This document shows, in pieces, positions 1-54,029 of a DNA stretch of 54,029 bases. Every line of letters begins with the position of its first letter. Position 1 is the stretch's first letter. Under the pieces are notes generated by a model. The model did not search any database, was not told the DNA's origin, and saw only the letters and a list, made by a program, of their open reading frames with translations. A program made the position numbers and the translations under genes. The DNA comes from Thioalkalivibrio sulfidiphilus. GTDB lineage: Bacteria; Pseudomonadota; Gammaproteobacteria; Ectothiorhodospirales; Ectothiorhodospiraceae. Location of the stretch: contig NZ_KB898943.1 of the NCBI RefSeq assembly GCF_000377945.1, positions 1 through 54,029 on the forward strand. Direction: 5' to 3'.

Positions 1-244
1 TCACCCGCGAGGAAAACACCCCGTTGGCGTAGGCATACGTCAGCACCTTCACCATCATCGCCGGATCAAACGGCTGTCGGCGCCTGCCATCGCCTTCATA
101 GCGGGCATGAAACGCCGTGAGATCCAAGGCGTCCACCGCATCGGAGACGAAGTAGGCCAAATGCTGCTCCGGAAGCCACTCCTTGAGCGACGCGGGCAAC
201 AGTAACTGCTGATCGGGATTGTAGGGGCGGTAGGTCGTCGGCAT
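1..244 (-). CDS. IS1182-family transposase, N-terminal part (cut by window edge)
   Basis: Only the first 81 residues are present; the gene runs off the left edge of the window. The protein starts MPTTYRPYNPDQQLLLP and continues with the DAVDALDL and RRRQPFDPAMMVKVLTYAYA stretches, typical of the N-terminal DUF772 domain of IS5/IS1182-type DDE transposases. The enzyme cuts and joins DNA to move its own element. ATG at 244 lies 22 bases inside the terminal inverted repeat at 267-287, the usual arrangement for this family. No strong ribosome binding site is visible. The catalytic DDE residues are outside the window, so activity cannot be judged. Confidence 0.87.
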   Translation of the reverse strand, partial: MPTTYRPYNPDQQLLLPASLKEWLPEQHLAYFVSDAVDALDLTAFHARYEGDGRRRQPFDPAMMVKVLTYAYANGVFSSRV

Positions 245-287
245 AGCCAATTCTAACGCTGCAGGTTTCTACCGCCCAGGCTCCTAG
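1..287 (-). mobile_element. Left IS1182-like element copy, 5' end
   Basis: The element's outer end is a 21-bp terminal repeat at 267-287 (read on the minus strand it starts CTAGGAGCCTGGGCGG). The same 21 bases occur at 53935-53955 as the outer end of a second copy. The element extends leftwards beyond the window. The outermost four bases are CTAG, a palindrome, so it is unclear whether they belong to the element or to the target site. Confidence 0.85.
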
Positions 288-313
288 CCCCGGCGCTTCC
301 GTTACCATGGGGC

Positions 314-856
314 ATGGATGCCCACCCACCGCCACTATCGGATCCTGCACCCCGTCTCTGGGACTACGCCTGTGCCGCCTATGCCCGCCCGGGCGTGGGC
401 GAGACCTGTCTCGACTGGCAGGCCCGCTACCAGGCCGACATCCCCCTGGTGCTGGCCCTGTGCTGGCAGGCGGCGCGTCGGCGCGCCATGCCGGATCCCG
501 CCGGGCTGTGCGCGTTGCGCGAGGCGCTGGCGCCCTGGCGCGGCGCTACGGTGCTGCGCCTGCGCGCCCTGCGCACCCGCCTCAAGCCCCTGAGCCCGCC
601 TCGGAGCCGCGGCGCGCAACTGCGCGCCGCCGTGCTGGCGGCGGAACTGGAGGCGGAACGGGTGCAGCTGGAATACCTGGCCCGGGCACTGCCGGACGCA
701 CCAGGACAGGAGGCATCCACCGGGCCGGCCCGACAGGCGCTGGCGCACTATCTGGCAGGGCTGGGGGTGCCGGACGGCGAGCGGGATCAGGCCGTGGCGA
801 CCCTGCTGAGGCAGCTCGATGCCCCGCCTCACGATGGCCTGGAAACCGGGCGCTGA
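314..856 (+). CDS. TIGR02444 family protein (DUF2390)
   Basis: A 180-residue soluble protein of unknown function. The N-terminal part (about residues 14-55) reads LWDYACAAYARPGVGETCL and then ADIPLVLALCWQA, the conserved signature I associate with the TIGR02444/DUF2390 family of gammaproteobacteria. The rest is arginine- and alanine-rich, predicted helical, without catalytic motifs I recognise. ATG at 314 is preferred over an out-of-frame ATG at 307 because only this frame gives the family signature. It stands alone between the IS end and the convergent pepN gene. The 236 bases after its stop hold no gene; I see only a weak 7-bp hairpin (1061-1067 with 1087-1093) near the end of pepN. Confidence 0.8.
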   Translation: MDAHPPPLSDPAPRLWDYACAAYARPGVGETCLDWQARYQADIPLVLALCWQAARRRAMPDPAGLCALREALAPWRGATVLRLRALRTRLKPLSPPRSRGAQLRAAVLAAELEAERVQLEYLARALPDAPGQEASTGPARQALAHYLAGLGVPDGERDQAVATLLRQLDAPPHDGLETGR

Positions 857-1092
857 CCCGTCGGGCTTGTTCGGCGCATCCCTGCGCCTCACCCCATGGG
901 GGCTCGCGCGACGAATCGCTCCCGGCGATTCGTTCAGCCCGACCCGCATGCCTGCGGCAGTGAATTTGTGAGTCCGGGTATCAGTGCACGGGAGATGCAT
1001 AGGACACCATGGGTTTCGGTTCAATCCATGTTCCCGCGTCCCTGAACTCCCCACGCGATCAGCGGTGTCCGCATCCGCCAAAAAGGCACCGC

Positions 1093-3732
1093 TCACTCCA
1101 GGCTGCGGCTGGCGATCTCGTAGACATCCCGCGACAGCCCGTGGGTGTCCACGATGCGCTTGAGGGCCTGCCGCATCAGCTTCTGACGGCCCGGATCGTA
1201 GCGTTTGAAACGGCTCAGGGACTTCACCAGCCGGGCGGCCACCTGGGGATTAAGGGGGTCCAGGGCGAGCACCTGGTCTGCCAGGAACTGATAGCCCGAA
1301 CCATCGGCGGCATGGAAGTGCACCGGGTTGGCGGTGGCGAAGGCGCCGATCAGCGCCCGCACCCGGTTGGGGTTGCGCAGGTTGAAGCCCGGGTGATCCA
1401 TCAGGCGCTTGACCCGCTCCAGGGCGCCGGGCAGACAGGTGGCGGCCTGCAGGCTGAACCACTTGTCCAGCACCAGGGGTTCGTCCTTCCAGCGCGCCTC
1501 GAAGGCGGCCAGCGCCGCCTCCCGCTCCTCGCAGGGGCAGTCCATGAGGGCGCGCAGCCCACCCATGGACTCGGTCATGTTGCGGGCATGGCGGAAACGG
1601 GCATAGGCCAGGGCGCGGCCATCGCCGTCACCGGTGGCGGCCAGGTAGGCGTAGGCCAGGTTGGCCAGCCGGCGCCGGCCCATGGTGGTGGCGTCCAGGG
1701 CCAGCGGGTCGGTGTCACCGTGCCGGTCGACGATGCCTCGCCAGCCCTGGCCGAGGCGATCCCCCAGGCCCCGGCGCAGGAACTGCCGGGCCTGGTGAAT
1801 GGCATCCACGTCCACCACCTCCATCTGCTCCGCCAGGTAGCTCTCCCCGGGCAGGCTCAGGGCCTCGGCCACCAGGGCCGGGTCCAGTTCCCGGTCGTCC
1901 AGCACCCGGGCCACCGCCTCGACGAAGCGCGCGTCCAGGGCGGGCTTGCGCCCGGCCTGCAGCTCGGCCACCAGCTTGAGCAGGATGCGCACGGCGTACT
2001 GCTGGCCCGCCTCCCAGCGGTTGAAGTCGTCGCCGTCGTGGGCCATGAGGAAGGCCAGCTGCGTGTCGCTGTAATCGAACCTGAGCTTCACCGGTGCGGA
2101 GAAGTTGCGCAACAGTGAGGGCACCGGCGCCTCGGGCACGTCCTCGAACACGAACACGTGATCCGGCGCGGTCAGCTCCAGGACCCGTTCGCCGCCGGCG
2201 GCACGACGCTCGCCCTCCAGGCGCAGGGGGATCTCCCGTCCCTCGCTGTTCAGCAGGGCCATGGCCAGGGGGATGTGCAGGGGCAGCTTCTCCGCCTGGC
2301 CCGGCGTGGGCGGGCAGGACTGGCGCACCGTGAGCCGGTAGCGCCGGGTCTCGGCATCGTAGGCCCCGGCCACATCCAGCACCGGCGTGCCGGCCTGGTC
2401 GTACCAACGGCGAAACTGGGAGAGGTCCCGGGCGCTGGCGTCCTCCATGGCGCGCACGAAATCGTCGGTGGTCACCGCCTGGCCGTCGTGGCGCTCGAAA
2501 TACAGGTCCAGCCCCTGGCGGAAGCACTCGCGGCCCAGCAGGGTCTGGATCATGCGCACCACCTCGGCGCCCTTCTCGTACACCGTCATGGTGTAGAAGT
2601 TGTTGATCTCCATGTACGACTGGGGACGCACCGGGTGGGCCATGGGGCTCGCGTCCTCGGGGAACTGCAGGCTGCGCAGGCGCTGCACATCGTCGATGCG
2701 CTTGACCGCGCGCAGGCTCTGGTCGGCGGTGAATTCCTGGTCCCGGAACACCGTCAGCCCTTCCTTCAGGGACAGCTGGAACCAGTCCCGGCAGGTGACC
2801 CGGTTGCCGGACCAGTTGTGGAAATACTCGTGGGCGATGACCGATTCGATGGCCACGAAGTCCTCGTCGGTGGCGGTGTCGGCACGGGCCAGCACGTACT
2901 TGGAGTTGAAGACGTTGAGGCCCTTGTTCTCCATGGCCCCCATGTTGAAGTCATCCACGGCCACGATCATGTAGACGTCCAGGTCGTACTCCCGGCCGAA
3001 GGTCTGCTCATCCCAGGCCATGGACTTCTTGAGCGAACGCATAGCGTGGTCGCACTTGTCCAGGTTGTGCCGCTGCACGTAGATGCGCAGGGCCACCTCC
3101 CGCCCGGAGCGGGTCACGAAGCGATCCTCCTGGCAGGCCAGATCGCCGGCCACCAGGGCGAACAGATAGCTGGGCTTGGGGAAGGGATCGTGCCACAGGG
3201 CGTAGTGCCGGCCGCCGGGCAGGTCGCCGCGCTCCAGCAGGTTGCCGTTGGACAACAGCACCGGGAAGGCCGCCTTGTCGGCACTCATGCGCACCGTGTA
3301 CTCGGCCATCACGTCGGGACGGTCCGGGAACCAGGTGATGCGCCGGAAACCCTCCGCCTCGCACTGGGTGCAGAAATTGCCGCCGGAGACGTACAGCCCC
3401 TCCAGGGCCGTGTTGCGCTCCGGGTGGATGAGGGTCTCGATGGCCAGCTCGCAGCGCTCAGGCAATCCCTGGATCCACAGCTGATCCCCCTCGATGCGCC
3501 AGGAGGCCGCATCCAGGGCGCGGCCGTCCACGGCCAGGGAGACCAGGGTCAGATCCTGGCCATAGAGCATCAGAGGCTGGCCGTGCGCGCCCTGTTCACG
3601 GGCGATCGAAAGCCGCGAACGCACCCGGGTCTCGGCGGGGTCCAGCTCGAAATCCAGGCTCACCCGCTCCACCCGCCAGGCGGGCGGCGTGTAGTCCTTG
3701 AGGTAGATGGTGCGCGGGGCGGCGTCTTTCAT
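1093..3732 (-). CDS. pepN: Aminopeptidase N (M1 family)
   Basis: Zinc metallo-aminopeptidase that removes N-terminal residues from peptides in the cytoplasm. The 879-residue length matches E. coli PepN (870). The substrate-recognition GAMEN motif is near residue 262 and the zinc-binding HEYFH with downstream glutamate (LKEGLTVFRDQEF) near 298-325, positions almost identical to E. coli. The C-terminal half contains the DUF3458-type domain and the all-helical end. The start at 3732 (MKDAAPRTIYLKDY) is chosen because homologues begin there and an AGGA sits upstream; the frame stays open a further 25 codons upstream without family support. It is a single gene, convergent with the TIGR02444 gene and divergent from the rhodanese gene. 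Confidence 0.97.
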   Translation of the reverse strand: MKDAAPRTIYLKDYTPPAWRVERVSLDFELDPAETRVRSRLSIAREQGAHGQPLMLYGQDLTLVSLAVDGRALDAASWRIEGDQLWIQGLPERCELAIETLIHPERNTALEGLYVSGGNFCTQCEAEGFRRITWFPDRPDVMAEYTVRMSADKAAFPVLLSNGNLLERGDLPGGRHYALWHDPFPKPSYLFALVAGDLACQEDRFVTRSGREVALRIYVQRHNLDKCDHAMRSLKKSMAWDEQTFGREYDLDVYMIVAVDDFNMGAMENKGLNVFNSKYVLARADTATDEDFVAIESVIAHEYFHNWSGNRVTCRDWFQLSLKEGLTVFRDQEFTADQSLRAVKRIDDVQRLRSLQFPEDASPMAHPVRPQSYMEINNFYTMTVYEKGAEVVRMIQTLLGRECFRQGLDLYFERHDGQAVTTDDFVRAMEDASARDLSQFRRWYDQAGTPVLDVAGAYDAETRRYRLTVRQSCPPTPGQAEKLPLHIPLAMALLNSEGREIPLRLEGERRAAGGERVLELTAPDHVFVFEDVPEAPVPSLLRNFSAPVKLRFDYSDTQLAFLMAHDGDDFNRWEAGQQYAVRILLKLVAELQAGRKPALDARFVEAVARVLDDRELDPALVAEALSLPGESYLAEQMEVVDVDAIHQARQFLRRGLGDRLGQGWRGIVDRHGDTDPLALDATTMGRRRLANLAYAYLAATGDGDGRALAYARFRHARNMTESMGGLRALMDCPCEEREAALAAFEARWKDEPLVLDKWFSLQAATCLPGALERVKRLMDHPGFNLRNPNRVRALIGAFATANPVHFHAADGSGYQFLADQVLALDPLNPQVAARLVKSLSRFKRYDPGRQKLMRQALKRIVDTHGLSRDVYEIASRSLE

Positions 3733-4051
3733 GGAGCGAGTCCTGGGGCTGGAGGTGCCCGGAGGCGGGGCAGAAGATGGATTCAAGACTATAGCCTCAG
3801 CCGGCACCGGGAGACCAGACGACCTGGGGCCAGTGAGGCTTTACAGCGCTGAACTTAACAAAATTGTCATGTTTCGGACGGGCGGTAGAAAAGCCGGGCA
3901 CAACCGTGCATGGGTCTCACTTTTCCAAACACTGTATTCAATCTAGCCTTACACACAAGGGCAACGCTAACGGTTCGCAGGGAAACCGATGGATACGCGG
4001 CCCCACATGTCAACACACCAAATAAGACCCGCATCACCTGGAGTTGAAACC

Positions 4052-4489
4052 ATGAAAACCAAGAACCTGTTCGCCCGTCTGAGCCTGATGCTGTTCTGCC
4101 TGCTGCCCGTCGTGGCCGCGGCCAACTACGCCTCCCCCGAGACCGTGCCCGGCACCACCTACGTGAGTCCCGCCGATGCCAAGGCCCTGTTCGACCGTGG
4201 CGTGCCCTTCGTGGACGTGCGCACCGCCTCCGACTTCGAGGCCGGCCGCATCCCCGGCGCCGAGAACCTGACCGTGGAGCGTGACCAGTCCCAGAGCAAG
4301 ATCACCGAGCAGAGCCTGCTGGAAGTCATCGGCTCCAAGGACGCCGAAGTGGTCCTGTACTGCAACAGCACCCCCTGCTGGCGCACCGCCGTGGCCGCCG
4401 AGCGCGCCGTGGAATGGGGCTTCACCAAGGTCTACTACTACCGTCTGGGCTTCCCCTCCTGGCGTGACGCCGGCTACCCGGTGGAATAA
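4052..4489 (+). CDS. Periplasmic rhodanese-like protein
   Basis: A 145-residue single-domain rhodanese with a signal peptide (MKTKNLFARLSLMLFCLLP, cleavage near VAAA-NY). Rhodanese features follow in order: VPFVDVRTASDFEAGRIPGA around residues 48-67 and the active-site loop YCNSTPCWRTAVAA near 108-121, whose first cysteine is the expected persulfide carrier. A second cysteine four residues later and the CWR pattern recall exported rhodaneses rather than GlpE. It probably carries or transfers sulfane sulfur in the periplasm. The start at 4052 follows GGAG and gives the signal peptide; the frame extends 21 codons upstream without support. It is followed by a strong terminator, so it is transcribed alone. 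The physiological donor and acceptor are not visible. Confidence 0.9.
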   Translation: MKTKNLFARLSLMLFCLLPVVAAANYASPETVPGTTYVSPADAKALFDRGVPFVDVRTASDFEAGRIPGAENLTVERDQSQSKITEQSLLEVIGSKDAEVVLYCNSTPCWRTAVAAERAVEWGFTKVYYYRLGFPSWRDAGYPVE

Positions 4490-4545
4490 GCGGGCCTGAA
4501 CACCGGCGCGCCCCGGACACCGGGCGATGCGCCCACGCAGGGAAG

Positions 4546-4591
4546 GCGCGCAAGGCCTGTTTCTATGGAAACGCCTTGCGCGCTTTTTTTT
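4546..4591 (+). terminator. Rho-independent terminator after the rhodanese gene
   Basis: A perfect 11-bp stem (4546-4556 with 4573-4583) encloses a second 5-bp stem (4559-4563 with 4568-4572) and is followed by eight Ts at 4584-4591. It separates the rhodanese gene from the chemoreceptor promoter just downstream. Confidence 0.92.
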
Positions 4592-4616
4592 GCCCACCCC
4601 GATGCCCCGAGCATCC

Positions 4617-4643
4617 TAAAGACCCACCGCGCTCGGCCGACAA
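4617..4643 (+). promoter_or_regulatory. Sigma-28 (FliA) promoter of the chemoreceptor gene
   Basis: TAAAGACC at 4617-4624, an 11-base spacer, then GCCGACAA at 4636-4643. This is close to the FliA consensus TAAAGTTT-N11-GCCGATAA, with 7 of 8 matches in the -10 element and the exact spacer. It lies 63 bases before the chemoreceptor ATG. It implies that the organism is flagellated and co-regulates this receptor with late flagellar genes. Confidence 0.75.
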
Positions 4644-4706
4644 ACATACAAGAACCATAACAAGGCGCACCACAGCGCCGACACGAACTGCACAGAGGAG
4701 TTTTCC

Positions 4707-6578
4707 ATGTCCCTGAAGATGCGACTGACGCTGCTCGCCCTGGGCGCCCTGCTGTTCGCCTCCATCGCCCTGATCGGCACCGCGCGCATGGCCCAGAGCG
4801 AGGCAGAGACACGCTTCGAGGCCCTGATTCTGAGCAGCAAGGCCGAGCTCTGGGGCAAGATCCTGAGCACCGAGGTGGAGCGCATGGGTACCGGCATGCA
4901 GGGCCTGACCCGGGATCGCAACACCCTGGCGGCCATGGCCGCCGGTGATCGTGCCGCCCTGGCCGACAGCGCACGCCCCACCTTCAACCGCCTGAGCGCC
5001 TCGGAGACCATCTCCCGCCTGCAACTCACCGATACGAGCGGCCAGGTGCTGTTCTCCGCCCCGGCGGATTTCACCGGTGTCACCCGCAAGGCGGTGGTGC
5101 AGCAGGCACTGGCGGAGCGCGCCGTGGTCCAGGGCTTGCAGCGGGACGAGGACGGCACCCTGGTCACGGTGCTGGCCTTCCCCATGTACCAGCGCGGCCA
5201 GCTGGCCGGTGCCGGCGTGTTCATGCGTACCCTGGACACGGCACTCTCCGACCTGTCCATGGCCAACGAGTCGCGCAACTTTATCGTCGGTCAGCGGGGC
5301 GTGGAGTACAGCACCGACGAGGGCTTCCTGCAGACCATCACCGGCGACACGGCCCGGCTAGTGGCCGGTGAGCCGGTGCAGCGGGTCCGGGATCGCGACG
5401 GCCGCTGGTACTCCGTGGCGGTGATCCCCGTGACGGCCCCCGACGGCCAGGCCCTGGCGCACCTGGTCAGCGTCAGTGACTACACCGAGAGCTTCAATTC
5501 CCAGGCCAACATCAACCGCCTGGCGATCCTGATCTCCGTGCTGGTGCTGGTGGTGCTGGCGGTGCTCATCTACTGGTACACACAGCGCGCCTTCGCGCCG
5601 CTGCTCGGCGCCGTGGACACCCTGGACGCCATCGCCAAGGGCGACCTGAGCCACGACCTGCCCGAGATCAACCGCCGCGACGAGACCGGCCGGCTGATGA
5701 CCGCCATGCGCACCATGCTGCTGCGCCTGCGGGACATGATCAACGAAATCAACGCCGCCACCGGCCAGGTGGCCGCGGCGGCGGAACAGATGTCCGCCAC
5801 CACCCAGCAGACCAGCGCCGGCATCCAGCGCCAGCGCGGCGAGATCGAGCTGCTGGCCACGGCCATGACCGAGATGAGCCAGACCACCCAGGACGTAGCC
5901 CGCAACGCCCAGGAGGCGGCCGACTCCGCCAACGCCGCCAAGCAGGAATCCACCAGCGGCGAGAAGGTGGTGCACCAGACCATCGGCGCCATCGAGGCCC
6001 TGGCCGCCTCCGTGGAGGAGACCGCCCAGGTGATCCAGCGCCTGGAAAACGACACCGACAACATCCGCGTGGTCCTGGACGTGATCCGCGGCATCGCCGA
6101 GCAGACCAACCTGCTGGCGCTCAATGCCGCCATCGAGGCCGCCCGGGCCGGTGAGCAGGGCCGCGGCTTCGCCGTGGTGGCCGATGAGGTGCGCACGCTC
6201 GCCACCCGCACCCAGGATTCCACCCAGGAGATCCAGCGCATCATCGAGCAGCTCCAGGGCGGCGCCGGCGAGGCGGTCAAGGCCATGGAGAACGGCCGCG
6301 GCAAGGCCCACAAGACCGTGGAGGAAGCCGCACGGGCGGGCGAATCCCTGTCCCGCATCCGCGCCGCGGTGGAGGTGATCACCGACATGAACCACCAGAT
6401 CGCCAGCGCCGCCGAGGAACAGAGCGCGGTGGCCGACAACATGAATCAGAGCGTGGTGACCATCAACCACGTGGCCGAGGAGACCAGCGCGGGAGCGGTA
6501 CAAACCGCCAACGCCTCCGAGGAGCTGGCGCAGCTGGCGATGCGCCTGCAGGAGCTGGCGGGCCAGTTCCGCACCTGA
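4707..6578 (+). CDS. Methyl-accepting chemotaxis protein
   Basis: A 623-residue transmembrane chemoreceptor that passes a periplasmic signal to CheA/CheW. TM1 is about residues 8-27; a periplasmic sensor domain of about 240 residues follows (length and [12 protein letters not shown]-type strands suggest a Cache/PAS-like fold). TM2 is about 271-292, HAMP about 293-347, and the methyl-accepting signalling domain runs to the end. The highly conserved hairpin tip reads [20 protein letters not shown] followed by [15 protein letters not shown]. There is no C-terminal CheR/CheB-binding pentapeptide. An AGGAG sits just before the ATG, and a sigma-28 promoter lies upstream. The ligand is unknown. No che genes are in the window. 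Confidence 0.96.
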
Positions 6579-6600
6579 AGGCGGCTTGAAAATGACGCCG

Positions 6601-6646
6601 TGGGGGCCATACTCCGGGTAGGCATACCGAACCCGGGAGGCCCCCA
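6601..6646 (+). promoter_or_regulatory. Hairpin covering the ribosome binding site of the 73-residue gene
   Basis: An 8-bp perfect stem (6601-6608 with 6639-6646), with an inner arm CCGGGT (6614-6619) against ACCCGG (6631-6636), encloses GGGAGG (6635-6640), the only Shine-Dalgarno sequence of the next gene; the outer stem ends on the A of its ATG. Translation initiation would be blocked when it is folded. It could be a thermometer-like or protein-controlled switch, or simply the chemoreceptor transcript end; there is no T-run. Confidence 0.45.
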
Positions 6647-6867
6647 TGTTCGTCAAAGACCGCAACAATGGCCATCTCGTCGAGGTGATCGACGGCGCCG
6701 CCCTGATGGACCCGATCCAGAAGCAGTTCAAGGGACGCTACAACTGGGGTGAGGATCTGCCCGAGCCCGAGGCCTTCACCAAGGCCGACATGATCTTCCC
6801 CTCCGGCGAACCCCTGCCCCGCTGCTGGCTCGACATCCACTACCGCGACAACGAACTGCGCCGCTGA
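6646..6867 (+). CDS. Conserved small protein of unknown function
   Basis: A 73-residue acidic soluble protein with no signal peptide or membrane segment. The middle contains FKGRYNWGEDLPEPEAFTKA and the C-terminal part reads IFPSGEPLPRCWLDIHYRD; the PSGEPLPRCW block looks conserved and I believe similar proteins occur in related gammaproteobacteria, but I know no function. There is one cysteine (in PRCW). A strong GGGAGG precedes the ATG but is buried in a hairpin that begins 22 bases after the chemoreceptor stop. Same strand as the chemoreceptor; whether it shares its transcript is not clear. Confidence 0.75.
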   Translation: MFVKDRNNGHLVEVIDGAALMDPIQKQFKGRYNWGEDLPEPEAFTKADMIFPSGEPLPRCWLDIHYRDNELRR

Positions 6868-6937
6868 GACAACCCTGCGGCCCGTGTGCTTGAAACCGCG
6901 GCGGGCCGCAGGGAAGATGGGTCTGCGAAAAACCTTC

Positions 6938-7083
6938 TGCCGCAGAGACGCGGAGAAAGGAATCGGACAGGATTAACATGATTTACATGATAGTGAAGGC
7001 TTCGCCTTGACTGAATTAATCCCGTAAATCCTATTAATCCTGTCGATGTTTTCAGTTCTCTGCGTCTCCGCGCCTCTGCGGCA
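6938..7083. repeat. Inverted word array: octamer arms outside, nonamer arms inside
   Basis: The outer arms (6939-6960 and 7057-7082) are built from octamers of the CTCTGCGN type (CTCTGCGT, CTCCGCGC, CTCTGCGG on the right). The inner arms (about 6960-6991 and 7016-7047) are built from nonamers such as TTAATCCTG, TAAATCATG and TAAATCCTA. A small AAGGC/GCCTT hairpin sits at the centre (6996-7008). It fills the gap before bolA. Confidence 0.8.
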
Positions 7084-7102
7084 AATCGGGAAACAAACAA
7101 CC

Positions 7103-7420
7103 ATGAATATCCAGACCGACATCGAGCGCAAGCTGCGCGAGGCCTTCGACCCCGTTCACCTGGAAGTGGTCAACGAGAGCGCCAATCACAACGTGCCGCC
7201 CGGCTCCGAATCCCACTTCAAGGTCACCATCGCCAGCCAGGCCTTCGAGGGCGAGCGGCTAGTGGGGCGCCACCGCAAGGTGAACGCGGTGCTCTCCGAG
7301 GAACTGGCCGGGCGCATCCACGCCCTGGCCCTGCACACCCTCACCCCGGACGAGTGGTTCGAGCGCGCCGGCAGGGTGCCCGACTCGCCCCCTTGCCTGG
7401 GCGGTTCCAAGGCCGGCTGA
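7103..7420 (+). CDS. bolA: BolA family protein
   Basis: A 105-residue BolA protein, the same length as E. coli BolA. The family core is clear: LEVVNESANHNVPPGSESHF (about residues 17-36), then KVTIAS and GERLVGRHRKVNAVLSEELA, ending with HALALHTLTPDEW and a PPCLGGSKAG tail. BolA partners with monothiol glutaredoxin in [2Fe-2S] handling and affects envelope and stress physiology; the conserved histidine of the helix-turn region is present. ATG at 7103 follows a weak ribosome binding site; the frame continues upstream into the repeat but without homology. It is followed after 4 bases by the small CxxC protein gene, suggesting co-transcription. A repeat hairpin fills the upstream gap. Confidence 0.96.
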   Translation: MNIQTDIERKLREAFDPVHLEVVNESANHNVPPGSESHFKVTIASQAFEGERLVGRHRKVNAVLSEELAGRIHALALHTLTPDEWFERAGRVPDSPPCLGGSKAG

Positions 7421-7424
7421 ACAC

Positions 7425-7610
7425 GTGGGCGATGTCATTCAATTCAAGCGGCCCAAGGCCGCGGAGAAGCACAAGGGCAAGACCCTATGCCGCTCCAACT
7501 TTCACAAGTGGGAAGTGCTCAAGGAAAAGCAGTTCGACGTGAAGCAGGGCAAGCTGGTCACCGTGGAGCGTTGCGCCCGCTGCGGCGAGATCCGGGTCAG
7601 GACGACCTGA
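7425..7610 (+). CDS. Small zinc-ribbon-like protein
   Basis: A 61-residue basic protein starting with GTG at 7425, four bases after the bolA stop. It reads MGDVIQFKRPKAAEKHKGKT, then LCRSNFHKWEV and near the end VERCARCGEIRVR. One cysteine and one histidine (C22, H26) and a later CxxC (C50, C53) could form a zinc site. I do not recognise a named family. The tight spacing suggests co-translation with BolA. A large heptamer inverted array follows and probably terminates or stabilises this transcript. Confidence 0.72.
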   Translation: MGDVIQFKRPKAAEKHKGKTLCRSNFHKWEVLKEKQFDVKQGKLVTVERCARCGEIRVRTT

Positions 7611-7620
7611 ACAAAGGCAA

Positions 7621-7718
7621 TTCAAGATTCAAAATTCAAGATTCAAAGGTGATGGGGTTCCTTTGAATTTTGAATCTTGAATTTTGAATCTTGAATTTTG
7701 AATCTTGAATTTTGAATC
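7621..7718. repeat. Inverted heptamer array, TTCAANN family
   Basis: Left arm 7621-7648 is four heptamers (TTCAAGA, TTCAAAA, TTCAAGA, TTCAAAG). The right arm 7662-7717 is eight heptamers of the complementary type, alternating TTTGAAT and CTTGAAT. Only 13 bases separate the arms. It lies between convergent genes and ends 6 bases before the sucrose-phosphate synthase stop. Confidence 0.92.
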
Positions 7719-7723
7719 AAACA

Positions 7724-9892
7724 TCACTCCCCCGGCACATCGCACCGGCCGAAGAAGTCGAAGTGATCCAGACCCTCGCTGATGCCACCCGCGTGCCCGG
7801 CGCGGGCGAAGTAGATGCGCTGGAAGCCCTTCAGACGCCGCAGCTCCGGATGGTGGTTGCCCACCACCACCCCCAGGGTGCTGCCGCGCAGCATGTCCTC
7901 GTCGTTGCCCGAGTCCCCCGCCACCAGGATGCGCTCCAGGGGGATGCCCCACTTGTCCGCGAAATAGCGCACCGCGAAGCCCTTGGAGGCCCGGGCCGGC
8001 AGCAGGTCCAGGAAGCGGTCGTGGGAGTAGATGATGTTGGCGTGCAGGTCCTGCTGGTGCAGCAGACGTTCGATCTCCTGCATGGAAGGGGCCAGCTCCG
8101 GGTCCACGAAGAAGCTCAGCTTGTGGCGGCGCTGATCGATCTCCGGCTGCAGTTCGATCCCCGGCAGCTCCAGCAGCTGCACTTTCAGCCCCTCCCGGTC
8201 CCAGCGGTGGTCGATGTGCTGTGACCAGCCCTGGTCGGGCGTGATCTCCGGGCCGTAGTGGACCTCGGCACCCACGGAGGTGATGAGCAGGTCCGGCGTG
8301 GGCACGCCCCATTCCTGGAGCACTTGCAGCGCCGAATCCAGGCGCCGCCCGGTGGCGATGCCGAAGGCCACGCTGCCGCCTTCGTCCTTGAGACGCTGCA
8401 CCAGGGCACGCAGGCTGTTGCGATCCCCCAGCAGGGTGTTGTCGATATCGGAGATGATGGCGCGATCCGCCCTGGCCAGCTTGCCCGAGAGACGCTGCTG
8501 CCCGCGACGGAAGCGGCTGGCCTCCCGGCGCAGGGATTTCACCTGCCTGATGTACTTCTCCGCATGTCCCTCCCAGGCATAGTGCCTGCGCACGCCCTTG
8601 AGTCCGCTCTCGGACAGCTTCTTCCAGTGTTCCCGGTCGCTGACGATCTTCCAGATGGCCTCGGCCATGGCCCGTGCGTCCAGGGGATCCACCAGGGTGC
8701 CGTTGTGACAGTGGCCCACGATGTCCCGGGGACCGCCGTCCCGGGTGGCGACGATGGGCGCGCCGCAGGCGGCGGCCTCGATCAGCGTCAGGCCGAAGGG
8801 CTCGGTGAGCGCCGGATTGACGAACACGCCCCGGCTGCGGGTCACCAGGCGATAGAAATCGGGCACGTCGTCCGCGCTGTGATGCTTCGGGTAGGCCACC
8901 CGGCCGTAGAGGTCGTACTCGTCGATGCGCAGCAGCACCTCGGTGAGGACCTCGCGGGCGCCCTTGTCCAGATCGCGGATTGCATCCCGGTTGCCGGCCA
9001 CCACCACCAGGTTGGCGTGCTCGCGCAGCTTGTCATGCCCGGCAAAGGCCTCAATCAGGGTGGGGATGTTCTTGCGCTCGTCGGGCCGTGACAATGCCAG
9101 CACCAGGGGCAGATCAGGCCTTCTCAGGAAACGACTGAGCACATCCCACACCGCCGGGCGGCGGCCGCGGGGTTTCGGCGGCGAGAAGCGCCCCAGGTCG
9201 GTGCCGGGGGGCAGGACCACCATGCGCTCGGGACGGTAGTGGTCGTAGAGGCCGTACTGCTCCTCCACCTCCTGCTGGGTGCTGGCCACCACCCGGTAGG
9301 CGTGGGCCAGGGTCTCCTCTTCGGCCTCGATGCGCCGGGACATGTTGTAGCGGGACTCGATGTCCTCGTCCTTGAGCCCCTTCTCCCGCAGGCGCTCGCG
9401 CTTGACCCGCCCCAGGGAATGCCCCGTGTGCACCAGGGGCACGCCCAGCAGGTTGGACAGGCGCGTGCCCACGTAGCCCGCATCCGCGTAGTGGCTGTGG
9501 ATCACGTCCGGCATCAGGCCCACGCTGCGCACGTGCCGCAGGGCGTTGTCCGCGAAACAGTCCAGGTAGGGCCAGAGGGTCTCCTTGCGCAGGTAGCGGC
9601 GCGGACCGCAGGGCAGGCGGATGATCCAGGCGTTCTCGGCGAGCGGCTCCTCGGGCCGGGCGTAATCATCGGAGACCTTGGCATCGATCACCTGGCGGGT
9701 GATCAGATCCACGCGCCCCACCTCCGGATGGGCCGCAAGCGCGCGGGCCAGTTCCACCACGTACTTGGTCTGACCGCCGGTGTCTGCGTCGCGGCCCAGC
9801 TCCAGCTCTTCTGCGCGGATCAGGCCGTGCACGCTGACGAGCACGATATACAGGCCCTCGCCCTGCCGGGCCTTGCTCTGGGTCTTCTTCAT
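7724..9892 (-). CDS. sps: Sucrose-phosphate synthase with C-terminal phosphatase-like domain
   Basis: A 722-residue two-domain enzyme. Residues about 14-470 form a GT4 glycosyltransferase: GRDADTGGQTKYVVELARAL near the N-terminus, HSHYADAGYVG, HTGHSLGRVKRERL, and the donor-binding VNPALTEPFGLTLIEAAACG. Residues about 478-722 form a HAD-type sucrose-6-phosphate phosphatase-like domain with motif I DIDNTLLGD (about 480) and the late motif GDSGNDEDML (about 655). Together these would make sucrose-6-phosphate from UDP-glucose and fructose-6-phosphate and then sucrose, a compatible solute in salt-adapted gammaproteobacteria. The ATG at 9892 overlaps the upstream invertase stop (ATGA), with GAGGAAG as ribosome binding site, so the two genes are translationally coupled. 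Confidence 0.94.
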   Translation of the reverse strand: MKKTQSKARQGEGLYIVLVSVHGLIRAEELELGRDADTGGQTKYVVELARALAAHPEVGRVDLITRQVIDAKVSDDYARPEEPLAENAWIIRLPCGPRRYLRKETLWPYLDCFADNALRHVRSVGLMPDVIHSHYADAGYVGTRLSNLLGVPLVHTGHSLGRVKRERLREKGLKDEDIESRYNMSRRIEAEEETLAHAYRVVASTQQEVEEQYGLYDHYRPERMVVLPPGTDLGRFSPPKPRGRRPAVWDVLSRFLRRPDLPLVLALSRPDERKNIPTLIEAFAGHDKLREHANLVVVAGNRDAIRDLDKGAREVLTEVLLRIDEYDLYGRVAYPKHHSADDVPDFYRLVTRSRGVFVNPALTEPFGLTLIEAAACGAPIVATRDGGPRDIVGHCHNGTLVDPLDARAMAEAIWKIVSDREHWKKLSESGLKGVRRHYAWEGHAEKYIRQVKSLRREASRFRRGQQRLSGKLARADRAIISDIDNTLLGDRNSLRALVQRLKDEGGSVAFGIATGRRLDSALQVLQEWGVPTPDLLITSVGAEVHYGPEITPDQGWSQHIDHRWDREGLKVQLLELPGIELQPEIDQRRHKLSFFVDPELAPSMQEIERLLHQQDLHANIIYSHDRFLDLLPARASKGFAVRYFADKWGIPLERILVAGDSGNDEDMLRGSTLGVVVGNHHPELRRLKGFQRIYFARAGHAGGISEGLDHFDFFGRCDVPGE

Positions 9893-11265
9893 GGGGCTTC
9901 CTCTGCACCTCCGAGTCGCAGCATGTCGAGGCCCGAAGGATCCTTGATGAATTTGTCCGCCAGGATCAGCGCGGTGGCGGACCAGGTCTGGTTGTAGTTG
10001 GCGCGCCGGCCGATCAGCCGGCCGTTGCGCCCGTCGTAGTATTCGGGCCAGCCGTCATGGGCCAGCCGGTGCAGGGCCACCTCCCGGGCGCGCTCGGCGA
10101 GATAGCCATGGCCGGTATTGAGCGCCGCGGCCACCAGGGCCCAGATGAGCGTCGGCCAGTTGCCGCCGTTGTGGTAGGACCAGGGGATGTTCTTGGGGTC
10201 CGAACCGGTGAGCAGGCGCCATTCCTCGCCCTCCATGGCGGGGTAGCAGATCTTCACCGGCATCATGCCCGCCAGGTCGTCCCAGCGCTGCTGGAACACC
10301 TCCATAATGAGCCGCGACTGGCGCGCATCCGCCAGGCCGAACAGCACGGCCAGCAGGTTGCCGAAGGAGAAGAAACGAAAATCCATGCGCCCCGGCCCCA
10401 GGTTGCCCACCAGGTAGCCGGCATCCTCGGGCAGCCAGTCGGTGACCCAGTCGGGGATGCTCTCCGGGTAGATGTTCAGCGCGTTCTCGATGTCGTGGCC
10501 GAACATCTCGGTGCGCGCCCGGTGGATGTGGTTGAGCCGCGCGAGATCCAGCCAGTAGTAGTGGCGCACGTAGTCGGTGAGCTGATCGAGCCGCTTGCGG
10601 GACTGGCGGATCACCGCCTGGCTTTCGGCGTCCGCGGGATCGAGCATGGCGAGCCCCGCCTGCAGTGCGCCGAAGAACAGGGCCTGGATCTCCAGGGGAT
10701 GACCGTAGACGCCCATGCGGCGGTCAATCATGAATGAGCCGTCGGGCACCAGCAGGGTGGGGAACACCTCGAAGCGGTCCTGCAGGCAGATGTTGAGGAT
10801 CAGCCGGATGCCCCGCTGGCACTCGGTGCTGCGCACGAAGCCCGTATCGCCGGTCACCCGGCAGTAGGCACGCAACAGGATGATCCACCACATCATGGAA
10901 TCCACCGGCGCCACCCGGCCGATGGCCCGGTCGCCGAAATCGGCGTGCAGTTCCTCGCGGCCGTCCTCGTGGACCAGGACGCGGAAGCTGGCGGGCATCA
11001 CCTTGGGCAGCAGGCGATGACCTTCCATCTCCTCCTGCTGGTCGCGCAGTCGCAGCACGATGGAGAGAAAATTGCGCACGATCTCGCCCCGCCCATCGAG
11101 CAGAAACACCAGGCCCGAGGGCACGAAGTCGCGAATGAAGCAGTCGGCGTAGTTCTCCGCCGGGGCATGGGCATCGAGACTGGCGATGGTGCCCACCGGC
11201 TGGCCCTGGTAATGCACCATCGAGGCCTCGAGCAACCGGTAGGCGGAAGCGATAGGGTCGGTCAC
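9889..11265 (-). CDS. Glycoside hydrolase family 100 (alkaline/neutral invertase)
   Basis: A 458-residue cytoplasmic protein resembling plant and cyanobacterial neutral invertases, which hydrolyse sucrose to glucose and fructose. Recognised blocks are NYADCFIRDFVPSGLVFLLD, the catalytic-acid region VDSMMWWIILLRAYC (about residue 120), GVYGHPLEIQALFFGAL, WSYHNGGNWPTLIWAL, and GWPEYYDGRNGRLIG near 405, which carries the second catalytic glutamate. Length agrees with cyanobacterial InvA. GTG is used as start at 11265. It overlaps the sucrose-phosphate synthase gene by four bases, so synthesis and breakdown of sucrose are encoded together, probably to tune the sucrose pool. A glycosylglycerate-type activity is a less likely alternative. 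Confidence 0.88.
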   Translation of the reverse strand: MTDPIASAYRLLEASMVHYQGQPVGTIASLDAHAPAENYADCFIRDFVPSGLVFLLDGRGEIVRNFLSIVLRLRDQQEEMEGHRLLPKVMPASFRVLVHEDGREELHADFGDRAIGRVAPVDSMMWWIILLRAYCRVTGDTGFVRSTECQRGIRLILNICLQDRFEVFPTLLVPDGSFMIDRRMGVYGHPLEIQALFFGALQAGLAMLDPADAESQAVIRQSRKRLDQLTDYVRHYYWLDLARLNHIHRARTEMFGHDIENALNIYPESIPDWVTDWLPEDAGYLVGNLGPGRMDFRFFSFGNLLAVLFGLADARQSRLIMEVFQQRWDDLAGMMPVKICYPAMEGEEWRLLTGSDPKNIPWSYHNGGNWPTLIWALVAAALNTGHGYLAERAREVALHRLAHDGWPEYYDGRNGRLIGRRANYNQTWSATALILADKFIKDPSGLDMLRLGGAEEAP

Positions 11266-11343
11266 GCCGGTTTCCCTGAAGAGAACGGATGAATGGAATG
11301 CTTATTTCATACTACCGGATCAGAACGGGGGAGACACGGGTTT

Positions 11344-11459
11344 GAAGTAGGAAGTAGGAAGTGGGAATTGGGAAGTGCGAACTGGGAGCCTTTACTTCCC
11401 ACCTCCCAATTCACACTTCGCACTTCATTTCCCACTTCCCAATTCACACTTCGTACTTC
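11344..11459. repeat. Inverted heptamer array, GAANTGG family
   Basis: The left arm 11344-11385 has six consecutive heptamers (GAAGTAG, GAAGTAG, GAAGTGG, GAATTGG, GAAGTGC, GAACTGG). The right arm 11392-11459, read on the minus strand, has the same vocabulary (GAAGTAC, GAAGTGT, GAATTGG, GAAGTGG, a 5-base slip GAAAT, GAAGTGC, GAAGTGT, GAATTGG, GAGGTGG, GAAGTAA). The EAL gene's TGA stop is the start of the last word. Confidence 0.92.
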
Positions 11460-12525
11460 ACCGGGGGTGGACCGGCATCGGCGGCGGTGTGGCGGGTTTG
11501 GCAAACAGGTAGCCCTGCACGTAATTCACGCCGGACCCCTGGAGCCACTGCCATTCGGCGATATGCTCCACGCCCTCAGCGATGGTCTGGATGCCCAGGT
11601 CCCGGGCCATCTCCACCAGCTTGCCGAGCACCTTCTGCTTAAAGGAATCCTCGTGCACGCCGGAGACCAGTTCGCGATCAAACTTGACGAAATCGGGCTT
11701 GAGCTGGGCGAGCAGGTTCAGGGAGGCGTAACCGGCACCCAGGTCATCCAGGGCAACGCGGAACCCCTTTTCACGATAATAATTGATGATGCGCAACAGG
11801 TGCGGCACGTCGCCCACGTGCTCGCTCTCCACCACCTCGAACACAAACTGTCCGGGATCGACCCCCACCTTCTCTGCCTCCTTCACCGTGGTCTGCAGAC
11901 AGAAGGAAGGCTCGTAGATGGTGGTGGGATTGAAGTTGATGAACACCGGCGTGGAGAGGCCGTGTCCCACCGCCTGGCGGATGGCGTTGATGCGCGCGGC
12001 ACGGTCCAGGTGGAAGGTGAGTTCCGAGGCCTTGGCCTGGGCCAGCAGCTTGCCCGGATAGACCACGGTGCCATCCGGCATCTGCCCGCGCATCAGGGCC
12101 TCGTAGGCGAAGGGTTCGGCGGGGCGGTCGATGTGCACGATGGGCTGGTAGTGGAAGCTCAGGCGCTCATCGTCGATCATGTCCATCAACCAGTCGCTGC
12201 TCAGGCGCGACAGCAGGGTCGAGAGGGGCTGGGTCTGCATCAGCTGGGCGATGCCGAAGCCTTCCCCCCGGGGCAGGAAGACGGCACGACAGCCCTCTAC
12301 CTCGGCCTCGCTCATCAATCGAGTGAGCAGATCCCCCAGGGACTGGATGCCCTGTTCGCTCACCGGCACACCCAGCACGCCGGGGGCCGGCACATCCACC
12401 ATCAGACCCTGCTCGGCCAGGCGCTTGGCAAGCGTCTGGTGGGTGTGACTCAGGAAGGGCGCGAGGAACAGGGTACCCGGGCCGTTCTCGGGCCGGCGGA
12501 TGGTTTGACAGTCTTTGCAGGCCAT
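11458..12525 (-). CDS. EAL-domain cyclic-di-GMP phosphodiesterase
   Basis: A 355-residue soluble protein. The N-terminal 120 residues start MACKDCQTIRR, with a CxxC that may bind metal, and form a domain I cannot name. The EAL domain (about 125-350) has the expected catalytic and metal-binding elements: YEALMRG (EAL), FINFNP, EVVESE, LDDLGAGYASL, KFDREL, AEGVEH and QGYLFAKP. Hydrolysis of c-di-GMP to pGpG is therefore likely. The start at 12525 is chosen because the CKDC-containing N-terminus looks conserved in related proteins and the longer frame upstream covers the divergent promoter region shared with msrB. The stop codon lies in the heptamer array. Confidence 0.93.
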   Translation of the reverse strand: MACKDCQTIRRPENGPGTLFLAPFLSHTHQTLAKRLAEQGLMVDVPAPGVLGVPVSEQGIQSLGDLLTRLMSEAEVEGCRAVFLPRGEGFGIAQLMQTQPLSTLLSRLSSDWLMDMIDDERLSFHYQPIVHIDRPAEPFAYEALMRGQMPDGTVVYPGKLLAQAKASELTFHLDRAARINAIRQAVGHGLSTPVFINFNPTTIYEPSFCLQTTVKEAEKVGVDPGQFVFEVVESEHVGDVPHLLRIINYYREKGFRVALDDLGAGYASLNLLAQLKPDFVKFDRELVSGVHEDSFKQKVLGKLVEMARDLGIQTIAEGVEHIAEWQWLQGSGVNYVQGYLFAKPATPPPMPVHPR

Positions 12526-12644
12526 GTGGGAACGCCTTAATGTGGGTTGAGCGGGCATGACCCCGGAACACACTGGGATGCCTGTCACATAATTGGGTCC
12601 AGAATACCCCATCGACCTGGTGCGATTAAGAGGAGAGTGCCCCG

Positions 12645-13052
12645 ATGAAAGACCCGAACGACGAAACCGGCGATTACAGCGACGAACGACTGCGCGAGCG
12701 GCTGAGCCCCGAGGCCTTTGCGGTCACCCGACGGGCGGGCACCGAGCCGCCCTTCAGCGGCAGCTACTACGATCACCACGAACCGGGCACCTACCTGTGC
12801 GTCTGCTGCGGCGCGCCGCTGTTCAGTTCCAGCCACAAGTTCGACTCCGGCAGCGGCTGGCCCAGCTACTGGCAGCCGGTGTCGGAATCGGCACTCACGG
12901 TGCACCGCGACACCAGCCACGGCATGATCCGCGACGAGGTGCGCTGCGCCCGCTGCCACGCCCACCTGGGCCACGTGTTCCCCGACGGCCCGCCGCCCAC
13001 CGGCCTGCGCTACTGCATCAACTCGGTAGCGCTGGCATTTGAGAAAGGCTGA
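12645..13052 (+). CDS. msrB: Peptide-methionine (R)-S-oxide reductase MsrB
   Basis: A 135-residue methionine sulfoxide reductase that repairs the R-epimer of oxidised methionine in proteins. Two zinc-binding pairs (CVCC about residue 52 and CARC about 101), the [11 protein letters not shown] substrate region, HLGHVFPDG, and the catalytic cysteine in LRYCINS are all present. There is no signal peptide, so it is cytoplasmic. AGGAG precedes the ATG. It is a single gene, divergent from the EAL gene and convergent with the RND pump gene. A heptamer array begins at the base after its stop codon. It fits the other oxidative-stress genes in the window. Confidence 0.97.
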
Positions 13053-13135
13053 TTCAAAATTCAAAATTCAAAGTTCAAAGGTGGAGGCCCTCTCTCCGTG
13101 CATTCCCTTTGAATTTTGAATCTTGAATGTTGAAT
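13053..13135. repeat. Inverted heptamer array, TTCAANN family
   Basis: Four left heptamers (13053-13080: TTCAAAA twice, TTCAAAG twice) face four right heptamers (13108-13135: TTTGAAT twice, CTTGAAT, GTTGAAT) across a 27-base spacer. The array begins at the base after the msrB stop and ends on the stop codon of the convergent RND gene, so it fills the gap completely. Confidence 0.92.
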
Positions 13136-16100
13136 CAGATCTTTGCTTCCCCGTAGCGCTCCTCCAGCTCCCGGATGCGTCGGCCGGTGTCGCCGGGGGA
13201 GCCGCTGTGGCGGGCCAGGGTCTGGTAGGCCACGGGCACCACGAACAGGGTGAAGAAGGTGGCGAACAGCACGCCTGAGAACACCACGGTGCCGATCACG
13301 AAGCGGCTCTCGGCGCCGGGTCCGCTGCCCAGGATCAGCGGCAGGGTGCCCATCACCGTGGTCACGGCGGTCATCAGTACGGGGCGCAGGCGCAGGCGCG
13401 CGGCATCCATCAGGGCCTGGTGAAACCCGATACCCTGGTCACGCAACTGGTTGGCGAACTCCACGATCAGGATGCCGTTTTTGGCCGCCAGGCCGATGAG
13501 CATGACGATGCCGATCTGGCTGTAGATGTTGAGCGTCTGGCCAGTCACCCACAGCCCGAACAACGCGCCGGCGATGGCCAGCGGCACCGTGAGCATGATC
13601 ACCAGCGGGTGCACGAAGCTCTCGAACTGGGCCGCCAGCACCAGGAACACCACCAGCAGGGCCAGGGCGAACACGAAGATCACCGCCCCGCCCGCCTTGC
13701 GGAATTCCAGGGAGTCCCCCTTGTAGTCGATGCGCGCGGTCTCCGGCAGCAGCTCGGCGGCGATCCGGTCCAGGTAATCCAGGGCCTCGCCGAGGGTGTA
13801 GTCATCGGCCAGCCCGGCGGTGATGGTCACCGCGCGCATGCGGTTGTAGCGGTTGAGGCTGGCCGCGTCCGCCTGCTCCACGAAGGTGACCAGGTTGGAC
13901 AACGGGATCAGCTCGCCGCTGCGCTGGGACCGGACGTAGATGTTGGTGATGTCGTTGGGCGTGCGGCGCTGCTCGCGCTCGCCTTCCAGGATCACGTCGT
14001 ACTCCTCGCCCCGGTCGATGTAGGTGGTCACGCGCCGTGAGGCCAGCATGGTCTCCAGGGTGCGGCCGATGGTCTCCACGGACACGCCCAGGTCCGCGGC
14101 CCGGTCCTTGTCGATGGTCACCATCAGCTGCGGCTTGGTCTCCTTGAAGTCGGAATCCAGGCCGCGCAGGCCCGGGTTTTCCGAGGCGCGCTCGATGATC
14201 AGGTCGCGCCAGCGTGCCAGCTCCTCGTAGTCGGGGCCGCCCAGCACGAACTGCACCGGCTGGCCGGCGCGTCGCCCGCCCAGTCCCTGGCGCATCACGG
14301 TCACCGCGCGCACCCCCGGGATCTGGGCCAGCTCCGGCTGCAGGGCGGTCATGATCTCGCTGGCCGAGCGTGAACGCTCGTTCCAGTGCTGCAGCACCAC
14401 GATGCCGATGCCGTCGTTGACCACCTCGGAATTGCCGAAGCTGCGCGGCGTGCGCGCCAGCACGCGGATGGCCTCGCCGCTCTCCAGCAGCGGCATGAGC
14501 CGCTTTTCCACCTCGCGCATGTTTTGCACCATGGTGGGATAGCTGGTGCCCTCCGGCGCATTGACGAACACGAAGAAGGCGCCGCGGTCCTCCCGGGGGG
14601 CATACTCGTTGGGGATGATCTGGATCAGCACGGCGATCACGGCGAACAGGCCGATGAGCACCACGCCGGTGACCACCGGGACCTTGAGGGACAGGGCCAG
14701 CACTCGGCCATAGAGATTGCCCAGGCGCTCGAAGGCCACGTGCATCACGTGGCTCAGGCCCGTCTTCTGGTTGTCGGCGCGTATCAGGCGCGCGCACATC
14801 ACCGGCGAGAGGGTGAGCGCCACCAGGCTCGAGAAGGCCACGGCAGCGGCCATGGCCAGGGCGAATTCCGTGAACAGCCGGCCGATGTTACCCTGCAGGA
14901 AGGCGAGCGGCACGAACACCGCGATCAGCACCAGGGTCGTGGCCACCACCGCGAAGCCCACCTGCCGCGCACCCCGGTAGGCGGCCAGCAGCGGCGGCTC
15001 ACCCAGTTCGATGCGCCGGTGGATGTTCTCCAGCACCACGATGGCGTCGTCCACCACCAGGCCGATGGCGAGCACCAGGGCCAGCAGGGTGAGCAGGTTC
15101 ACCGAGAAGCCCAGGGCATAGAGCGCGGTGAAGGCGGCGATCAGGGACACGGGCACGGTCACCGCCGGGATGAGCATGGCGCGCACGTTGCCCAGGAACA
15201 GGTAGATCACCAGGATCACCACGCCCATGGCGATGAACAGGGTGGTGTAGACCTCCTTGATGGCGCCCTCGATGAACACGGAACTGTCGTAGCTCTGATT
15301 CAGATAGACGCCTTCAGGCAGGCTCGGCCGGATACGCTCGGCCTCGGCCTTCACCGCCTGGGCCACCGCCAGGGTGTTCGCAGTGGACTGCTGGATGATG
15401 CCCAGCCCCACCATCGACACACCATTGCCGCGCAGCTCGGTGCGCTCGTCCGCCGGGCCGATCTCCACCCGGGCCACCTCGCCCAGGCGCACCAGGTGCC
15501 CGTCGTCGCCACGCCGGACCACCAGGCGCGCGAAATCCTCCGGGGTGCTGTAGGCGCGCGCCACGCGCACGTTGAACTCCCGGTCCAGGGATTCCACCCG
15601 ACCAGCGGGCAGTTCCACGTTTTCGCGCCGCAGGGCCTGTTCCACGTCTTCCACGGTGAGCCGGCGGGCCGCCAGGGCCTCCCGGTCCAGCCAGATGCGC
15701 ATGGACTGGGTCAGCGCTCCGCCGACACGCACCAGTGCCACGCCCTCCACCACCGAGAAGCGATCCACCAGGTAGCGTTCCGCATAGTCGGTGAGCTCCA
15801 TGCGATTGAGCCGATCGCTGGAGAGATTGAGCCACAGGATCACGTCGGCGTTGGTATCAGCCTTGAACACCATGGGCGGGTCCGCCTCGTCGGGCAGCTG
15901 GCGCACTACCCGGGAGACCGCCTCGCGCACGTCGTTGGCGGCGGCATCGATGTCGCGGCCCACATCGAACTCGATGGTGATGCGCGAGCGTCCGTCGGCG
16001 CTGTCGGACTGGATCCACTGGATGCCCTCGATGCCGCTGACCCGGTCCTCGATCAGCTGGGTGATCTTGGTCTCCACGATGGCGGCATTGGCGCCCGGGT

Positions 16101-16251
16101 AGTCGGTGAGGATAGTGACCACCGGCGGGTTGATGTCCGGGTATTCGCGCAACGGCAGGCGGTCGAAGGAGATGATGCCGAAGGCGATCAACAACAGGCT
16201 GATGACAACCGCAAAGACCGGCCTGCGGTTGGCGACATCCGAGATGATCAT
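13135..16251 (-). CDS. RND efflux pump, inner-membrane transporter (HAE1/AcrB family)
   Basis: A 1038-residue proton-driven efflux transporter with the AcrB layout: TM1 (about residues 12-30), a large periplasmic porter loop, TM2-6, a central cytoplasmic section, TM7, a second periplasmic loop and TM8-12. The proton-relay aspartates are in GLVVDDAIVVLENIHR near residue 400. The N-terminus MIISDVANRRPVFAVVISLL and the ALTQSMRIWLDREAL block resemble the MexF/MdtC-like branch. The ATG overlaps the adaptor gene stop (ATGA). No outer-membrane channel gene and no TetR-type regulator is nearby, so an OMF encoded elsewhere must complete the pump. Substrates cannot be read from sequence. Confidence 0.97.
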   Translation of the reverse strand: MIISDVANRRPVFAVVISLLLIAFGIISFDRLPLREYPDINPPVVTILTDYPGANAAIVETKITQLIEDRVSGIEGIQWIQSDSADGRSRITIEFDVGRDIDAAANDVREAVSRVVRQLPDEADPPMVFKADTNADVILWLNLSSDRLNRMELTDYAERYLVDRFSVVEGVALVRVGGALTQSMRIWLDREALAARRLTVEDVEQALRRENVELPAGRVESLDREFNVRVARAYSTPEDFARLVVRRGDDGHLVRLGEVARVEIGPADERTELRGNGVSMVGLGIIQQSTANTLAVAQAVKAEAERIRPSLPEGVYLNQSYDSSVFIEGAIKEVYTTLFIAMGVVILVIYLFLGNVRAMLIPAVTVPVSLIAAFTALYALGFSVNLLTLLALVLAIGLVVDDAIVVLENIHRRIELGEPPLLAAYRGARQVGFAVVATTLVLIAVFVPLAFLQGNIGRLFTEFALAMAAAVAFSSLVALTLSPVMCARLIRADNQKTGLSHVMHVAFERLGNLYGRVLALSLKVPVVTGVVLIGLFAVIAVLIQIIPNEYAPREDRGAFFVFVNAPEGTSYPTMVQNMREVEKRLMPLLESGEAIRVLARTPRSFGNSEVVNDGIGIVVLQHWNERSRSASEIMTALQPELAQIPGVRAVTVMRQGLGGRRAGQPVQFVLGGPDYEELARWRDLIIERASENPGLRGLDSDFKETKPQLMVTIDKDRAADLGVSVETIGRTLETMLASRRVTTYIDRGEEYDVILEGEREQRRTPNDITNIYVRSQRSGELIPLSNLVTFVEQADAASLNRYNRMRAVTITAGLADDYTLGEALDYLDRIAAELLPETARIDYKGDSLEFRKAGGAVIFVFALALLVVFLVLAAQFESFVHPLVIMLTVPLAIAGALFGLWVTGQTLNIYSQIGIVMLIGLAAKNGILIVEFANQLRDQGIGFHQALMDAARLRLRPVLMTAVTTVMGTLPLILGSGPGAESRFVIGTVVFSGVLFATFFTLFVVPVAYQTLARHSGSPGDTGRRIRELEERYGEAKI

Positions 16252-17351
16252 GGGCGCTGTGCCTCGGCCTCGTCCTGCGCCTGGGTACCGGCCGGCTCGC
16301 GCGGGGCCACCTTCACGCCGGGACGCACCCGGTGGGTGCCCTCCACCACCACGCGCATGCCCTCCTCCAGGCCCTCCAGCACCTCGACCCGGCCCGGGGC
16401 ACGACGTCCGGTGCGGATCAGCAGGCGCTCCACCCGATCCTCGTCGTTGACCACGAACACGTACTGCTCGTCACGCACGGGCACCAGGGCGCTCTCGGGG
16501 ATGGACAGGGACACCGCCTCGTTTTTCTCCAGGCGCACGGTCAGCAGCATGCCGGGACGCAGCAGCCTTTCATCGTTGGGGATCTCGGCGCGCACGATGC
16601 CGGCTCGGGTGGCGGGGTCGATGCGCGAGTCCACGGAGGTGACCGTGCCGCGGAAGTCCCGGCCCGGGTAGGCGGCGCTGCGCGCGGTGATGGTCTGTCC
16701 GGGGCTTACGCCGGGCAGGAAGGTCTCCGGCACGGTGAAGTCCAGCTTGATGATGCTGATGTCGTCCAGGGTGGTGATCAGGGTGCCCGGGCTCACCAGG
16801 GCGCCGACACTCACCCGGCGCAGGCCCAGCACCCCGCTGAAGGGGGCGCGGACCACGCGGTCGTCCAGGCGGGCCCGGGCGGCCTCCAGCCGGGCCTGCG
16901 CCTCGGCGACCCGGGATTCCTGCTCGTCCAGGCGCTGGCGCGGCAGGGCACGATCGGCCACCAGGCCGCGGATGCGGTCCAGTTCGCGGCGCTGCTCGGC
17001 CAGGCGCACTTCCGCCTCGCGCAGCTCGGCCTGCTCCTCGGCGCTCTCCAGGCGCACCAGCAGGTCACTCCGGCGGACCTGTTGCCCGTCGGTGAAGTTC
17101 AGCGCCTCGACGCGCCCGGTGACCTTGGCGGCCAGATCCACGGATTCGTTGGCGCGGGCCGTGCCCAGGGATTCCAGGGTGGTGACGTAGGTGTCACGAC
17201 TGACCTCGGCCAGCACCACCGGTACCGGGCCGCCGCCTGCGCCGCCCCCGCCCGCCTGACGGGCCGGGCCCTGCTGCTGGAAATGCATCACCACCGCCAC
17301 CGCAATGACCGCGGCGACCATGAGCACCAGGGGCGCGAGACGCTTTTTCAC
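16248..17351 (-). CDS. RND efflux pump, periplasmic adaptor subunit (membrane fusion protein)
   Basis: A 367-residue adaptor that joins the RND transporter to an outer-membrane channel. It has an N-terminal membrane anchor (about residues 6-23, LVLMVAAVIAVAVVM), a glycine-rich linker (residues 35-46), the lipoyl/hairpin part (LGTARANESVDLAAKVTGRV, then long Glu/Arg-rich coiled coils at about 100-165) and the beta-barrel region (GTVTSVDSRIDPATRAGIVR). The start is GTG at 17351 with TGAGGAT as ribosome binding site. It overlaps the transporter gene by four bases. The anchored rather than lipidated N-terminus is unremarkable. It lies 28 bases downstream of yqjG and may be co-transcribed with it. 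Confidence 0.96.
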   Translation of the reverse strand: MKKRLAPLVLMVAAVIAVAVVMHFQQQGPARQAGGGGAGGGPVPVVLAEVSRDTYVTTLESLGTARANESVDLAAKVTGRVEALNFTDGQQVRRSDLLVRLESAEEQAELREAEVRLAEQRRELDRIRGLVADRALPRQRLDEQESRVAEAQARLEAARARLDDRVVRAPFSGVLGLRRVSVGALVSPGTLITTLDDISIIKLDFTVPETFLPGVSPGQTITARSAAYPGRDFRGTVTSVDSRIDPATRAGIVRAEIPNDERLLRPGMLLTVRLEKNEAVSLSIPESALVPVRDEQYVFVVNDEDRVERLLIRTGRRAPGRVEVLEGLEEGMRVVVEGTHRVRPGVKVAPREPAGTQAQDEAEAQRP

Positions 17352-17379
17352 GCAATCGAATCCTCAGGCAAGGTGTGGG

Positions 17380-18363
17380 TCAAACCAGGTGCTCGCGCCC
17401 GTGGGGGGCACCGAAGTCGACCTCCGGCCCGCGGGGGACGATACCACTGGGATTGAGCTGTGCGTGACTGCCGTAGTAGTGGGTCTTGATCTGGTCAAGA
17501 TGCACGGTCTCGGCGATCCCATCCATCTGGTACAGCTCCCGGGTGTAGGCCCAGAGATTGGGATAGTCCACGAGCCGACGGCGGTTGCACTTGAAATGGC
17601 TGTAATAGACCGCGTCGAAACGCACCAGGGTAGTAAACAGGCGCCAGTCGGCCTCCGTCAATCGATCGCCCACCAGGTAACGCTGCCTGGAGAGCCGGTC
17701 CTCCAGCCATTCGAGGGTCTCGAATAGCCGCTGGTAGGCCGCCTCATAAGCCTCCTGGGTGGTGGCAAAGCCGCAACGGTAGACACCGTTGTTGAGGTTC
17801 TCGTAGATGCGCTCGTTGACCGCATCGATCTCCGCGCGCAAGGCCTCGGGGTAATAGTCCTCGTGGCGGTCCGTGAACGCCTCGAAGGCGCTGTTGAACA
17901 TGCGGATGATCTCCGAGGACTCGTTGTTCACGATGGTGTCGCGCTGCCTGTCCCAGAGCACGGGCACGGTGACGATGCCCGTGTATTCTGGATCGGCCCG
18001 GCTGTAGAGCTCGTGCATATAGCGCGCGCCATGCACATGGTCCTGGGTGGAATCCGGGTAGGGCTCGAAGGTCCAGCCGGCCTCGTGCATGTAGGGGTTG
18101 ACGATGGAGAGCCCGATCAGGTCCTCGAGCCCCTTGAGCTTGCGGAAGATCAGGGTGCGATGCGCCCAGGGGCAGGCCCAGGAGATGTACAGGTGGTAGC
18201 GTCCGGGCTCGGCGGGAAAACCGCCCTCGCCACTCGGTCCGGCCGCGCCGTCGGCGGTGACCCAATTTCGGAACTGGGAGTCCAGGCGCATGAATTCGCC
18301 GTCCTGGCTCTCCGCCTCCAGCCAGTCCTCGTCCCGCAGGACACCCTTGATCATCAAACTCAT
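17380..18363 (-). CDS. yqjG: Glutathionyl-hydroquinone reductase (Xi-class GST, YqjG/ECM4 type)
   Basis: A 327-residue enzyme that reduces glutathionyl-hydroquinones using glutathione. The catalytic cysteine is in SWACPWAHRTLIFRKLKGL (about residue 64), the Xi-class signature; NNESSEIIRMFN (glutathione-binding SNAIL-like region) and the C-terminal helical domain with YLVGDRLTEADWRLF and HFKCNRRRLVDYPNLW complete the family pattern. Length equals E. coli YqjG (328). The ATG at 18363 begins 185 bases after the DoxX-like mini-gene. The neighbourhood (DoxX-like, yqjG, LysR) mirrors E. coli yqjF-yqjG-yhaJ, which suggests control by the adjacent LysR protein and a role against quinone or aromatic stress. 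Confidence 0.96.
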   Translation of the reverse strand: MSLMIKGVLRDEDWLEAESQDGEFMRLDSQFRNWVTADGAAGPSGEGGFPAEPGRYHLYISWACPWAHRTLIFRKLKGLEDLIGLSIVNPYMHEAGWTFEPYPDSTQDHVHGARYMHELYSRADPEYTGIVTVPVLWDRQRDTIVNNESSEIIRMFNSAFEAFTDRHEDYYPEALRAEIDAVNERIYENLNNGVYRCGFATTQEAYEAAYQRLFETLEWLEDRLSRQRYLVGDRLTEADWRLFTTLVRFDAVYYSHFKCNRRRLVDYPNLWAYTRELYQMDGIAETVHLDQIKTHYYGSHAQLNPSGIVPRGPEVDFGAPHGREHLV

Positions 18364-18480
18364 TGTTTTTCCTCTGCGAATTCATCCCCCCAACCGATCC
18401 AGGGCGGCCTGCCGGCCGTCGATGCCCTGCGGGCAAGGGAATGGATGACCTGACTGGCGCATCCTCCATGCGACATGGCA

Positions 18481-18510
18481 AGGGCCCCGGGAGTTCACCC
18501 CCGGGGCCCT
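18481..18510. other. Intercistronic hairpin between the DoxX-like gene and yqjG
   Basis: A perfect 11-bp GC stem (18481-18491 with 18500-18510) with an 8-base loop. It has no T-run on either side, so it is more likely an RNA-processing or attenuation hairpin than a simple terminator. The surrounding 185 bases hold no gene. Confidence 0.6.
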
Positions 18511-18548
18511 GCCCATAAACCCCGCCTGTCCCGGCGGGCTGGACGGCC

Positions 18549-18683
18549 TCAGCGGCCGCGGCGAGCGTCGATGCTCCAGGCACCGGCACCGTGGGCAAAG
18601 ACGTACAGCAGACCGGCGAGCAGGAACATCACGCCCAGCAGGATGCGTCCGACCAGGGTGGAGACGGGATTCAATGCGTTCAT
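18549..18683 (-). CDS. DoxX-like 44-residue membrane mini-protein or remnant
   Basis: A 44-residue frame starting MNALNPVSTLVGRILLGVMF and ending in AWSIDARRGR. The first 30 residues look like TM1 of a DoxX/YqjF protein (LVGRILLGVMFLLAGL), but full DoxX proteins have about 130-150 residues and four membrane segments. A good ribosome binding site (AGAGGAC) precedes the ATG. In E. coli the yqjF (DoxX) gene lies next to yqjG, the same place as here. It may be the stump of a degraded yqjF, or a functional single-span mini-protein. The bases downstream give no continuing DoxX similarity that I can see. Confidence 0.55.
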   Translation of the reverse strand: MNALNPVSTLVGRILLGVMFLLAGLLYVFAHGAGAWSIDARRGR

Positions 18684-18811
18684 TGTCGATGTCCTCTAGA
18701 TATGTGTATTGACTTCCATGCCCATTATCTACGCATATTTTCGATATAAAAGCGCAAAATATTGACTTATTTGATCTAATAAATAGATAGATTTCACGAG
18801 TAAGGGATGAC
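18684..18811. promoter_or_regulatory. Divergent promoter region with LysR-type inverted repeat
   Basis: An AT-rich 128-base stretch, unlike the GC-rich surroundings, between the DoxX-like gene and the LysR gene. It contains the inverted repeat ATCTA-N5-TAGAT at 18774-18788, the shape of a LysR T-N11-A box, and a TTGACT (18762-18767) that could be a -35 element for the LysR gene. The LysR protein probably binds here and controls both directions; E. coli YhaJ does this for yqjF. Confidence 0.45.
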
Positions 18812-19801
18812 ATGAAAACTCCCCGGGTCACCTTGGAACAATGGCGCGTCTTCCAGGCAGTGGTGGACTACGGCGGCTTTTCCCAGGCCGCGCGCCAGCT
18901 ACACCGCAGCCAGTCCTCGGTGAGCTACGCCGTGGCGAAACTGCAGGAACAGGTGGGCATCCCCCTGCTGCGCATCGAAGGTCGCAAGGCGGTACTGACC
19001 GAGGCGGGCGAGGTGCTGCTGCGCCGCTCCCGGACCCTGCTCAAGGATGCGGGCAGCCTCGAGGAGCTGGCCCGGTCCATCAGCGAGGGCTGGGAATCGG
19101 AGGTCCGCCTGGTGGTGGACGCCGCCTTCCCGCCGGAACTGCTCATGGAGGCCCTGCGCCGCTTCATGCCGCTCAGCCGCGACACCCGCGTGCAGCTGCA
19201 GGAGGTGGTGCTCTCCGGGGCCGAGGAGCTGCTGCTGGCCGGTAATGCCGACCTGGTCATCGGCACCAGCGTCCCGGCCAGCCACCTGGGCGACCTGCTC
19301 ATGGAGATCGAATTCATCGCCGTGGCCCATCCCGCGCATCCCCTGCACCAGCTGGACCGCACCCTCACCAGCCAGGACCTGCGCGATCACATGCAACTGG
19401 TCATCCGGGACTCGGGCTCCCGCCGGCGCACCGACTTCGGCTGGCTGGACGCGGAACACCGCTGGACGGTCACCAGCCTGGACACCGCCGTCAGCGCCGT
19501 CACCGCGGGGCTCGGCTTCGGCTGGCTGCCCCGGCACCGGATCAGCCAGGCCCTGGCGCAGGGGCGCCTCAAGGCCCTGCCCCTGAACGCGGGCCTCACC
19601 TACACCGCGCCCCTTTACCTGGTGTTCCGCGATCAGGACAACGCCGGGCCGGCCACCCGGGCCCTGGCCCGGGTACTGAACCAGATCTGCCGCGGCGAGA
19701 CCGCCGAAGAGCCGGAGACCTCGCCGGACATGTCAGCTTTCCCGACGGATGGCTACCCGGAACCCTCTGATTCGGGGAATAATGGGGCACAATACTCATA
19801 A
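18812..19801 (+). CDS. LysR-family transcription regulator (YhaJ-like)
   Basis: A 329-residue regulator. The N-terminal winged helix-turn-helix (about residues 5-65) reads LEQWRVFQAVVDYGGFSQAA and SQSSVSYAVAKLQEQVGIPL. The rest is a periplasmic-binding-protein-like effector domain, with GWESEVRLVVDAAFP similar to the region after the linker in E. coli YhaJ. A 35-residue polar tail (PETSPDMSAFPTDGYPEP) is extra. It lies divergent from the DoxX-like/yqjG genes, as in E. coli. YhaJ responds to dinitrotoluene breakdown products and activates yqjF; a response to quinone-like compounds is a reasonable guess here. The effector ligand is not known. Confidence 0.94.
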   Translation: MKTPRVTLEQWRVFQAVVDYGGFSQAARQLHRSQSSVSYAVAKLQEQVGIPLLRIEGRKAVLTEAGEVLLRRSRTLLKDAGSLEELARSISEGWESEVRLVVDAAFPPELLMEALRRFMPLSRDTRVQLQEVVLSGAEELLLAGNADLVIGTSVPASHLGDLLMEIEFIAVAHPAHPLHQLDRTLTSQDLRDHMQLVIRDSGSRRRTDFGWLDAEHRWTVTSLDTAVSAVTAGLGFGWLPRHRISQALAQGRLKALPLNAGLTYTAPLYLVFRDQDNAGPATRALARVLNQICRGETAEEPETSPDMSAFPTDGYPEPSDSGNNGAQYS

Positions 19802-19963
19802 GATATTCGCCGCCTCCGTCTGAATGTCAGGTAGCCCGTGGCGAGTGACCCAAGATGACCACCACCAGGGAGCCGATACCGTGAGACGGACCGGAAACGA
19901 GCACGCGTTGCCGGGCGGGATCGACAATCGTCCGCCCACCCGGTCTGCCTCCCCAAGGACAGG

Positions 19964-22615
19964 ATGTCCGGTGACCCCATGGCCCTGAGCGGCATCGACA
20001 AGACCCTCCAGGCCCCACGCCGGCGCGGCTCCGATCCTGGCAGCGCGCCGTCCGAAGGGGCCAAGCCCGGCCAGCCCTGGCAGCTGCGGCTGCCCAATCC
20101 CACCCGTCAGTACCGCCTGCTGGCGGGCCTGCTCACGGCCCTGATGCTGGCGCTCTCCTATGCCCAGTGGCCGCAGGTGCTTGATACATCCGCTTATCAG
20201 CTGGCTGCGCGCCTGATCCCCGCCGAGGCCGACGTCTCCCGGGTCGCTTACGTGGAGCTTGGCGATCAGCCCCGCAGCCTGAATTACGATCACCTGGCCC
20301 AGACCGTGCGTGCCCTGCAGTCCCTGGGTGTGCAGACCCTGGGTATGCATCTACCCCTGGACCAGTCCCAGTCACCCGCGAACATCAACCGCCTCATGCA
20401 GGAGGCCGAACGCCGGGACCCCGGCGCACCCGACCCCCGCTGGCTGTCCCAGCTGGACCGTGATACCCGACTGGCCACGACCCTGAACCGCCATGGCGGC
20501 GTGGTCCTCGCCGCCCTGCCGCTGACCCGATCCGCGCAGCCCGGGGAATCCACCCTGGGCATCCTCTCGCCGGTGACGGTCGGGGAGTCTGCCTGGCATG
20601 CCCACCCCTGGCTCAAGCTCTGGATGCGCCCCCCGGCGGGCAGCGCCCCGCCGCCCCTGAGCGCCCCCCTGTCGCCCCTGAGCGCCCCCCTGTCGCCCCT
20701 GGCCACCGCCGCCGTGGGCGTCGGCGCCGCCCTGCCCGCCACCGACAGGCAGGGCGTGATTCTGGCCCTGGAGGATGCATCAGGACCGAGGGCCGGCTTC
20801 CTGCTGCCCCTGCTGGCCCTGTCCGGCGACACGCCACGGGCCGCGATCCTGGAACCGGGCCGCGGCCTGCGCCTGGGTACTGAGCTGATTCCCCTGGGCC
20901 CGGACATGGGCGCCCATGTCCTGCCGCCGCGCCGGGACCTGCGCCGGGGCGGCGTGGAACGACTGTCCATCGACACGGTGATCAACGCCGGCCCCGGCAG
21001 CGAGCGCCTGGCCGGACGCACCGTGATCCTCGGTCCCGGTGTCACGCGCAGCCTGGGCGGTCAGCCCGAAGGCGCGGTGCCCGATGCCCTGTGGCAGACC
21101 TACGTGCTCGGCAGTCTGCTGAATGGCAGCTGGGTCCAGGTACCCGCCTGGTTCCACGGCATGGAGAGACTGCTGCTGGTGCTGGCCGGCCTCTACCTGC
21201 TGGCCATGCCCATGCGCCTGATGGACCGCCCGAGCGGCCTGCTGGTGACCGTGCTGCTGGCGGTGGTGATCTTCAACGCCGGCCTGCTGGCACTGCTCAT
21301 CCGCCAGATCTGGCTGCCGGTGACCCTGCCCGTGGTCGCCCTGCTCGCGAGTCACGCCCTGCTGTGGGTCTGGCTGAACCATGCCCGGCGTCTGGAACAG
21401 GACCGCCGCGAGGCGGACAAGGCCCATCGCGAGCTGGGCAACCTGCTGCGCACCCAGGGCCAGCTGGAAGCGGCCTTCACCCAGTTCCGCCAGGTGCGCC
21501 AGATCGACGAGGAACTCCAGGAGGCCCTCTACCAGCTGGGCCACGACCTGGTGCGTCGCCGCCAGTACGGCCAGGCCCGGGAGGTCTACGGGCATCTGGA
21601 ATGGATCTCGCCGCGCTACCGGGACGTGCTGGTGCGCATCGAGCGCCTCAAGGGCCTGTCGAAGCAGAACCGCCCGCGCCTGGGCCCGGAGCCCGGCACC
21701 GCGGACCAGACCCTGATCGTGGACGGCGAGACCCTGGAGAAACCCACCCTGGGCCGCTACCAGATCGAGTGCCAGCTGGGCCGCGGTTCCATGGGCGTGG
21801 TGTACCTGGGTGTGGATCCCAAGATCGGCCGCAAGGTGGCCATCAAGACCCTGGCCCTGAACCAGGAGTTCGAGCAGGAGATGCTGGAACAGGTGAAGTG
21901 GCGCTTCTTCCGCGAGGCGGAGGCCTCGGGCCGTCTCAATCACCGCAACATCGTGACCATCTACGACGTGGGCGAGGAACACGATCTGGCCTTCATCGCC
22001 ATGGACTACCTGGAAGGCAGCTCCCTGGACGCCTACACCCGCCGGGAGACCCTGCTGCCCGTGGACGAAGTGCTGGATGTCTGCGCCCAGGTGGCCGAGG
22101 CCCTGGCCTACGCCCACGGTCAGCGCGTCATCCACCGGGACGTGAAACCGGCCAACATCATCTACGACCGCAGCCACGGCTCGGTGAAGATCACCGACTT
22201 CGGCATCGCCTGCCTCACCGACAACAACCGCACCCGCACCGGCACCATCCTGGGCACCCCGGCCTTCATGTCCCCCGAGCAGGTCTCCGGCAAGGATGTG
22301 GACGGTCGCTCCGATCTGTTCGCCCTGGGCGTGACCCTCTACCAGCTGCTCACCGCAGAACTGCCGTTCACCGCCGACACCATGGCCGGCCTGGTCTACC
22401 AGATCACCCAGACCCGGCATCAGTCCCTCTCGGAGCTGCGTCCGGAACTGGGGCCGCTGGTGGCCCTGATCGTCAACAAGGCCCTGGAGAAAGACGCGGA
22501 CAAGCGCTACCAGACCGGCACCGAGATGGCCAAGGCCCTGCGCGACTGCGCCATCGCCCTCAAGCGCAGCCCGCGCTCCGGGCAGTTCAGCAACCCGCGC
22601 GCCATCACGCCGTAA
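19964..22615 (+). CDS. CHASE2-domain serine/threonine protein kinase
   Basis: An 883-residue membrane kinase. Order: TM1 about residues 48-66 (LLAGLLTALMLALSYAQW); periplasmic CHASE2 sensor about 67-395; three membrane segments about 400-470; a TPR-like stretch about 490-565 (GNLLRTQGQLEAAFTQFRQV); and a Hanks-type kinase about 597-860. The kinase has all key motifs: GRGSMGVVYLG, AIKT lysine about 628, HRDVKPANI about 723, DFG about 745 and APE-like TPAFMSPEQ. It should therefore be active. A proline-rich direct repeat (PLSAPLSPLSAPLSPL, DNA 20660-20705) lies within CHASE2. The start at 19964 follows AAGGACAGG; an ATG at 19979 is possible. It is followed after 60 bases by the HD-GYP gene. Confidence 0.96.
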   Translation: MSGDPMALSGIDKTLQAPRRRGSDPGSAPSEGAKPGQPWQLRLPNPTRQYRLLAGLLTALMLALSYAQWPQVLDTSAYQLAARLIPAEADVSRVAYVELGDQPRSLNYDHLAQTVRALQSLGVQTLGMHLPLDQSQSPANINRLMQEAERRDPGAPDPRWLSQLDRDTRLATTLNRHGGVVLAALPLTRSAQPGESTLGILSPVTVGESAWHAHPWLKLWMRPPAGSAPPPLSAPLSPLSAPLSPLATAAVGVGAALPATDRQGVILALEDASGPRAGFLLPLLALSGDTPRAAILEPGRGLRLGTELIPLGPDMGAHVLPPRRDLRRGGVERLSIDTVINAGPGSERLAGRTVILGPGVTRSLGGQPEGAVPDALWQTYVLGSLLNGSWVQVPAWFHGMERLLLVLAGLYLLAMPMRLMDRPSGLLVTVLLAVVIFNAGLLALLIRQIWLPVTLPVVALLASHALLWVWLNHARRLEQDRREADKAHRELGNLLRTQGQLEAAFTQFRQVRQIDEELQEALYQLGHDLVRRRQYGQAREVYGHLEWISPRYRDVLVRIERLKGLSKQNRPRLGPEPGTADQTLIVDGETLEKPTLGRYQIECQLGRGSMGVVYLGVDPKIGRKVAIKTLALNQEFEQEMLEQVKWRFFREAEASGRLNHRNIVTIYDVGEEHDLAFIAMDYLEGSSLDAYTRRETLLPVDEVLDVCAQVAEALAYAHGQRVIHRDVKPANIIYDRSHGSVKITDFGIACLTDNNRTRTGTILGTPAFMSPEQVSGKDVDGRSDLFALGVTLYQLLTAELPFTADTMAGLVYQITQTRHQSLSELRPELGPLVALIVNKALEKDADKRYQTGTEMAKALRDCAIALKRSPRSGQFSNPRAITP

Positions 22616-22675
22616 GGCCGGGATCCTTCAGCCCACCCCTTGAACCCGGCCCGTGGCCGGCATGACAATGACCCC

Positions 22676-23995
22676 ATGAGCCAGGACCGTCAGGACGAAC
22701 GGGATGCATACAGGCGCAGAATTCCCGTCGAGGACCTGCGCATGGGTATGTATGTCTGCGAACTAGACCGCCCCTGGCTGGAAACCCCCTTCCTGCTGCA
22801 GGGTTTCCCACTGCACACGGACCGCGAACTGGAGACCCTGCGCCAGCTGTGCCGCTACGTCTACGTGGACACGGAGCGCAGCGAACCTGGCAGCATCCCG
22901 CTGCGACACGAGTCCAGCCTCCCGCACCCGGCCAGCAAGGAAACGGTCACCATCCGTGAGACCCCGTCCAACCTGACCCCGCCGCCCACCGAGCCTGCCC
23001 GATTCCAGGATCACCTGAAAAAGGCGGCCCGGGTCCGCAACAAGACCCACGACTACCTTCGCCGCACCCTGGAGCACGTGCGCCTGGGCGAGACGGTGGA
23101 CACCGCCGAGGCCCAGCAGCTCATCTCCGAACTGGTGGAACAGGTGGTCGAGACCCCCAGCGCCATGGTCTGGATGACCCAGCTGCGCAACCGGGACGAG
23201 TACACCTCCATCCACAGCGTCAACGTCTGCATCCTGGCGCTGACCTTCGGGCGCTACCTGGGCCTGAACAAGGACATGCTCAAGATCGTGGGCATGGGCG
23301 CCCTGCTGCACGACATCGGCAAGCTGTGCGTCCCCCTGGAGGTGCTCAACAAGCCCGGCGCCCTGAGCCACGAAGAATTCGAGATCATGAAGTCACACCC
23401 TACCGCGGGACACACCCTGCTGTGCGAGGATCCCAACGTGCCCGTAGGATCGCTCGAAGCGGTGCTCTACCACCACGAGCGCGGCGACGGGCGCGGTTAC
23501 CCGCGTGGTCTGACGGCGGAGCAGATCCCCTTCACCGCGCGCCTGGTGTCGATCGTCGACATCTACGATGCCATGTGCAGCGACCGGGTCTACCACGACG
23601 GCCTGCCGCCCCAGGAGGCCCTAAGCCGGATCTACCGACTGGGCGGTCCCGCCCTGGACCGGGAACTGGTGGAGGCCTTCATCCGCTGCATCGGCGTCTA
23701 CCCCATCGGCGCCCTGGTGGAACTGACCACCGGAGAGGTGGCCGTGATCGTGGGCCTGAACGAGCGCCAGAAACTGCGCCCGGTGGTCCAGCTGCTGCTG
23801 GAGGCGGATCAGCGCCCCCCCAGCGAACGACGCCTGATGAACCTGGGTAGCAGCGCCTGGCGCGGGCGGAAAGATGCCCCGGCGGTGCAGCGCATCCTCG
23901 AACCCGGCGCCCTGGGCATCGACCTCACCGCCCTGATCCTCGAACAGACCGAACAGCCCCCCAGCGCAACCAAGCCCGAGGAGATGCGCCAGTGA
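22676..23995 (+). CDS. HD-GYP cyclic-di-GMP phosphodiesterase with DUF3391 domain
   Basis: A 439-residue soluble protein. The N-terminal DUF3391 domain (about residues 8-110: RRIPVEDLRMGMYVCELDRP) precedes a linker and the HD-GYP domain (about 150-370). The catalytic set is intact: HDIGK at about 211 and HHERGDGRGYP (HHExxDGxGYP) at about 266, consistent with hydrolysis of c-di-GMP to GMP. It starts at ATG 22676; an upstream in-frame ATG at 22640 lies too close to the kinase stop and lacks homology. The stop overlaps the following methyltransferase start (GTGA), so the three genes from the kinase onward probably form one unit linking protein phosphorylation, c-di-GMP and methylation. Confidence 0.96.
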   Translation: MSQDRQDERDAYRRRIPVEDLRMGMYVCELDRPWLETPFLLQGFPLHTDRELETLRQLCRYVYVDTERSEPGSIPLRHESSLPHPASKETVTIRETPSNLTPPPTEPARFQDHLKKAARVRNKTHDYLRRTLEHVRLGETVDTAEAQQLISELVEQVVETPSAMVWMTQLRNRDEYTSIHSVNVCILALTFGRYLGLNKDMLKIVGMGALLHDIGKLCVPLEVLNKPGALSHEEFEIMKSHPTAGHTLLCEDPNVPVGSLEAVLYHHERGDGRGYPRGLTAEQIPFTARLVSIVDIYDAMCSDRVYHDGLPPQEALSRIYRLGGPALDRELVEAFIRCIGVYPIGALVELTTGEVAVIVGLNERQKLRPVVQLLLEADQRPPSERRLMNLGSSAWRGRKDAPAVQRILEPGALGIDLTALILEQTEQPPSATKPEEMRQ

Positions 23996-25515
23996 TCGAC
24001 CCGGTCGCCGAGAGCTACGACCAGATCCCCTACGAAAGCCACCCCATCACCGAAACCCACCCGGATCGCCTGGCGGCCATCGCAGGTCTGTTCGGCATCG
24101 ATGCACCCCCACCCGCCCATGCCCGGGTCCTGGAACTGGGCTGCGCCGCCGGCGGCAATCTCATCCCCATGGCCTGGCACCAGCCCGGCGGACACTATCT
24201 CGGGGTCGAACTGTCCGGTGCCCAGGCCGCCCACGGCAGCCGCATGATCGCCCACCTGGGCCTGCCCAACGTGGAGGTGCGCCACGGGGACATCATGGAC
24301 GTGGCCCTGGACGGCGAGCCCTTCGACTACATCATCGTCCACGGGGTGTTCTCCTGGGTGCCGGACTTCGTGCAGACCCGCATCCTGGAGATCTGCGCCC
24401 GGCGCCTGTCTCCCACGGGCGTCGCCACCATCAGCTACAACACCCAGCCCGGCTGGGGCCTGCGCGGCATGGTGCGCCAGATGCTGCTGCACCACACCCG
24501 GGGCATCGAGGGTCCCGCCGCGCGGCTCGCCGCCGCCCGGGAACTGCTGGACTTCCTCGCCACCCCCATGGATCACCCGCCGCCGGGCCACGACTGGCTG
24601 CTCAAAGAGGTCAGCTACCTGCAGAAGGCGAGGGACAGCTACCTCTATCACGAGTACCTGGAAGACTCGAACAGCCCGATGCTGTTCTCCGAGTTCATGA
24701 CCCGGGCACGCAGCGCCGGTCTGCAATACCTGGGCGACGCCCAGCTGCACACCCTGTTCCCCAGCACCCTGGGCGAGGCGGTGGCCGAGCGATTCGAGGC
24801 CATGGACGACCTGGAGCGGGAGGAACAGTACCTGGATTTCCTGCGCCTGCGACCCTTTCGTCAGAGCCTGCTGTGCCGTGCGGACCTGTCCATCGTGCGC
24901 GAGATCGACCTGGACTGGCTGGCCGGGCAACGGCTCTACAGCCCCCTGCGCGCCGACCGGGACGACCAGGGCCACACGCTCTGGCGCAGCCCCGGCGGCA
25001 CCGGCTATCACGTCAGTCATCCCCAGGCCCACCGAATGCTGGGCGCCCTGGCCGAAGCCTATCCCCGCGCCCTGACGCTGACCGAGGCCCTGGGCAAGGC
25101 CCGCCCCGACGGGGCCCTGATGGGCGAGCTGTTCAACCTGTTCGTCTCCGGCGCGGTGCAGATCACCCGCCTGGACAACCCCGACCTGCCCCGCGCCCGC
25201 CCCGTGCGCCCCCGGGTCTCGGCACTCGCACGCATGCAGGCCGAGATGGGCGAAGGCCACCTGGCCACCTTCCGTCACGAAAGCCTCGGGCTGGACCAGG
25301 TGTCCACGAAACTGGTGTCACTGCTGGATGGCCACCGGGACCTGGAGGCGCTGGTGGACGCGCTACTGAAGGAGGCCGAAACCGACCCGGCCCTGCGTGA
25401 TGCCATGGGCCTGAAGGCGGCAGGAAAGAAACCGCCCCGCGGGCAGGTCAGGGCCAACGTGGAGCGGCTGCTGCAGATCTTCGCCCATCATGGGCTGTTG
25501 CTGGACACCACTTGA
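23992..25515 (+). CDS. SAM-dependent methyltransferase with methyltransferase regulatory domain
   Basis: A 507-residue protein with three parts. A class I Rossmann methyltransferase (about residues 30-200) carries the SAM-binding VLELGCAAGGNLIPMA near residue 45. The regulatory domain (PF10119 type) follows at about 215-300 with LKEVSYLQKARDSYLYHEYL. A C-terminal winged-helix region (about 400-505) ends the protein. This architecture, I recall, is shared with predicted protein-lysine or peptide methyltransferases. It starts at GTG 23992, overlapping the HD-GYP stop. The substrate is unknown; translational coupling to the HD-GYP gene suggests a signalling role. Confidence 0.93.
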   Translation: MIDPVAESYDQIPYESHPITETHPDRLAAIAGLFGIDAPPPAHARVLELGCAAGGNLIPMAWHQPGGHYLGVELSGAQAAHGSRMIAHLGLPNVEVRHGDIMDVALDGEPFDYIIVHGVFSWVPDFVQTRILEICARRLSPTGVATISYNTQPGWGLRGMVRQMLLHHTRGIEGPAARLAAARELLDFLATPMDHPPPGHDWLLKEVSYLQKARDSYLYHEYLEDSNSPMLFSEFMTRARSAGLQYLGDAQLHTLFPSTLGEAVAERFEAMDDLEREEQYLDFLRLRPFRQSLLCRADLSIVREIDLDWLAGQRLYSPLRADRDDQGHTLWRSPGGTGYHVSHPQAHRMLGALAEAYPRALTLTEALGKARPDGALMGELFNLFVSGAVQITRLDNPDLPRARPVRPRVSALARMQAEMGEGHLATFRHESLGLDQVSTKLVSLLDGHRDLEALVDALLKEAETDPALRDAMGLKAAGKKPPRGQVRANVERLLQIFAHHGLLLDTT

Positions 25516-25582
25516 GGTAACGAGCGCAACACTGGCACTTGATCTCGCAGCGTGACAGACGCCACAGATGCGACGGATCCTC

Positions 25583-25654
25583 TCACAGAGCCACGGAGAC
25601 ACGGGGTCTTGAAATGAAATACCTTTCTCCGTGACCCCGTGTCTCCGTGAGAGG
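25583..25654. repeat. Inverted octamer array, ACGGAGNC family
   Basis: Left octamers ACAGAGCC, ACGGAGAC, ACGGGGTC at 25585-25608 face right octamers CTCCGTGA, CCCCGTGT, CTCCGTGA at 25627-25650, flanked by TCTC and GAGA. The spacer is 18 bases. It sits between the convergent methyltransferase and gshA genes. A second member of the same family is at 52419-52493. Confidence 0.9.
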
Positions 25655-25682
25655 ACGGCTTTTTGCTTCGAGCCCCGAATCG

Positions 25683-27257
25683 TTACACCTGCTCGAAATA
25701 CTCCCGCAGATAGGTCTCGAAGGACACCCGATCGGCGGCCTCGATGGCCTGCTGGCGTTCCAGGGAGGCGCGCGCCTCGGCCTCCAGTTCCGCCTCACGC
25801 TCGGGGGGCAGCGTGAGGCTGCGGAAGTAATCCCGGTGCTGCATGGACAGGCGCCGGGCGAAATCGTAGAAGCCTTCGTGACGCTCGGCCATTTCGGCCA
25901 GCATGCGTGCCGAGGGGGTGAGCGAGGGATCCTCGACCTTCTCGCGCTGACGATTGAGGGCGGTGGTATAGGGTCGCGTCGGGTCATCGCCGTCCAGCAC
26001 GGCGCACAGGGGCTGCATGGACTCCAGCACCCGGTCCGCCCAGATGCGCAGGGGGACCTCGTCGCCGTTGCGCAGCAGCATGAGCTTCGGATCCCGGCCC
26101 CGGTGCGCGGCGGCGCTTTGGTTGTGGTCGATCTGCAGGCGTTCTACCTCGCCGATCACCGGGCTTTCGCGCAGCAGGCAATAGAGCATGAAGGCTTCCA
26201 GAAAACGCATCTGGGTCTCACAGACACCCAGGGGCTCGAAGGCATTCACGTCCAGGGAGCGCAGTTCCACGTAGCGCACGCCGCGCTTGCGCAGGGCCAG
26301 CACCGGCTTTTCGTTGCCCTGCAGGATGGGCTTCGGACGCACCGAGCTGTAGTACTCGTTCTCGATCTGAAGGATGTTGGCATTGAGCTGTCGGTACTCG
26401 CCATCGACCACCACGCCGATCTTCTCGTACACCGGTGAGGGGGTGCTGATGGCGCAGGCCAGGCTGTCGGTATAGGCCTCAAGGCTGTCGTAGGAGGCCT
26501 TGATGCCGGTCTCCTCTTCCTTGCGGTTCTGGTAGCCGATGTCGCCCATGCGCAGGCTGGTGGCATAGGGCTCGTAGTAGGTGTTCTCGTTGAACTCCGG
26601 CATGTGGGTGGGCCTGCCGCCCAGGAAGGACTTGCACACCGCCGGCGAGGCGCCGAACAGGTAGGGCACCAGCCAGCCCAGGCGCTGCAGGTTGCGGATC
26701 ATGGCGAAGTAGCCCGCGTCGATGAAGCGGCGCAGATCCCCCGACTCACCCTCGAGCTTCTGGAACGCCGGCCAGAAGGCCTCGGGCACGGAGAAATTGA
26801 AATGCACCCCGGCGATCACCTGCATGACCCGGCCGTAGCGATGGCCCAGCCCCAGGCGGTAGACGGTCTTCATGCGCCCGGCGTTGGAATTGCCGTACTG
26901 GGCCACCGGGATGGCCTCCTCGCCGGCCAGCACGCAGGGCATGCTGGTGGCCCAGAGGAATTCCGCGCCGATGCGGGGATAGGTGAAGGTCTGCAGGTCG
27001 CGCAGGAAGCCGAGCGCCTGCCCCGGCTCGACGAAGGGCGGCGTGATGAACTCCAGCAGGGCCTCGGAATAATCCGTGGTGATCCAGGGATGGGTCAGGG
27101 CCGAGCCCAGGGCGTGGGGATGGGGCGTGCGAGCGATGCCCCCCTCGGGGCTGACCCGCAGGCTCTCCTTTTCCAGACCCATGAGCGAACCCCTCAGCAG
27201 GGGATGGTGTCCGGCATCGAGCAGGCGCTCAAGGCGCGCTTTGAAGAGATCGGTCAA
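25683..27257 (-). CDS. gshA: Glutamate-cysteine ligase
   Basis: A 524-residue proteobacterial-type enzyme for the first and rate-limiting step of glutathione synthesis (glutamate + cysteine + ATP). Recognised blocks: MGLEKESLRVSPEGGIART, HALGSALTHPWITTDYSEAL, LEFITPPF, GRVMQVIAGVHFNFSVPEAF and YGNSNAGRMKTVYRLGLGHR. Length matches E. coli GshA (518). The start codon is TTG at 27257; the next in-frame ATG (residue 26) would remove conserved sequence, so TTG is preferred, with GGGAGAT upstream. It is a single gene, divergent from mtfA. Glutathione supply links it to yqjG and the peroxide-defence genes in this window. Confidence 0.97.
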   Translation of the reverse strand: MTDLFKARLERLLDAGHHPLLRGSLMGLEKESLRVSPEGGIARTPHPHALGSALTHPWITTDYSEALLEFITPPFVEPGQALGFLRDLQTFTYPRIGAEFLWATSMPCVLAGEEAIPVAQYGNSNAGRMKTVYRLGLGHRYGRVMQVIAGVHFNFSVPEAFWPAFQKLEGESGDLRRFIDAGYFAMIRNLQRLGWLVPYLFGASPAVCKSFLGGRPTHMPEFNENTYYEPYATSLRMGDIGYQNRKEEETGIKASYDSLEAYTDSLACAISTPSPVYEKIGVVVDGEYRQLNANILQIENEYYSSVRPKPILQGNEKPVLALRKRGVRYVELRSLDVNAFEPLGVCETQMRFLEAFMLYCLLRESPVIGEVERLQIDHNQSAAAHRGRDPKLMLLRNGDEVPLRIWADRVLESMQPLCAVLDGDDPTRPYTTALNRQREKVEDPSLTPSARMLAEMAERHEGFYDFARRLSMQHRDYFRSLTLPPEREAELEAEARASLERQQAIEAADRVSFETYLREYFEQV

Positions 27258-27405
27258 CGGGGCGTATCTCCCGGGGAAAAGTCAGGCAAGATAACCGTGT
27301 TGCGCCATGATGAACAAGTCATGACATGATTCACCCTTCGACCCTGAACCACAATCAGCGTGCGGTGTCCGGTAGACACACCCAAACAAAACCTTATTTG
27401 TATCC

Positions 27406-28164
27406 ATGTTGAACCGACTCAAGGACTGGCGCGAGCGCCGCATCCTGAAACAACACCCCATACGCGAGACCCTGTGGGTAGAGGGTCTGCGCGCCCTGCC
27501 CATGCTGGGCCGGCTGGACGCCGGGGAGCTTCACCAGTTGCGCCGCCTCACCACCCTGTTCCTGCACCAGAAACGTTTCCTGGGCGCCGGCGGCCTGGAG
27601 GTGGCCCCCGCCATGGCTCTGGACATCGCCCTGCAGGCCTGCCTGCCGATCCTGCACCTGGGCCTGGACTGGTACGAGGACTGGGTCACCATCATCGTCT
27701 ACCCGGACGATTTCCTGGCGGAGCACGAGTACACCGACGAGCACGGCGTGGTGCACGTGGAGCGGGGTCCGCGCAGCGGCGAGGCCTGGGACCAGGGTCC
27801 GGTGCTGCTGTCCTGGGCGGAGGTGGCCCAGGGCGAGGGCCTGGTGCTGCACGAGTTCGCCCACACCCTGGACATGCGCAACGGCCAGGCCAACGGCATG
27901 CCGCCGCTGCATGCGGACATGTCCAGGGAACACTGGGCCGAGGTGATGAGCGAGGCCTTCGAGCGCCTCAACACCGCCGTCGACCGGGGCGAGGAGACCG
28001 AGATCGATCCCTACGCGGCCAGCGATCCGGCGGAGTTCTTCGCCGTCACCAGCGAGTATTTCTTCGCCGAACCCCAGACCCTGTGGCGGACATTCCCGAA
28101 GGTCTACGAACAGTTCGTGCGCTTCTATCGCCAGGACCCGATGGCCGCCTACCTCTCGGCATGA
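27406..28164 (+). CDS. mtfA: M90-family zinc peptidase MtfA
   Basis: A 252-residue cytosolic metallopeptidase. The zinc motif HEFAH is at about residues 148-152 (LVLHEFAHTLDMRNGQANGM), with the downstream glutamate in the DPAEFFAVTSEYFF block (about 210-223), as in E. coli MtfA/YeeI. In E. coli MtfA binds the glucose-PTS repressor Mlc; here no PTS genes are visible, so the physiological target is open. Before the ATG at 27406 I see no clear Shine-Dalgarno sequence (TTATTTGTATCC). It is divergent from gshA; the 148-base gap between them holds no other gene. The 171 bases after it contain only a possible TAGAAT -10 element for the following gene. Confidence 0.95.
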   Translation: MLNRLKDWRERRILKQHPIRETLWVEGLRALPMLGRLDAGELHQLRRLTTLFLHQKRFLGAGGLEVAPAMALDIALQACLPILHLGLDWYEDWVTIIVYPDDFLAEHEYTDEHGVVHVERGPRSGEAWDQGPVLLSWAEVAQGEGLVLHEFAHTLDMRNGQANGMPPLHADMSREHWAEVMSEAFERLNTAVDRGEETEIDPYAASDPAEFFAVTSEYFFAEPQTLWRTFPKVYEQFVRFYRQDPMAAYLSA

Positions 28165-28335
28165 GCCGTTGCAGCCGTCATGTCACTGACCTGCGGCAGA
28201 AATTCACGGATCGAACACCCGTCACTGCCCGCAGGCGGCCGTTAGAATGATGCCTGAACCTCCGGTCTTTTCCGGGGTCGATCAAACGACGTCGTCAGAA
28301 TTCACACACACGCCCAAACCCCAGGACACCCCGGC

Positions 28336-28755
28336 ATGATCCTTCTCAAGCCCTGGCGCTTCAGCCTCGCCGCCCTGTTCCTGTTCGCCCTGCTCTCCTC
28401 GGCCCTGCTCTCAAGCACCGGCCATGCCCAGCAGGCCACCAGTTCCTACATCGCCATGGACCCGCCCGTGGTGGTGAACCTGGCCAACCCGAGCCGGGCC
28501 CAGTATCTGCAGATGGTGGTGGAATTGCAGGTGGGTTCGGTGGAGGACGCGGGCATCGTGCAGGCCCACATGCCGGTGATCCGGGACACCCTGATCCTGT
28601 TCTTCGGAGGGCGCGACCCCGCCGAGATCCGCCCCGTGGCCAACCGCGAGGAACTGCGCGCCGAGGCCCTGGCGGCCATCCGCGAGGCCCTGGAGACCCG
28701 ATCCGGCCGGCCCGCGGTCGAGGGCCTCTACTTCACCAGCTTCCTGATTCAGTGA
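28336..28755 (+). CDS. Orphan FliL-like protein with signal peptide
   Basis: A 139-residue protein with a signal peptide (residues 1-31, WRFSLAALFLFALLSSALLS then GHAQQA) followed by a FliL domain: YIAMDPPVVVNLANPSRAQY, LQMVVELQVGS, MPVIRDTLILFFGGRDPAEI, and the C-terminal hallmark YFTSFLIQ. Flagellar FliL normally has an uncleaved membrane anchor and sits in a fli operon next to the stator. This copy is alone and appears exported or signal-anchored. It may still act at the flagellar stator or be a repurposed periplasmic protein. The sigma-28-driven chemoreceptor shows that the organism is probably motile. Confidence 0.88.
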   Translation: MILLKPWRFSLAALFLFALLSSALLSSTGHAQQATSSYIAMDPPVVVNLANPSRAQYLQMVVELQVGSVEDAGIVQAHMPVIRDTLILFFGGRDPAEIRPVANREELRAEALAAIREALETRSGRPAVEGLYFTSFLIQ

Positions 28756-28770
28756 GGTTTGTTATAGGTC

Positions 28771-28822
28771 ATTTGTCAGTAGTCAGTGGTCAAAACAACT
28801 GACTACTGACCACTGACAAACA
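28771..28822. repeat. Inverted heptamer array, GTCAGTN family
   Basis: Left arm: GTCAGTA, GTCAGTG and a partial GTCA at 28775-28792. Right arm 28797-28817, read on the minus strand: GTCAGTG, GTCAGTA, GTCAGTT. The spacer is 4 bases. It occupies the gap between the convergent FliL-like and marC genes. Word order differs between the arms, so pairing is imperfect at two positions. Confidence 0.9.
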
Positions 28823-28827
28823 ACAAT

Positions 28828-29451
28828 CTACAATCCCAGCCCCACCCGCACACCGTCCAGGATGAACTGCACCGCGAGCGCGGAAAGGATCAGGCCCAGC
28901 AGTCGATTGACCACGTTGATGCCGGTCTCGCCCAGGCCCCGGACGATCAGGGGTGCGAACCACAAGGCCAGCAGGGTGAGCGCCAGCACCAGGATCACCA
29001 CGCCGATGAGTCCCGCCATCACCCCCGCGCCATGGCCGGCGGAGGCCATGAGCAGCACCGTGGTCATGGCGCCGGGTCCGGCGATGAGCGGGAAGGCGAG
29101 CGGGAACACGGAGATGTCCTGGCGCTTCGTGGCCTCCTTCTGCTCCTTCAGTGTGGTGGCACGCAGACCCGACTGGCGGGCGAAGATCATGTCCAGGGCG
29201 AGGATGAACAGCAGGATGCCACCGGCTACCCGGAAGGCCGGGATGCTGATGCCCAGCATGCTGAGCAAGGTGCCACCCCCCAGCATGAAGGTGATCAGGA
29301 TGGCTGCCGCCAGCAACACGCCGTTGCGTGCGATGCGCCGCTGTTCGCTCAGACTGGAACCATGGCTGAGCGCGGCGAAGATGGCCGCCACACCGATGGG
29401 ATCCACCACGATGAACAGCAACACGAAGGCTGCCAGCAGGGTCTCAAACAT
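28828..29451 (-). CDS. MarC family integral membrane protein
   Basis: A 207-residue inner-membrane protein with six hydrophobic segments. The start MFETLLAAFVLLFIVVDPIG and the second block LGISIPAFRVAGGILLFILA, then PLAFPLIAGPGAMTTVLLMA, are the family signature (the PLIAGPGA half-repeat). MarC/YhgN/YchE proteins were once thought to confer antibiotic resistance, but their function is unknown; a small-molecule transport role is suspected. It is a single gene, convergent with the FliL-like gene. Its upstream gap is filled by a nested repeat hairpin. Confidence 0.95.
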   Translation of the reverse strand: MFETLLAAFVLLFIVVDPIGVAAIFAALSHGSSLSEQRRIARNGVLLAAAILITFMLGGGTLLSMLGISIPAFRVAGGILLFILALDMIFARQSGLRATTLKEQKEATKRQDISVFPLAFPLIAGPGAMTTVLLMASAGHGAGVMAGLIGVVILVLALTLLALWFAPLIVRGLGETGINVVNRLLGLILSALAVQFILDGVRVGLGL

Positions 29452-29528
29452 GCCGGCAGTATAGCTTGAGATGCGAGCCTGATCGCTCGCCTTCTCAGGC
29501 CCTGATGCTCAGTCGAAAAATTCTTTTG

Positions 29529-29688
29529 CCACAGAGGGCACAGAGATCACAGAGAAAACCCGGTCATCTCGCAAAGACGCAAAGGCGCGAAGAAAACCTG
29601 ATCAAATGGTCTTCTTTGCGACTTTGCGTCTTCGCGAGAAATCAGGCTTTTTGAGCATTTGGAATTTTAACTCTGTGCCCTCTGAGGC
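29529..29688. repeat. Nested inverted word arrays (nonamers outside, octamers inside)
   Basis: Outer left nonamers ACAGAGGGC, ACAGAGATC, ACAGAGAAA (29531-29557) pair with the right arm at 29671-29688. Inside, left octamers GCAAAGAC, GCAAAGGC, GCGAAGAA (29571-29594) pair with TTCTTTGC, GACTTTGC, GTCTTCGC (29612-29635). The two arrays have different periods and vocabularies. Together they fill the gap between marC and the 103-residue gene. Confidence 0.88.
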
Positions 29689-29718
29689 TAAGCGCCTTTC
29701 AGCAATCCTCAGACCGAT

Positions 29719-30030
29719 TCAATGCGGCCGGTGCAGATAAGGCATCTCGCCGCGATGCACCATGTGGCGGATCAGGTCCGCGCGGCCGGGGTCTTCCTGG
29801 TTGAGCTCCTCGGCGCAGACCGAAGGCACGTGGGCGGACTCCGCCAGCAGCACCTCCAGCTCCCGCAGGTCCACCTTGGGCTCGGTGAGTTCCTCCGGGG
29901 CCGGGTTCTCCTTCATGCGGGTCTCCCAGAACATGCGCGGATGCCAGCAGTGCAGCTGCACGTCCGGATGCTGGAACAGCTCGACGCAGCGGCGGTTGAG
30001 TTTGTCGTGAGGCATGGAAGCGTTCGCCAT
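29719..30030 (-). CDS. Hypothetical 103-residue soluble protein
   Basis: A 103-residue protein starting MANASMPHDKLNRRCVELFQ, without signal peptide or membrane segment, rich in histidine, glutamate and proline. It reads HPDVQLHCWHPRMFWETRMK in the middle and ends RHMVHRGEMPYLHRPH. A strong AGGAGG with good spacing precedes the ATG at 30030, which identifies this frame over an overlapping alternative that starts 19 bases further upstream. Three cysteines and many histidines could bind metal, but there is no recognisable motif. I do not recognise the family. It lies between marC and the ABC-F gene on the same strand, with repeat arrays on both sides. Confidence 0.77.
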   Translation of the reverse strand: MANASMPHDKLNRRCVELFQHPDVQLHCWHPRMFWETRMKENPAPEELTEPKVDLRELEVLLAESAHVPSVCAEELNQEDPGRADLIRHMVHRGEMPYLHRPH

Positions 30031-30118
30031 GGAAATCCTCCTTGTTCACGGTGGGGATGAATGAAACACGCCCCTTAATCCTAGTAAATTGATCGGAAAT
30101 TTCAAGCGACTGTTCTGG

Positions 30119-30196
30119 TGAGGCGAGAGGCGTCAGGGGTTAGGCGTGCACCCGTGAACTTCGCCCCCTTACCCCTTACGTCTCACGCCTCACGCG
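30119..30196. repeat. Inverted heptamer array, GGNGTNA family
   Basis: Left words 30122-30149: GGCGAGA, GGCGTCA, GGGGTTA, GGCGTGC. Right words 30169-30196 on the minus strand: CGCGTGA, GGCGTGA, GACGTAA, GGGGTAA. The spacer is 19 bases. It is directly downstream of the ABC-F stop on the minus strand. Confidence 0.9.
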
Positions 30197-30201
30197 CCAT
30201 T

Positions 30202-32094
30202 TCACCCTTCCAACTTCATCAGCGCTTCCATCCACTCCGCCTCCACCGTCTCCAGCGCCCGCGTCACTTCCCCCTGGCGGGCGAGCAGCTTCTGCAACTC
30301 GGCCTTGTTGGCCTCGTCGTAGATGTCCGGCTCGGCGAGCCGGGTCTCGATGCGGCCCTTCTCGGCCTCCAGTTCACCGTGGCGCTTTTCCAGGCGCGCG
30401 CAGGCGTCCCGAAGCGGCTTGAGACGCTGACGTTCCTCGGCGGCCTCCCGGCGCAGGGCGCGCCGGTCCTGGGCGCTGTTCCCGCCCCCGGATGGCTCCG
30501 CCGCACTGGCCGGGGGGGATTCCCGGTCCTGGCGGGCGAGCCACTGGCGGTAGTCCTCGAGATCCCCGTCGAAGGGCACGGCGCGGCCGTTCGCCACCAG
30601 CCACAGGTCGTCGCACACGGATTCCAGCAGGTGCCTGTCGTGGGAGACCACCACCAGGGCGCCTTCGTAGTCCTGCAGGGCGATTTCCAGGGCCAGGCGC
30701 ATCTCCAGGTCCAGGTGGTTGGTGGGCTCGTCCAGCAGCAGCAGGTTGGGACGCTGGTAGACCAGCATGGCCAGCACCAGGCGCGCCTTCTCGCCGCCGG
30801 AGAACGGCGCCACGGGGGCGAGCGCCGCATCACCCACGAAGCCGAAGCCACCCAGGAAATCCCGCAGGGACTGCTCCCGGGCCTTGGGGTCCAGGCGCTG
30901 CAGGTGCAGCAGCGGCGTGGCCTGGGGGTCCAGCTGCTCCAGCTGGTGCTGGGCGAAGTAGCCCACCGCCAGATCCGGGGCCGGTTCGCGCACACCGGAC
31001 AGTGGTGCCTGGCTGCCGGCCAGCACCCGGATCAGGGTGGACTTGCCGGCCCCGTTGGGGCCCAGCAGACCGACCCGGTCACCGGGTCGCAGGGCGAGGC
31101 GCACCCCGTCCAGGACCACCCGCTCGCCGTAGCCGGCGGCCAGGCGATCCAGCTGCAGCAGCGGGTTGGGCAGGCGCGCGGGGGGCGGGAAGCTGAAATG
31201 AAACGGCGAATCCACATGGGCCGGGGCCAGCCGGGCCATGCGCTCCAGGGCCTTGACCCGGCTCTGGGCCTGGCGGGCCTTGCTGGCCTTGGCCTTGAAG
31301 CGGGTGATGAAGGCCTCCATGTGGGCGATCTCCCGCTGCTGGCGTTCGTAGAGGGCCTGCTGCTGGGCCAGGGCCTCGGCGCGACGCTGCTCAAAGTCGC
31401 TGTAGTTGCCGGTGTAGAGGGTGAGGGCCTCGCGCTCGATGTGCAGCACGTGGTCCACCACCGCGTCCAGGAAGGCCCGGTCATGGGAGATCAGGATCAG
31501 GGTGCCCGGATAGCCGGCCAGCCACTGCTCCAGCCACAGCACCGCGTCCAGGTCCAGGTGGTTGGTGGGCTCGTCCAGCAGCAACAGATCGGAGCGGCAC
31601 ATGAGCGCCCGGGCCAGGTTCAGGCGCATGCGCCAGCCGCCGGAGAAATCCGACACCGGGCGCGAAAGGTCCGCATCGGAAAAGCCCAGGCCGTGCAGCA
31701 GCCGCCCGGCCCGGCTCTCGGCCCACCAGGCGTCGATGGCGTCCAGGCGGGCATGCAGCGTGCCCATGCGGGTGCCATCGCCGGCGGCCTCCGCCTCCGC
31801 CAGTTCCGCCTGCAGGACGCGCAGTTCCGTGTCACCGTCCAGGGCATAGTCCAGAGCCGAGCGGCTCACCGCCGGGGTCTCCTGGGCCACCGAGGCGATC
31901 ACCCAGTCAGGCGGCAGGCTGCAGCTGCCGGTGTCGGCGTGGAGTTCACCCCGGATCAGGGCGAACAGGCTGGACTTGCCGGTGCCGTTGGCCCCGGTGA
32001 GACCCACCCGCCAGCCGGCATGCAGGGACAGGTCCGCCCCCTGGAACAGGATCCGGGGGCCGCGGCGCAGGGTGAGGTCGGTGAACTTGAGCAT
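30202..32094 (-). CDS. yheS: ABC-F family ribosome-associated ATPase (YheS type)
   Basis: A 630-residue protein with two ABC ATPase domains and no membrane segments. Domain 1 has Walker A GANGTGKSSLF (about residue 36), signature FSGGWRMRLNLARAL and DEPTNHLDLD. Domain 2 has Walker A GPNGAGKSTL (about 348), signature FSGGEKARLVLAML and DEPTNHLDLE. A charged linker separates them (about 235-290), and a C-terminal coiled coil of about 90 residues (RRALRREAAEERQRLK) follows. These match YheS (637 residues). ABC-F proteins bind the ribosomal E site and rescue or modulate translation. The start at 32094 (MLKFTDLTLRRG) matches homologues; the 22 residues before it in the open frame do not. Divergent from the GGDEF gene. 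Confidence 0.96.
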   Translation of the reverse strand: MLKFTDLTLRRGPRILFQGADLSLHAGWRVGLTGANGTGKSSLFALIRGELHADTGSCSLPPDWVIASVAQETPAVSRSALDYALDGDTELRVLQAELAEAEAAGDGTRMGTLHARLDAIDAWWAESRAGRLLHGLGFSDADLSRPVSDFSGGWRMRLNLARALMCRSDLLLLDEPTNHLDLDAVLWLEQWLAGYPGTLILISHDRAFLDAVVDHVLHIEREALTLYTGNYSDFEQRRAEALAQQQALYERQQREIAHMEAFITRFKAKASKARQAQSRVKALERMARLAPAHVDSPFHFSFPPPARLPNPLLQLDRLAAGYGERVVLDGVRLALRPGDRVGLLGPNGAGKSTLIRVLAGSQAPLSGVREPAPDLAVGYFAQHQLEQLDPQATPLLHLQRLDPKAREQSLRDFLGGFGFVGDAALAPVAPFSGGEKARLVLAMLVYQRPNLLLLDEPTNHLDLEMRLALEIALQDYEGALVVVSHDRHLLESVCDDLWLVANGRAVPFDGDLEDYRQWLARQDRESPPASAAEPSGGGNSAQDRRALRREAAEERQRLKPLRDACARLEKRHGELEAEKGRIETRLAEPDIYDEANKAELQKLLARQGEVTRALETVEAEWMEALMKLEG

Positions 32095-32254
32095 GGGCGC
32101 GAAGTGTAGCAGCGGCGGGCCCCTTCGTACCGGGCCACGGATTTCTGACACCCGAGGCATCGACGGGCGGCAAACCTCGGCCGCCCGGCGTCATTTTTCC
32201 GGCATCGCACAAAATAACAGCCATAACCCGCTGTATTTTCAAGAATAAAAAATG

Positions 32255-32270
32255 TGGCACGGAAATAGCT
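32255..32270 (+). promoter_or_regulatory. Candidate sigma-54 promoter of the GGDEF gene
   Basis: TGGCACGGAAATAGCT has the invariant GG-N10-GC spacing and a perfect -24 element (TGGCACG); the -12 part reads TAGCT instead of TTGCA. It lies 36 bases before the GGDEF start codon in an otherwise AT-rich divergent gap. No activator-binding site was identified. Confidence 0.45.
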
Positions 32271-32305
32271 TGAGACAGGAGCATCCAACCCTGGAGAACC
32301 GGGCC

Positions 32306-33223
32306 ATGAAGCTGACCTATCGCCACAACCCTCTGCAAAGCCAGCATTCGCCGCTGCCTGGCAATGCCGCGCCGGGCCGTGCCCGCACGCCGGCACCGCT
32401 CAGCCCCCTGGAGCTGGCCCAGCGTCTGCAGACCAGCCTGGAACTGGAGCGGGTGCTGGAAATGTTCTCCGAGACGATCCAGTGGGCCTTCCCCCACGAC
32501 GGCATGACCTACGACCACCCCGGCCTGGGTCTGCATGCCTCCTGGGGCCGGATCTCACGGCACAGCTGCTGCTACAACCTGGTGGTGGAGCGGGAGGAGA
32601 TCGGCGAACTGCGTTTCCTGCGCGGCCGCAAGTTCCGTGACGAGGAGCTGACCGAACTGGAGAACCTCATGGGCGTGCTGGTCTATCCGCTGCGCAACAG
32701 CCTGCTGTATCGCCAGGCCGTGGAATCGGCCCAGACCGATCCCCTCACGGGCCTGAGCAACCGCGCTGCCATGGAACGCCTGCTGCCCCGCGAGCTGGCG
32801 AGCCTGCGCCGCGGTCAGCACGAACTGGCCCTGCTGGTTGTGGACGTGGATCACTTCAAGCGCATCAACGACACCCTGGGCCATTCCGCTGGCGACCGCG
32901 TGCTGCGGGCCACCGCCAAGTGCCTGCGGGAGGCGACCCGGGAGAGCGACATGCTGTTCCGCTATGGTGGCGAGGAATTCGTCATGCTGATGCGCACCGA
33001 CAGCCCCGAGGACGGCCTGCAGGCCGGCGAGCGCATCCGCACCGTGTTGCGCGAATGCCCCGAGCTTCAGGCCGCCGCATCGGGCATGCAGCTCACCGCC
33101 AGCATCGGCGTCGCCCAGGCCCATCCCCTGGACACCCCCGCCACACTGTTCGACCGTGCCGACCAAGCCATGTACCTGGCCAAGCAGGCGGGACGGGACA
33201 GGGTGGTTGGAAGTGAGAAGTGA
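32306..33223 (+). CDS. GGDEF-domain diguanylate cyclase
   Basis: A 305-residue soluble protein. Residues 1-145 form an N-terminal sensor-like region (GAF-like in length and pattern: RISRHSCCYNLVVEREEIGE) containing a CC pair. The GGDEF domain follows at about 150-300: DPLTGLSNRAAMERLL, VDVDHFKRINDTLGHSAGDR and YGGEEFVML. The inhibitory I-site RESD lies five residues before GGEEF, so product feedback is expected. The enzyme should make c-di-GMP from two GTP. ATG at 32306 follows GGAG; the frame is open upstream across the putative sigma-54 promoter, so the shorter start is chosen. The last codons and the stop lie in a heptamer array. Confidence 0.95.
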   Translation: MKLTYRHNPLQSQHSPLPGNAAPGRARTPAPLSPLELAQRLQTSLELERVLEMFSETIQWAFPHDGMTYDHPGLGLHASWGRISRHSCCYNLVVEREEIGELRFLRGRKFRDEELTELENLMGVLVYPLRNSLLYRQAVESAQTDPLTGLSNRAAMERLLPRELASLRRGQHELALLVVDVDHFKRINDTLGHSAGDRVLRATAKCLREATRESDMLFRYGGEEFVMLMRTDSPEDGLQAGERIRTVLRECPELQAAASGMQLTASIGVAQAHPLDTPATLFDRADQAMYLAKQAGRDRVVGSEK

Positions 33224-33493
33224 GAAGTGGAAAACAAACCACCCTCACCCCGGCCCTCTATTCCGGGCGTCCTGCCCTCCACCCTTCGGACCAGCCTGCC
33301 GGCTGATCACAAATCTGTCTGGAACAGATTTGATCGTCCGATAGGACGACCCGGAGGGTGGAGGACAGGATGTCCGAAATAAATCCGCCCCCAGCGGATT
33401 TGTCCCTGAGGGAGAGGGAAGCGCTTCTACTTCTCACTTCTCACTTCCCAATTCCCACTTCGTACTTCCTTCCCAATTCACCCTTCCGACTTC
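33210..33493. repeat. Inverted heptamer array, GAANTGG family, with inserted structured block
   Basis: The left arm 33210-33230 is GAAGTGA, GAAGTGA, GAAGTGG and encodes the last residues and stop of the GGDEF gene. The right arm 33427-33493, on the minus strand, is GAAGTCG, GAAGGGT, GAATTGG, a 4-base slip, GAAGTAC, GAAGTGG, GAATTGG, GAAGTGA, GAAGTGA, GAAGTAG, and overlaps the stop of the convergent Spy-like gene. The arms are nearly 200 bases apart because another structured element lies between them. Confidence 0.87.
33241..33420. repeat. Multi-hairpin intergenic element inside the heptamer array
   Basis: The outer stem pairs the block CCCTCCACCC (about 33276-33286) with GGGTGGAGG (about 33356-33364). 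Inside are AAATCTGT/ACAGATTT (33311-33331) and CGTCC/GGACG hairpins; further right is AAATCCGC/GCGGATTT (33381-33401). The ends read CCCTCACCCC and GGGAGAGGG. It contains no convincing open reading frame. It could be a separate repeat inserted between the heptamer arms. Confidence 0.6.
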
Positions 33494-33956
33494 AGCGACA
33501 CATGGCACTGGTACCGGGGACGCAATCGCCCTCGGCCTGGCTGCTGCGATAAAGATCGGTGAGCGTCCGGTACTGTTCAGCACTCAGATTCTCCCGCACC
33601 GCCTGCACACAGTTCATGCGCATGTTCACCAGCCGGGTCTCCAGCTGCCCGATCTGCTCGGCGATGGCCTCGCGATCGGACAGGTCCGCGCCGGTCAGCA
33701 CCTTCTCCCGCAGCTGCTGACGCAGCTTCAGCTGTTCCTGCTCCACCGCCTGACGACGGGCCGGTGCCGTGGCGCGCCACTCGCTCACCCAGGCCCGCTG
33801 GGACTCATCCAGACCCAGCGCATCGGCATGCCGCACCAGCAGGGGCATGAAGGCCACGATGGGCCGGGACAGCTCCCGCTCGGCAGCACCCTGGGCCAGG
33901 GCGTTACCGGCGCCAAGCACCACCAGCAGGGCAACAGCGAATACAGACTTGCGCAT
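33492..33956 (-). CDS. Periplasmic Spy/CpxP-like protein
   Basis: A 154-residue exported protein with a signal peptide (MRKSVFAVALLVVLGAGNALA) and a mature part that is almost entirely helical and charged: ESQRAWVSEWRATAPARRQA, EQEQLKLRQQLREKVLTG, and LSAEQYRTLTDLYRSSQ, an LTxxQ-like repeat as in Spy/CpxP. Cysteines at about 116, 145 and 153 could form a disulfide. Spy-type proteins act as periplasmic chaperones or envelope-stress and metal sensors. It is on the same strand as, and 137 bases downstream of, the cytochrome operon but separated from it by a heptamer hairpin. Membership in the Spy fold is an inference from composition and the LTxxQ-like motif. Confidence 0.75.
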   Translation of the reverse strand: MRKSVFAVALLVVLGAGNALAQGAAERELSRPIVAFMPLLVRHADALGLDESQRAWVSEWRATAPARRQAVEQEQLKLRQQLREKVLTGADLSDREAIAEQIGQLETRLVNMRMNCVQAVRENLSAEQYRTLTDLYRSSQAEGDCVPGTSAMCR

Positions 33957-33982
33957 GATCAGATCTCCATTGTTTCAAGTGA

Positions 33983-34074
33983 GGGGTCAGGGTTTAGGCG
34001 TGAGGGGTGAGGAGTCAGGCGTTAGGCGTAGGAGCGGGATTGCTTTTCACTCCTCACGCCTAACCCCTCACGCC
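33983..34074. repeat. Inverted heptamer array, GGNGTNA family
   Basis: Seven left heptamers at 33983-34031 (GGGGTCA, GGGTTTA, GGCGTGA, GGGGTGA, GGAGTCA, GGCGTTA, GGCGTAG) face four at 34047-34074, read on the minus strand as GGCGTGA, GGGGTTA, GGCGTGA, GGAGTGA. The spacer is 15 bases. It lies just downstream of the cytochrome c4 gene and may end the operon transcript. Confidence 0.92.
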
Positions 34075-34093
34075 TCTCATACAAACCACCACT

Positions 34094-34771
34094 TCAACGC
34101 GCGTAGTACTCCGCCAAGGCGCGGATCTCCTCGTCGCTCAGATCCCAAGCGAACTGGGCCATGCCCTGGTGCACGTCGTTGTGACGGGTGTTGTCACGGA
34201 AGGCCTTGAGGGTGCGCACCAGGTACTCCGGGCGCTGACCGGCCAGGGACGGGGTCTCGTTGCGACCGCCCTGCCCCTCCACGCCATGACAGCTGGCGCA
34301 GGGGGTGATCAGGCGCTGGGGATCGCCGCGACGCACCAGGTCGTTCACCGGGTGTCCCTTCTTGAGCGGCGCACTGCCGGGCAGGGGCTGGGCGGCATAG
34401 AAGGCAGCCACGTCGGCCATGTCCTGCTCGCTCATCATGCGCGCCAGCACCACCATCATCTCGGCCCGGGCGTCCTCGTGGCGCAGGCCGTCGCGGTAGT
34501 CCAGCAGCATCTTGTAGGTGTAGGGCGCACGCTGACCGGAAAGCGCCGGCCAGTGACGACTCAGGGACTCGCCCCGCTCGCCGTGGCAGGAGGCGCAGAA
34601 CAGCGCATCGTGCAGTCTCGCGCCCCGCTCGGCATCCCCTTCCGGCATGGCGGCGAGCGCCGCGTGCAGGCGCACCGGCGTCCAGGTCTCGGCAGGCGCT
34701 TCGCCCTGCCCGGCCAGGGCCTGCCCGCCCAGGACAAACAGCAGCAGGAACAGCAACAGGTGTTTGCTCAT
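34094..34771 (-). CDS. Dihaem cytochrome c (c4-like)
   Basis: A 225-residue exported protein with signal peptide MSKHLLLFLLLFVLGGQALA and two haem c sites, CASCH at about residue 57 and CASCH at about 158, each followed in its half by a possible methionine ligand. The two halves are homologous (LSGQRAPYTYKMLLDYRDGL versus LAGQRPEYLVRTLKAFRDNT), the c4 arrangement. It is likely a periplasmic electron carrier between the flavoprotein encoded upstream and a terminal oxidase. The start at 34771 follows GGGGAGAG; the frame continues upstream in overlap with the flavoprotein gene without homology. Last gene of the five-gene redox operon, 13 bases after the flavoprotein gene. Confidence 0.95.
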   Translation of the reverse strand: MSKHLLLFLLLFVLGGQALAGQGEAPAETWTPVRLHAALAAMPEGDAERGARLHDALFCASCHGERGESLSRHWPALSGQRAPYTYKMLLDYRDGLRHEDARAEMMVVLARMMSEQDMADVAAFYAAQPLPGSAPLKKGHPVNDLVRRGDPQRLITPCASCHGVEGQGGRNETPSLAGQRPEYLVRTLKAFRDNTRHNDVHQGMAQFAWDLSDEEIRALAEYYAR

Positions 34772-34784
34772 GATTCTCTCTCCC

Positions 34785-36131
34785 CTACGCGAAGCAGTCT
34801 TCGGTGAAGGTACGCATCCAGTTCTGCTGGTACAGGGCGCCGATGCGGATCTGGGCGCGTGAGGCATCCAGGGGCAGGAAGCGCGGCCCCTCCATGCGCG
34901 TGATGCGTCCGTCCACCAGGCGGAAGATGTCGGCCACGTACAGGCCGTACTCGGTACCGGCCAGGGCATAGCAGGTGTTCTCCCACAGGGGCGCCTGGGT
35001 GTCGCGCCCGGCCAGCAGGTCCACCACGGCCCGGGCGGCCACCTTGGCCTGGGTGTTGGCGGAGAAGCCGGACTTGGGCATGGCATCGGCCACGCAGGCA
35101 TCGCCGATCACGTGGATGCCCGGATGACGGGTGGACTCGTGGGTGCGGCGGTCGATGGGGCAGTAGCCTCTCCCGTCCACCAGGTCCAGCTCGAAGGCCA
35201 CGCGGCCGGCCACCATGGGCGGCACGATGTTGAGCACATCCGCCTTGAAGCGCCCGGCCTCGGTCTCGACGCTCAAGCTTGCGGGATCCACGGACAGCAC
35301 CCGGCCGCCGTCACGCCCGGCCACCCAGTCCAGCATGCCCGGCGCATCGTGGATCTTCATGGGCCACTCGCCCTCGGTGGGCATGCCCTCCTGGAAGCGC
35401 TCCGGCACGTTGTAGCCGTACAGGCGGTTCCAGCCCAGCAGCATGCTGGGGCCCGGCACGAAGCTGTCCTTGGCATCCAGGATGATCACCTTGGCGGTCG
35501 GGTTGTGCACCTTGAACCATTCGGCCATCAGTGCACCGCGCTCGTAGGGCCCGGGTGGGCAGCGGTAGGGGTTGGGCGGGGCCACGATCACGAAGGTGCC
35601 GCCGGGGCGCATGGCATGCAGCTGGTCGCGCAGCAGTCGGGTCTGGGTGCCCGGGATCCAGGCGCTGGGGATGCGGCTCTCGGCCACGGACGCGCTGTAA
35701 CCCTCGATGCGCTCGTAGAGCAACTGGATGCCCGGCGAGACGATCATGCGGTCGTAGCCAAGCGTTGCACCGCCGGCGGTGCGCACCGTGCGCCGATGGG
35801 GATCCACGCCGGTGACCATGTCGAACAGGAACTCGATGCCGTAGCGGTCGCGCAGGCGATCGTAGCGGACCTCCAGATCGTCCATGCCGATGTGGTCGTT
35901 GAGCACCTCGCTGGAACCGTAGGGACGCAGGTAGACCGGGTTCTTCTCGATCACCGTCACGCGGATGTTCGGATCGGCCAGCTTCAGGTACTTGGCGGCC
36001 GTGGCGCCGCCCACCCCGCCGCCCACGATGACCACGTGGGGCGCGGCATTGGCGAACACGCTCTTGATGGACAGACCCGAGGCCAGCATCGCGCCGGCGC
36101 CCAGGGCCTTGAGAAAATCACGTCGCTGCAT
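34785..36131 (-). CDS. FCSD-like flavoprotein (sulfide dehydrogenase flavoprotein family)
   Basis: A 448-residue exported FAD protein with a twin-arginine signal (MQRRDFLKALGAGAMLASG). It has the FAD fold (HVVIVGGGVGGATAAKYLKL), the active-site cysteine in NPYRCPPGPYERG (about residue 190), the second redox cysteine in ENTCYALAG (about 386), DACVADAMPKSGFSANTQAK, and the FCSD C-terminal domain. These match the flavoprotein subunit FccB/SoxF, which oxidises sulfide to sulfur and passes electrons to cytochrome c. Unusual: the cysteine that covalently holds FAD in FccB (in a TCYLSN-type block) appears to be replaced by RPYGSSEV, so FAD may be non-covalent. It is followed by the c4 gene; the monohaem c gene lies 5 bases upstream. 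Confidence 0.93.
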   Translation of the reverse strand: MQRRDFLKALGAGAMLASGLSIKSVFANAAPHVVIVGGGVGGATAAKYLKLADPNIRVTVIEKNPVYLRPYGSSEVLNDHIGMDDLEVRYDRLRDRYGIEFLFDMVTGVDPHRRTVRTAGGATLGYDRMIVSPGIQLLYERIEGYSASVAESRIPSAWIPGTQTRLLRDQLHAMRPGGTFVIVAPPNPYRCPPGPYERGALMAEWFKVHNPTAKVIILDAKDSFVPGPSMLLGWNRLYGYNVPERFQEGMPTEGEWPMKIHDAPGMLDWVAGRDGGRVLSVDPASLSVETEAGRFKADVLNIVPPMVAGRVAFELDLVDGRGYCPIDRRTHESTRHPGIHVIGDACVADAMPKSGFSANTQAKVAARAVVDLLAGRDTQAPLWENTCYALAGTEYGLYVADIFRLVDGRITRMEGPRFLPLDASRAQIRIGALYQQNWMRTFTEDCFA

Positions 36132-36136
36132 GGTCT

Positions 36137-36469
36137 CTACTCCTCGGTTCCCTGGGCGGCGAAGAACTCGGCCATGGCCCGGTATTCCTCGTCGCTGAAG
36201 CCCACCGCCACGCTGTGCATGAGCGTGGACGGGCGAGTGCCGTCGCGGAAGGCGCGCATGGCGCGCACGAACTCCTCCACCTCCATACCCGCCAGGGGCA
36301 CGAAGGCGGCGGTGCCGAGGCGGCCATAGGTGCCATGGCAGGCGGCGCAGGTGTTGCCCATCATCTCGCCCGTGGGGCGTTCGGTCTGCTGCGCCACGGA
36401 CTCCTGGGCAGGGGCCGTGGCGGCGAACAGCGGCAGGAGCAGGGCGAGTGTGTAAACAAACTTCTTCAC
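36137..36469 (-). CDS. Monohaem cytochrome c, FCSD cytochrome-subunit-like
   Basis: A 110-residue exported c-type cytochrome with signal peptide MKKFVYTLALLLPLFAA and one haem site, MGNTCAACHGTYG (about residue 40). The later PSTLMHSVAVGFSDEEYRAM provides the likely methionine ligand. Position directly before the FCSD-like gene suggests it is the cytochrome partner of that flavoprotein. The start is set at GTG 36469 because a perfect AGGAGG lies 9 bases upstream; an ATG at 36487 in the same frame overlaps the previous gene's stop (TGATG) and is also possible, giving six extra residues. It is the third gene of the operon. Confidence 0.93.
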   Translation of the reverse strand: MKKFVYTLALLLPLFAATAPAQESVAQQTERPTGEMMGNTCAACHGTYGRLGTAAFVPLAGMEVEEFVRAMRAFRDGTRPSTLMHSVAVGFSDEEYRAMAEFFAAQGTEE

Positions 36470-36486
36470 GGTCGTCTGCCTCCTCA

Positions 36487-37713
36487 TCACAGCGCCCACC
36501 AGACAAAGCCGAGCACGAAGTAATGCACGATCCACAGCACCAGCATGGCGATGGCGATGTTGCCCATGCGGTCCACCACGGCGCTGGCGGTGTACACGCC
36601 ACGGGTTTGTCCGGCCCGCCAGGCCACGGTCAGGTAGTAGGCCAGCACGCCGACACCTAAGACGCCGAAGGTGACGAAGAAGGTGAGCGTGCTGTACCAG
36701 TCCATGTTGATGCTGTAATCCAGGGCGTTGTAACCGTGCACGCCGTGGAGCTTCGCCCAGCGCAGGGCCTCCCGGGCCACCGCCACCAGGATGATGGCCA
36801 CGGTGCCCACGCCGAGCACGGCATAGGCCCAGGGGCTGTCCCCCTTGCCGCGCACCCAGTGGGCAAAACCTACGAAACCCAGCAGACCGGCGGCCGCCAC
36901 CCACACCCAGGGGGAGAAGGCGAAACCCGCCACCGCTTCCGGCAGGGTCGCCATCCACACCGCGCCCAGCACCAGGGACACCACGCCGCCCAGGTTGATC
37001 AGCCGGTAGGCGAGATCGCGCACCCAGTCCAGGTAGTTTGGTTCGACGTCATCCCGGGCACGGAAATAGCGCTGGTAGGCCACCAGCAGCGCGCCGGTGA
37101 CCGGCGCCGACAGGGAGATGAAGAACAGGAAGCGCCAGGGATGGAAGGCGTGCAGCGCCGTGCCCCGGGTCTCCAGGTCGCCATGGGGGGCGTACCAGCT
37201 CATCCAGTGCTCCGGCTGCAGCATCTGCTGGGCGAGCACGTGCATGATGAAACCCACCACCAGCAGCAGGACCACCGAGGCCACCATGGCGCCGGGACAG
37301 CTCAACTTGCGCGCCGGGTCGGCCAGGTGGTGGTTGCGCCAGTAGAAGACGTACATCAGGGTGTAGCCCACCAGCAGGATCAGGATGAAGCCGATCACCC
37401 ACCAGGCGGACAGCACGTTGGCGGTGTACCAGAACGGGTCGTAGATCACCTGCACGAACAGCAGCGGCGCGACCCCCAGCACGATGGCCACCGAGACCAT
37501 CACCTTGGCCACGTTGATCATGGACTGGGCCAGGCGGCGGCGATGGGCGTCCTTGCTGAACGCCCCCCACAGGGTCAGGGTCGAGGCGCCGAGCATCATC
37601 TGCACGGCGGCGATGTGCAGCGCGAAGGTCAGCACCCCCAGCACCAGGAAGATCACCGGGTGGGAGGGGATGCCCGCCGGGTCGCGCAGGGCATAGAGCA
37701 GTTCGGTTTCCAT
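36487..37713 (-). CDS. Multi-span membrane subunit of a bd-oxidase-like complex
   Basis: A 408-residue integral membrane protein with about nine hydrophobic segments and no haem c motif. Its first membrane segment reads VLTFALHIAAVQMMLGAST, with a histidine placed as in TM1 of cytochrome bd CydA and of the partner protein encoded upstream. The following GVAPLLFVQVIYDPFWYTAN and WVIGFILILLVGYTLMYVFY also recall the CydA fold. I infer a diverged paralogue of CydA serving as second subunit, but confident family assignment needs profile searches. It starts four bases after the upstream gene's stop, with AAGGAG as ribosome binding site, and overlaps the next gene by one base, so all are co-translated. 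Confidence 0.83.
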   Translation of the reverse strand: METELLYALRDPAGIPSHPVIFLVLGVLTFALHIAAVQMMLGASTLTLWGAFSKDAHRRRLAQSMINVAKVMVSVAIVLGVAPLLFVQVIYDPFWYTANVLSAWWVIGFILILLVGYTLMYVFYWRNHHLADPARKLSCPGAMVASVVLLLVVGFIMHVLAQQMLQPEHWMSWYAPHGDLETRGTALHAFHPWRFLFFISLSAPVTGALLVAYQRYFRARDDVEPNYLDWVRDLAYRLINLGGVVSLVLGAVWMATLPEAVAGFAFSPWVWVAAAGLLGFVGFAHWVRGKGDSPWAYAVLGVGTVAIILVAVAREALRWAKLHGVHGYNALDYSINMDWYSTLTFFVTFGVLGVGVLAYYLTVAWRAGQTRGVYTASAVVDRMGNIAIAMLVLWIVHYFVLGFVWWAL

Positions 37714-37717
37714 GGCC

Positions 37718-39139
37718 TTACTCCTTCATGGAGACGGAAGCGGGCAGATCGTCCGCCTGTGCAATCGCGGCGCGCTGCGCGGCGTAGCGCGCGGGCACCT
37801 GCGGGTCGTTGAGGCTGGCCATGTACACGGCCAGGGCCTCGGCCTCGTCATCGGTGAGCGGGATCAGGGGCATGTACAGGGTGTTGCCCGTGGTGAGCGC
37901 GCCCTTGAGATAGGTCTTGATGCGCGCCACGTCGGTGTGGCCGCCCAGGTAATTGCGCAGCGGGCGCATGCCGGTGTCGGTGACGCTGTGGCAGTTGGCG
38001 CACATGGACAGCGCGATGGCGCGTCCCACCCGGGCGGCGTTCTCGCCGTTCACCTCGCGCAGTTCCTCGGGCAGGAACACGTGGGTCTTGAGCAGGCCGT
38101 GTTCCTGGATCACCGGGATCTCCGAGCGGATGCCCATGCCCGGCACGTCACGGCCGATCACCTGGTTGGAGTAGACGTACTCGCCTGCCACGAAGGGCTT
38201 GCGGATGGACTCGCGCGCCACCTCCTCGGGCCACAGGCCGAACACCAGGATGGACACCGTGGCGATGGAGGCCACCACCGGCGTGAGCAGGCGCGGCTGG
38301 ATCAGGGAGGCGATGAAATACACCAGGATGCCGCCCAGCACCGCCAGCAGGCTCACGGAGAACCAGTCGGGCAGACGGGCCTGCATCACCAGGTGCGCGT
38401 GCTCAGGCAGGGTGCTGGTGTACCAGCTGAACAGCGCCGTGCCGGTGATGGTGGAGACGATGCCCAGCCAGGCCAGCTTGCGGATGATCTCCCGGCGCAG
38501 GTCCAGGTCCGTCAGGCGCGAGGCCACGATGCCGCCCACCACGGCGGTCATGGTGAACATGAAGGCCGAGCGCATGGCCAGCTGGGCGAAGGTGTTGGAA
38601 CCGTAGAAGCCGTTGAGATAGCCGCCCTCGGCGAACCACGCCTCCTTGCCCGGCCAGAGCATGAAGGACAGGATGCCGATGATGATCAGCATGGTGGCGT
38701 AGGAGGCCAGGGCGAAGATCCAGGTGATGCGCAGGTGGGTGCGCTGATCCACCTTGCCCACCAGGTAGACCACCATGTACACGCCCACCACTTCGATGAC
38801 GAAGAACACCCACTCGGTGGCCCACTTCCACACGAAGCTGTGGATCAGCGCCGAGATGCCCCGCGGGCTCGCCACCGTGGTGGAGTACCAGATGCCGACG
38901 CCGGTGATCGACCCCGCCACGTAGGCGAACACCAGCAGGAACAGCCCGTAGCGCTTGATGAAAATGAGCAGCTCGGGCTTGTTGCGCCGGTAGGCGATGG
39001 TCGCCAGGAAGGCGAAGAAGATGGCCGCCCCCACGGAGGTGTGGGAGAACAGCACGTGGATGGTGGCGATGAGACCCACGACCCAGCCGCTGCCGATCGT
39101 AGGCTCGTACCACGTGGGATAAAGGCCGATGAGTTCCAT
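37718..39139 (-). CDS. Cytochrome bd-like subunit I with C-terminal cytochrome c domain
   Basis: A 473-residue protein: about eight membrane segments (residues 1-305), a periplasmic linker, and a C-terminal haem c domain with MCANCHSVTDTGMRPL (about 378). TM1 contains IATIHVLFSHTSVGAA, matching the CydA segment with haem ligand His19. WATEWVFFVIEVVGVYMV resembles the CydA helix with E99 and E107. A clear match to CydA His186 is missing, and I see no quinol-binding Q-loop. This resembles, from memory, the proposed OR-C class of bd-like proteins that lack the quinol site and carry haem c. The start at 39139 is preferred because a sigma-54 promoter lies inside the longer frame. First gene of the five-gene redox operon. 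Confidence 0.88.
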   Translation of the reverse strand: MELIGLYPTWYEPTIGSGWVVGLIATIHVLFSHTSVGAAIFFAFLATIAYRRNKPELLIFIKRYGLFLLVFAYVAGSITGVGIWYSTTVASPRGISALIHSFVWKWATEWVFFVIEVVGVYMVVYLVGKVDQRTHLRITWIFALASYATMLIIIGILSFMLWPGKEAWFAEGGYLNGFYGSNTFAQLAMRSAFMFTMTAVVGGIVASRLTDLDLRREIIRKLAWLGIVSTITGTALFSWYTSTLPEHAHLVMQARLPDWFSVSLLAVLGGILVYFIASLIQPRLLTPVVASIATVSILVFGLWPEEVARESIRKPFVAGEYVYSNQVIGRDVPGMGIRSEIPVIQEHGLLKTHVFLPEELREVNGENAARVGRAIALSMCANCHSVTDTGMRPLRNYLGGHTDVARIKTYLKGALTTGNTLYMPLIPLTDDEAEALAVYMASLNDPQVPARYAAQRAAIAQADDLPASVSMKE

Positions 39140-39224
39140 CGAGACCCCCTGCTGATATGGCTTTGTGTCGGATCGCCTGCCGCGCGCTGCGGCAGACACC
39201 TTTCGTTGTATCGGCAAGGCCTTG

Positions 39225-39240
39225 TGCACAGGCCGTGCCA
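39225..39240 (-). promoter_or_regulatory. Sigma-54 promoter of the bd-like/FCSD-like operon
   Basis: On the minus strand TGGCACGGCCTGTGCA fits the sigma-54 consensus TGGCACG-N4-TTGCA with the invariant GG-N10-GC spacing; only one base of the -12 box differs. It lies 85 bases before the start codon at 39139. The gene for a sigma-54 activator ends 217 bases upstream on the same strand. Apart from this promoter and the terminator at 39365-39389, the 317-base gap holds no gene. Confidence 0.78.
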
Positions 39241-39364
39241 GCAGGGGGATTACGCCTCGGAGGGACTGTCAACTGCTTGAAATAATGAGAAATCCATCAA
39301 GCTGCCTGTTCTCGTCCAAGTCGGGACCGGCCAGCTCGATGCGTCATAAATGGCAGCAACAGAC

Positions 39365-39389
39365 AAAAAGACCGCCAAATATGGCGGCC
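39365..39389 (-). terminator. Rho-independent terminator of the sigma-54 regulator gene
   Basis: Read on the minus strand: an 8-bp stem (39382-39389 with 39370-39377, one G-U pair) with a 4-base loop, followed by five Ts (39369-39365). It separates the regulator transcript from the operon promoter. The palindrome CCGCCA-N4-TGGCGG in its stem could instead be an activator site, but the T-run favours a terminator. Confidence 0.78.
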
Positions 39390-39447
39390 GCGAAGAAAAG
39401 ACCCGGGGACGGGTCAGCAGGATGACTCGGCGGTGTTTGAATGCTTT

Positions 39448-39474
39448 TAAATCCTGTTAATCCTGTCCATGATC
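39448..39474. repeat. Single-armed nonamer array, TTAATCCTG family
   Basis: TAAATCCTG, TTAATCCTG and the partial word TCCATGATC run in register at 39448-39474. The same words form the inner arms of the element at 6938-7083. Here only one arm is present, and it codes for the last residues and the TAA stop of the sigma-54 regulator. Confidence 0.7.
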
Positions 39475-40782
39475 CCGCCCTTCCCGAAGCCCTTCCAGCT
39501 TCCGGTACAGGGTGCGCTCGCTCACCCCCAGCAGCCGCGCCAGTTCCCGGCGCTCGCCCCGGTAGCGGGCGCTGACCCGACGCAGGTAGCGGCCCTCCAG
39601 CTCGTCCAGGGGGATGATCTCGCCCGATTCGGGGCACAGGTTCTCCTGCCGGGCCGGGTGGGGTCCGAGCGCCAGGTGGCGGGCCTCGATCTCCCGGTCG
39701 TCCGCCAGCAGGCTTGCCCGCTCCAGCAGGTTGCGCAGTTCGCGGATGTTGCCGGGAAAGGGGTAATCGCGCAGCGCGGCCAGGGCATCCCGGCCCAGGC
39801 GCTTGCCCCGGGCCGAGGGGATGCGCGCCAGCAGCGCCTCTGCCAGCACGGCCAGGTCCTCTCGCCGCTCCCGAAGGGCCGGCAGTTGGATGGGAAACAC
39901 GCTGATGCGGTAGAAGAGGTCTTCCCTGAACTCACCGGCGCGCACCAGGGCCTCCAGGTCCCGGTGGGTGGCGCACACCAGCCGGAAGTCCGCCTTCTGG
40001 GGCTCGATGCCGCCCACCCGCCGGAAGGTGCCGGTCTCCAGCAGGCGCAGCAGCTTCACCTGCATGCCCAGGGGGATGTCGCCCAGCTCGTCCAGGAACA
40101 GGGTGCCGCCGCGGGCCGCCTCCACCAGGCCCACCTTCATGCTGGTGGCGCCGGTGAAGGCACCGCGCTCGTGGCCGAAGAGCTCGCTTTCGAACAGGGT
40201 CTCGGTGAGGCCCGCGCACTCCACCGCCACGAAGGGGCCGGTGTGCCGTGGACTGAGTTCGTGGATCGCCTGAGCCACCAGTTCCTTGCCGGTGCCGGTC
40301 TCTCCCAGCAGCAGCACCGTCGCCTCGCTGGGCGCCACGCGCTGCACCAGCCCCAGCATGTGGTTGAAGGCAGGCGAGCGCCCCACCAGCTTCTCGGCAC
40401 TGGGCCTGGCGCTGGCCACCTTGCTCTGGCGCATGATCTCCAGCACGTAATGCACACGCCCATCGGCACGCGGTATGGGTCGGGTCTCCACGTCCACGTG
40501 CTCCTCGCCCCGGGGTGTCTGGTGCAGATGCAGGACCCGCTGGGCCTGCCCCGTCTCCAGACACCCCTTCAGGGGACAGCTCTCCCCGGCCTGGTCACAG
40601 GGAACCGTGTAGCCATGGGAGACCTGGAAGCACTTGCGCCCGCGGCCCGCCTCGCCGTAGACGCGCCGGTAGGCGCTGTTGGCGGCCAGGATGCGGTAAT
40701 CGGGATCCAGCAGCACCGCCGGCTCGTCATGGGAGTCCAGCAGTCCGAGGAGTTCCGGGGAGAGGGGAGCAGGAGAGGACAT
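39457..40782 (-). CDS. Sigma-54-dependent Fis-family activator with cysteine-rich PAS domain
   Basis: A 441-residue enhancer-binding protein. The N-terminal PAS domain (about residues 10-125) contains a cysteine cluster, [20 protein letters not shown] followed by PLKGC. The AAA+ domain (about 140-375) has [15 protein letters not shown] (sigma-54 contact, about 207), LFLDELGD and the arginine-finger region. A Fis-type helix-turn-helix ends it ([20 protein letters not shown]). The PAS cysteines could sense redox state or a sulfur compound, or bind an Fe-S cluster. It lies immediately upstream of the bd-like/FCSD-like operon, which has a sigma-54 promoter, so this is the likely target. Its own promoter is not clear; repeats fill the upstream gap. 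Confidence 0.96.
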
Positions 40783-40824
40783 GGGCGACAGGCCTGAACT
40801 GCCAGAATTGACAGATCACACGAT

Positions 40825-40904
40825 ACAAGATCCAAGAGACAAGAGAAACCCGCCCCTCTTGCCTCTTGGATCTTGTCTCTTGGATCTTGCCTCTTGTCTC
40901 TGCC
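40825..40904. repeat. Inverted heptamer array, MTCTTGN family
   Basis: The right arm 40856-40904 is seven heptamers: CTCTTGC, CTCTTGG, ATCTTGT, CTCTTGG, ATCTTGC, CTCTTGT, CTCTGCC. The left arm 40825-40845, on the minus strand, is CTCTTGT, CTCTTGG, ATCTTGT. The spacer is 10 bases. It abuts the MITE-like element at 40908 and shares the gap between the rubredoxin reductase and sigma-54 regulator genes. Confidence 0.92.
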
Positions 40905-40907
40905 GTC

Positions 40908-41091
40908 CTAGCCCGCATATCTCACCACCGTTCGTAGCGAGGGCGCCGAGATGCCGCTGTGACGGGGCGCGCGGAGCGGAAGACGGCGCAGGCGTAGCCG
41001 ACACTACGTCAAGCCGGCTGGAGGGAGCACGCCCCGTCACAGCGAGCAGATCGGCGGCCGCAGTAGAAGGGTGGTGAGATATGCGGGCTAG
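40908..41091. mobile_element. MITE-like 184-bp element with 22-bp perfect terminal inverted repeats
   Basis: Perfect 22-bp inverted repeats at 40908-40929 (starting CTAGCCCGCATATCTCACC) and 41070-41091 bound a 184-bp segment. It has a second 14-bp internal inverted repeat (40956-40969 with 41030-41043) and a small CGTAG/CTACG hairpin. It is too short to encode a transposase and has no open reading frame of note. Both outer ends are CTAG, which may be the target duplication. The right repeat supplies the TAG stop of the rubredoxin reductase gene. The terminal sequence differs from that of the IS1182-like element, apart from the CTAG. Confidence 0.7.
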
Positions 41092-42233
41092 AGCACGGCC
41101 GGCACCTGCTTCGACAGGGCCTGCTTCTCCTTCACCGCCTCGGCGCCGGTGAGCACGAAGCCGCCCACCTCATCGCCCTGACTGAACACCGCGCGCACGC
41201 CCTCGCCCACCGACTCGATCTTCCACTCGCCCACCGCACCGGGCGCAGGCGGGGCCACCACCACCGGGTGGGCGGGGGTCTTCACCACTACGGGCATGGC
41301 CGGATAGCTGACCTGGGTAGGTTCGCCGGCCAGGGTCTTCGCCAGGGCCCGGGCCGCGTGCATGATGGGCATCACGTAGGGCAGCACCAGACCGGCCACC
41401 TGGGCACAGTCACCCAGGGCATAGACGCCCTCGGCGGAGGTGGCGAGAGTGCGATCCAGCACGATGCCGCGATCCACTTCCAGACCCGCTTCCCGGGCCA
41501 GTCGGGTATCGGGGCGCAGGCCCACGGCGGAGAGGATCGCGCCGGCCTCGACGGTCTCGCCGTTGTCCAGGCTCAGGCGAAAGCCCGTGTCCTTGCGATC
41601 GATGCGCTTGACCACGGTCTCCAGGTGGAATCGGATACCGGCGGCCTCGAGCCCCTTCTGGATGGCGCGACCCGCCGCCTCCGGGACCAGGCGCCCCAGG
41701 GGGGCGGTGTCGGGCCCGATCACGTCCACCTCGCGTCCGCTGCCGCGCAGGTCATTGGCGAACTCGCAGCCGATCAGGCCAGGGCCGATCACGGCCACGT
41801 GCCCCACCCCCTCGATGGCCTCGCGGAAGCGCCCGTAGTCCTCGCGGCTGTTCACCGACAGCACCGCATCGGCACCGTCGCCTTCGTAGGAGAGGCGAAT
41901 GGGCTCGGCGCCCACCGCCAGCACCAGGCGGCCGTAGTCCAGGGACTCGCCGTCCTCAAGGCGCACCTGCCGTGCGGCGGTGTCGATGGCCGCCACCCGG
42001 CGCCGGGTCAGGATGCGCGCATCCAGCTGCCCGGCCATGGCCTCGGCGCTCTGGCTGATCAGGGCCTCGGGATCCTTGTTGGAGGCAAACGCATTGGACA
42101 GCATGGGCTTGGAATAGAAGGCCCCGTCGTCCGCCGTGACCAGGGTCAGCGGCGTCTCTTTGTCCAGCTTGCGGAACTCACGGGCCAGGGTATAGCCGGC
42201 CAGTCCCGTGCCGATGATGACGATTCCCGACAT
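41088..42233 (-). CDS. Rubredoxin-NAD(+) reductase
   Basis: A 381-residue FAD/NAD(P)H oxidoreductase: FAD motif IVIIGTGLAGYTLAREFRKL, the internal NAD motif HVAVIGPGLIGCEFANDL (about residue 148), GRLVLAVGAEPIRL, and GVYALGDCAQ. The C-terminal 70 residues (PVVVKTPAHPVVVAPPAPGA) match the rubredoxin-binding domain of Pseudomonas-type rubredoxin reductase (about 384 residues). It moves electrons from NAD(P)H to rubredoxin, encoded just upstream, and on to rubrerythrin for peroxide reduction. The TAG stop is contributed by the terminal repeat of the MITE-like element, so the last residues may have been altered by that insertion. Confidence 0.94.
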   Translation of the reverse strand: MSGIVIIGTGLAGYTLAREFRKLDKETPLTLVTADDGAFYSKPMLSNAFASNKDPEALISQSAEAMAGQLDARILTRRRVAAIDTAARQVRLEDGESLDYGRLVLAVGAEPIRLSYEGDGADAVLSVNSREDYGRFREAIEGVGHVAVIGPGLIGCEFANDLRGSGREVDVIGPDTAPLGRLVPEAAGRAIQKGLEAAGIRFHLETVVKRIDRKDTGFRLSLDNGETVEAGAILSAVGLRPDTRLAREAGLEVDRGIVLDRTLATSAEGVYALGDCAQVAGLVLPYVMPIMHAARALAKTLAGEPTQVSYPAMPVVVKTPAHPVVVAPPAPGAVGEWKIESVGEGVRAVFSQGDEVGGFVLTGAEAVKEKQALSKQVPAVL

Positions 42234-42237
42234 GTCT

Positions 42238-42300
42238 TCAGGCTCCCGCGTAGCAGCGGCCCAGCAGGCGCCACCATTTGATGATCGGTTTGTTTTTCAT
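42238..42300 (-). CDS. Possible 20-residue peptide between rubredoxin and its reductase
   Basis: A very short frame encoding MKNKPIIKWWRLLGRCYAGA. It has a well-placed GGAGG upstream of the ATG at 42300 and ends 4 bases before the rubredoxin reductase start. It is basic and amphipathic, with two tryptophans and one cysteine. It may be a leader peptide coupling translation of the reductase, or a real microprotein. I know no homologue. The evidence is the ribosome binding site and the tight spacing only. Confidence 0.35.
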   Translation of the reverse strand: MKNKPIIKWWRLLGRCYAGA

Positions 42301-42326
42301 GACATTGCCTCCATTGAGGCAGGTCA

Positions 42327-42389
42327 GGCGTGAGGTGTCAGGCGACAGGCGTGACACTGCACCACGCCTCACCCCTCACGCCTCCCACC
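42327..42389. repeat. Inverted heptamer array, GGNGTNA family
   Basis: Left heptamers 42327-42354: GGCGTGA, GGTGTCA, GGCGACA, GGCGTGA. Right heptamers 42362-42389 on the minus strand: GGTGGGA, GGCGTGA, GGGGTGA, GGCGTGG. The spacer is 7 bases. The last codons and TAA stop of the rubredoxin gene read GGCGTAA and so form one more word in register. Confidence 0.9.
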
Positions 42390-42560
42390 TTACGCCGCGA
42401 CCAGCACCATCTCGAAGTCGGCCTTGGCCACGCCGCACTCGGGGCATTCCCAGTTTTCCGGGATGTCTTCCCAGCGGGTACCCGCGGCGATGCCGTCCTC
42501 CGGCATGCCCACGGCCTCGTCGTAGATGAACCCACACACCACACATTCCCACTTTCTCAT
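42390..42560 (-). CDS. Rubredoxin
   Basis: A 56-residue rubredoxin with both iron-binding pairs, [13 protein letters not shown] (residues 6-9) and [12 protein letters not shown] (39-42), a normal length and spacing for the family. It carries single electrons from rubredoxin reductase to acceptors such as rubrerythrin. It begins at ATG 42560 with GGAG upstream, 101 bases after the rubrerythrin gene, and is followed by the 20-residue frame and the reductase gene. The gene order rubrerythrin, rubredoxin, reductase makes a complete NAD(P)H-to-peroxide chain. Confidence 0.97.
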
Positions 42561-42616
42561 GATCGATCTCCAATAACCTGTTCAGTTGTCTGTTTGAGGC
42601 GGGGCAACGCCCCGCC

Positions 42617-42658
42617 CCCTTGTCTCTTGCATCTTGCATCTTGGATCTTGTCTCTGCG
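42617..42658. repeat. Single-armed heptamer array, MTCTTGN family
   Basis: Six consecutive heptamers: CCCTTGT, CTCTTGC, ATCTTGC, ATCTTGG, ATCTTGT, CTCTGCG. No facing arm is present, but a GC hairpin (GGCGGGGC against GCCCCGCC, about 42598-42616) precedes it. It starts four bases after the rubrerythrin stop on the minus strand. Confidence 0.85.
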
Positions 42659-42661
42659 CCT

Positions 42662-43156
42662 TTATGCGACCTTGCGAGCCGCTTCCACCCGCGCCAGCGC
42701 ATCCTTGTAGTGATTGGCGTGACGCTCTTCCACCCGGGCCAGGGCGGCGAAGCGCTTGGCGGCCTTCTCCAGGACGCCCTGGAAGTAGTCGGCGTGCTCA
42801 ATGGACTCGGCGATCTGCTCGTCGAACTCGCGCACCGCGGCCTCGTTCTTCTCCTGCATGGCCATGTGACGGAACTGCGGGTACATCTCGCTGTATTCGT
42901 AGGTCTCGCCCTCGATGGCCAGTTCCAGGCACCGGGCCGGGTTCATCTTGGCCTTGGGAAACAGCAGGTCCAGGTGACCGAATGCATGCTGCACCTCCTG
43001 GGCGGCGGTGGCCTCGAAGGCCTGCGCGGACTCGATATCGCCCATCTCGCGGCACAGCTTGGCGAAATACAGGTACTTGATATGGGCCATGGACTCGCCG
43101 GCAAACGCGGCTTCCAGGTTCTTGACGGTGACCGAACCGTTCTCGGACTGCTTCAT
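42662..43156 (-). CDS. Rubrerythrin (without rubredoxin domain)
   Basis: A 164-residue di-iron peroxidase of the erythrin type. It carries the ferritin-like four-helix bundle with ligand helices AAFAGESMAHIKYLYFAKLC, FEATAAQEVQHAFGHLDLLF, AIEGETYEYSEMYPQF and ARVEERHANHYKDALARV, providing ExxH-type iron ligands. The C-terminal rubredoxin domain of classic rubrerythrin is absent; the separate rubredoxin gene downstream supplies it. It reduces hydrogen peroxide to water. The start at 43156 lies behind a good -10/-35 pair and an OxyR box, so peroxide induction through the adjacent oxyR gene is likely. Confidence 0.96.
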   Translation of the reverse strand: MKQSENGSVTVKNLEAAFAGESMAHIKYLYFAKLCREMGDIESAQAFEATAAQEVQHAFGHLDLLFPKAKMNPARCLELAIEGETYEYSEMYPQFRHMAMQEKNEAAVREFDEQIAESIEHADYFQGVLEKAAKRFAALARVEERHANHYKDALARVEAARKVA

Positions 43157-43210
43157 GATGTTGACCTCCGGGTTTGAAAAGTTGCGCCGCGGTGTTGCGG
43201 CATGGAGGTC

Positions 43211-43240
43211 ATATTAGGAATTGACTATCGATATATCCAA
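43211..43240 (-). promoter_or_regulatory. Sigma-70 promoter of the rubrerythrin gene
   Basis: On the minus strand, TTGGAT (43240-43235) and TAATAT (43216-43211) are separated by 18 bases, in an AT-rich stretch that stands out from the GC-rich surroundings. The start codon is about 48 bases beyond the predicted start of transcription. Confidence 0.6.
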
Positions 43241-43261
43241 TTTAATTAAACGAACACCATG

Positions 43262-43276
43262 ATAGCTTTGGGCTAT
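43262..43276. promoter_or_regulatory. OxyR binding half-site
   Basis: ATAGCTTTGGGCTAT matches the OxyR element ATAG-N7-CTAT exactly in its conserved ends. It is centred about 65 bases upstream of the predicted rubrerythrin transcription start, a normal place for activation. A second full half-site at the usual spacing is not evident. The oxyR gene lies 205 bases further upstream on the same strand. Confidence 0.6.
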
Positions 43277-43294
43277 GATGGACTGAAAAATCAT

Positions 43295-43450
43295 GGGGTC
43301 CGCAAATGAACGCGAATCAACGCAAATAAACACAGAGCACCATGGTCGCTGCCTTTATCGCCCCCTCCAAGGAAGCAGTCAACGAGCGCAGAACGGACTG
43401 GTTCAGACCTTTTCGTAATTTGCGTTGATTCGCGTTCATTCGCGGACCCC
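43295..43450. repeat. Inverted decamer array, CGCAAATNAA family
   Basis: Left decamers CGCAAATGAA, CGCGAATCAA, CGCAAATAAA at 43301-43330, preceded by GGGGTC. The right arm 43415-43444, read on the minus strand, is CGCGAATGAA, CGCGAATCAA, CGCAAATTAC, also preceded by GGGGTC. The spacer is 84 bases and holds no gene. The array fills most of the 324-base gap between oxyR and the rubrerythrin promoter. Confidence 0.88.
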
Positions 43451-43480
43451 CGGGGTTTTGCGGACCCCCGGTTTAAGGAT

Positions 43481-44410
43481 TCAGGGCCTGATCGGTTCCA
43501 CGCAGCTGAGGTCGGCGTCCAGGATGGCCTGGCGCACCGCCTCGATGGCCTTGGGGCGGGGGAAGCTCACCCGCCAGGCCAGGGCCACCCGGCGGGTGGG
43601 CACGGGTTTGGCGAAACGGCGGATGGTCAGCAGGCGCTGGGCGTAGCGGTCGGCCCCGGCGGCGGTGCAGGGCAGGACGGTCATGCCCATGCCCGAGGCC
43701 ACCATGTGCCGGATGGTCTCCAGCGAACTGCCCTCCACGGTGCGCTGGATGCTGTGGTCCGAGGTCACGGTGCGGTGGCAGTTGGGACAGAGTTCCAGCA
43801 CCTGGTCCCGGAAGCAGTGGCCCGCGCCCAGCAGCAGCAGATTCTCCGAGGCCATGTCGGTGAGCTTGATCGTCTCCCGTGCGCTCCAGGGGTGGCCGGC
43901 CGGGAGCACAGCCACGAAGGGCTCGTCGTAGAGCGGCAGGGTGACGATGCCCGGTTCCTCGAAGGGCAGGGAGATGATGATGGCATCCAGGTCCCCCTGC
44001 TTGAGGCGCTCCGAGAGCCGCGCGGTGTAGTTCTCCTCGATCACCAGGGGCATGTTCGGCGCCGACTCCCTGAGCGCCGGGATCAGGTGCGGCATGAGGT
44101 AGGGGGCGATGGTGAAGATCGCCCCCAGGCGCAGGGGTCCGCTCAACTGGTCCTGCCCCTGGCGCGCGGCAAGCACCACCGCGTCGGCCGCCTCCAGGGT
44201 GCGCTGAGCCTGGGCCACCACCTGCTCGCCCACGGGGGTCACGGAGATCTCCCCCCGGTTCCGCTCGAACAGAGTCACGCCCAGCTCATCCTCCAACTTC
44301 TTCACCGCCACGCTCAAGGTCGGCTGGCTCACATGGCAGGCCTCGGCGGCGCGGCCGAAATGGCGTTCCCGGGCAACGGCGACGATGTAGCGGAGTTCGG
44401 TGAGGGTCAT
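43481..44410 (-). CDS. oxyR: Hydrogen-peroxide-sensing regulator OxyR
   Basis: A 309-residue LysR-family regulator. The N-terminal helix-turn-helix reads ARERHFGRAAEACHVSQPTL and SVAVKKLEDELGVTLFERNR. The sensing cysteines are in GAGHCFRDQVLELC, at about residues 199 and 208, the same positions as Cys199 and Cys208 of E. coli OxyR, and the threonine- and histidine-containing pocket (SDHSIQRTVEGSSLETIRHM) is conserved. Peroxide oxidises this pair to a disulfide and turns on target genes. It lies upstream of rubrerythrin, rubredoxin and rubredoxin reductase on the same strand, with an ATAG-N7-CTAT site before rubrerythrin, so this block looks like its local regulon. Divergent from the copper-receptor gene. 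Confidence 0.96.
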   Translation of the reverse strand: MTLTELRYIVAVARERHFGRAAEACHVSQPTLSVAVKKLEDELGVTLFERNRGEISVTPVGEQVVAQAQRTLEAADAVVLAARQGQDQLSGPLRLGAIFTIAPYLMPHLIPALRESAPNMPLVIEENYTARLSERLKQGDLDAIIISLPFEEPGIVTLPLYDEPFVAVLPAGHPWSARETIKLTDMASENLLLLGAGHCFRDQVLELCPNCHRTVTSDHSIQRTVEGSSLETIRHMVASGMGMTVLPCTAAGADRYAQRLLTIRRFAKPVPTRRVALAWRVSFPRPKAIEAVRQAILDADLSCVEPIRP

Positions 44411-44419
44411 CAGTAAGGC

Positions 44420-44460
44420 GCTAGAGACAAGTGGCTAGAGACAAGATACAAGAAAAACCT
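44420..44460. repeat. Short heptamer array, MTCTTGN family
   Basis: Read on the minus strand the words TTCTTGT, ATCTTGT, CTCTAGC, CACTTGT run in register at 44427-44454, followed by CTCTAG. No opposite arm is present. It lies just upstream of the oxyR start codon in the divergent gap. Confidence 0.7.
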
Positions 44461-44493
44461 GTTGGGCGAGACCTTCAGTCATGGGGCATTTCA

Positions 44494-44505
44494 CACACCT
44501 GTGTG
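44494..44505. promoter_or_regulatory. Palindrome, candidate activator site for the copper receptor gene
   Basis: CACAC-CT-GTGTG is a perfect 12-base palindrome 66 bases upstream of the sigma-54 promoter at 44571. The distance suits an enhancer site for a sigma-54 activator such as the PspF-like protein encoded downstream of the receptor. Only one copy is seen. Confidence 0.4.
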
Positions 44506-44570
44506 GCATATGGCCCGCAACTCCCAAGATGCATCGTTCTGCCCCCCTGTCGCCGCGCCGTTTGCGGCTG

Positions 44571-44586
44571 TGGCCTGGTAATTGCC
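44571..44586 (+). promoter_or_regulatory. Sigma-54 promoter of the copper receptor gene
   Basis: TGGCCTGGTAATTGCC has the GG-N10-GC spacing, a TTGC -12 box and a good -24 box (TGGC). It is 43 bases before the receptor ATG, and a sigma-54 activator gene lies just beyond the receptor gene. Confidence 0.68.
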
Positions 44587-44628
44587 TACAGGTCGAAGGG
44601 ATAACGACAACCACTATGGGGAGACACC

Positions 44629-46647
44629 ATGCCACACCATCGCCTGGCCCTGGCCATCGCAGTTGCACTGAGCATTCCCTGCGCCCACGCGGACATCATC
44701 CTGGCGCCCATCACCGTGACCGCCACCCAGGAAGTCGCGATACCCGCCACGGATCAGCTTACCGAGCACACCCCGCTGCAGAGCCCCAAGGCCGACGCGG
44801 GCGAGGCCCTGCGACTGATCCCGGGGGTATCCGGCTCGCGCATGGGTCAGCACGGCATCGACCCCATCATCCGGGGCCAGACGGCGGATCAGCTCAACGT
44901 GCTGATCGATGGCGGCTTTGTATTCGCCGCCTGCCCCAACCGCATGGACCCGCCCACCAGTTTCGGCTCATTGATGCTGTATGACCGTATCGTGGTGGAA
45001 AAGGGGGTGCAGAGCCTGCTGCACGGCCCGGGCGGCAGTGGCGGCACCATCCTGTTTGAACGCGACACCGCCGAGATGGCCGCCGAACCCGGCGTGCGCG
45101 GGCGACTGAGTTTCGGCGCCAACGACAACGGCCTGCACGGCGACGTGGGCCTGGACATGCTGATGAGCAACGGCCAGGGTTATGTGCGCGTGCTGGGGGA
45201 GGCGCTCAACGCCGGCAACTACGAGGACGGCGATGGCAACGAGGTCCCCTCCTCCATGAAAAAGCGCGCCGTCACCCTGATCGGCGGCTACCGCCACGAC
45301 AATCACAGCGGCGTGGAGGCCTCGGTGGATCGATCCCGGGTCACCGACGCTCGCTATGCCGGCGCCGGCATGGACTCTCCGGATGATGAGCTGAGCGCCT
45401 ACCGGCTCAAGGGCTGGGCCGAGGCCCTGGACGGACCGGTCAGCGGCGTGAAGGCGGAAGCATGGCGCAGCGACGTGGACCACGTCATGGACAACTTCTC
45501 CCTGCGCGAACCGGCCAACCCGATGATGCTCAGGCGCTCGCCCACCACCTCCCGCACCACCGGTGGCCGGCTGATTCTGAGCTCGCAACTGGATCGCGCC
45601 GAGTTGGACTACGGCGTGGATCTCCGGCGGGTGGACCGCGATGCGGTCCTGCTAGACGCCCTGAGCGGTGACCTGCTGTTCCGCACCTGGCCGGATGCAC
45701 GCCAGGACAACCTGGGACTGTTCGCCCAGGCAGACATGCAGACTGGCACGGCCGGACTGCTGCGCGCCGGTCTGAGGGTGGATCGCCACGAATCCAGTAT
45801 CGACAGCGATCTGGAAGGACAGAGCATCGCCAACGCCATCGCGCCCTGGGTGCCGGAAGGCACGGCGGAAGCGGCCGGCAAGACGCGCAGGGACACCCAG
45901 GTCAGCGCCCTGCTGCGTTATGAACATGCGATCAACGGCTCGCTCACCGCCTTCACCGGCCTGAGCCGAACCATCCGCCAGCCGGATGCCACCGAGCTCT
46001 ACTTCTACCGACCGCACATGACTGAACGGCTCATCGGCAACCCGTCCCTGGACGCCGAGAAGCACCATCAGCTGGACCTGGGCGTGGTCGGCCAGGGACC
46101 GCGCCTGAGCTACGAGGCCGCGCTTTTCTACGACCGGGTGGAGGATTTCATCCTGCGTGACGATGTGGGCAGCACCCTCAGCTTCCGCAACGTCAGGGCC
46201 ACGCTCTGGGGCGCGGAACTGGGCGCCGGTTTCCGCCTGCATGATGACCTGATCCTGAGCGGCGCCCTGGCCTACGTGCGCGGCCGAAATGAAAGCGATG
46301 GCCGCGACCTGCCGCAGATCCCGCCGTTGAACGGGCATGTGGGCCTGGAATACCAGCCCGCTCAGTGGCTGCTGGGCGCGCGCACCCGCTTCGCCGACAA
46401 GCAGACCCGCATCGACACCCTGGGCGGCCTGGACACCATTGAAACCCCGGCCTGGGCCGTGCTGGATCTGTACGGCAGCTACCGGGTGAACCGGCAGCTG
46501 GAAATGCGCGCGGGCGTGGACAACCTGTTCGACCGTCACTACGCGGAACACGTCAACCGCAACTACTCAGCCCTGTTCGGAGACCCAACGGATCGCATCT
46601 ACGAGCCGGGCCGCACCCTGTGGGCGCGGGTCAACGTGACGTTCTGA
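44629..46647 (+). CDS. TonB-dependent copper receptor (OprC/NosA-like)
   Basis: A 672-residue outer-membrane receptor with signal peptide (MPHHRLALAIAVALSIPCAH), plug domain (about residues 40-160: GEALRLIPGVSGSRMGQHGI, DGGFVFAACPNRMDPPTS) and a 22-strand beta barrel ending in F (LWARVNVTF). The CxxxM motif CPNRM at about 102-106 and the HxM in DHVMDN at about 285-287 correspond to the copper-binding CxxxM-HxM residues known from Pseudomonas OprC. TonB box candidates lie near ITVTATQE. It likely imports copper for enzymes such as haem-copper oxidases or nitrous oxide reductase. A sigma-54 promoter precedes it and a PspF-like activator gene follows convergently. Confidence 0.93.
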   Translation: MPHHRLALAIAVALSIPCAHADIILAPITVTATQEVAIPATDQLTEHTPLQSPKADAGEALRLIPGVSGSRMGQHGIDPIIRGQTADQLNVLIDGGFVFAACPNRMDPPTSFGSLMLYDRIVVEKGVQSLLHGPGGSGGTILFERDTAEMAAEPGVRGRLSFGANDNGLHGDVGLDMLMSNGQGYVRVLGEALNAGNYEDGDGNEVPSSMKKRAVTLIGGYRHDNHSGVEASVDRSRVTDARYAGAGMDSPDDELSAYRLKGWAEALDGPVSGVKAEAWRSDVDHVMDNFSLREPANPMMLRRSPTTSRTTGGRLILSSQLDRAELDYGVDLRRVDRDAVLLDALSGDLLFRTWPDARQDNLGLFAQADMQTGTAGLLRAGLRVDRHESSIDSDLEGQSIANAIAPWVPEGTAEAAGKTRRDTQVSALLRYEHAINGSLTAFTGLSRTIRQPDATELYFYRPHMTERLIGNPSLDAEKHHQLDLGVVGQGPRLSYEAALFYDRVEDFILRDDVGSTLSFRNVRATLWGAELGAGFRLHDDLILSGALAYVRGRNESDGRDLPQIPPLNGHVGLEYQPAQWLLGARTRFADKQTRIDTLGGLDTIETPAWAVLDLYGSYRVNRQLEMRAGVDNLFDRHYAEHVNRNYSALFGDPTDRIYEPGRTLWARVNVTF

Positions 46648-46651
46648 GAGA

Positions 46652-46787
46652 GGTGTGAGGTGTGAGGTGTGAGGTGTGAGGTGTGAGGCAGAGCATCCCC
46701 GCCTTACGCCTTACGCCTTACGCCTTACGCCTTACGCCTTACGCCTTACGCCTTACGCCTTACGCCTTACGCCTTACGCCTTACGCC
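46652..46787. repeat. Heptamer microsatellite pair: GGTGTGA x5 facing TTACGCC x12
   Basis: Five perfect copies of GGTGTGA (46652-46686), a 17-base spacer, then twelve perfect copies of TTACGCC (46704-46787), that is GGCGTAA on the minus strand. These are two words of the GGNGTNA family. The perfect copies imply recent slippage expansion. It fills the gap between convergent genes; the PspF-like gene's TGA directly follows the last copy. Confidence 0.95.
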
Positions 46788-47792
46788 TCACTCCCCCTCC
46801 AGGGCGTACTTCTTGATGCGATACAGGAGGGTGTCCCGGGTCAGGCCCAGCAGACGGGCGGCCCGGGTGCGGTTGCCCTGGGTACGGCCCAAGGCCTGGC
46901 GGATGAGGCCTGCCTCCAGCCGATCCAGCTGCACGCCGTCCCGGGGCAACTGCCAGTCAGGCAGGTCTCCGAGCGCATTGGAACGGACCTCCAGCTGCAA
47001 GTGTTCCGGGTCGACCGTCTGACCGCTGTAGAGCACGACACAACGTTCGCAGAGATTGCGCAACTCCCGCACGTTGCCAGGCCAGCGATGACGGGTCAGC
47101 AGACGCCGGGCCTGAACGGAGAAGCGAGGCGGGCTGACCCCGTGGCGCGCGGCCAGCTTTTCGGTCAGGGCATCCAGCAACACCCCGATGTCCCCCGGCC
47201 GCTCCCGCAGGGGTGGCAACTCCAGGGGGATCACGTGCAGCCGGTAATAGAGGTCTTCCCGGAACCGGCCTGTATCCACCCAGTGGCGCAGGTCGCGATG
47301 GGTGGCCGCGAGCACGCGGACATCCACCGGTTCCGGAGTATCACTGCCCAGGGCCTGGCATTCTCCCTGTTCCAGGAAGCGCAGCAGCTTTGCCTGGGCA
47401 CTCAGGGGCAGCTCGGCCACCTCATCCAGAAACAGGGTGCCGCCCTGGGCCTGGCGGATGCGCCCGGGCCGGTCCGTCATGGCGCCGGTGAAGGCACCTC
47501 GCCGGTAACCGAACAGCTCCGCCTCGACGAGATCCCGGGGTAAGGCGGCACAGTTGACCGCCACCCAGGGCCCGCGAGCACGTCGGCTCTCGTGGTGGAT
47601 CAATCGCGCCAGCAGCTCCTTGCCGGTGCCGGTTTCCCCGAGCACCAGGGCGGTGGCGTCAGTGGCTGCGACCACCCGCGCAGCGCGTAACACCGAGAGG
47701 AATTCCGGGGATTCGCCGATCATATCCTGGGGATGAAAGCCAGTGGGCTGCATGCTTAGCTCAGGTTCGGTTTGAAGGTCGATGGGTTTCAT
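46788..47792 (-). CDS. Sigma-54 activator without sensor domain (PspF-like)
   Basis: A 334-residue enhancer-binding protein consisting of only a 30-residue N-terminal extension, an AAA+ domain (about residues 34-270: [27 protein letters not shown] about 97, FLDEVAELPLSAQAKLLRFL) and a C-terminal Fis-type helix-turn-helix (NRTRAARLLGLTRDTLLYRI). Like PspF it lacks a receiver, PAS or GAF domain, so its activity must be controlled by another protein or by expression. It lies convergent to the copper receptor gene, which has a sigma-54 promoter. The start at 47792 (MKPIDLQ) is chosen over a TTG ten codons upstream; an ATG at 47753 is also possible. The ribosome binding site is weak. Confidence 0.94.
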   Translation of the reverse strand: MKPIDLQTEPELSMQPTGFHPQDMIGESPEFLSVLRAARVVAATDATALVLGETGTGKELLARLIHHESRRARGPWVAVNCAALPRDLVEAELFGYRRGAFTGAMTDRPGRIRQAQGGTLFLDEVAELPLSAQAKLLRFLEQGECQALGSDTPEPVDVRVLAATHRDLRHWVDTGRFREDLYYRLHVIPLELPPLRERPGDIGVLLDALTEKLAARHGVSPPRFSVQARRLLTRHRWPGNVRELRNLCERCVVLYSGQTVDPEHLQLEVRSNALGDLPDWQLPRDGVQLDRLEAGLIRQALGRTQGNRTRAARLLGLTRDTLLYRIKKYALEGE

Positions 47793-47831
47793 ACATTGTC
47801 GGCCCGACAGACACCGTTTCAAGCCTGCCAG

Positions 47832-48500
47832 TTAATGCATCATCAGCGGCAACGGCGCCATGACCACGATCAACAGCCCGGCGGTTCGCCGCACCCCTGG
47901 CCGCCGGGTGAACCGGGCCAGTTGCCCCGCCATGACACCGGCGCTCACCAGGGCCGGCAGGGTCCCCAGGCCAAAGAAGCCCATGAACAGGGCGCCCGCC
48001 AGGGCGCTCTCGGCACTCACACTGTAGATCAGCGCGTAGTAGACCAGGCCGCAGGGCAACCAGCCCCAGATAAGGCCGAAGCCGAAGGCCTGCCAGAGAC
48101 TGCGCACCGGCAGCATACGACGCCCCAGGGGCTCCAGTCGCATCCACAGCGGCCTGCCCAGGTGCTCAATGCGGCTGAGCTGCGGCAGCAGGCCAGCAAT
48201 GTACAAACCCAGGGCCATCAGGAAGACCGTTCCCGCCACCCGTGCGACCATCCACACATCGGGACCGAGACGGGCACTCAGAAAGGCGCCGCCGGCACCC
48301 ATCAGGGCGCCGGCCAGCATGTAGCTGCTGACACGACCAAGACCGAAGGTGGTGTTGAATAGGGCCACGCGCGCGGGGGTCGAGCGCGCCGTCGGAGACA
48401 GACTCATGCCCAAGGCCCCGGCGATGCCGCCGCACATGCCCAGACAGTGAGTGACGCTGAACAGCCCGATCAGGAACGCCACCATCCACTGAAGATCCAT
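47832..48500 (-). CDS. Sulfite exporter TauE/SafE-family (UreH-like) membrane protein
   Basis: A 222-residue inner-membrane protein with about six membrane segments. The motif SVTHCLGMCGGIAGALGMS in TM1 (about residues 15-33) and FGLIWGWLPCGLVYYALIYS in the middle (about 140-159) each carry cysteines and are typical of the SafE/UreH-like proteins that often sit beside cbb3 oxidase assembly genes; metal handling, possibly copper, is suspected for them. Proximity to the copper receptor fits that idea. The start at 48500 overlaps the DUF3301 stop by one base (TGATG). No cco genes are in the window. Confidence 0.9.
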   Translation of the reverse strand: MDLQWMVAFLIGLFSVTHCLGMCGGIAGALGMSLSPTARSTPARVALFNTTFGLGRVSSYMLAGALMGAGGAFLSARLGPDVWMVARVAGTVFLMALGLYIAGLLPQLSRIEHLGRPLWMRLEPLGRRMLPVRSLWQAFGFGLIWGWLPCGLVYYALIYSVSAESALAGALFMGFFGLGTLPALVSAGVMAGQLARFTRRPGVRRTAGLLIVVMAPLPLMMH

Positions 48501-48820
48501 CACCCGAGCACCACCCGTCCCTCGGGATGATCCAGACTCAAGCCCATCACCCGCTGCCCCAGACACACCACGTGGCCGGCGTGCCGGTCGGCGCCGTTGA
48601 GGCTGAAATCGAAATGGTATTCCCGCCGCAACAGCATCGTACCCGACTCGCTCCTGGCCAGTCCCATGCGCGTTCGCACAACGGACTGATCCAGGAACTG
48701 CACGTTCATCTGATCACAGGCCCGGCGCGCCGCCCGCAGCACGTTCTCCCGGCATTTCAGACTGTCGTTGATGTACCAGAGGATCAGGCTCGCCAGCAGG
48801 ATGAGAAGGATCGGCGTCAT
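48500..48820 (-). CDS. DUF3301 domain protein
   Basis: A 106-residue protein with one N-terminal membrane segment (MTPILLILLASLILWYINDS), then KCRENVLRAARRACDQMNVQ, FLDQSVVRTRMGLARSESGT, MLLRREYHFDFSLNGADRHA and a hydrophobic end. This is the DUF3301 pattern known from gammaproteobacteria; the function is unknown. The domain probably faces the cytoplasm or periplasm anchored by the single span. The start at 48820 follows a good ribosome binding site; its stop overlaps the SafE-like start by one base, so the two are co-translated and perhaps act together in membrane-protein or metal assembly. Confidence 0.87.
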   Translation of the reverse strand: MTPILLILLASLILWYINDSLKCRENVLRAARRACDQMNVQFLDQSVVRTRMGLARSESGTMLLRREYHFDFSLNGADRHAGHVVCLGQRVMGLSLDHPEGRVVLG

Positions 48821-48838
48821 GGGAGGAAAGTGTAACTT

Positions 48839-48920
48839 GAAGTGGGAAGTGAGCATTGGGAAGGACGAAGTGAATGATGTCACGCCTTTTTCGCACTTCC
48901 CAATTCACACTTCGCACTTC
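48839..48920. repeat. Inverted heptamer array, GAANTGG family
   Basis: Left arm 48839-48873: GAAGTGG, GAAGTGA, GCATTGG, GAAGGAC, GAAGTGA. Right arm 48893-48920, minus strand: GAAGTGC, GAAGTGT, GAATTGG, GAAGTGC. The spacer is 19 bases. Unlike most arrays, this one lies between two divergent genes, 18 bases before a TAAAAT promoter box. Confidence 0.92.
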
Positions 48921-48938
48921 GCCTCACCTGATCCGGGT

Positions 48939-48944
48939 TAAAAT
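48939..48944 (+). promoter_or_regulatory. -10 box placed for a leaderless transcript
   Basis: TAAAAT ends 7 bases before the inositol monophosphatase ATG at 48952, so transcription would start at or one base before the start codon. No Shine-Dalgarno sequence is present. No clear -35 box was found; the heptamer array lies just upstream. Confidence 0.4.
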
Positions 48945-48951
48945 ACCTGCC

Positions 48952-49776
48952 ATGCCCCATACCGATTCTCCCCTGCCCGACCTGAACACCCTGGTTTCCC
49001 TGGTCCGTGACGCGGGGCGCGAGGAACTGCTGCCGCGCTTCAACCGCATCGGCCACGAGGTCAAGGCGGACGGCTCCCTGCTCACCGAGGCGGACCTGGC
49101 CGTGGACCGGCGCCTGCGCACGGCCCTGGCGGACGCCTGGCCGGAGGTGGCCTTCCTGAGCGAGGAGATGAGCGCCGAGGAGCAGCGCCGGCTGCTGGCG
49201 GACACCAGCCGCCCCCTGTGGTGCCTGGACCCCCTGGACGGCACCAGCAACTTCGCCGCCGGCATCCCGCTGTTCGCGGTCTCCATCGCCCTGCTGGAAG
49301 GTGGCAGGCCGCGCCTGGCGGTGACCTACGACCCGGTGCGGGACGAATGCTTCAGCGCCATCGAGGGCGAAGGCGCCTGGCTCAACGGGGAACGGCTCAG
49401 GACCAAGTCCTTCGACACCCCCCTGTCCCGGGGCGTGGCCCTGGTGGATCTCAAGCGCCTGCCGGCGCCCCTCGCCCGGCGCCTGGCGGAATCCCCCCCC
49501 TACGGCTCCCAGCGCAACCTGGGCAGCTGCGCCCTGGAATGGGCCTGGCTGGCGGCGGGGCGCGGGCATGTCTACCTGCACGGCGGCCAGAAGCTCTGGG
49601 ACCTGGCCGCCGGCGTACTGCTGCTCACCGAGGCCGGCGGTCGTGCCAGGACCCTGGAGGGCGAGCCCCCCTGCTGCCGGGGCACGGGGCCGCACTCGGC
49701 CATGGCCGCCCTGGATCACGCCCTGTTCGAGGCCTGGCAGGCCTGGCTGGACACCCCCGCCAGCGGGGCTCCGTGA
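48952..49776 (+). CDS. Inositol monophosphatase family protein
   Basis: A 274-residue Mg-dependent sugar-phosphate phosphatase. The metal-binding and catalytic motifs are FLSEEMS (about residue 69), WCLDPLDGTSNFAAGIPLFA (about 88-107) and KLWDLAAGVLLLTEAGG (about 216-232). The substrate could be inositol phosphate, PAP/PAPS (CysQ-like), or a compatible-solute phosphate; the sequence alone does not decide. Its TGA overlaps the GTG of the adenylate cyclase gene. It begins without a Shine-Dalgarno sequence behind a close TAAAAT, suggesting a leaderless mRNA. First gene of a three-gene overlapping unit. Confidence 0.93.
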   Translation: MPHTDSPLPDLNTLVSLVRDAGREELLPRFNRIGHEVKADGSLLTEADLAVDRRLRTALADAWPEVAFLSEEMSAEEQRRLLADTSRPLWCLDPLDGTSNFAAGIPLFAVSIALLEGGRPRLAVTYDPVRDECFSAIEGEGAWLNGERLRTKSFDTPLSRGVALVDLKRLPAPLARRLAESPPYGSQRNLGSCALEWAWLAAGRGHVYLHGGQKLWDLAAGVLLLTEAGGRARTLEGEPPCCRGTGPHSAMAALDHALFEAWQAWLDTPASGAP

Positions 49777-51236
49777 GCAAACGCGGCACACTGCGCTGGC
49801 TCTCCTCCCGGCTGCGACGCCGCTGGCCCAGCCACGTCCCGGTGGCCCACAAGCTGGCCCTGATCATCGCCGCCCTGGCGGTGCTGGTGATGGGCATCCT
49901 GGGCGCAATCCTGCTGGCCCAGCACACCCAGACCCTGCGCGGCCAGGCGGAGAGCTTTGGCGAGACCCTGGCCCGCCAGCTGGCCGGCGCCTCGGCGGAG
50001 CTGGTGATGGCGGAGGACCGGCTGGCGCTGGCCGCCCTGGTCAACAACTTGGTGCAGAGCGAAGACATCCGCGGCGCGGCGATCCTGGCCGTGGACGGCA
50101 CCCCCATGGCCCAGGCCGGCGTGCAGCCCGACAGCGGCGTGGTCTCGGAACCCTGGGGTCAGGGACGCCGCTGGCTGATCCGGGAGACCCAGGAACCGGT
50201 GGCCTCCCACCGGGCGGTGCTGCGCTACCAGCAGGTGGAACTGGGCCAGGTGGTGGTCACCCACAGCCTGGCCCCCCTGGAGGCCACCACCCGGCGCGCC
50301 ATCGGCCTGGTCACCGGCGCCACCCTGCTCATGGCCCTGCTGGCAAGCCTGGCGGCCGGCATCCTGGGCAAGCGCCTGTCCCGGCCCATCGACGATCTCA
50401 TGGACGCCAGCCGCGCCATCGGTGCCGGCAACTACGGCTTTCGCTTCACGGAACGGCGCAACGACGAGATCGGCCACCTGATGGAATCCTTCAACGAGCT
50501 GGCCCGGGGGCTGCTGGAAAAATCCCAGGTGGAGGCGGCCCTGTCCCGCTACGTCTCCCCGGGCGTGGCGCGCCAGATCCTGGACAACTTGGAGCAGGTG
50601 CAGCTGGGCGGCCGTCACGTGGAAGGCACGGTGCTGTTCGCCGACATCGCCGGCTTCACCAGCCTGTCGGAACGCCTGCCCCCGGCCCGGGTGGCGGACC
50701 TGCTCAATGAATACTTCGGCTACATCACCCGCATCGCCACCCACCACCAGGGCACCATCGACAAGTTCATCGGCGATTGCGCCATGGTGGTGTTCGGTGT
50801 CACCGACCCGGACCCGGACCATCATGTCCACGCCCTGCAGTGTGCCCTGATGCTGCAGCGGCTGGTGGCACGGCTCAACCGGCAGCGCGATGCCCGGGGT
50901 GAGCCGCGGGTGGAATTTCGCATCGGCATCAACAGCGGCGAGATGCTGGCGGGCAACCTGGGCGCCAGTGACCGGATGCAGTACACGGTGGTGGGCGATA
51001 CGGTGAACCTGGCCTCGCGGCTCATGGGCATCGCCGAACCGGGGCAGATCGTGGTGCGCGACGAGATGATGCAGGACCCCAGGGTGTCCGGCATTGTTCA
51101 CGCCCGCCAAAGCGACGAGATCCGGGTGCGCGGCCGGGAGGCCCCGGTGGTCACCTACCGCATCGAGCCCGCCCGGGAGGAGCCGGAACTGGACCGGGAC
51201 ATCGACCAGCTGCTGCACGCGGAGCCCCTGCGATGA
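49773..51236 (+). CDS. Membrane adenylate/guanylate cyclase (class III) with HAMP domain
   Basis: A 487-residue membrane cyclase. TM1 about residues 25-48 (KLALIIAALAVLVMGILGAI), a periplasmic sensor of about 120 residues, TM2 about 172-195 (TGATLLMALLASLAAGILGK), HAMP about 196-250, and a class III cyclase domain about 270-470. The metal-binding aspartates are in LFADIAGFTSLSERL and FIGDCAMVVFG; GDTVNLASRLMGIAEPGQIV completes the active site. cAMP production is more likely than cGMP, but substrate specificity is not proven here. The GTG start at 49773 overlaps the previous stop, and its own stop overlaps the next ATG (ATGA). The GTG is supported by overlap and by the position of TM1. Confidence 0.95.
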   Translation: MSKRGTLRWLSSRLRRRWPSHVPVAHKLALIIAALAVLVMGILGAILLAQHTQTLRGQAESFGETLARQLAGASAELVMAEDRLALAALVNNLVQSEDIRGAAILAVDGTPMAQAGVQPDSGVVSEPWGQGRRWLIRETQEPVASHRAVLRYQQVELGQVVVTHSLAPLEATTRRAIGLVTGATLLMALLASLAAGILGKRLSRPIDDLMDASRAIGAGNYGFRFTERRNDEIGHLMESFNELARGLLEKSQVEAALSRYVSPGVARQILDNLEQVQLGGRHVEGTVLFADIAGFTSLSERLPPARVADLLNEYFGYITRIATHHQGTIDKFIGDCAMVVFGVTDPDPDHHVHALQCALMLQRLVARLNRQRDARGEPRVEFRIGINSGEMLAGNLGASDRMQYTVVGDTVNLASRLMGIAEPGQIVVRDEMMQDPRVSGIVHARQSDEIRVRGREAPVVTYRIEPAREEPELDRDIDQLLHAEPLR

Positions 51237-52297
51237 GACACCTGCTGCCCGTCCTGTGCATCGCCCTGCTGAGCCTGGGCGGCTGCGCCATGCTGGACCC
51301 GCTGAGCGCCGACCCCCAGGCCCGCATCGAGGCCCTGGACGAGGCCGGCGAATACGGGCGCGCCCTGGCCCTGCTGGACCGGCAGCTGGCCGCAGACCCG
51401 GACAATGCACAGCTGCGCCGGCAGCGCGCAGACCTGGCCCGGCGCGCCGCGCGCTTCGAGCAGCGCATCCTCATCGAGGCCGCCGAACACCTGCGCCGGG
51501 ACAACTGGGCCGGCGCCCGTGAGCGCTACGACCACGGCATCGCCGTGCTGCCCGACAGCCAGGCCCTGATCGCCGCCCGGGACGCCTTCGAGGTCCAGCG
51601 CCAGGAACATCTGCGCATCCTGCGCACCCGCCTGATGCTGGCCCGTGCCCATGGCCTGGTGCGGGAGCGCCCCCTGGTCGACGAGATCCATCGGGTCGCG
51701 CCCGGCAGCCTGCGCGCCCGGCAGCACTTCCTGCGCACCGAGCGCGAGGCCCGGGAACTGGCCGACGAGCTGACCCTCCTGGGCGAGCGGGCCCTGGCCG
51801 AGGACGATCCCATGCTGGCCGTGGAGGCCCTCACCCTGGCCCACGCCCTGGCGCCGGCCCATGACAGCGCAGAACGCCTGCTGGCCGCCCGCGAGGCCCG
51901 CCAGGCGCGCTTTCCGCCCCCGGCCGAGGAACTGCCCGGGGATCCCTCGCCTGAGAGTATCGCCACGGAAGCGACGACCCAGGCCCTGAAGGCCCGCTTC
52001 CAGGCGGCCTTCGCCGCTCAGGATCTGGCCCTGGCCCGGCATCTGCTGGAAGTGCTGGAGGCCCGCAACGGCAGCGACCCGGCGTTGCGCCGCCAGCGCC
52101 AATTGCTCAACCAGGCCATCGACACCCAGGTGAGCGCCGGCCTGGAGGAAGGCCGAGTCCTCTACGCCCAGGGACGCATCCGGGAGGCCCTGGAGATCTG
52201 GCGCCCCCTGAAGGCCCTGGCCCCGGAAAACCGCGAACTGGAGGCCCATGTGGAGCGGGGGGAACGGGTGCTCAGGCGGCTGGAAACGGGGCATTGA
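51233..52297 (+). CDS. TPR-like lipoprotein
   Basis: A 354-residue lipoprotein: signal sequence with lipobox LGGCAM (cysteine about residue 18), followed by an all-helical, arginine- and alanine-rich mature part with tetratricopeptide-like helix pairs (ALDEAGEYGRALALLDRQLA; AAEHLRRDNWAGARERYDHG; LEEGRVLYAQGRIREALEIW). The residue after the lipidated cysteine is alanine, so sorting to the outer membrane is likely. It overlaps the adenylate cyclase gene (ATGA). It may present or scaffold partners of the cyclase's periplasmic sensor, which is an inference from operon position. The specific family is not recognised. Confidence 0.88.
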   Translation: MRHLLPVLCIALLSLGGCAMLDPLSADPQARIEALDEAGEYGRALALLDRQLAADPDNAQLRRQRADLARRAARFEQRILIEAAEHLRRDNWAGARERYDHGIAVLPDSQALIAARDAFEVQRQEHLRILRTRLMLARAHGLVRERPLVDEIHRVAPGSLRARQHFLRTEREARELADELTLLGERALAEDDPMLAVEALTLAHALAPAHDSAERLLAAREARQARFPPPAEELPGDPSPESIATEATTQALKARFQAAFAAQDLALARHLLEVLEARNGSDPALRRQRQLLNQAIDTQVSAGLEEGRVLYAQGRIREALEIWRPLKALAPENRELEAHVERGERVLRRLETGH

Positions 52298-52320
52298 GAA
52301 GGATGAAGGTTGAAGCTCGT

Positions 52321-52390
52321 AGGCCCGATAGAGCGCAGCGGTATCGGGCGACACCTGCCGGACACCGCTATCGCTCTGTCCGACGGGACT
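52321..52390. repeat. Imperfect inverted repeat in the gap after the lipoprotein gene
   Basis: AGAGCGCAGCGGTATC (52330-52345) faces GACACCGCTATCGCTCT (52361-52377), matching at most positions as inverse complements. It carries no coding potential. It is the first of three repeats in the 356-base gap before traB, which holds no gene. Confidence 0.7.
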
Positions 52391-52418
52391 CTGAAAAGAG
52401 GAAAAATAAAAATCATCC

Positions 52419-52493
52419 TCTCACGGAGACACGGAGGCACGGGGAAAGCGTTTCAGCAGATCTTCTCAGTGTCCCCGTGCCCCCGTGAGAGGA
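52419..52493. repeat. Inverted octamer array, ACGGAGNC family
   Basis: Left octamers ACGGAGAC, ACGGAGGC, ACGGGGAA (52423-52446) face right octamers CTCAGTGT, CCCCGTGC, CCCCGTGA (52465-52488), with CCTCTC and GAGAGG at the ends. The spacer is 18 bases. It is the second copy of the family found at 25583-25654, 27 kb away. Confidence 0.9.
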
Positions 52494-52591
52494 GTCTCAG
52501 CGGGAAAAAGTGGGCGTGTGATGGGTTGGCGAGATGCTACGAGATAGGAGACGAGATGTTGAAAAGGGGGAAATAACCGGCTTCCGGCTTT

Positions 52592-52609
52592 CCAATTCAC
52601 ACTTCCTTC
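52592..52609. repeat. Heptamer remnant, GAANTGG family
   Basis: Read on the minus strand: a 4-base slip GAAG, then GAAGTGT and GAATTGG. The same word pair in the same order occurs in the arrays at 11344-11459 and 48839-48920. No opposite arm is seen. It lies about 45 bases upstream of traB. Confidence 0.7.
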
Positions 52610-52653
52610 CCCGGATTTGTTAAGGTGCCGCCTCCCCCAAAGCCCCGGTGATC

Positions 52654-53856
52654 ATGTCCGAGCCCACAGCCCAGGAACCCCGCTACACCGTCCAGGTCGG
52701 TGACACCCGCATCACCGTGCTGGGTACGGCCCACGTCTCCCGCGCCTCGGCCGAGGCGGTGGAGGCCCTGATCCGCAGCGGCGAGTTCGACGCCGTGGCC
52801 GTGGAGCTGTGCCCCAGCCGGCACAACGCCATCGTCAATCCCGACGACTTGGCGCGCATGGACCTGTTCCAGGTGCTGCGCCACGGCAAGGTGCCCATGG
52901 TCACCGCGAGCCTGGCGCTCGGCGCCTACCAGCAGCGCCTGGCGGAACAGTTCGGCATCGAGCCCGGCGCCGAGATGCGCGCCGCCATCCGCGAGGCCCA
53001 GGCGGACCACCTGCCGGTGCTGCTCATCGACCGGGAGGTGGGTACGACGCTCAAGCGCTGCTACCGCAACGTGCCCTGGTGGCAGCGTTTCAGCCTGTTC
53101 GGCGGCCTGCTGGCCGGGGTGATGAGCAAGGAGAAGGTCAGCGAGGAGGAGATCGAGCGCCTCAAGGAAGGCGACATCCTGGAATCCACCTTCACCCAGT
53201 TCGCCCAGGAATCCCAGTCCCTCTACGAGCCGCTGATCGCCGAACGCGATCGCTACATGGCGGCGCGCCTGCGCCAGGAGGCGAACCACGGCGACTACAG
53301 GCACATCCTGACGGTGGTGGGCGCGGGGCACATGAAGGGTATTCGCGAGAATCTGGAAGCCGAGTGCACCGACTCGCCCCAGGCGGTGCTCAACCACCTG
53401 GACCAGGAACCGCCGCCGGCACGCTGGCCCAAGGTGCTGCCCTGGGTGGTGGTGGCCCTGATCCTCACGGGTTTCGCCATCGGCTTTGCCCGCAATCCGG
53501 AACTGGGCTGGCAGCTGGTGCTGGACTGGGTGCTGATCAACGGCGGCCTGGCCGCCGCCGGCGCCCTGATCGCCGCGGCCCACCCGCTGACGGTGCTGAC
53601 CGCGGCGCTGGCCGCGCCGCTCACCTCCCTGAACCCCACCATCGGTGTCGGCTTCGTCACCGCGGCGGTGGAGACCTGGCTGCGCAAACCCAGCGTGGGG
53701 GATTTCGCCCGGCTCAAGCAGGACACCACCCACCTGGGCGGCTGGTGGAGCAACCGGGTGTCACGCATCCTGCTGGTGTTCTTCTTCTCCACCCTGGGCT
53801 CGGCCATCGGCACCTACGTGGCCGGCTTCCGAATCTTCGATCGCCTGGTGGGGTGA
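52654..53856 (+). CDS. TraB/PrgY family membrane protein
   Basis: A 400-residue protein of the TraB/PrgY/GumN family. The N-terminal soluble domain (about residues 8-255) has ITVLGTAHVSRASAEAV near the start, VAVELCPSRHNAI, a central DREVGTTLKRCYRNVP and TVVGAGHMKGIRENLE (about 226-240), the conserved G-H blocks. Four hydrophobic segments follow (about 265-400). In enterococci the family interferes with peptide pheromone activity, and related domains are thought to be proteases; in gram-negative bacteria the role is unknown. ATG at 52654 is used; a GTG six bases upstream is in frame. A heptamer half-array begins 13 bases after its stop. Confidence 0.92.
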   Translation: MSEPTAQEPRYTVQVGDTRITVLGTAHVSRASAEAVEALIRSGEFDAVAVELCPSRHNAIVNPDDLARMDLFQVLRHGKVPMVTASLALGAYQQRLAEQFGIEPGAEMRAAIREAQADHLPVLLIDREVGTTLKRCYRNVPWWQRFSLFGGLLAGVMSKEKVSEEEIERLKEGDILESTFTQFAQESQSLYEPLIAERDRYMAARLRQEANHGDYRHILTVVGAGHMKGIRENLEAECTDSPQAVLNHLDQEPPPARWPKVLPWVVVALILTGFAIGFARNPELGWQLVLDWVLINGGLAAAGALIAAAHPLTVLTAALAAPLTSLNPTIGVGFVTAAVETWLRKPSVGDFARLKQDTTHLGGWWSNRVSRILLVFFFSTLGSAIGTYVAGFRIFDRLVG

Positions 53857-53869
53857 GGACGATTTAAAA

Positions 53870-53897
53870 TTCAAGATTCAAAATTCAAAATTCAAAG
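53870..53897. repeat. Single-armed heptamer array, TTCAANN family
   Basis: Four heptamers (TTCAAGA, TTCAAAA, TTCAAAA, TTCAAAG), the typical left arm of the arrays at 7621 and 13053. No right arm follows; instead the IS1182-like element begins 37 bases further on, so the facing arm may lie beyond the IS. Confidence 0.88.
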
Positions 53898-53934
53898 GGA
53901 AGAGCGCCGGATTTACCCGCATCGGGATTTAGCA

Positions 53935-54027
53935 CTAGGAGCCTGGGCGGTAGAAGTTTTCGGTCGAGCATAAATCGATGCTGATCTGCTGGGGCCGGGT
54001 GGCGCCGGGACTGTTATCCAGCCACAG
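53935..54027 (-). CDS. IS1182-like transposase, C-terminal end (cut by window edge)
   Basis: The last 30 residues of a protein that enters from beyond the right edge: LWLDNSPGATRPQQISIDL followed by CSTENFYRPGS and TAG. The stop is inside the terminal inverted repeat, and the frame is open to the window edge. Because it lies inside the element bounded by the shared repeat and reads in the same direction as the left copy's transposase, it is taken as the C-terminus of that protein; the catalytic region is outside the window. Confidence 0.7.
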   Translation of the reverse strand: MWLDNSPGATRPQQISIDLCSTENFYRPGS

Positions 54028-54029
54028 TG
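53935..54029 (-). mobile_element. Right IS1182-like element copy, 3' end
   Basis: The first 21 bases (53935-53955) are identical to the terminal inverted repeat of the left copy, again with CTAG outermost. The element continues past the right edge. Its transposase reads on the minus strand with its C-terminus here, so the two copies are in direct orientation about 53.6 kb apart. Confidence 0.82.

What the first reader, a model, noticed from the sequence alone, without database searches (positions are those of the whole stretch)
34094..39139. Operon for a possible self-contained periplasmic-donor-to-oxygen chain: bd-like subunit fused to cytochrome c, second membrane subunit, cytochromes and an FCSD-like flavoprotein
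Five tightly packed genes (gaps of 4, 17 or overlap, 5 and 13 bases) encode a CydA-like protein with a C-terminal haem c domain, another multi-span protein also resembling CydA in TM1, a monohaem c, a flavoprotein of the sulfide dehydrogenase family and a dihaem c4. The CydA-like protein keeps a TM1 histidine and the two-glutamate helix, but I see no quinol loop and no clear counterpart of His186. From memory, bd-like proteins without a quinol site but with haem c have been proposed as a separate class (OR-C). The operon suggests that electrons from sulfide or another sulfur compound go by c-type cytochromes straight to a bd-like oxygen reductase, bypassing quinone.
Basis: partly seen in the sequence, partly recalled or inferred. 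Interest (0 to 1): 0.85.

Follow-up and report, generated by a model that had tools for sequence, protein, structure and literature searches.

The report
Sulfide-linked, quinone-independent bd-like oxygen reductase operon
A conserved five-gene unit, seen in many bacteria of sulfur-oxidising groups, looks built to carry electrons from sulfide through c-type cytochromes straight to a bd-type oxygen-reducing enzyme that has lost its usual quinol site, which suggests a compact and untested respiratory chain that skips quinone.

Summary
In detail: five packed minus-strand genes at 34094-39139. The first protein is a distant CydA with a periplasmic haem c domain. It keeps counterparts of the active-site ligands H19 (H28) and E445 (E310), but has no Q-loop and no counterpart of H186 or M393. 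New here: the second membrane protein, which no Pfam or NCBIfam model recognises, also has a CydA fold (best Z 25.2), so the core is probably a CydA/CydA' pair. The flavoprotein is an FccB with both redox cysteines; most operon copies lack the covalent-flavin cysteine. Among 79 close relatives, mostly beta/gammaproteobacterial, 49 have full context: MemB, FccB, c4 and a monohaem c accompany the oxidase gene on one strand in 49 of 49. In a tree, 75 operon FccB rows lie on one side of one branch from 43 ordinary ones. In the window's order, 4 of 47 genomes have the oxidase and the same 4 have this FccB type, although all 47 carry some FccB. Other core pairs (Thermus, Methylosinus and Agrobacterium plasmids, four further loci) lack FccB. 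Best reading: a cytochrome-c-fed bd-type O2 reductase with a dedicated sulfide dehydrogenase. Nothing was measured; OR-C membership could not be tested.

The parts
37718..39139 (-). CydA-like oxidase subunit with C-terminal periplasmic haem c domain (CydA-c, 473 aa)
38195..38212 (-). E310-x-x-R313-K314-P315 motif, likely counterpart of CydA E445-x-x-R448-Q-P450 (haem b595 ligand and GRQPW region)
   Evidence: invariant in 79 of 79 rows with letters there; the end of the structural alignment, model 322 to chain residue 457, gives the same register
37988..38002 (-). haem c attachment site C380-A-N-C383-H384
36487..37713 (-). second membrane subunit (MemB, 408 aa), CydA fold, probable CydA' paralogue; H33, H158, H188, E315 do not vary in the close family
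36137..36487 (-). monohaem cytochrome c, FccA-like by position
34785..36131 (-). FccB-like flavoprotein, Tat-like start (RR conserved; Pfam TAT model below its cut-off); redox cysteines C191 and C387
34094..34771 (-). dihaem cytochrome c4-like
39225..39240 (-). sigma-54-type promoter-like element TGGCACGGCCTGTGCA, one mismatch to the (recalled) consensus
39457..40782 (-). NtrC-type sigma-54 enhancer-binding regulator with PAS_4 domain, possible regulator of the operon
   Evidence: relatives in 20 of 79 related loci

Best explanation
The operon encodes a sulfide:oxygen electron-transfer chain. FccB (flavin, active Cys pair) oxidises sulfide or a related reduced sulfur compound in the periplasm and passes electrons to its monohaem FccA-like partner. 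Dihaem c4 and/or the haem c domain fused to the oxidase collect them. The oxidase is a heterodimer of two CydA-fold subunits (CydA-c and MemB) that keeps the b595/d-type di-haem site but has lost haem b558 and the quinol site, so electrons enter from haem c instead of quinol. Protons for water formation would come from the cytoplasm as in other bd enzymes, making it electrogenic without quinone. Shown here: gene content, predicted folds, conserved ligand positions, missing quinol features, strict co-occurrence in the close family, a separate FccB group. Inferred: haem content, O2 as acceptor, sulfide as donor, electron order, proton source, heterodimer and any larger complex.
For: CydA-c model matches CydA chains over residues 11-322 (Z 23.3, 302 residues, rmsd 3.7); family profile A2 matches canonical CydA (prob 85, E 6e-6). 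H28, H33, H100, E109, E116 in 80 of 80 rows; R190, E306, E310, R313, K314, P315 in 79 of 79. At 26-56% identity H28, H33, E109, R190, E310, R313-K-P stay in all eight rows. No Q-loop, no H186 counterpart. MemB: CydA fold (Z 25.2, 344 residues), related to CydA-c by profile (prob 83, E 9e-6) with the same R-E-x-x-R motif. FccB: both cysteines aligned to 1fcd C161 and C337 in 75 of 75 operon rows. MemB, FccB, c4 and monohaem c in 49 of 49 full-context loci, one strand. Operon FccB split from 43 ordinary rows by one branch, SH-aLRT 100. In the order, operon-type FccB in exactly the 4 of 47 genomes with CydA-c. Haem c domain outside by the positive-inside pattern.
Against: Profile A3 matches canonical CydA only weakly (prob 13, E 0.002); MemB's profile does not match it. 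The profile alignment puts E116 on E107 but leaves E109 in a gap, so E109 as E99 is by analogy only; H100 is lost in the Agrobacterium and G293 rows and E116 is Asp in Thermus; in MemB H158 is not kept in Agrobacterium and G293, nor H188 there and in Thermus. CydA-c model confidence is middling (pLDDT 76, pTM 0.71). The genome has 4 COX1-family matches and a second FccB. SoxB is not clearly enriched in carriers (7 of 10 against 143 of 359). A published tree puts all Thioalkalivibrio FccB in one cluster (PMC6382920), which my split would not predict if the window's order is that group (not established). No haem, activity or expression data.
Confidence: 0.6

Rival explanations
1. General cytochrome c oxidase: the bd-like enzyme takes electrons from the whole c pool (bc1, Sox, ordinary FccAB), and the linked FccAB is only one of several donors, kept together by co-regulation.
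For: Core pair exists without FccB in Thermus, Methylosinus and Agrobacterium plasmids and in L025, L026, L028 and L107; L025 and L026 have a dihaem c partner. The genome also has SoxB and ordinary FccB.
Against: Operon-type FccB occurs only with the oxidase in the 47-genome order set and forms its own group; synteny 49 of 49.
Confidence: 0.23
2. Protection rather than respiration: an O2-, NO- or sulfide-stress module that removes O2 or NO using sulfide electrons, switched on by the sigma-54 regulator.
For: Rubredoxin reductase and rubrerythrin genes lie upstream beyond the regulator; regulator and promoter-like element; other oxidases present.
Against: The rubrerythrin and rubredoxin reductase neighbours were found in 0 of 79 related loci; many carriers bear names of sulfur-oxidiser genera, although others are Hydrogenophaga, Rhodoferax or Tepidimonas; detoxification and respiration are not exclusive.
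Confidence: 0.1
3. The flavoprotein acts on another substrate (polysulfide, organic thiol, thiocyanate product) or works at a different potential, so the chain is not sulfide-specific.
For: Only 25 of 75 operon FccB rows keep the cysteine aligned to C42 of 1fcd, against 42 of 43 ordinary rows, so the flavin chemistry may differ. An FccAB in another cluster, that of thiocyanate dehydrogenase, is induced by thiocyanate (PMC5744179, passages).
Against: Both redox cysteines invariant; the closest solved relatives are sulfide dehydrogenases.
Confidence: 0.07

Closest known systems
Canonical cytochrome bd (CydAB, qOR families)
   Same: CydA fold; counterparts of H19, E107, E445 and part of the GRQPW motif
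   Different: No Q-loop, no H186 or M393 counterpart, haem c fused, partner fits CydA better than CydB
OR-C family of the bd superfamily (Murali, Gennis and Hemp 2021; paper not held, OR-C details recalled; only the family names seen in PMC13189123, PMC10839748 and PMC11707229)
   Same: bd-like, no quinol site, with haem c, as recalled
   Different: Not placed by profile here; the FccAB-c4 operon link is not stated in any passage seen
OR-N CydAA' of Nitrospinota and Nitrospirales (passages of PMC10839748, and PMC12342949)
   Same: Two CydA-type subunits; cytochrome c as likely donor (said in PMC10839748)
   Different: Here a haem c domain and a sulfide dehydrogenase in the operon; carriers mainly beta/gammaproteobacterial by record title
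Flavocytochrome c sulfide dehydrogenase FccAB (1fcd)
   Same: FccB domains and both cysteines; a monohaem partner has precedent in Thiobacillus sp. W5 (said in PMC5744179, passage)
   Different: Separate group, covalent-flavin cysteine mostly lost, tied to an oxidase

Membership tests
Cytochrome bd oxygen reductase superfamily | CydA fold | tested here: met
   Z 23.3 for CydA-c and 25.2 for MemB against CydA chains of bd entries; predicted models
Cytochrome bd oxygen reductase superfamily | Active-site haem ligands H19 and E445 (numbers recalled in part) | tested here: met
   H28 aligned with H19, 80 of 80 rows; E310 by motif and structural register, 79 of 79 rows. Haem binding itself not tested
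Cytochrome bd oxygen reductase superfamily | Helix with E99 and E107 | tested here: inconclusive
   E109 and E116 in 80 of 80 rows; E116 aligns with E107, E109 falls in a gap; spacing 7 against 8 in canonical rows
Cytochrome bd oxygen reductase superfamily | Profile match to CydA above the curated cut-off | tested here: not met
   22 bits against 26.2 for PF01654; profile-profile E 6e-6 with A2, E 0.002 with A3
Quinol-oxidising bd (qOR) | Q-loop between TM6 and TM7 | tested here: not met
   17-residue loop in the model; the GDESGY...EHQP stretch of canonical CydA is absent from P0001
Quinol-oxidising bd (qOR) | Haem b558 ligands H186 and M393 | tested here: not met
   M189/R190 at the H186 position, R190 in 79 of 79; no FRIM-like motif in P0001
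OR-C | Placement by OR-C profile or tree | not testable with these tools
   Profiles and paper not held
OR-C | No quinol site plus haem c (definition recalled) | tested here: met
CydAA'-type heterodimer | Second subunit is a CydA paralogue | tested here: inconclusive
   Fold and motif agree; direct profile match to canonical CydA not found; no complex was modelled
Flavocytochrome c sulfide dehydrogenase | FccB domains and redox cysteine pair | tested here: met
Flavocytochrome c sulfide dehydrogenase | Covalent FAD cysteine (C42 in 1fcd; role recalled) | tested here: not met
   P70 in the window; 25 of 75 operon rows and 42 of 43 ordinary rows have Cys

The most novel reading that the evidence does not exclude
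The five proteins form one physical, self-contained sulfide:O2 oxidoreductase: a flavocytochrome docked on a CydAA'-type bd enzyme that takes electrons from haem c, has no b558 and conserves energy without any quinone. This would give a dedicated role to one of the unexplained extra FccAB copies of sulfur oxidisers, and might correspond to membrane-bound monohaem flavocytochrome such as that of Thiobacillus W5.
Probability: 0.35. Interest if true: 0.85.

Novelty: new variant of a known kind. Interest (0 to 1): 0.68.

Why it matters
What feeds bd-type oxygen reductases that lack a quinol site is not settled in the passages I could read: for OR-N, cytochrome c is called the likely donor and experimental confirmation of composition and function is said to be lacking (PMC10839748). 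This operon names a donor that can be tested. It also bears on why sulfur oxidisers keep several FccAB copies: a survey of 75 Thioalkalivibrio genomes found more than one fccB in 37 of 75, left their role open, and reported no conserved genes around fccAB in a comparison of diverse sulfur oxidisers (PMC6382920, passages and sections 18, 19, 24). Here one FccB group keeps the same neighbours across many genera. Because no Pfam or NCBIfam model recognises the second subunit and the first is annotated 'cytochrome c' or 'c-type cytochrome' on four plasmids, such oxidases are easily missed in genome-based accounts of respiration.

Tried and rejected
Chance clustering or misread ORFs: rejected. MemB as CydB: in each of ten bd entries the best chain was the CydA one (chain identity taken from letter and length), though CydB chains also match in Foldseek. 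MemB as NrfD/PsrC or ACIII membrane subunit: weaker (Z 14.5-17.8). MemB has no credible PDB relative by sequence. My first sigma-54 scan used wrong positions and is void; one search replaces it. Alignment A1 held three loci in the wrong strand and is void; A2 replaces it. SoxB co-occurrence gave no clear enrichment (the two draws of 369 appear to be the same genomes). Literature: eight searches showed no paper in their listings describing this operon, nor did passages of PMC11707229, PMC7618691, PMC8951039, PMC12569097, PMC10892978, PMC5733100, PMC5328954 and PMC6614595. Only open-licence PMC texts are searched, no paper was read whole, and figures are not held. OR-C reference sequences could not be obtained.
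Full report
Observation. P0001 (473 aa) has a weak CydA match and a C-terminal haem c domain, both below Pfam's cut-offs; P0002 (408 aa) matches no credible Pfam family and no NCBIfam model; P0003 is a monohaem c; P0004 carries both FCSD domains and a Tat-like start; P0005 is a dihaem c.

The oxidase subunit. Twelve homologues (A2) match twelve canonical CydA sequences by profile (prob 85, E 6e-6, residues 18-232). A denser but less diverse alignment (A3) does so only weakly (prob 13, E 0.002). The predicted structure (28-sequence alignment, pLDDT 76, pTM 0.71) has bd entries in its ten best rows, best Z 23.3 over 302 residues, residues 11-322 on 2-457 of E. coli bd-II. The end of that alignment puts E310 on E445 and R313 on R448. 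H28, H33, H100, E109 and E116 are identical in 80 of 80 rows; R190, E306, E310, R313, K314 and P315 in 79 of 79 with letters there. In one search H28 aligns with H19 and E116 with E107, while E109 falls in a gap, so calling it E99 is by analogy. The H186 position is M189/R190, the FRIM stretch that holds M393 is missing, and 17 residues link TM6 and TM7. E. coli ligand numbers are recalled, apart from E99, E107 and E445, which appear in titles of the reference list of PMC8951039. Loops 1, 3 and 5 carry more K/R than the even inter-helix loops (loop 7 does not), so the N-terminus and the haem c domain are most likely outside.

The second subunit. MemB's model (27-sequence alignment, pLDDT 87, pTM 0.87) also matches CydA best: Z 25.2 over 344 residues. 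Foldseek's own best rows mix CydA and CydB chains. CydA-c and MemB profiles match each other (prob 83, E 9e-6), aligning H28 with H33 and R-E-S-I-R with R-E-A-L-R. A direct match of MemB's profile to canonical CydA was not found. In MemB, H33, H158, H188, E315 and D338 do not vary in rows with letters. In the two most distant pairs (Agrobacterium plasmid, G293) E315 is replaced by His while H33 and R318 stay, which is what a haem ligand might do; H158 and H188 are not kept there, nor H188 in Thermus.

The flavoprotein. P0004 aligns over its length with 1fcd. Counting along that alignment, C191 is C161, C387 is C337 and P70 is C42. C191 and C387 are present in 75 of 75 operon rows and 43 of 43 ordinary rows. 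The C42 position is Cys in 25 of 75 operon rows and 42 of 43 ordinary rows. That C161-C337 is the redox pair and C42 binds FAD covalently is recalled. So the operon type should be redox-competent, with a flavin usually held non-covalently.

Co-occurrence. In genome contigs 216 relatives were found, the best 80 kept, giving 79 loci. Of these, 49 have at least 3 kb upstream and 5 kb downstream: MemB, FccB and c4 are present in 49 of 49 and monohaem c in 49 of 49 by raw matches (47 by my stricter filter, which mislabelled L041 and L050), all on one strand. Order is CydA-c, MemB, FccB, c4 in 46 and FccB first in 3. Of the 30 remaining loci, 13 lack something: 12 with less than 3.5 kb downstream, and L107, with 10 kb downstream, lacks FccB, monohaem c and c4. 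The 136 other relatives were not examined. Record titles are mostly beta- and gammaproteobacterial, one says Deltaproteobacteria (L091), some are vague. In the window's order CydA-c occurs fully in 4 of 47 genomes (a fifth, G028, matched only by a cytochrome domain). All 47 have some FccB at E <= 1e-60, but the 82-100% identical operon type is in exactly those 4; the next best full-length match is 46%. In 369 genomes of the class, 10 have CydA-c and 65 have FccB at E <= 1e-60, 7 of the 10 among them. A tree of 75 operon and 43 ordinary FccB rows separates them by one branch (SH-aLRT 100; quick method, midpoint root, so which side is a clade is not shown). The 43 are those for which the two searches returned loci plus the window genome's second copy, not all matches; at least two operon rows repeat a genome.

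The core without FccB. A plasmid search found four records: Methylosinus, two Thermus, Agrobacterium, each with CydA-c followed by a second gene that aligns with MemB, and no FccB in the annotated stretch (annotation of that collection is incomplete). The pair is therefore probably the enzyme, and FccAB-c4 the add-on of a sulfur-oxidiser branch. CydA-c keeps H28, H33, E109, R190, E310 and R313-K-P in all eight rows compared; E116 is Asp in Thermus and H100 is lost in Agrobacterium and G293.

Regulation. A sigma-54-like site with one mismatch lies at 39225-39240. In related loci 11 of 76 upstream regions have a site within two mismatches, against 0.9% of internal control pieces and 0.7% of shuffles. 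The next gene upstream is an NtrC-type activator with PAS_4; relatives at E <= 1e-15, 41-63% identical, lie in 20 of 79 loci. This is suggestive only.

Genome setting. The genome has no CydA over the cut-off, four COX1-family matches, a second FccB, an APS reductase marker and SoxB, as expected of a sulfur oxidiser. Carriers in the class are not clearly richer in SoxB (7 of 10 against 143 of 359).

Known context. OR-N enzymes are described as CydAA' with cytochrome c as likely donor, unconfirmed by experiment (PMC10839748, passages); they are also reported in Nitrospirales (PMC12342949, passages). The split into qOR, OR-C and OR-N is quoted in PMC13189123 (passage). A survey of Thioalkalivibrio sulfur genes reports several fccAB copies, no conserved neighbourhood in its comparison across sulfur oxidisers and an open role, and says that all Thioalkalivibrio FccB fall in one cluster (PMC6382920, sections 18, 19 and 24; figures not seen). 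The last point sits badly with my split if the window's unnamed order is that group, unless operon copies were not in its set. A monohaem Fcc with sulfide dehydrogenase activity is said to be known from Thiobacillus sp. W5 (PMC5744179, passage). No paper in eight search listings describes this operon.

Verdict. A real, conserved and unusually coherent unit: most likely a cytochrome-c-fed bd-type oxygen reductase with its own sulfide dehydrogenase. The anatomy is shown; the chemistry is inferred.

Noticed in passing
window 41088-43156, minus strand: Rubredoxin reductase-like flavoprotein and a rubrerythrin beyond the regulator; neither was found in the 79 related loci.
   Followed up: partly
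window 30123-30195, 33977-34073, 42328-42395, 46646-46793: Heptad-type intergenic repeat (GCGTGAG/GCGTAAG units, inverted arms): 34 matches at up to 3 mismatches in the whole window against 5.2 expected.
   Followed up: partly
L145 (Methylosinus plasmid pMSC49c) and L148 (Agrobacterium plasmid): Core oxidase pair with an annotated ATP-binding protein and a response regulator close downstream instead of FccAB; on the Methylosinus plasmid it lies beside methanobactin genes.
   Followed up: no
L026 7363-9183, minus strand: MemB fused to a dihaem cytochrome domain (two CxxCH) in one 606-aa protein, which supports the c4-oxidase partnership.
   Followed up: partly
L078, L080, L083, L084, L087, L089, L098, L100, L101, L103, L106 (Thiomicrorhabdus, Hydrogenovibrio, Sulfurivirga and kin): Operon FccB variants with Val or Ala at the position of C324 (C274 of 1fcd), a possible functional sub-type.
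   Followed up: no
L075 5963-7417 and 11720-13177 (Thiomicrorhabdus heinhorstiae): Two CydA-c ORFs of 485 aa, each followed by a MemB ORF, with FccB and c4 between them: apparently a duplicated oxidase pair.
   Followed up: no
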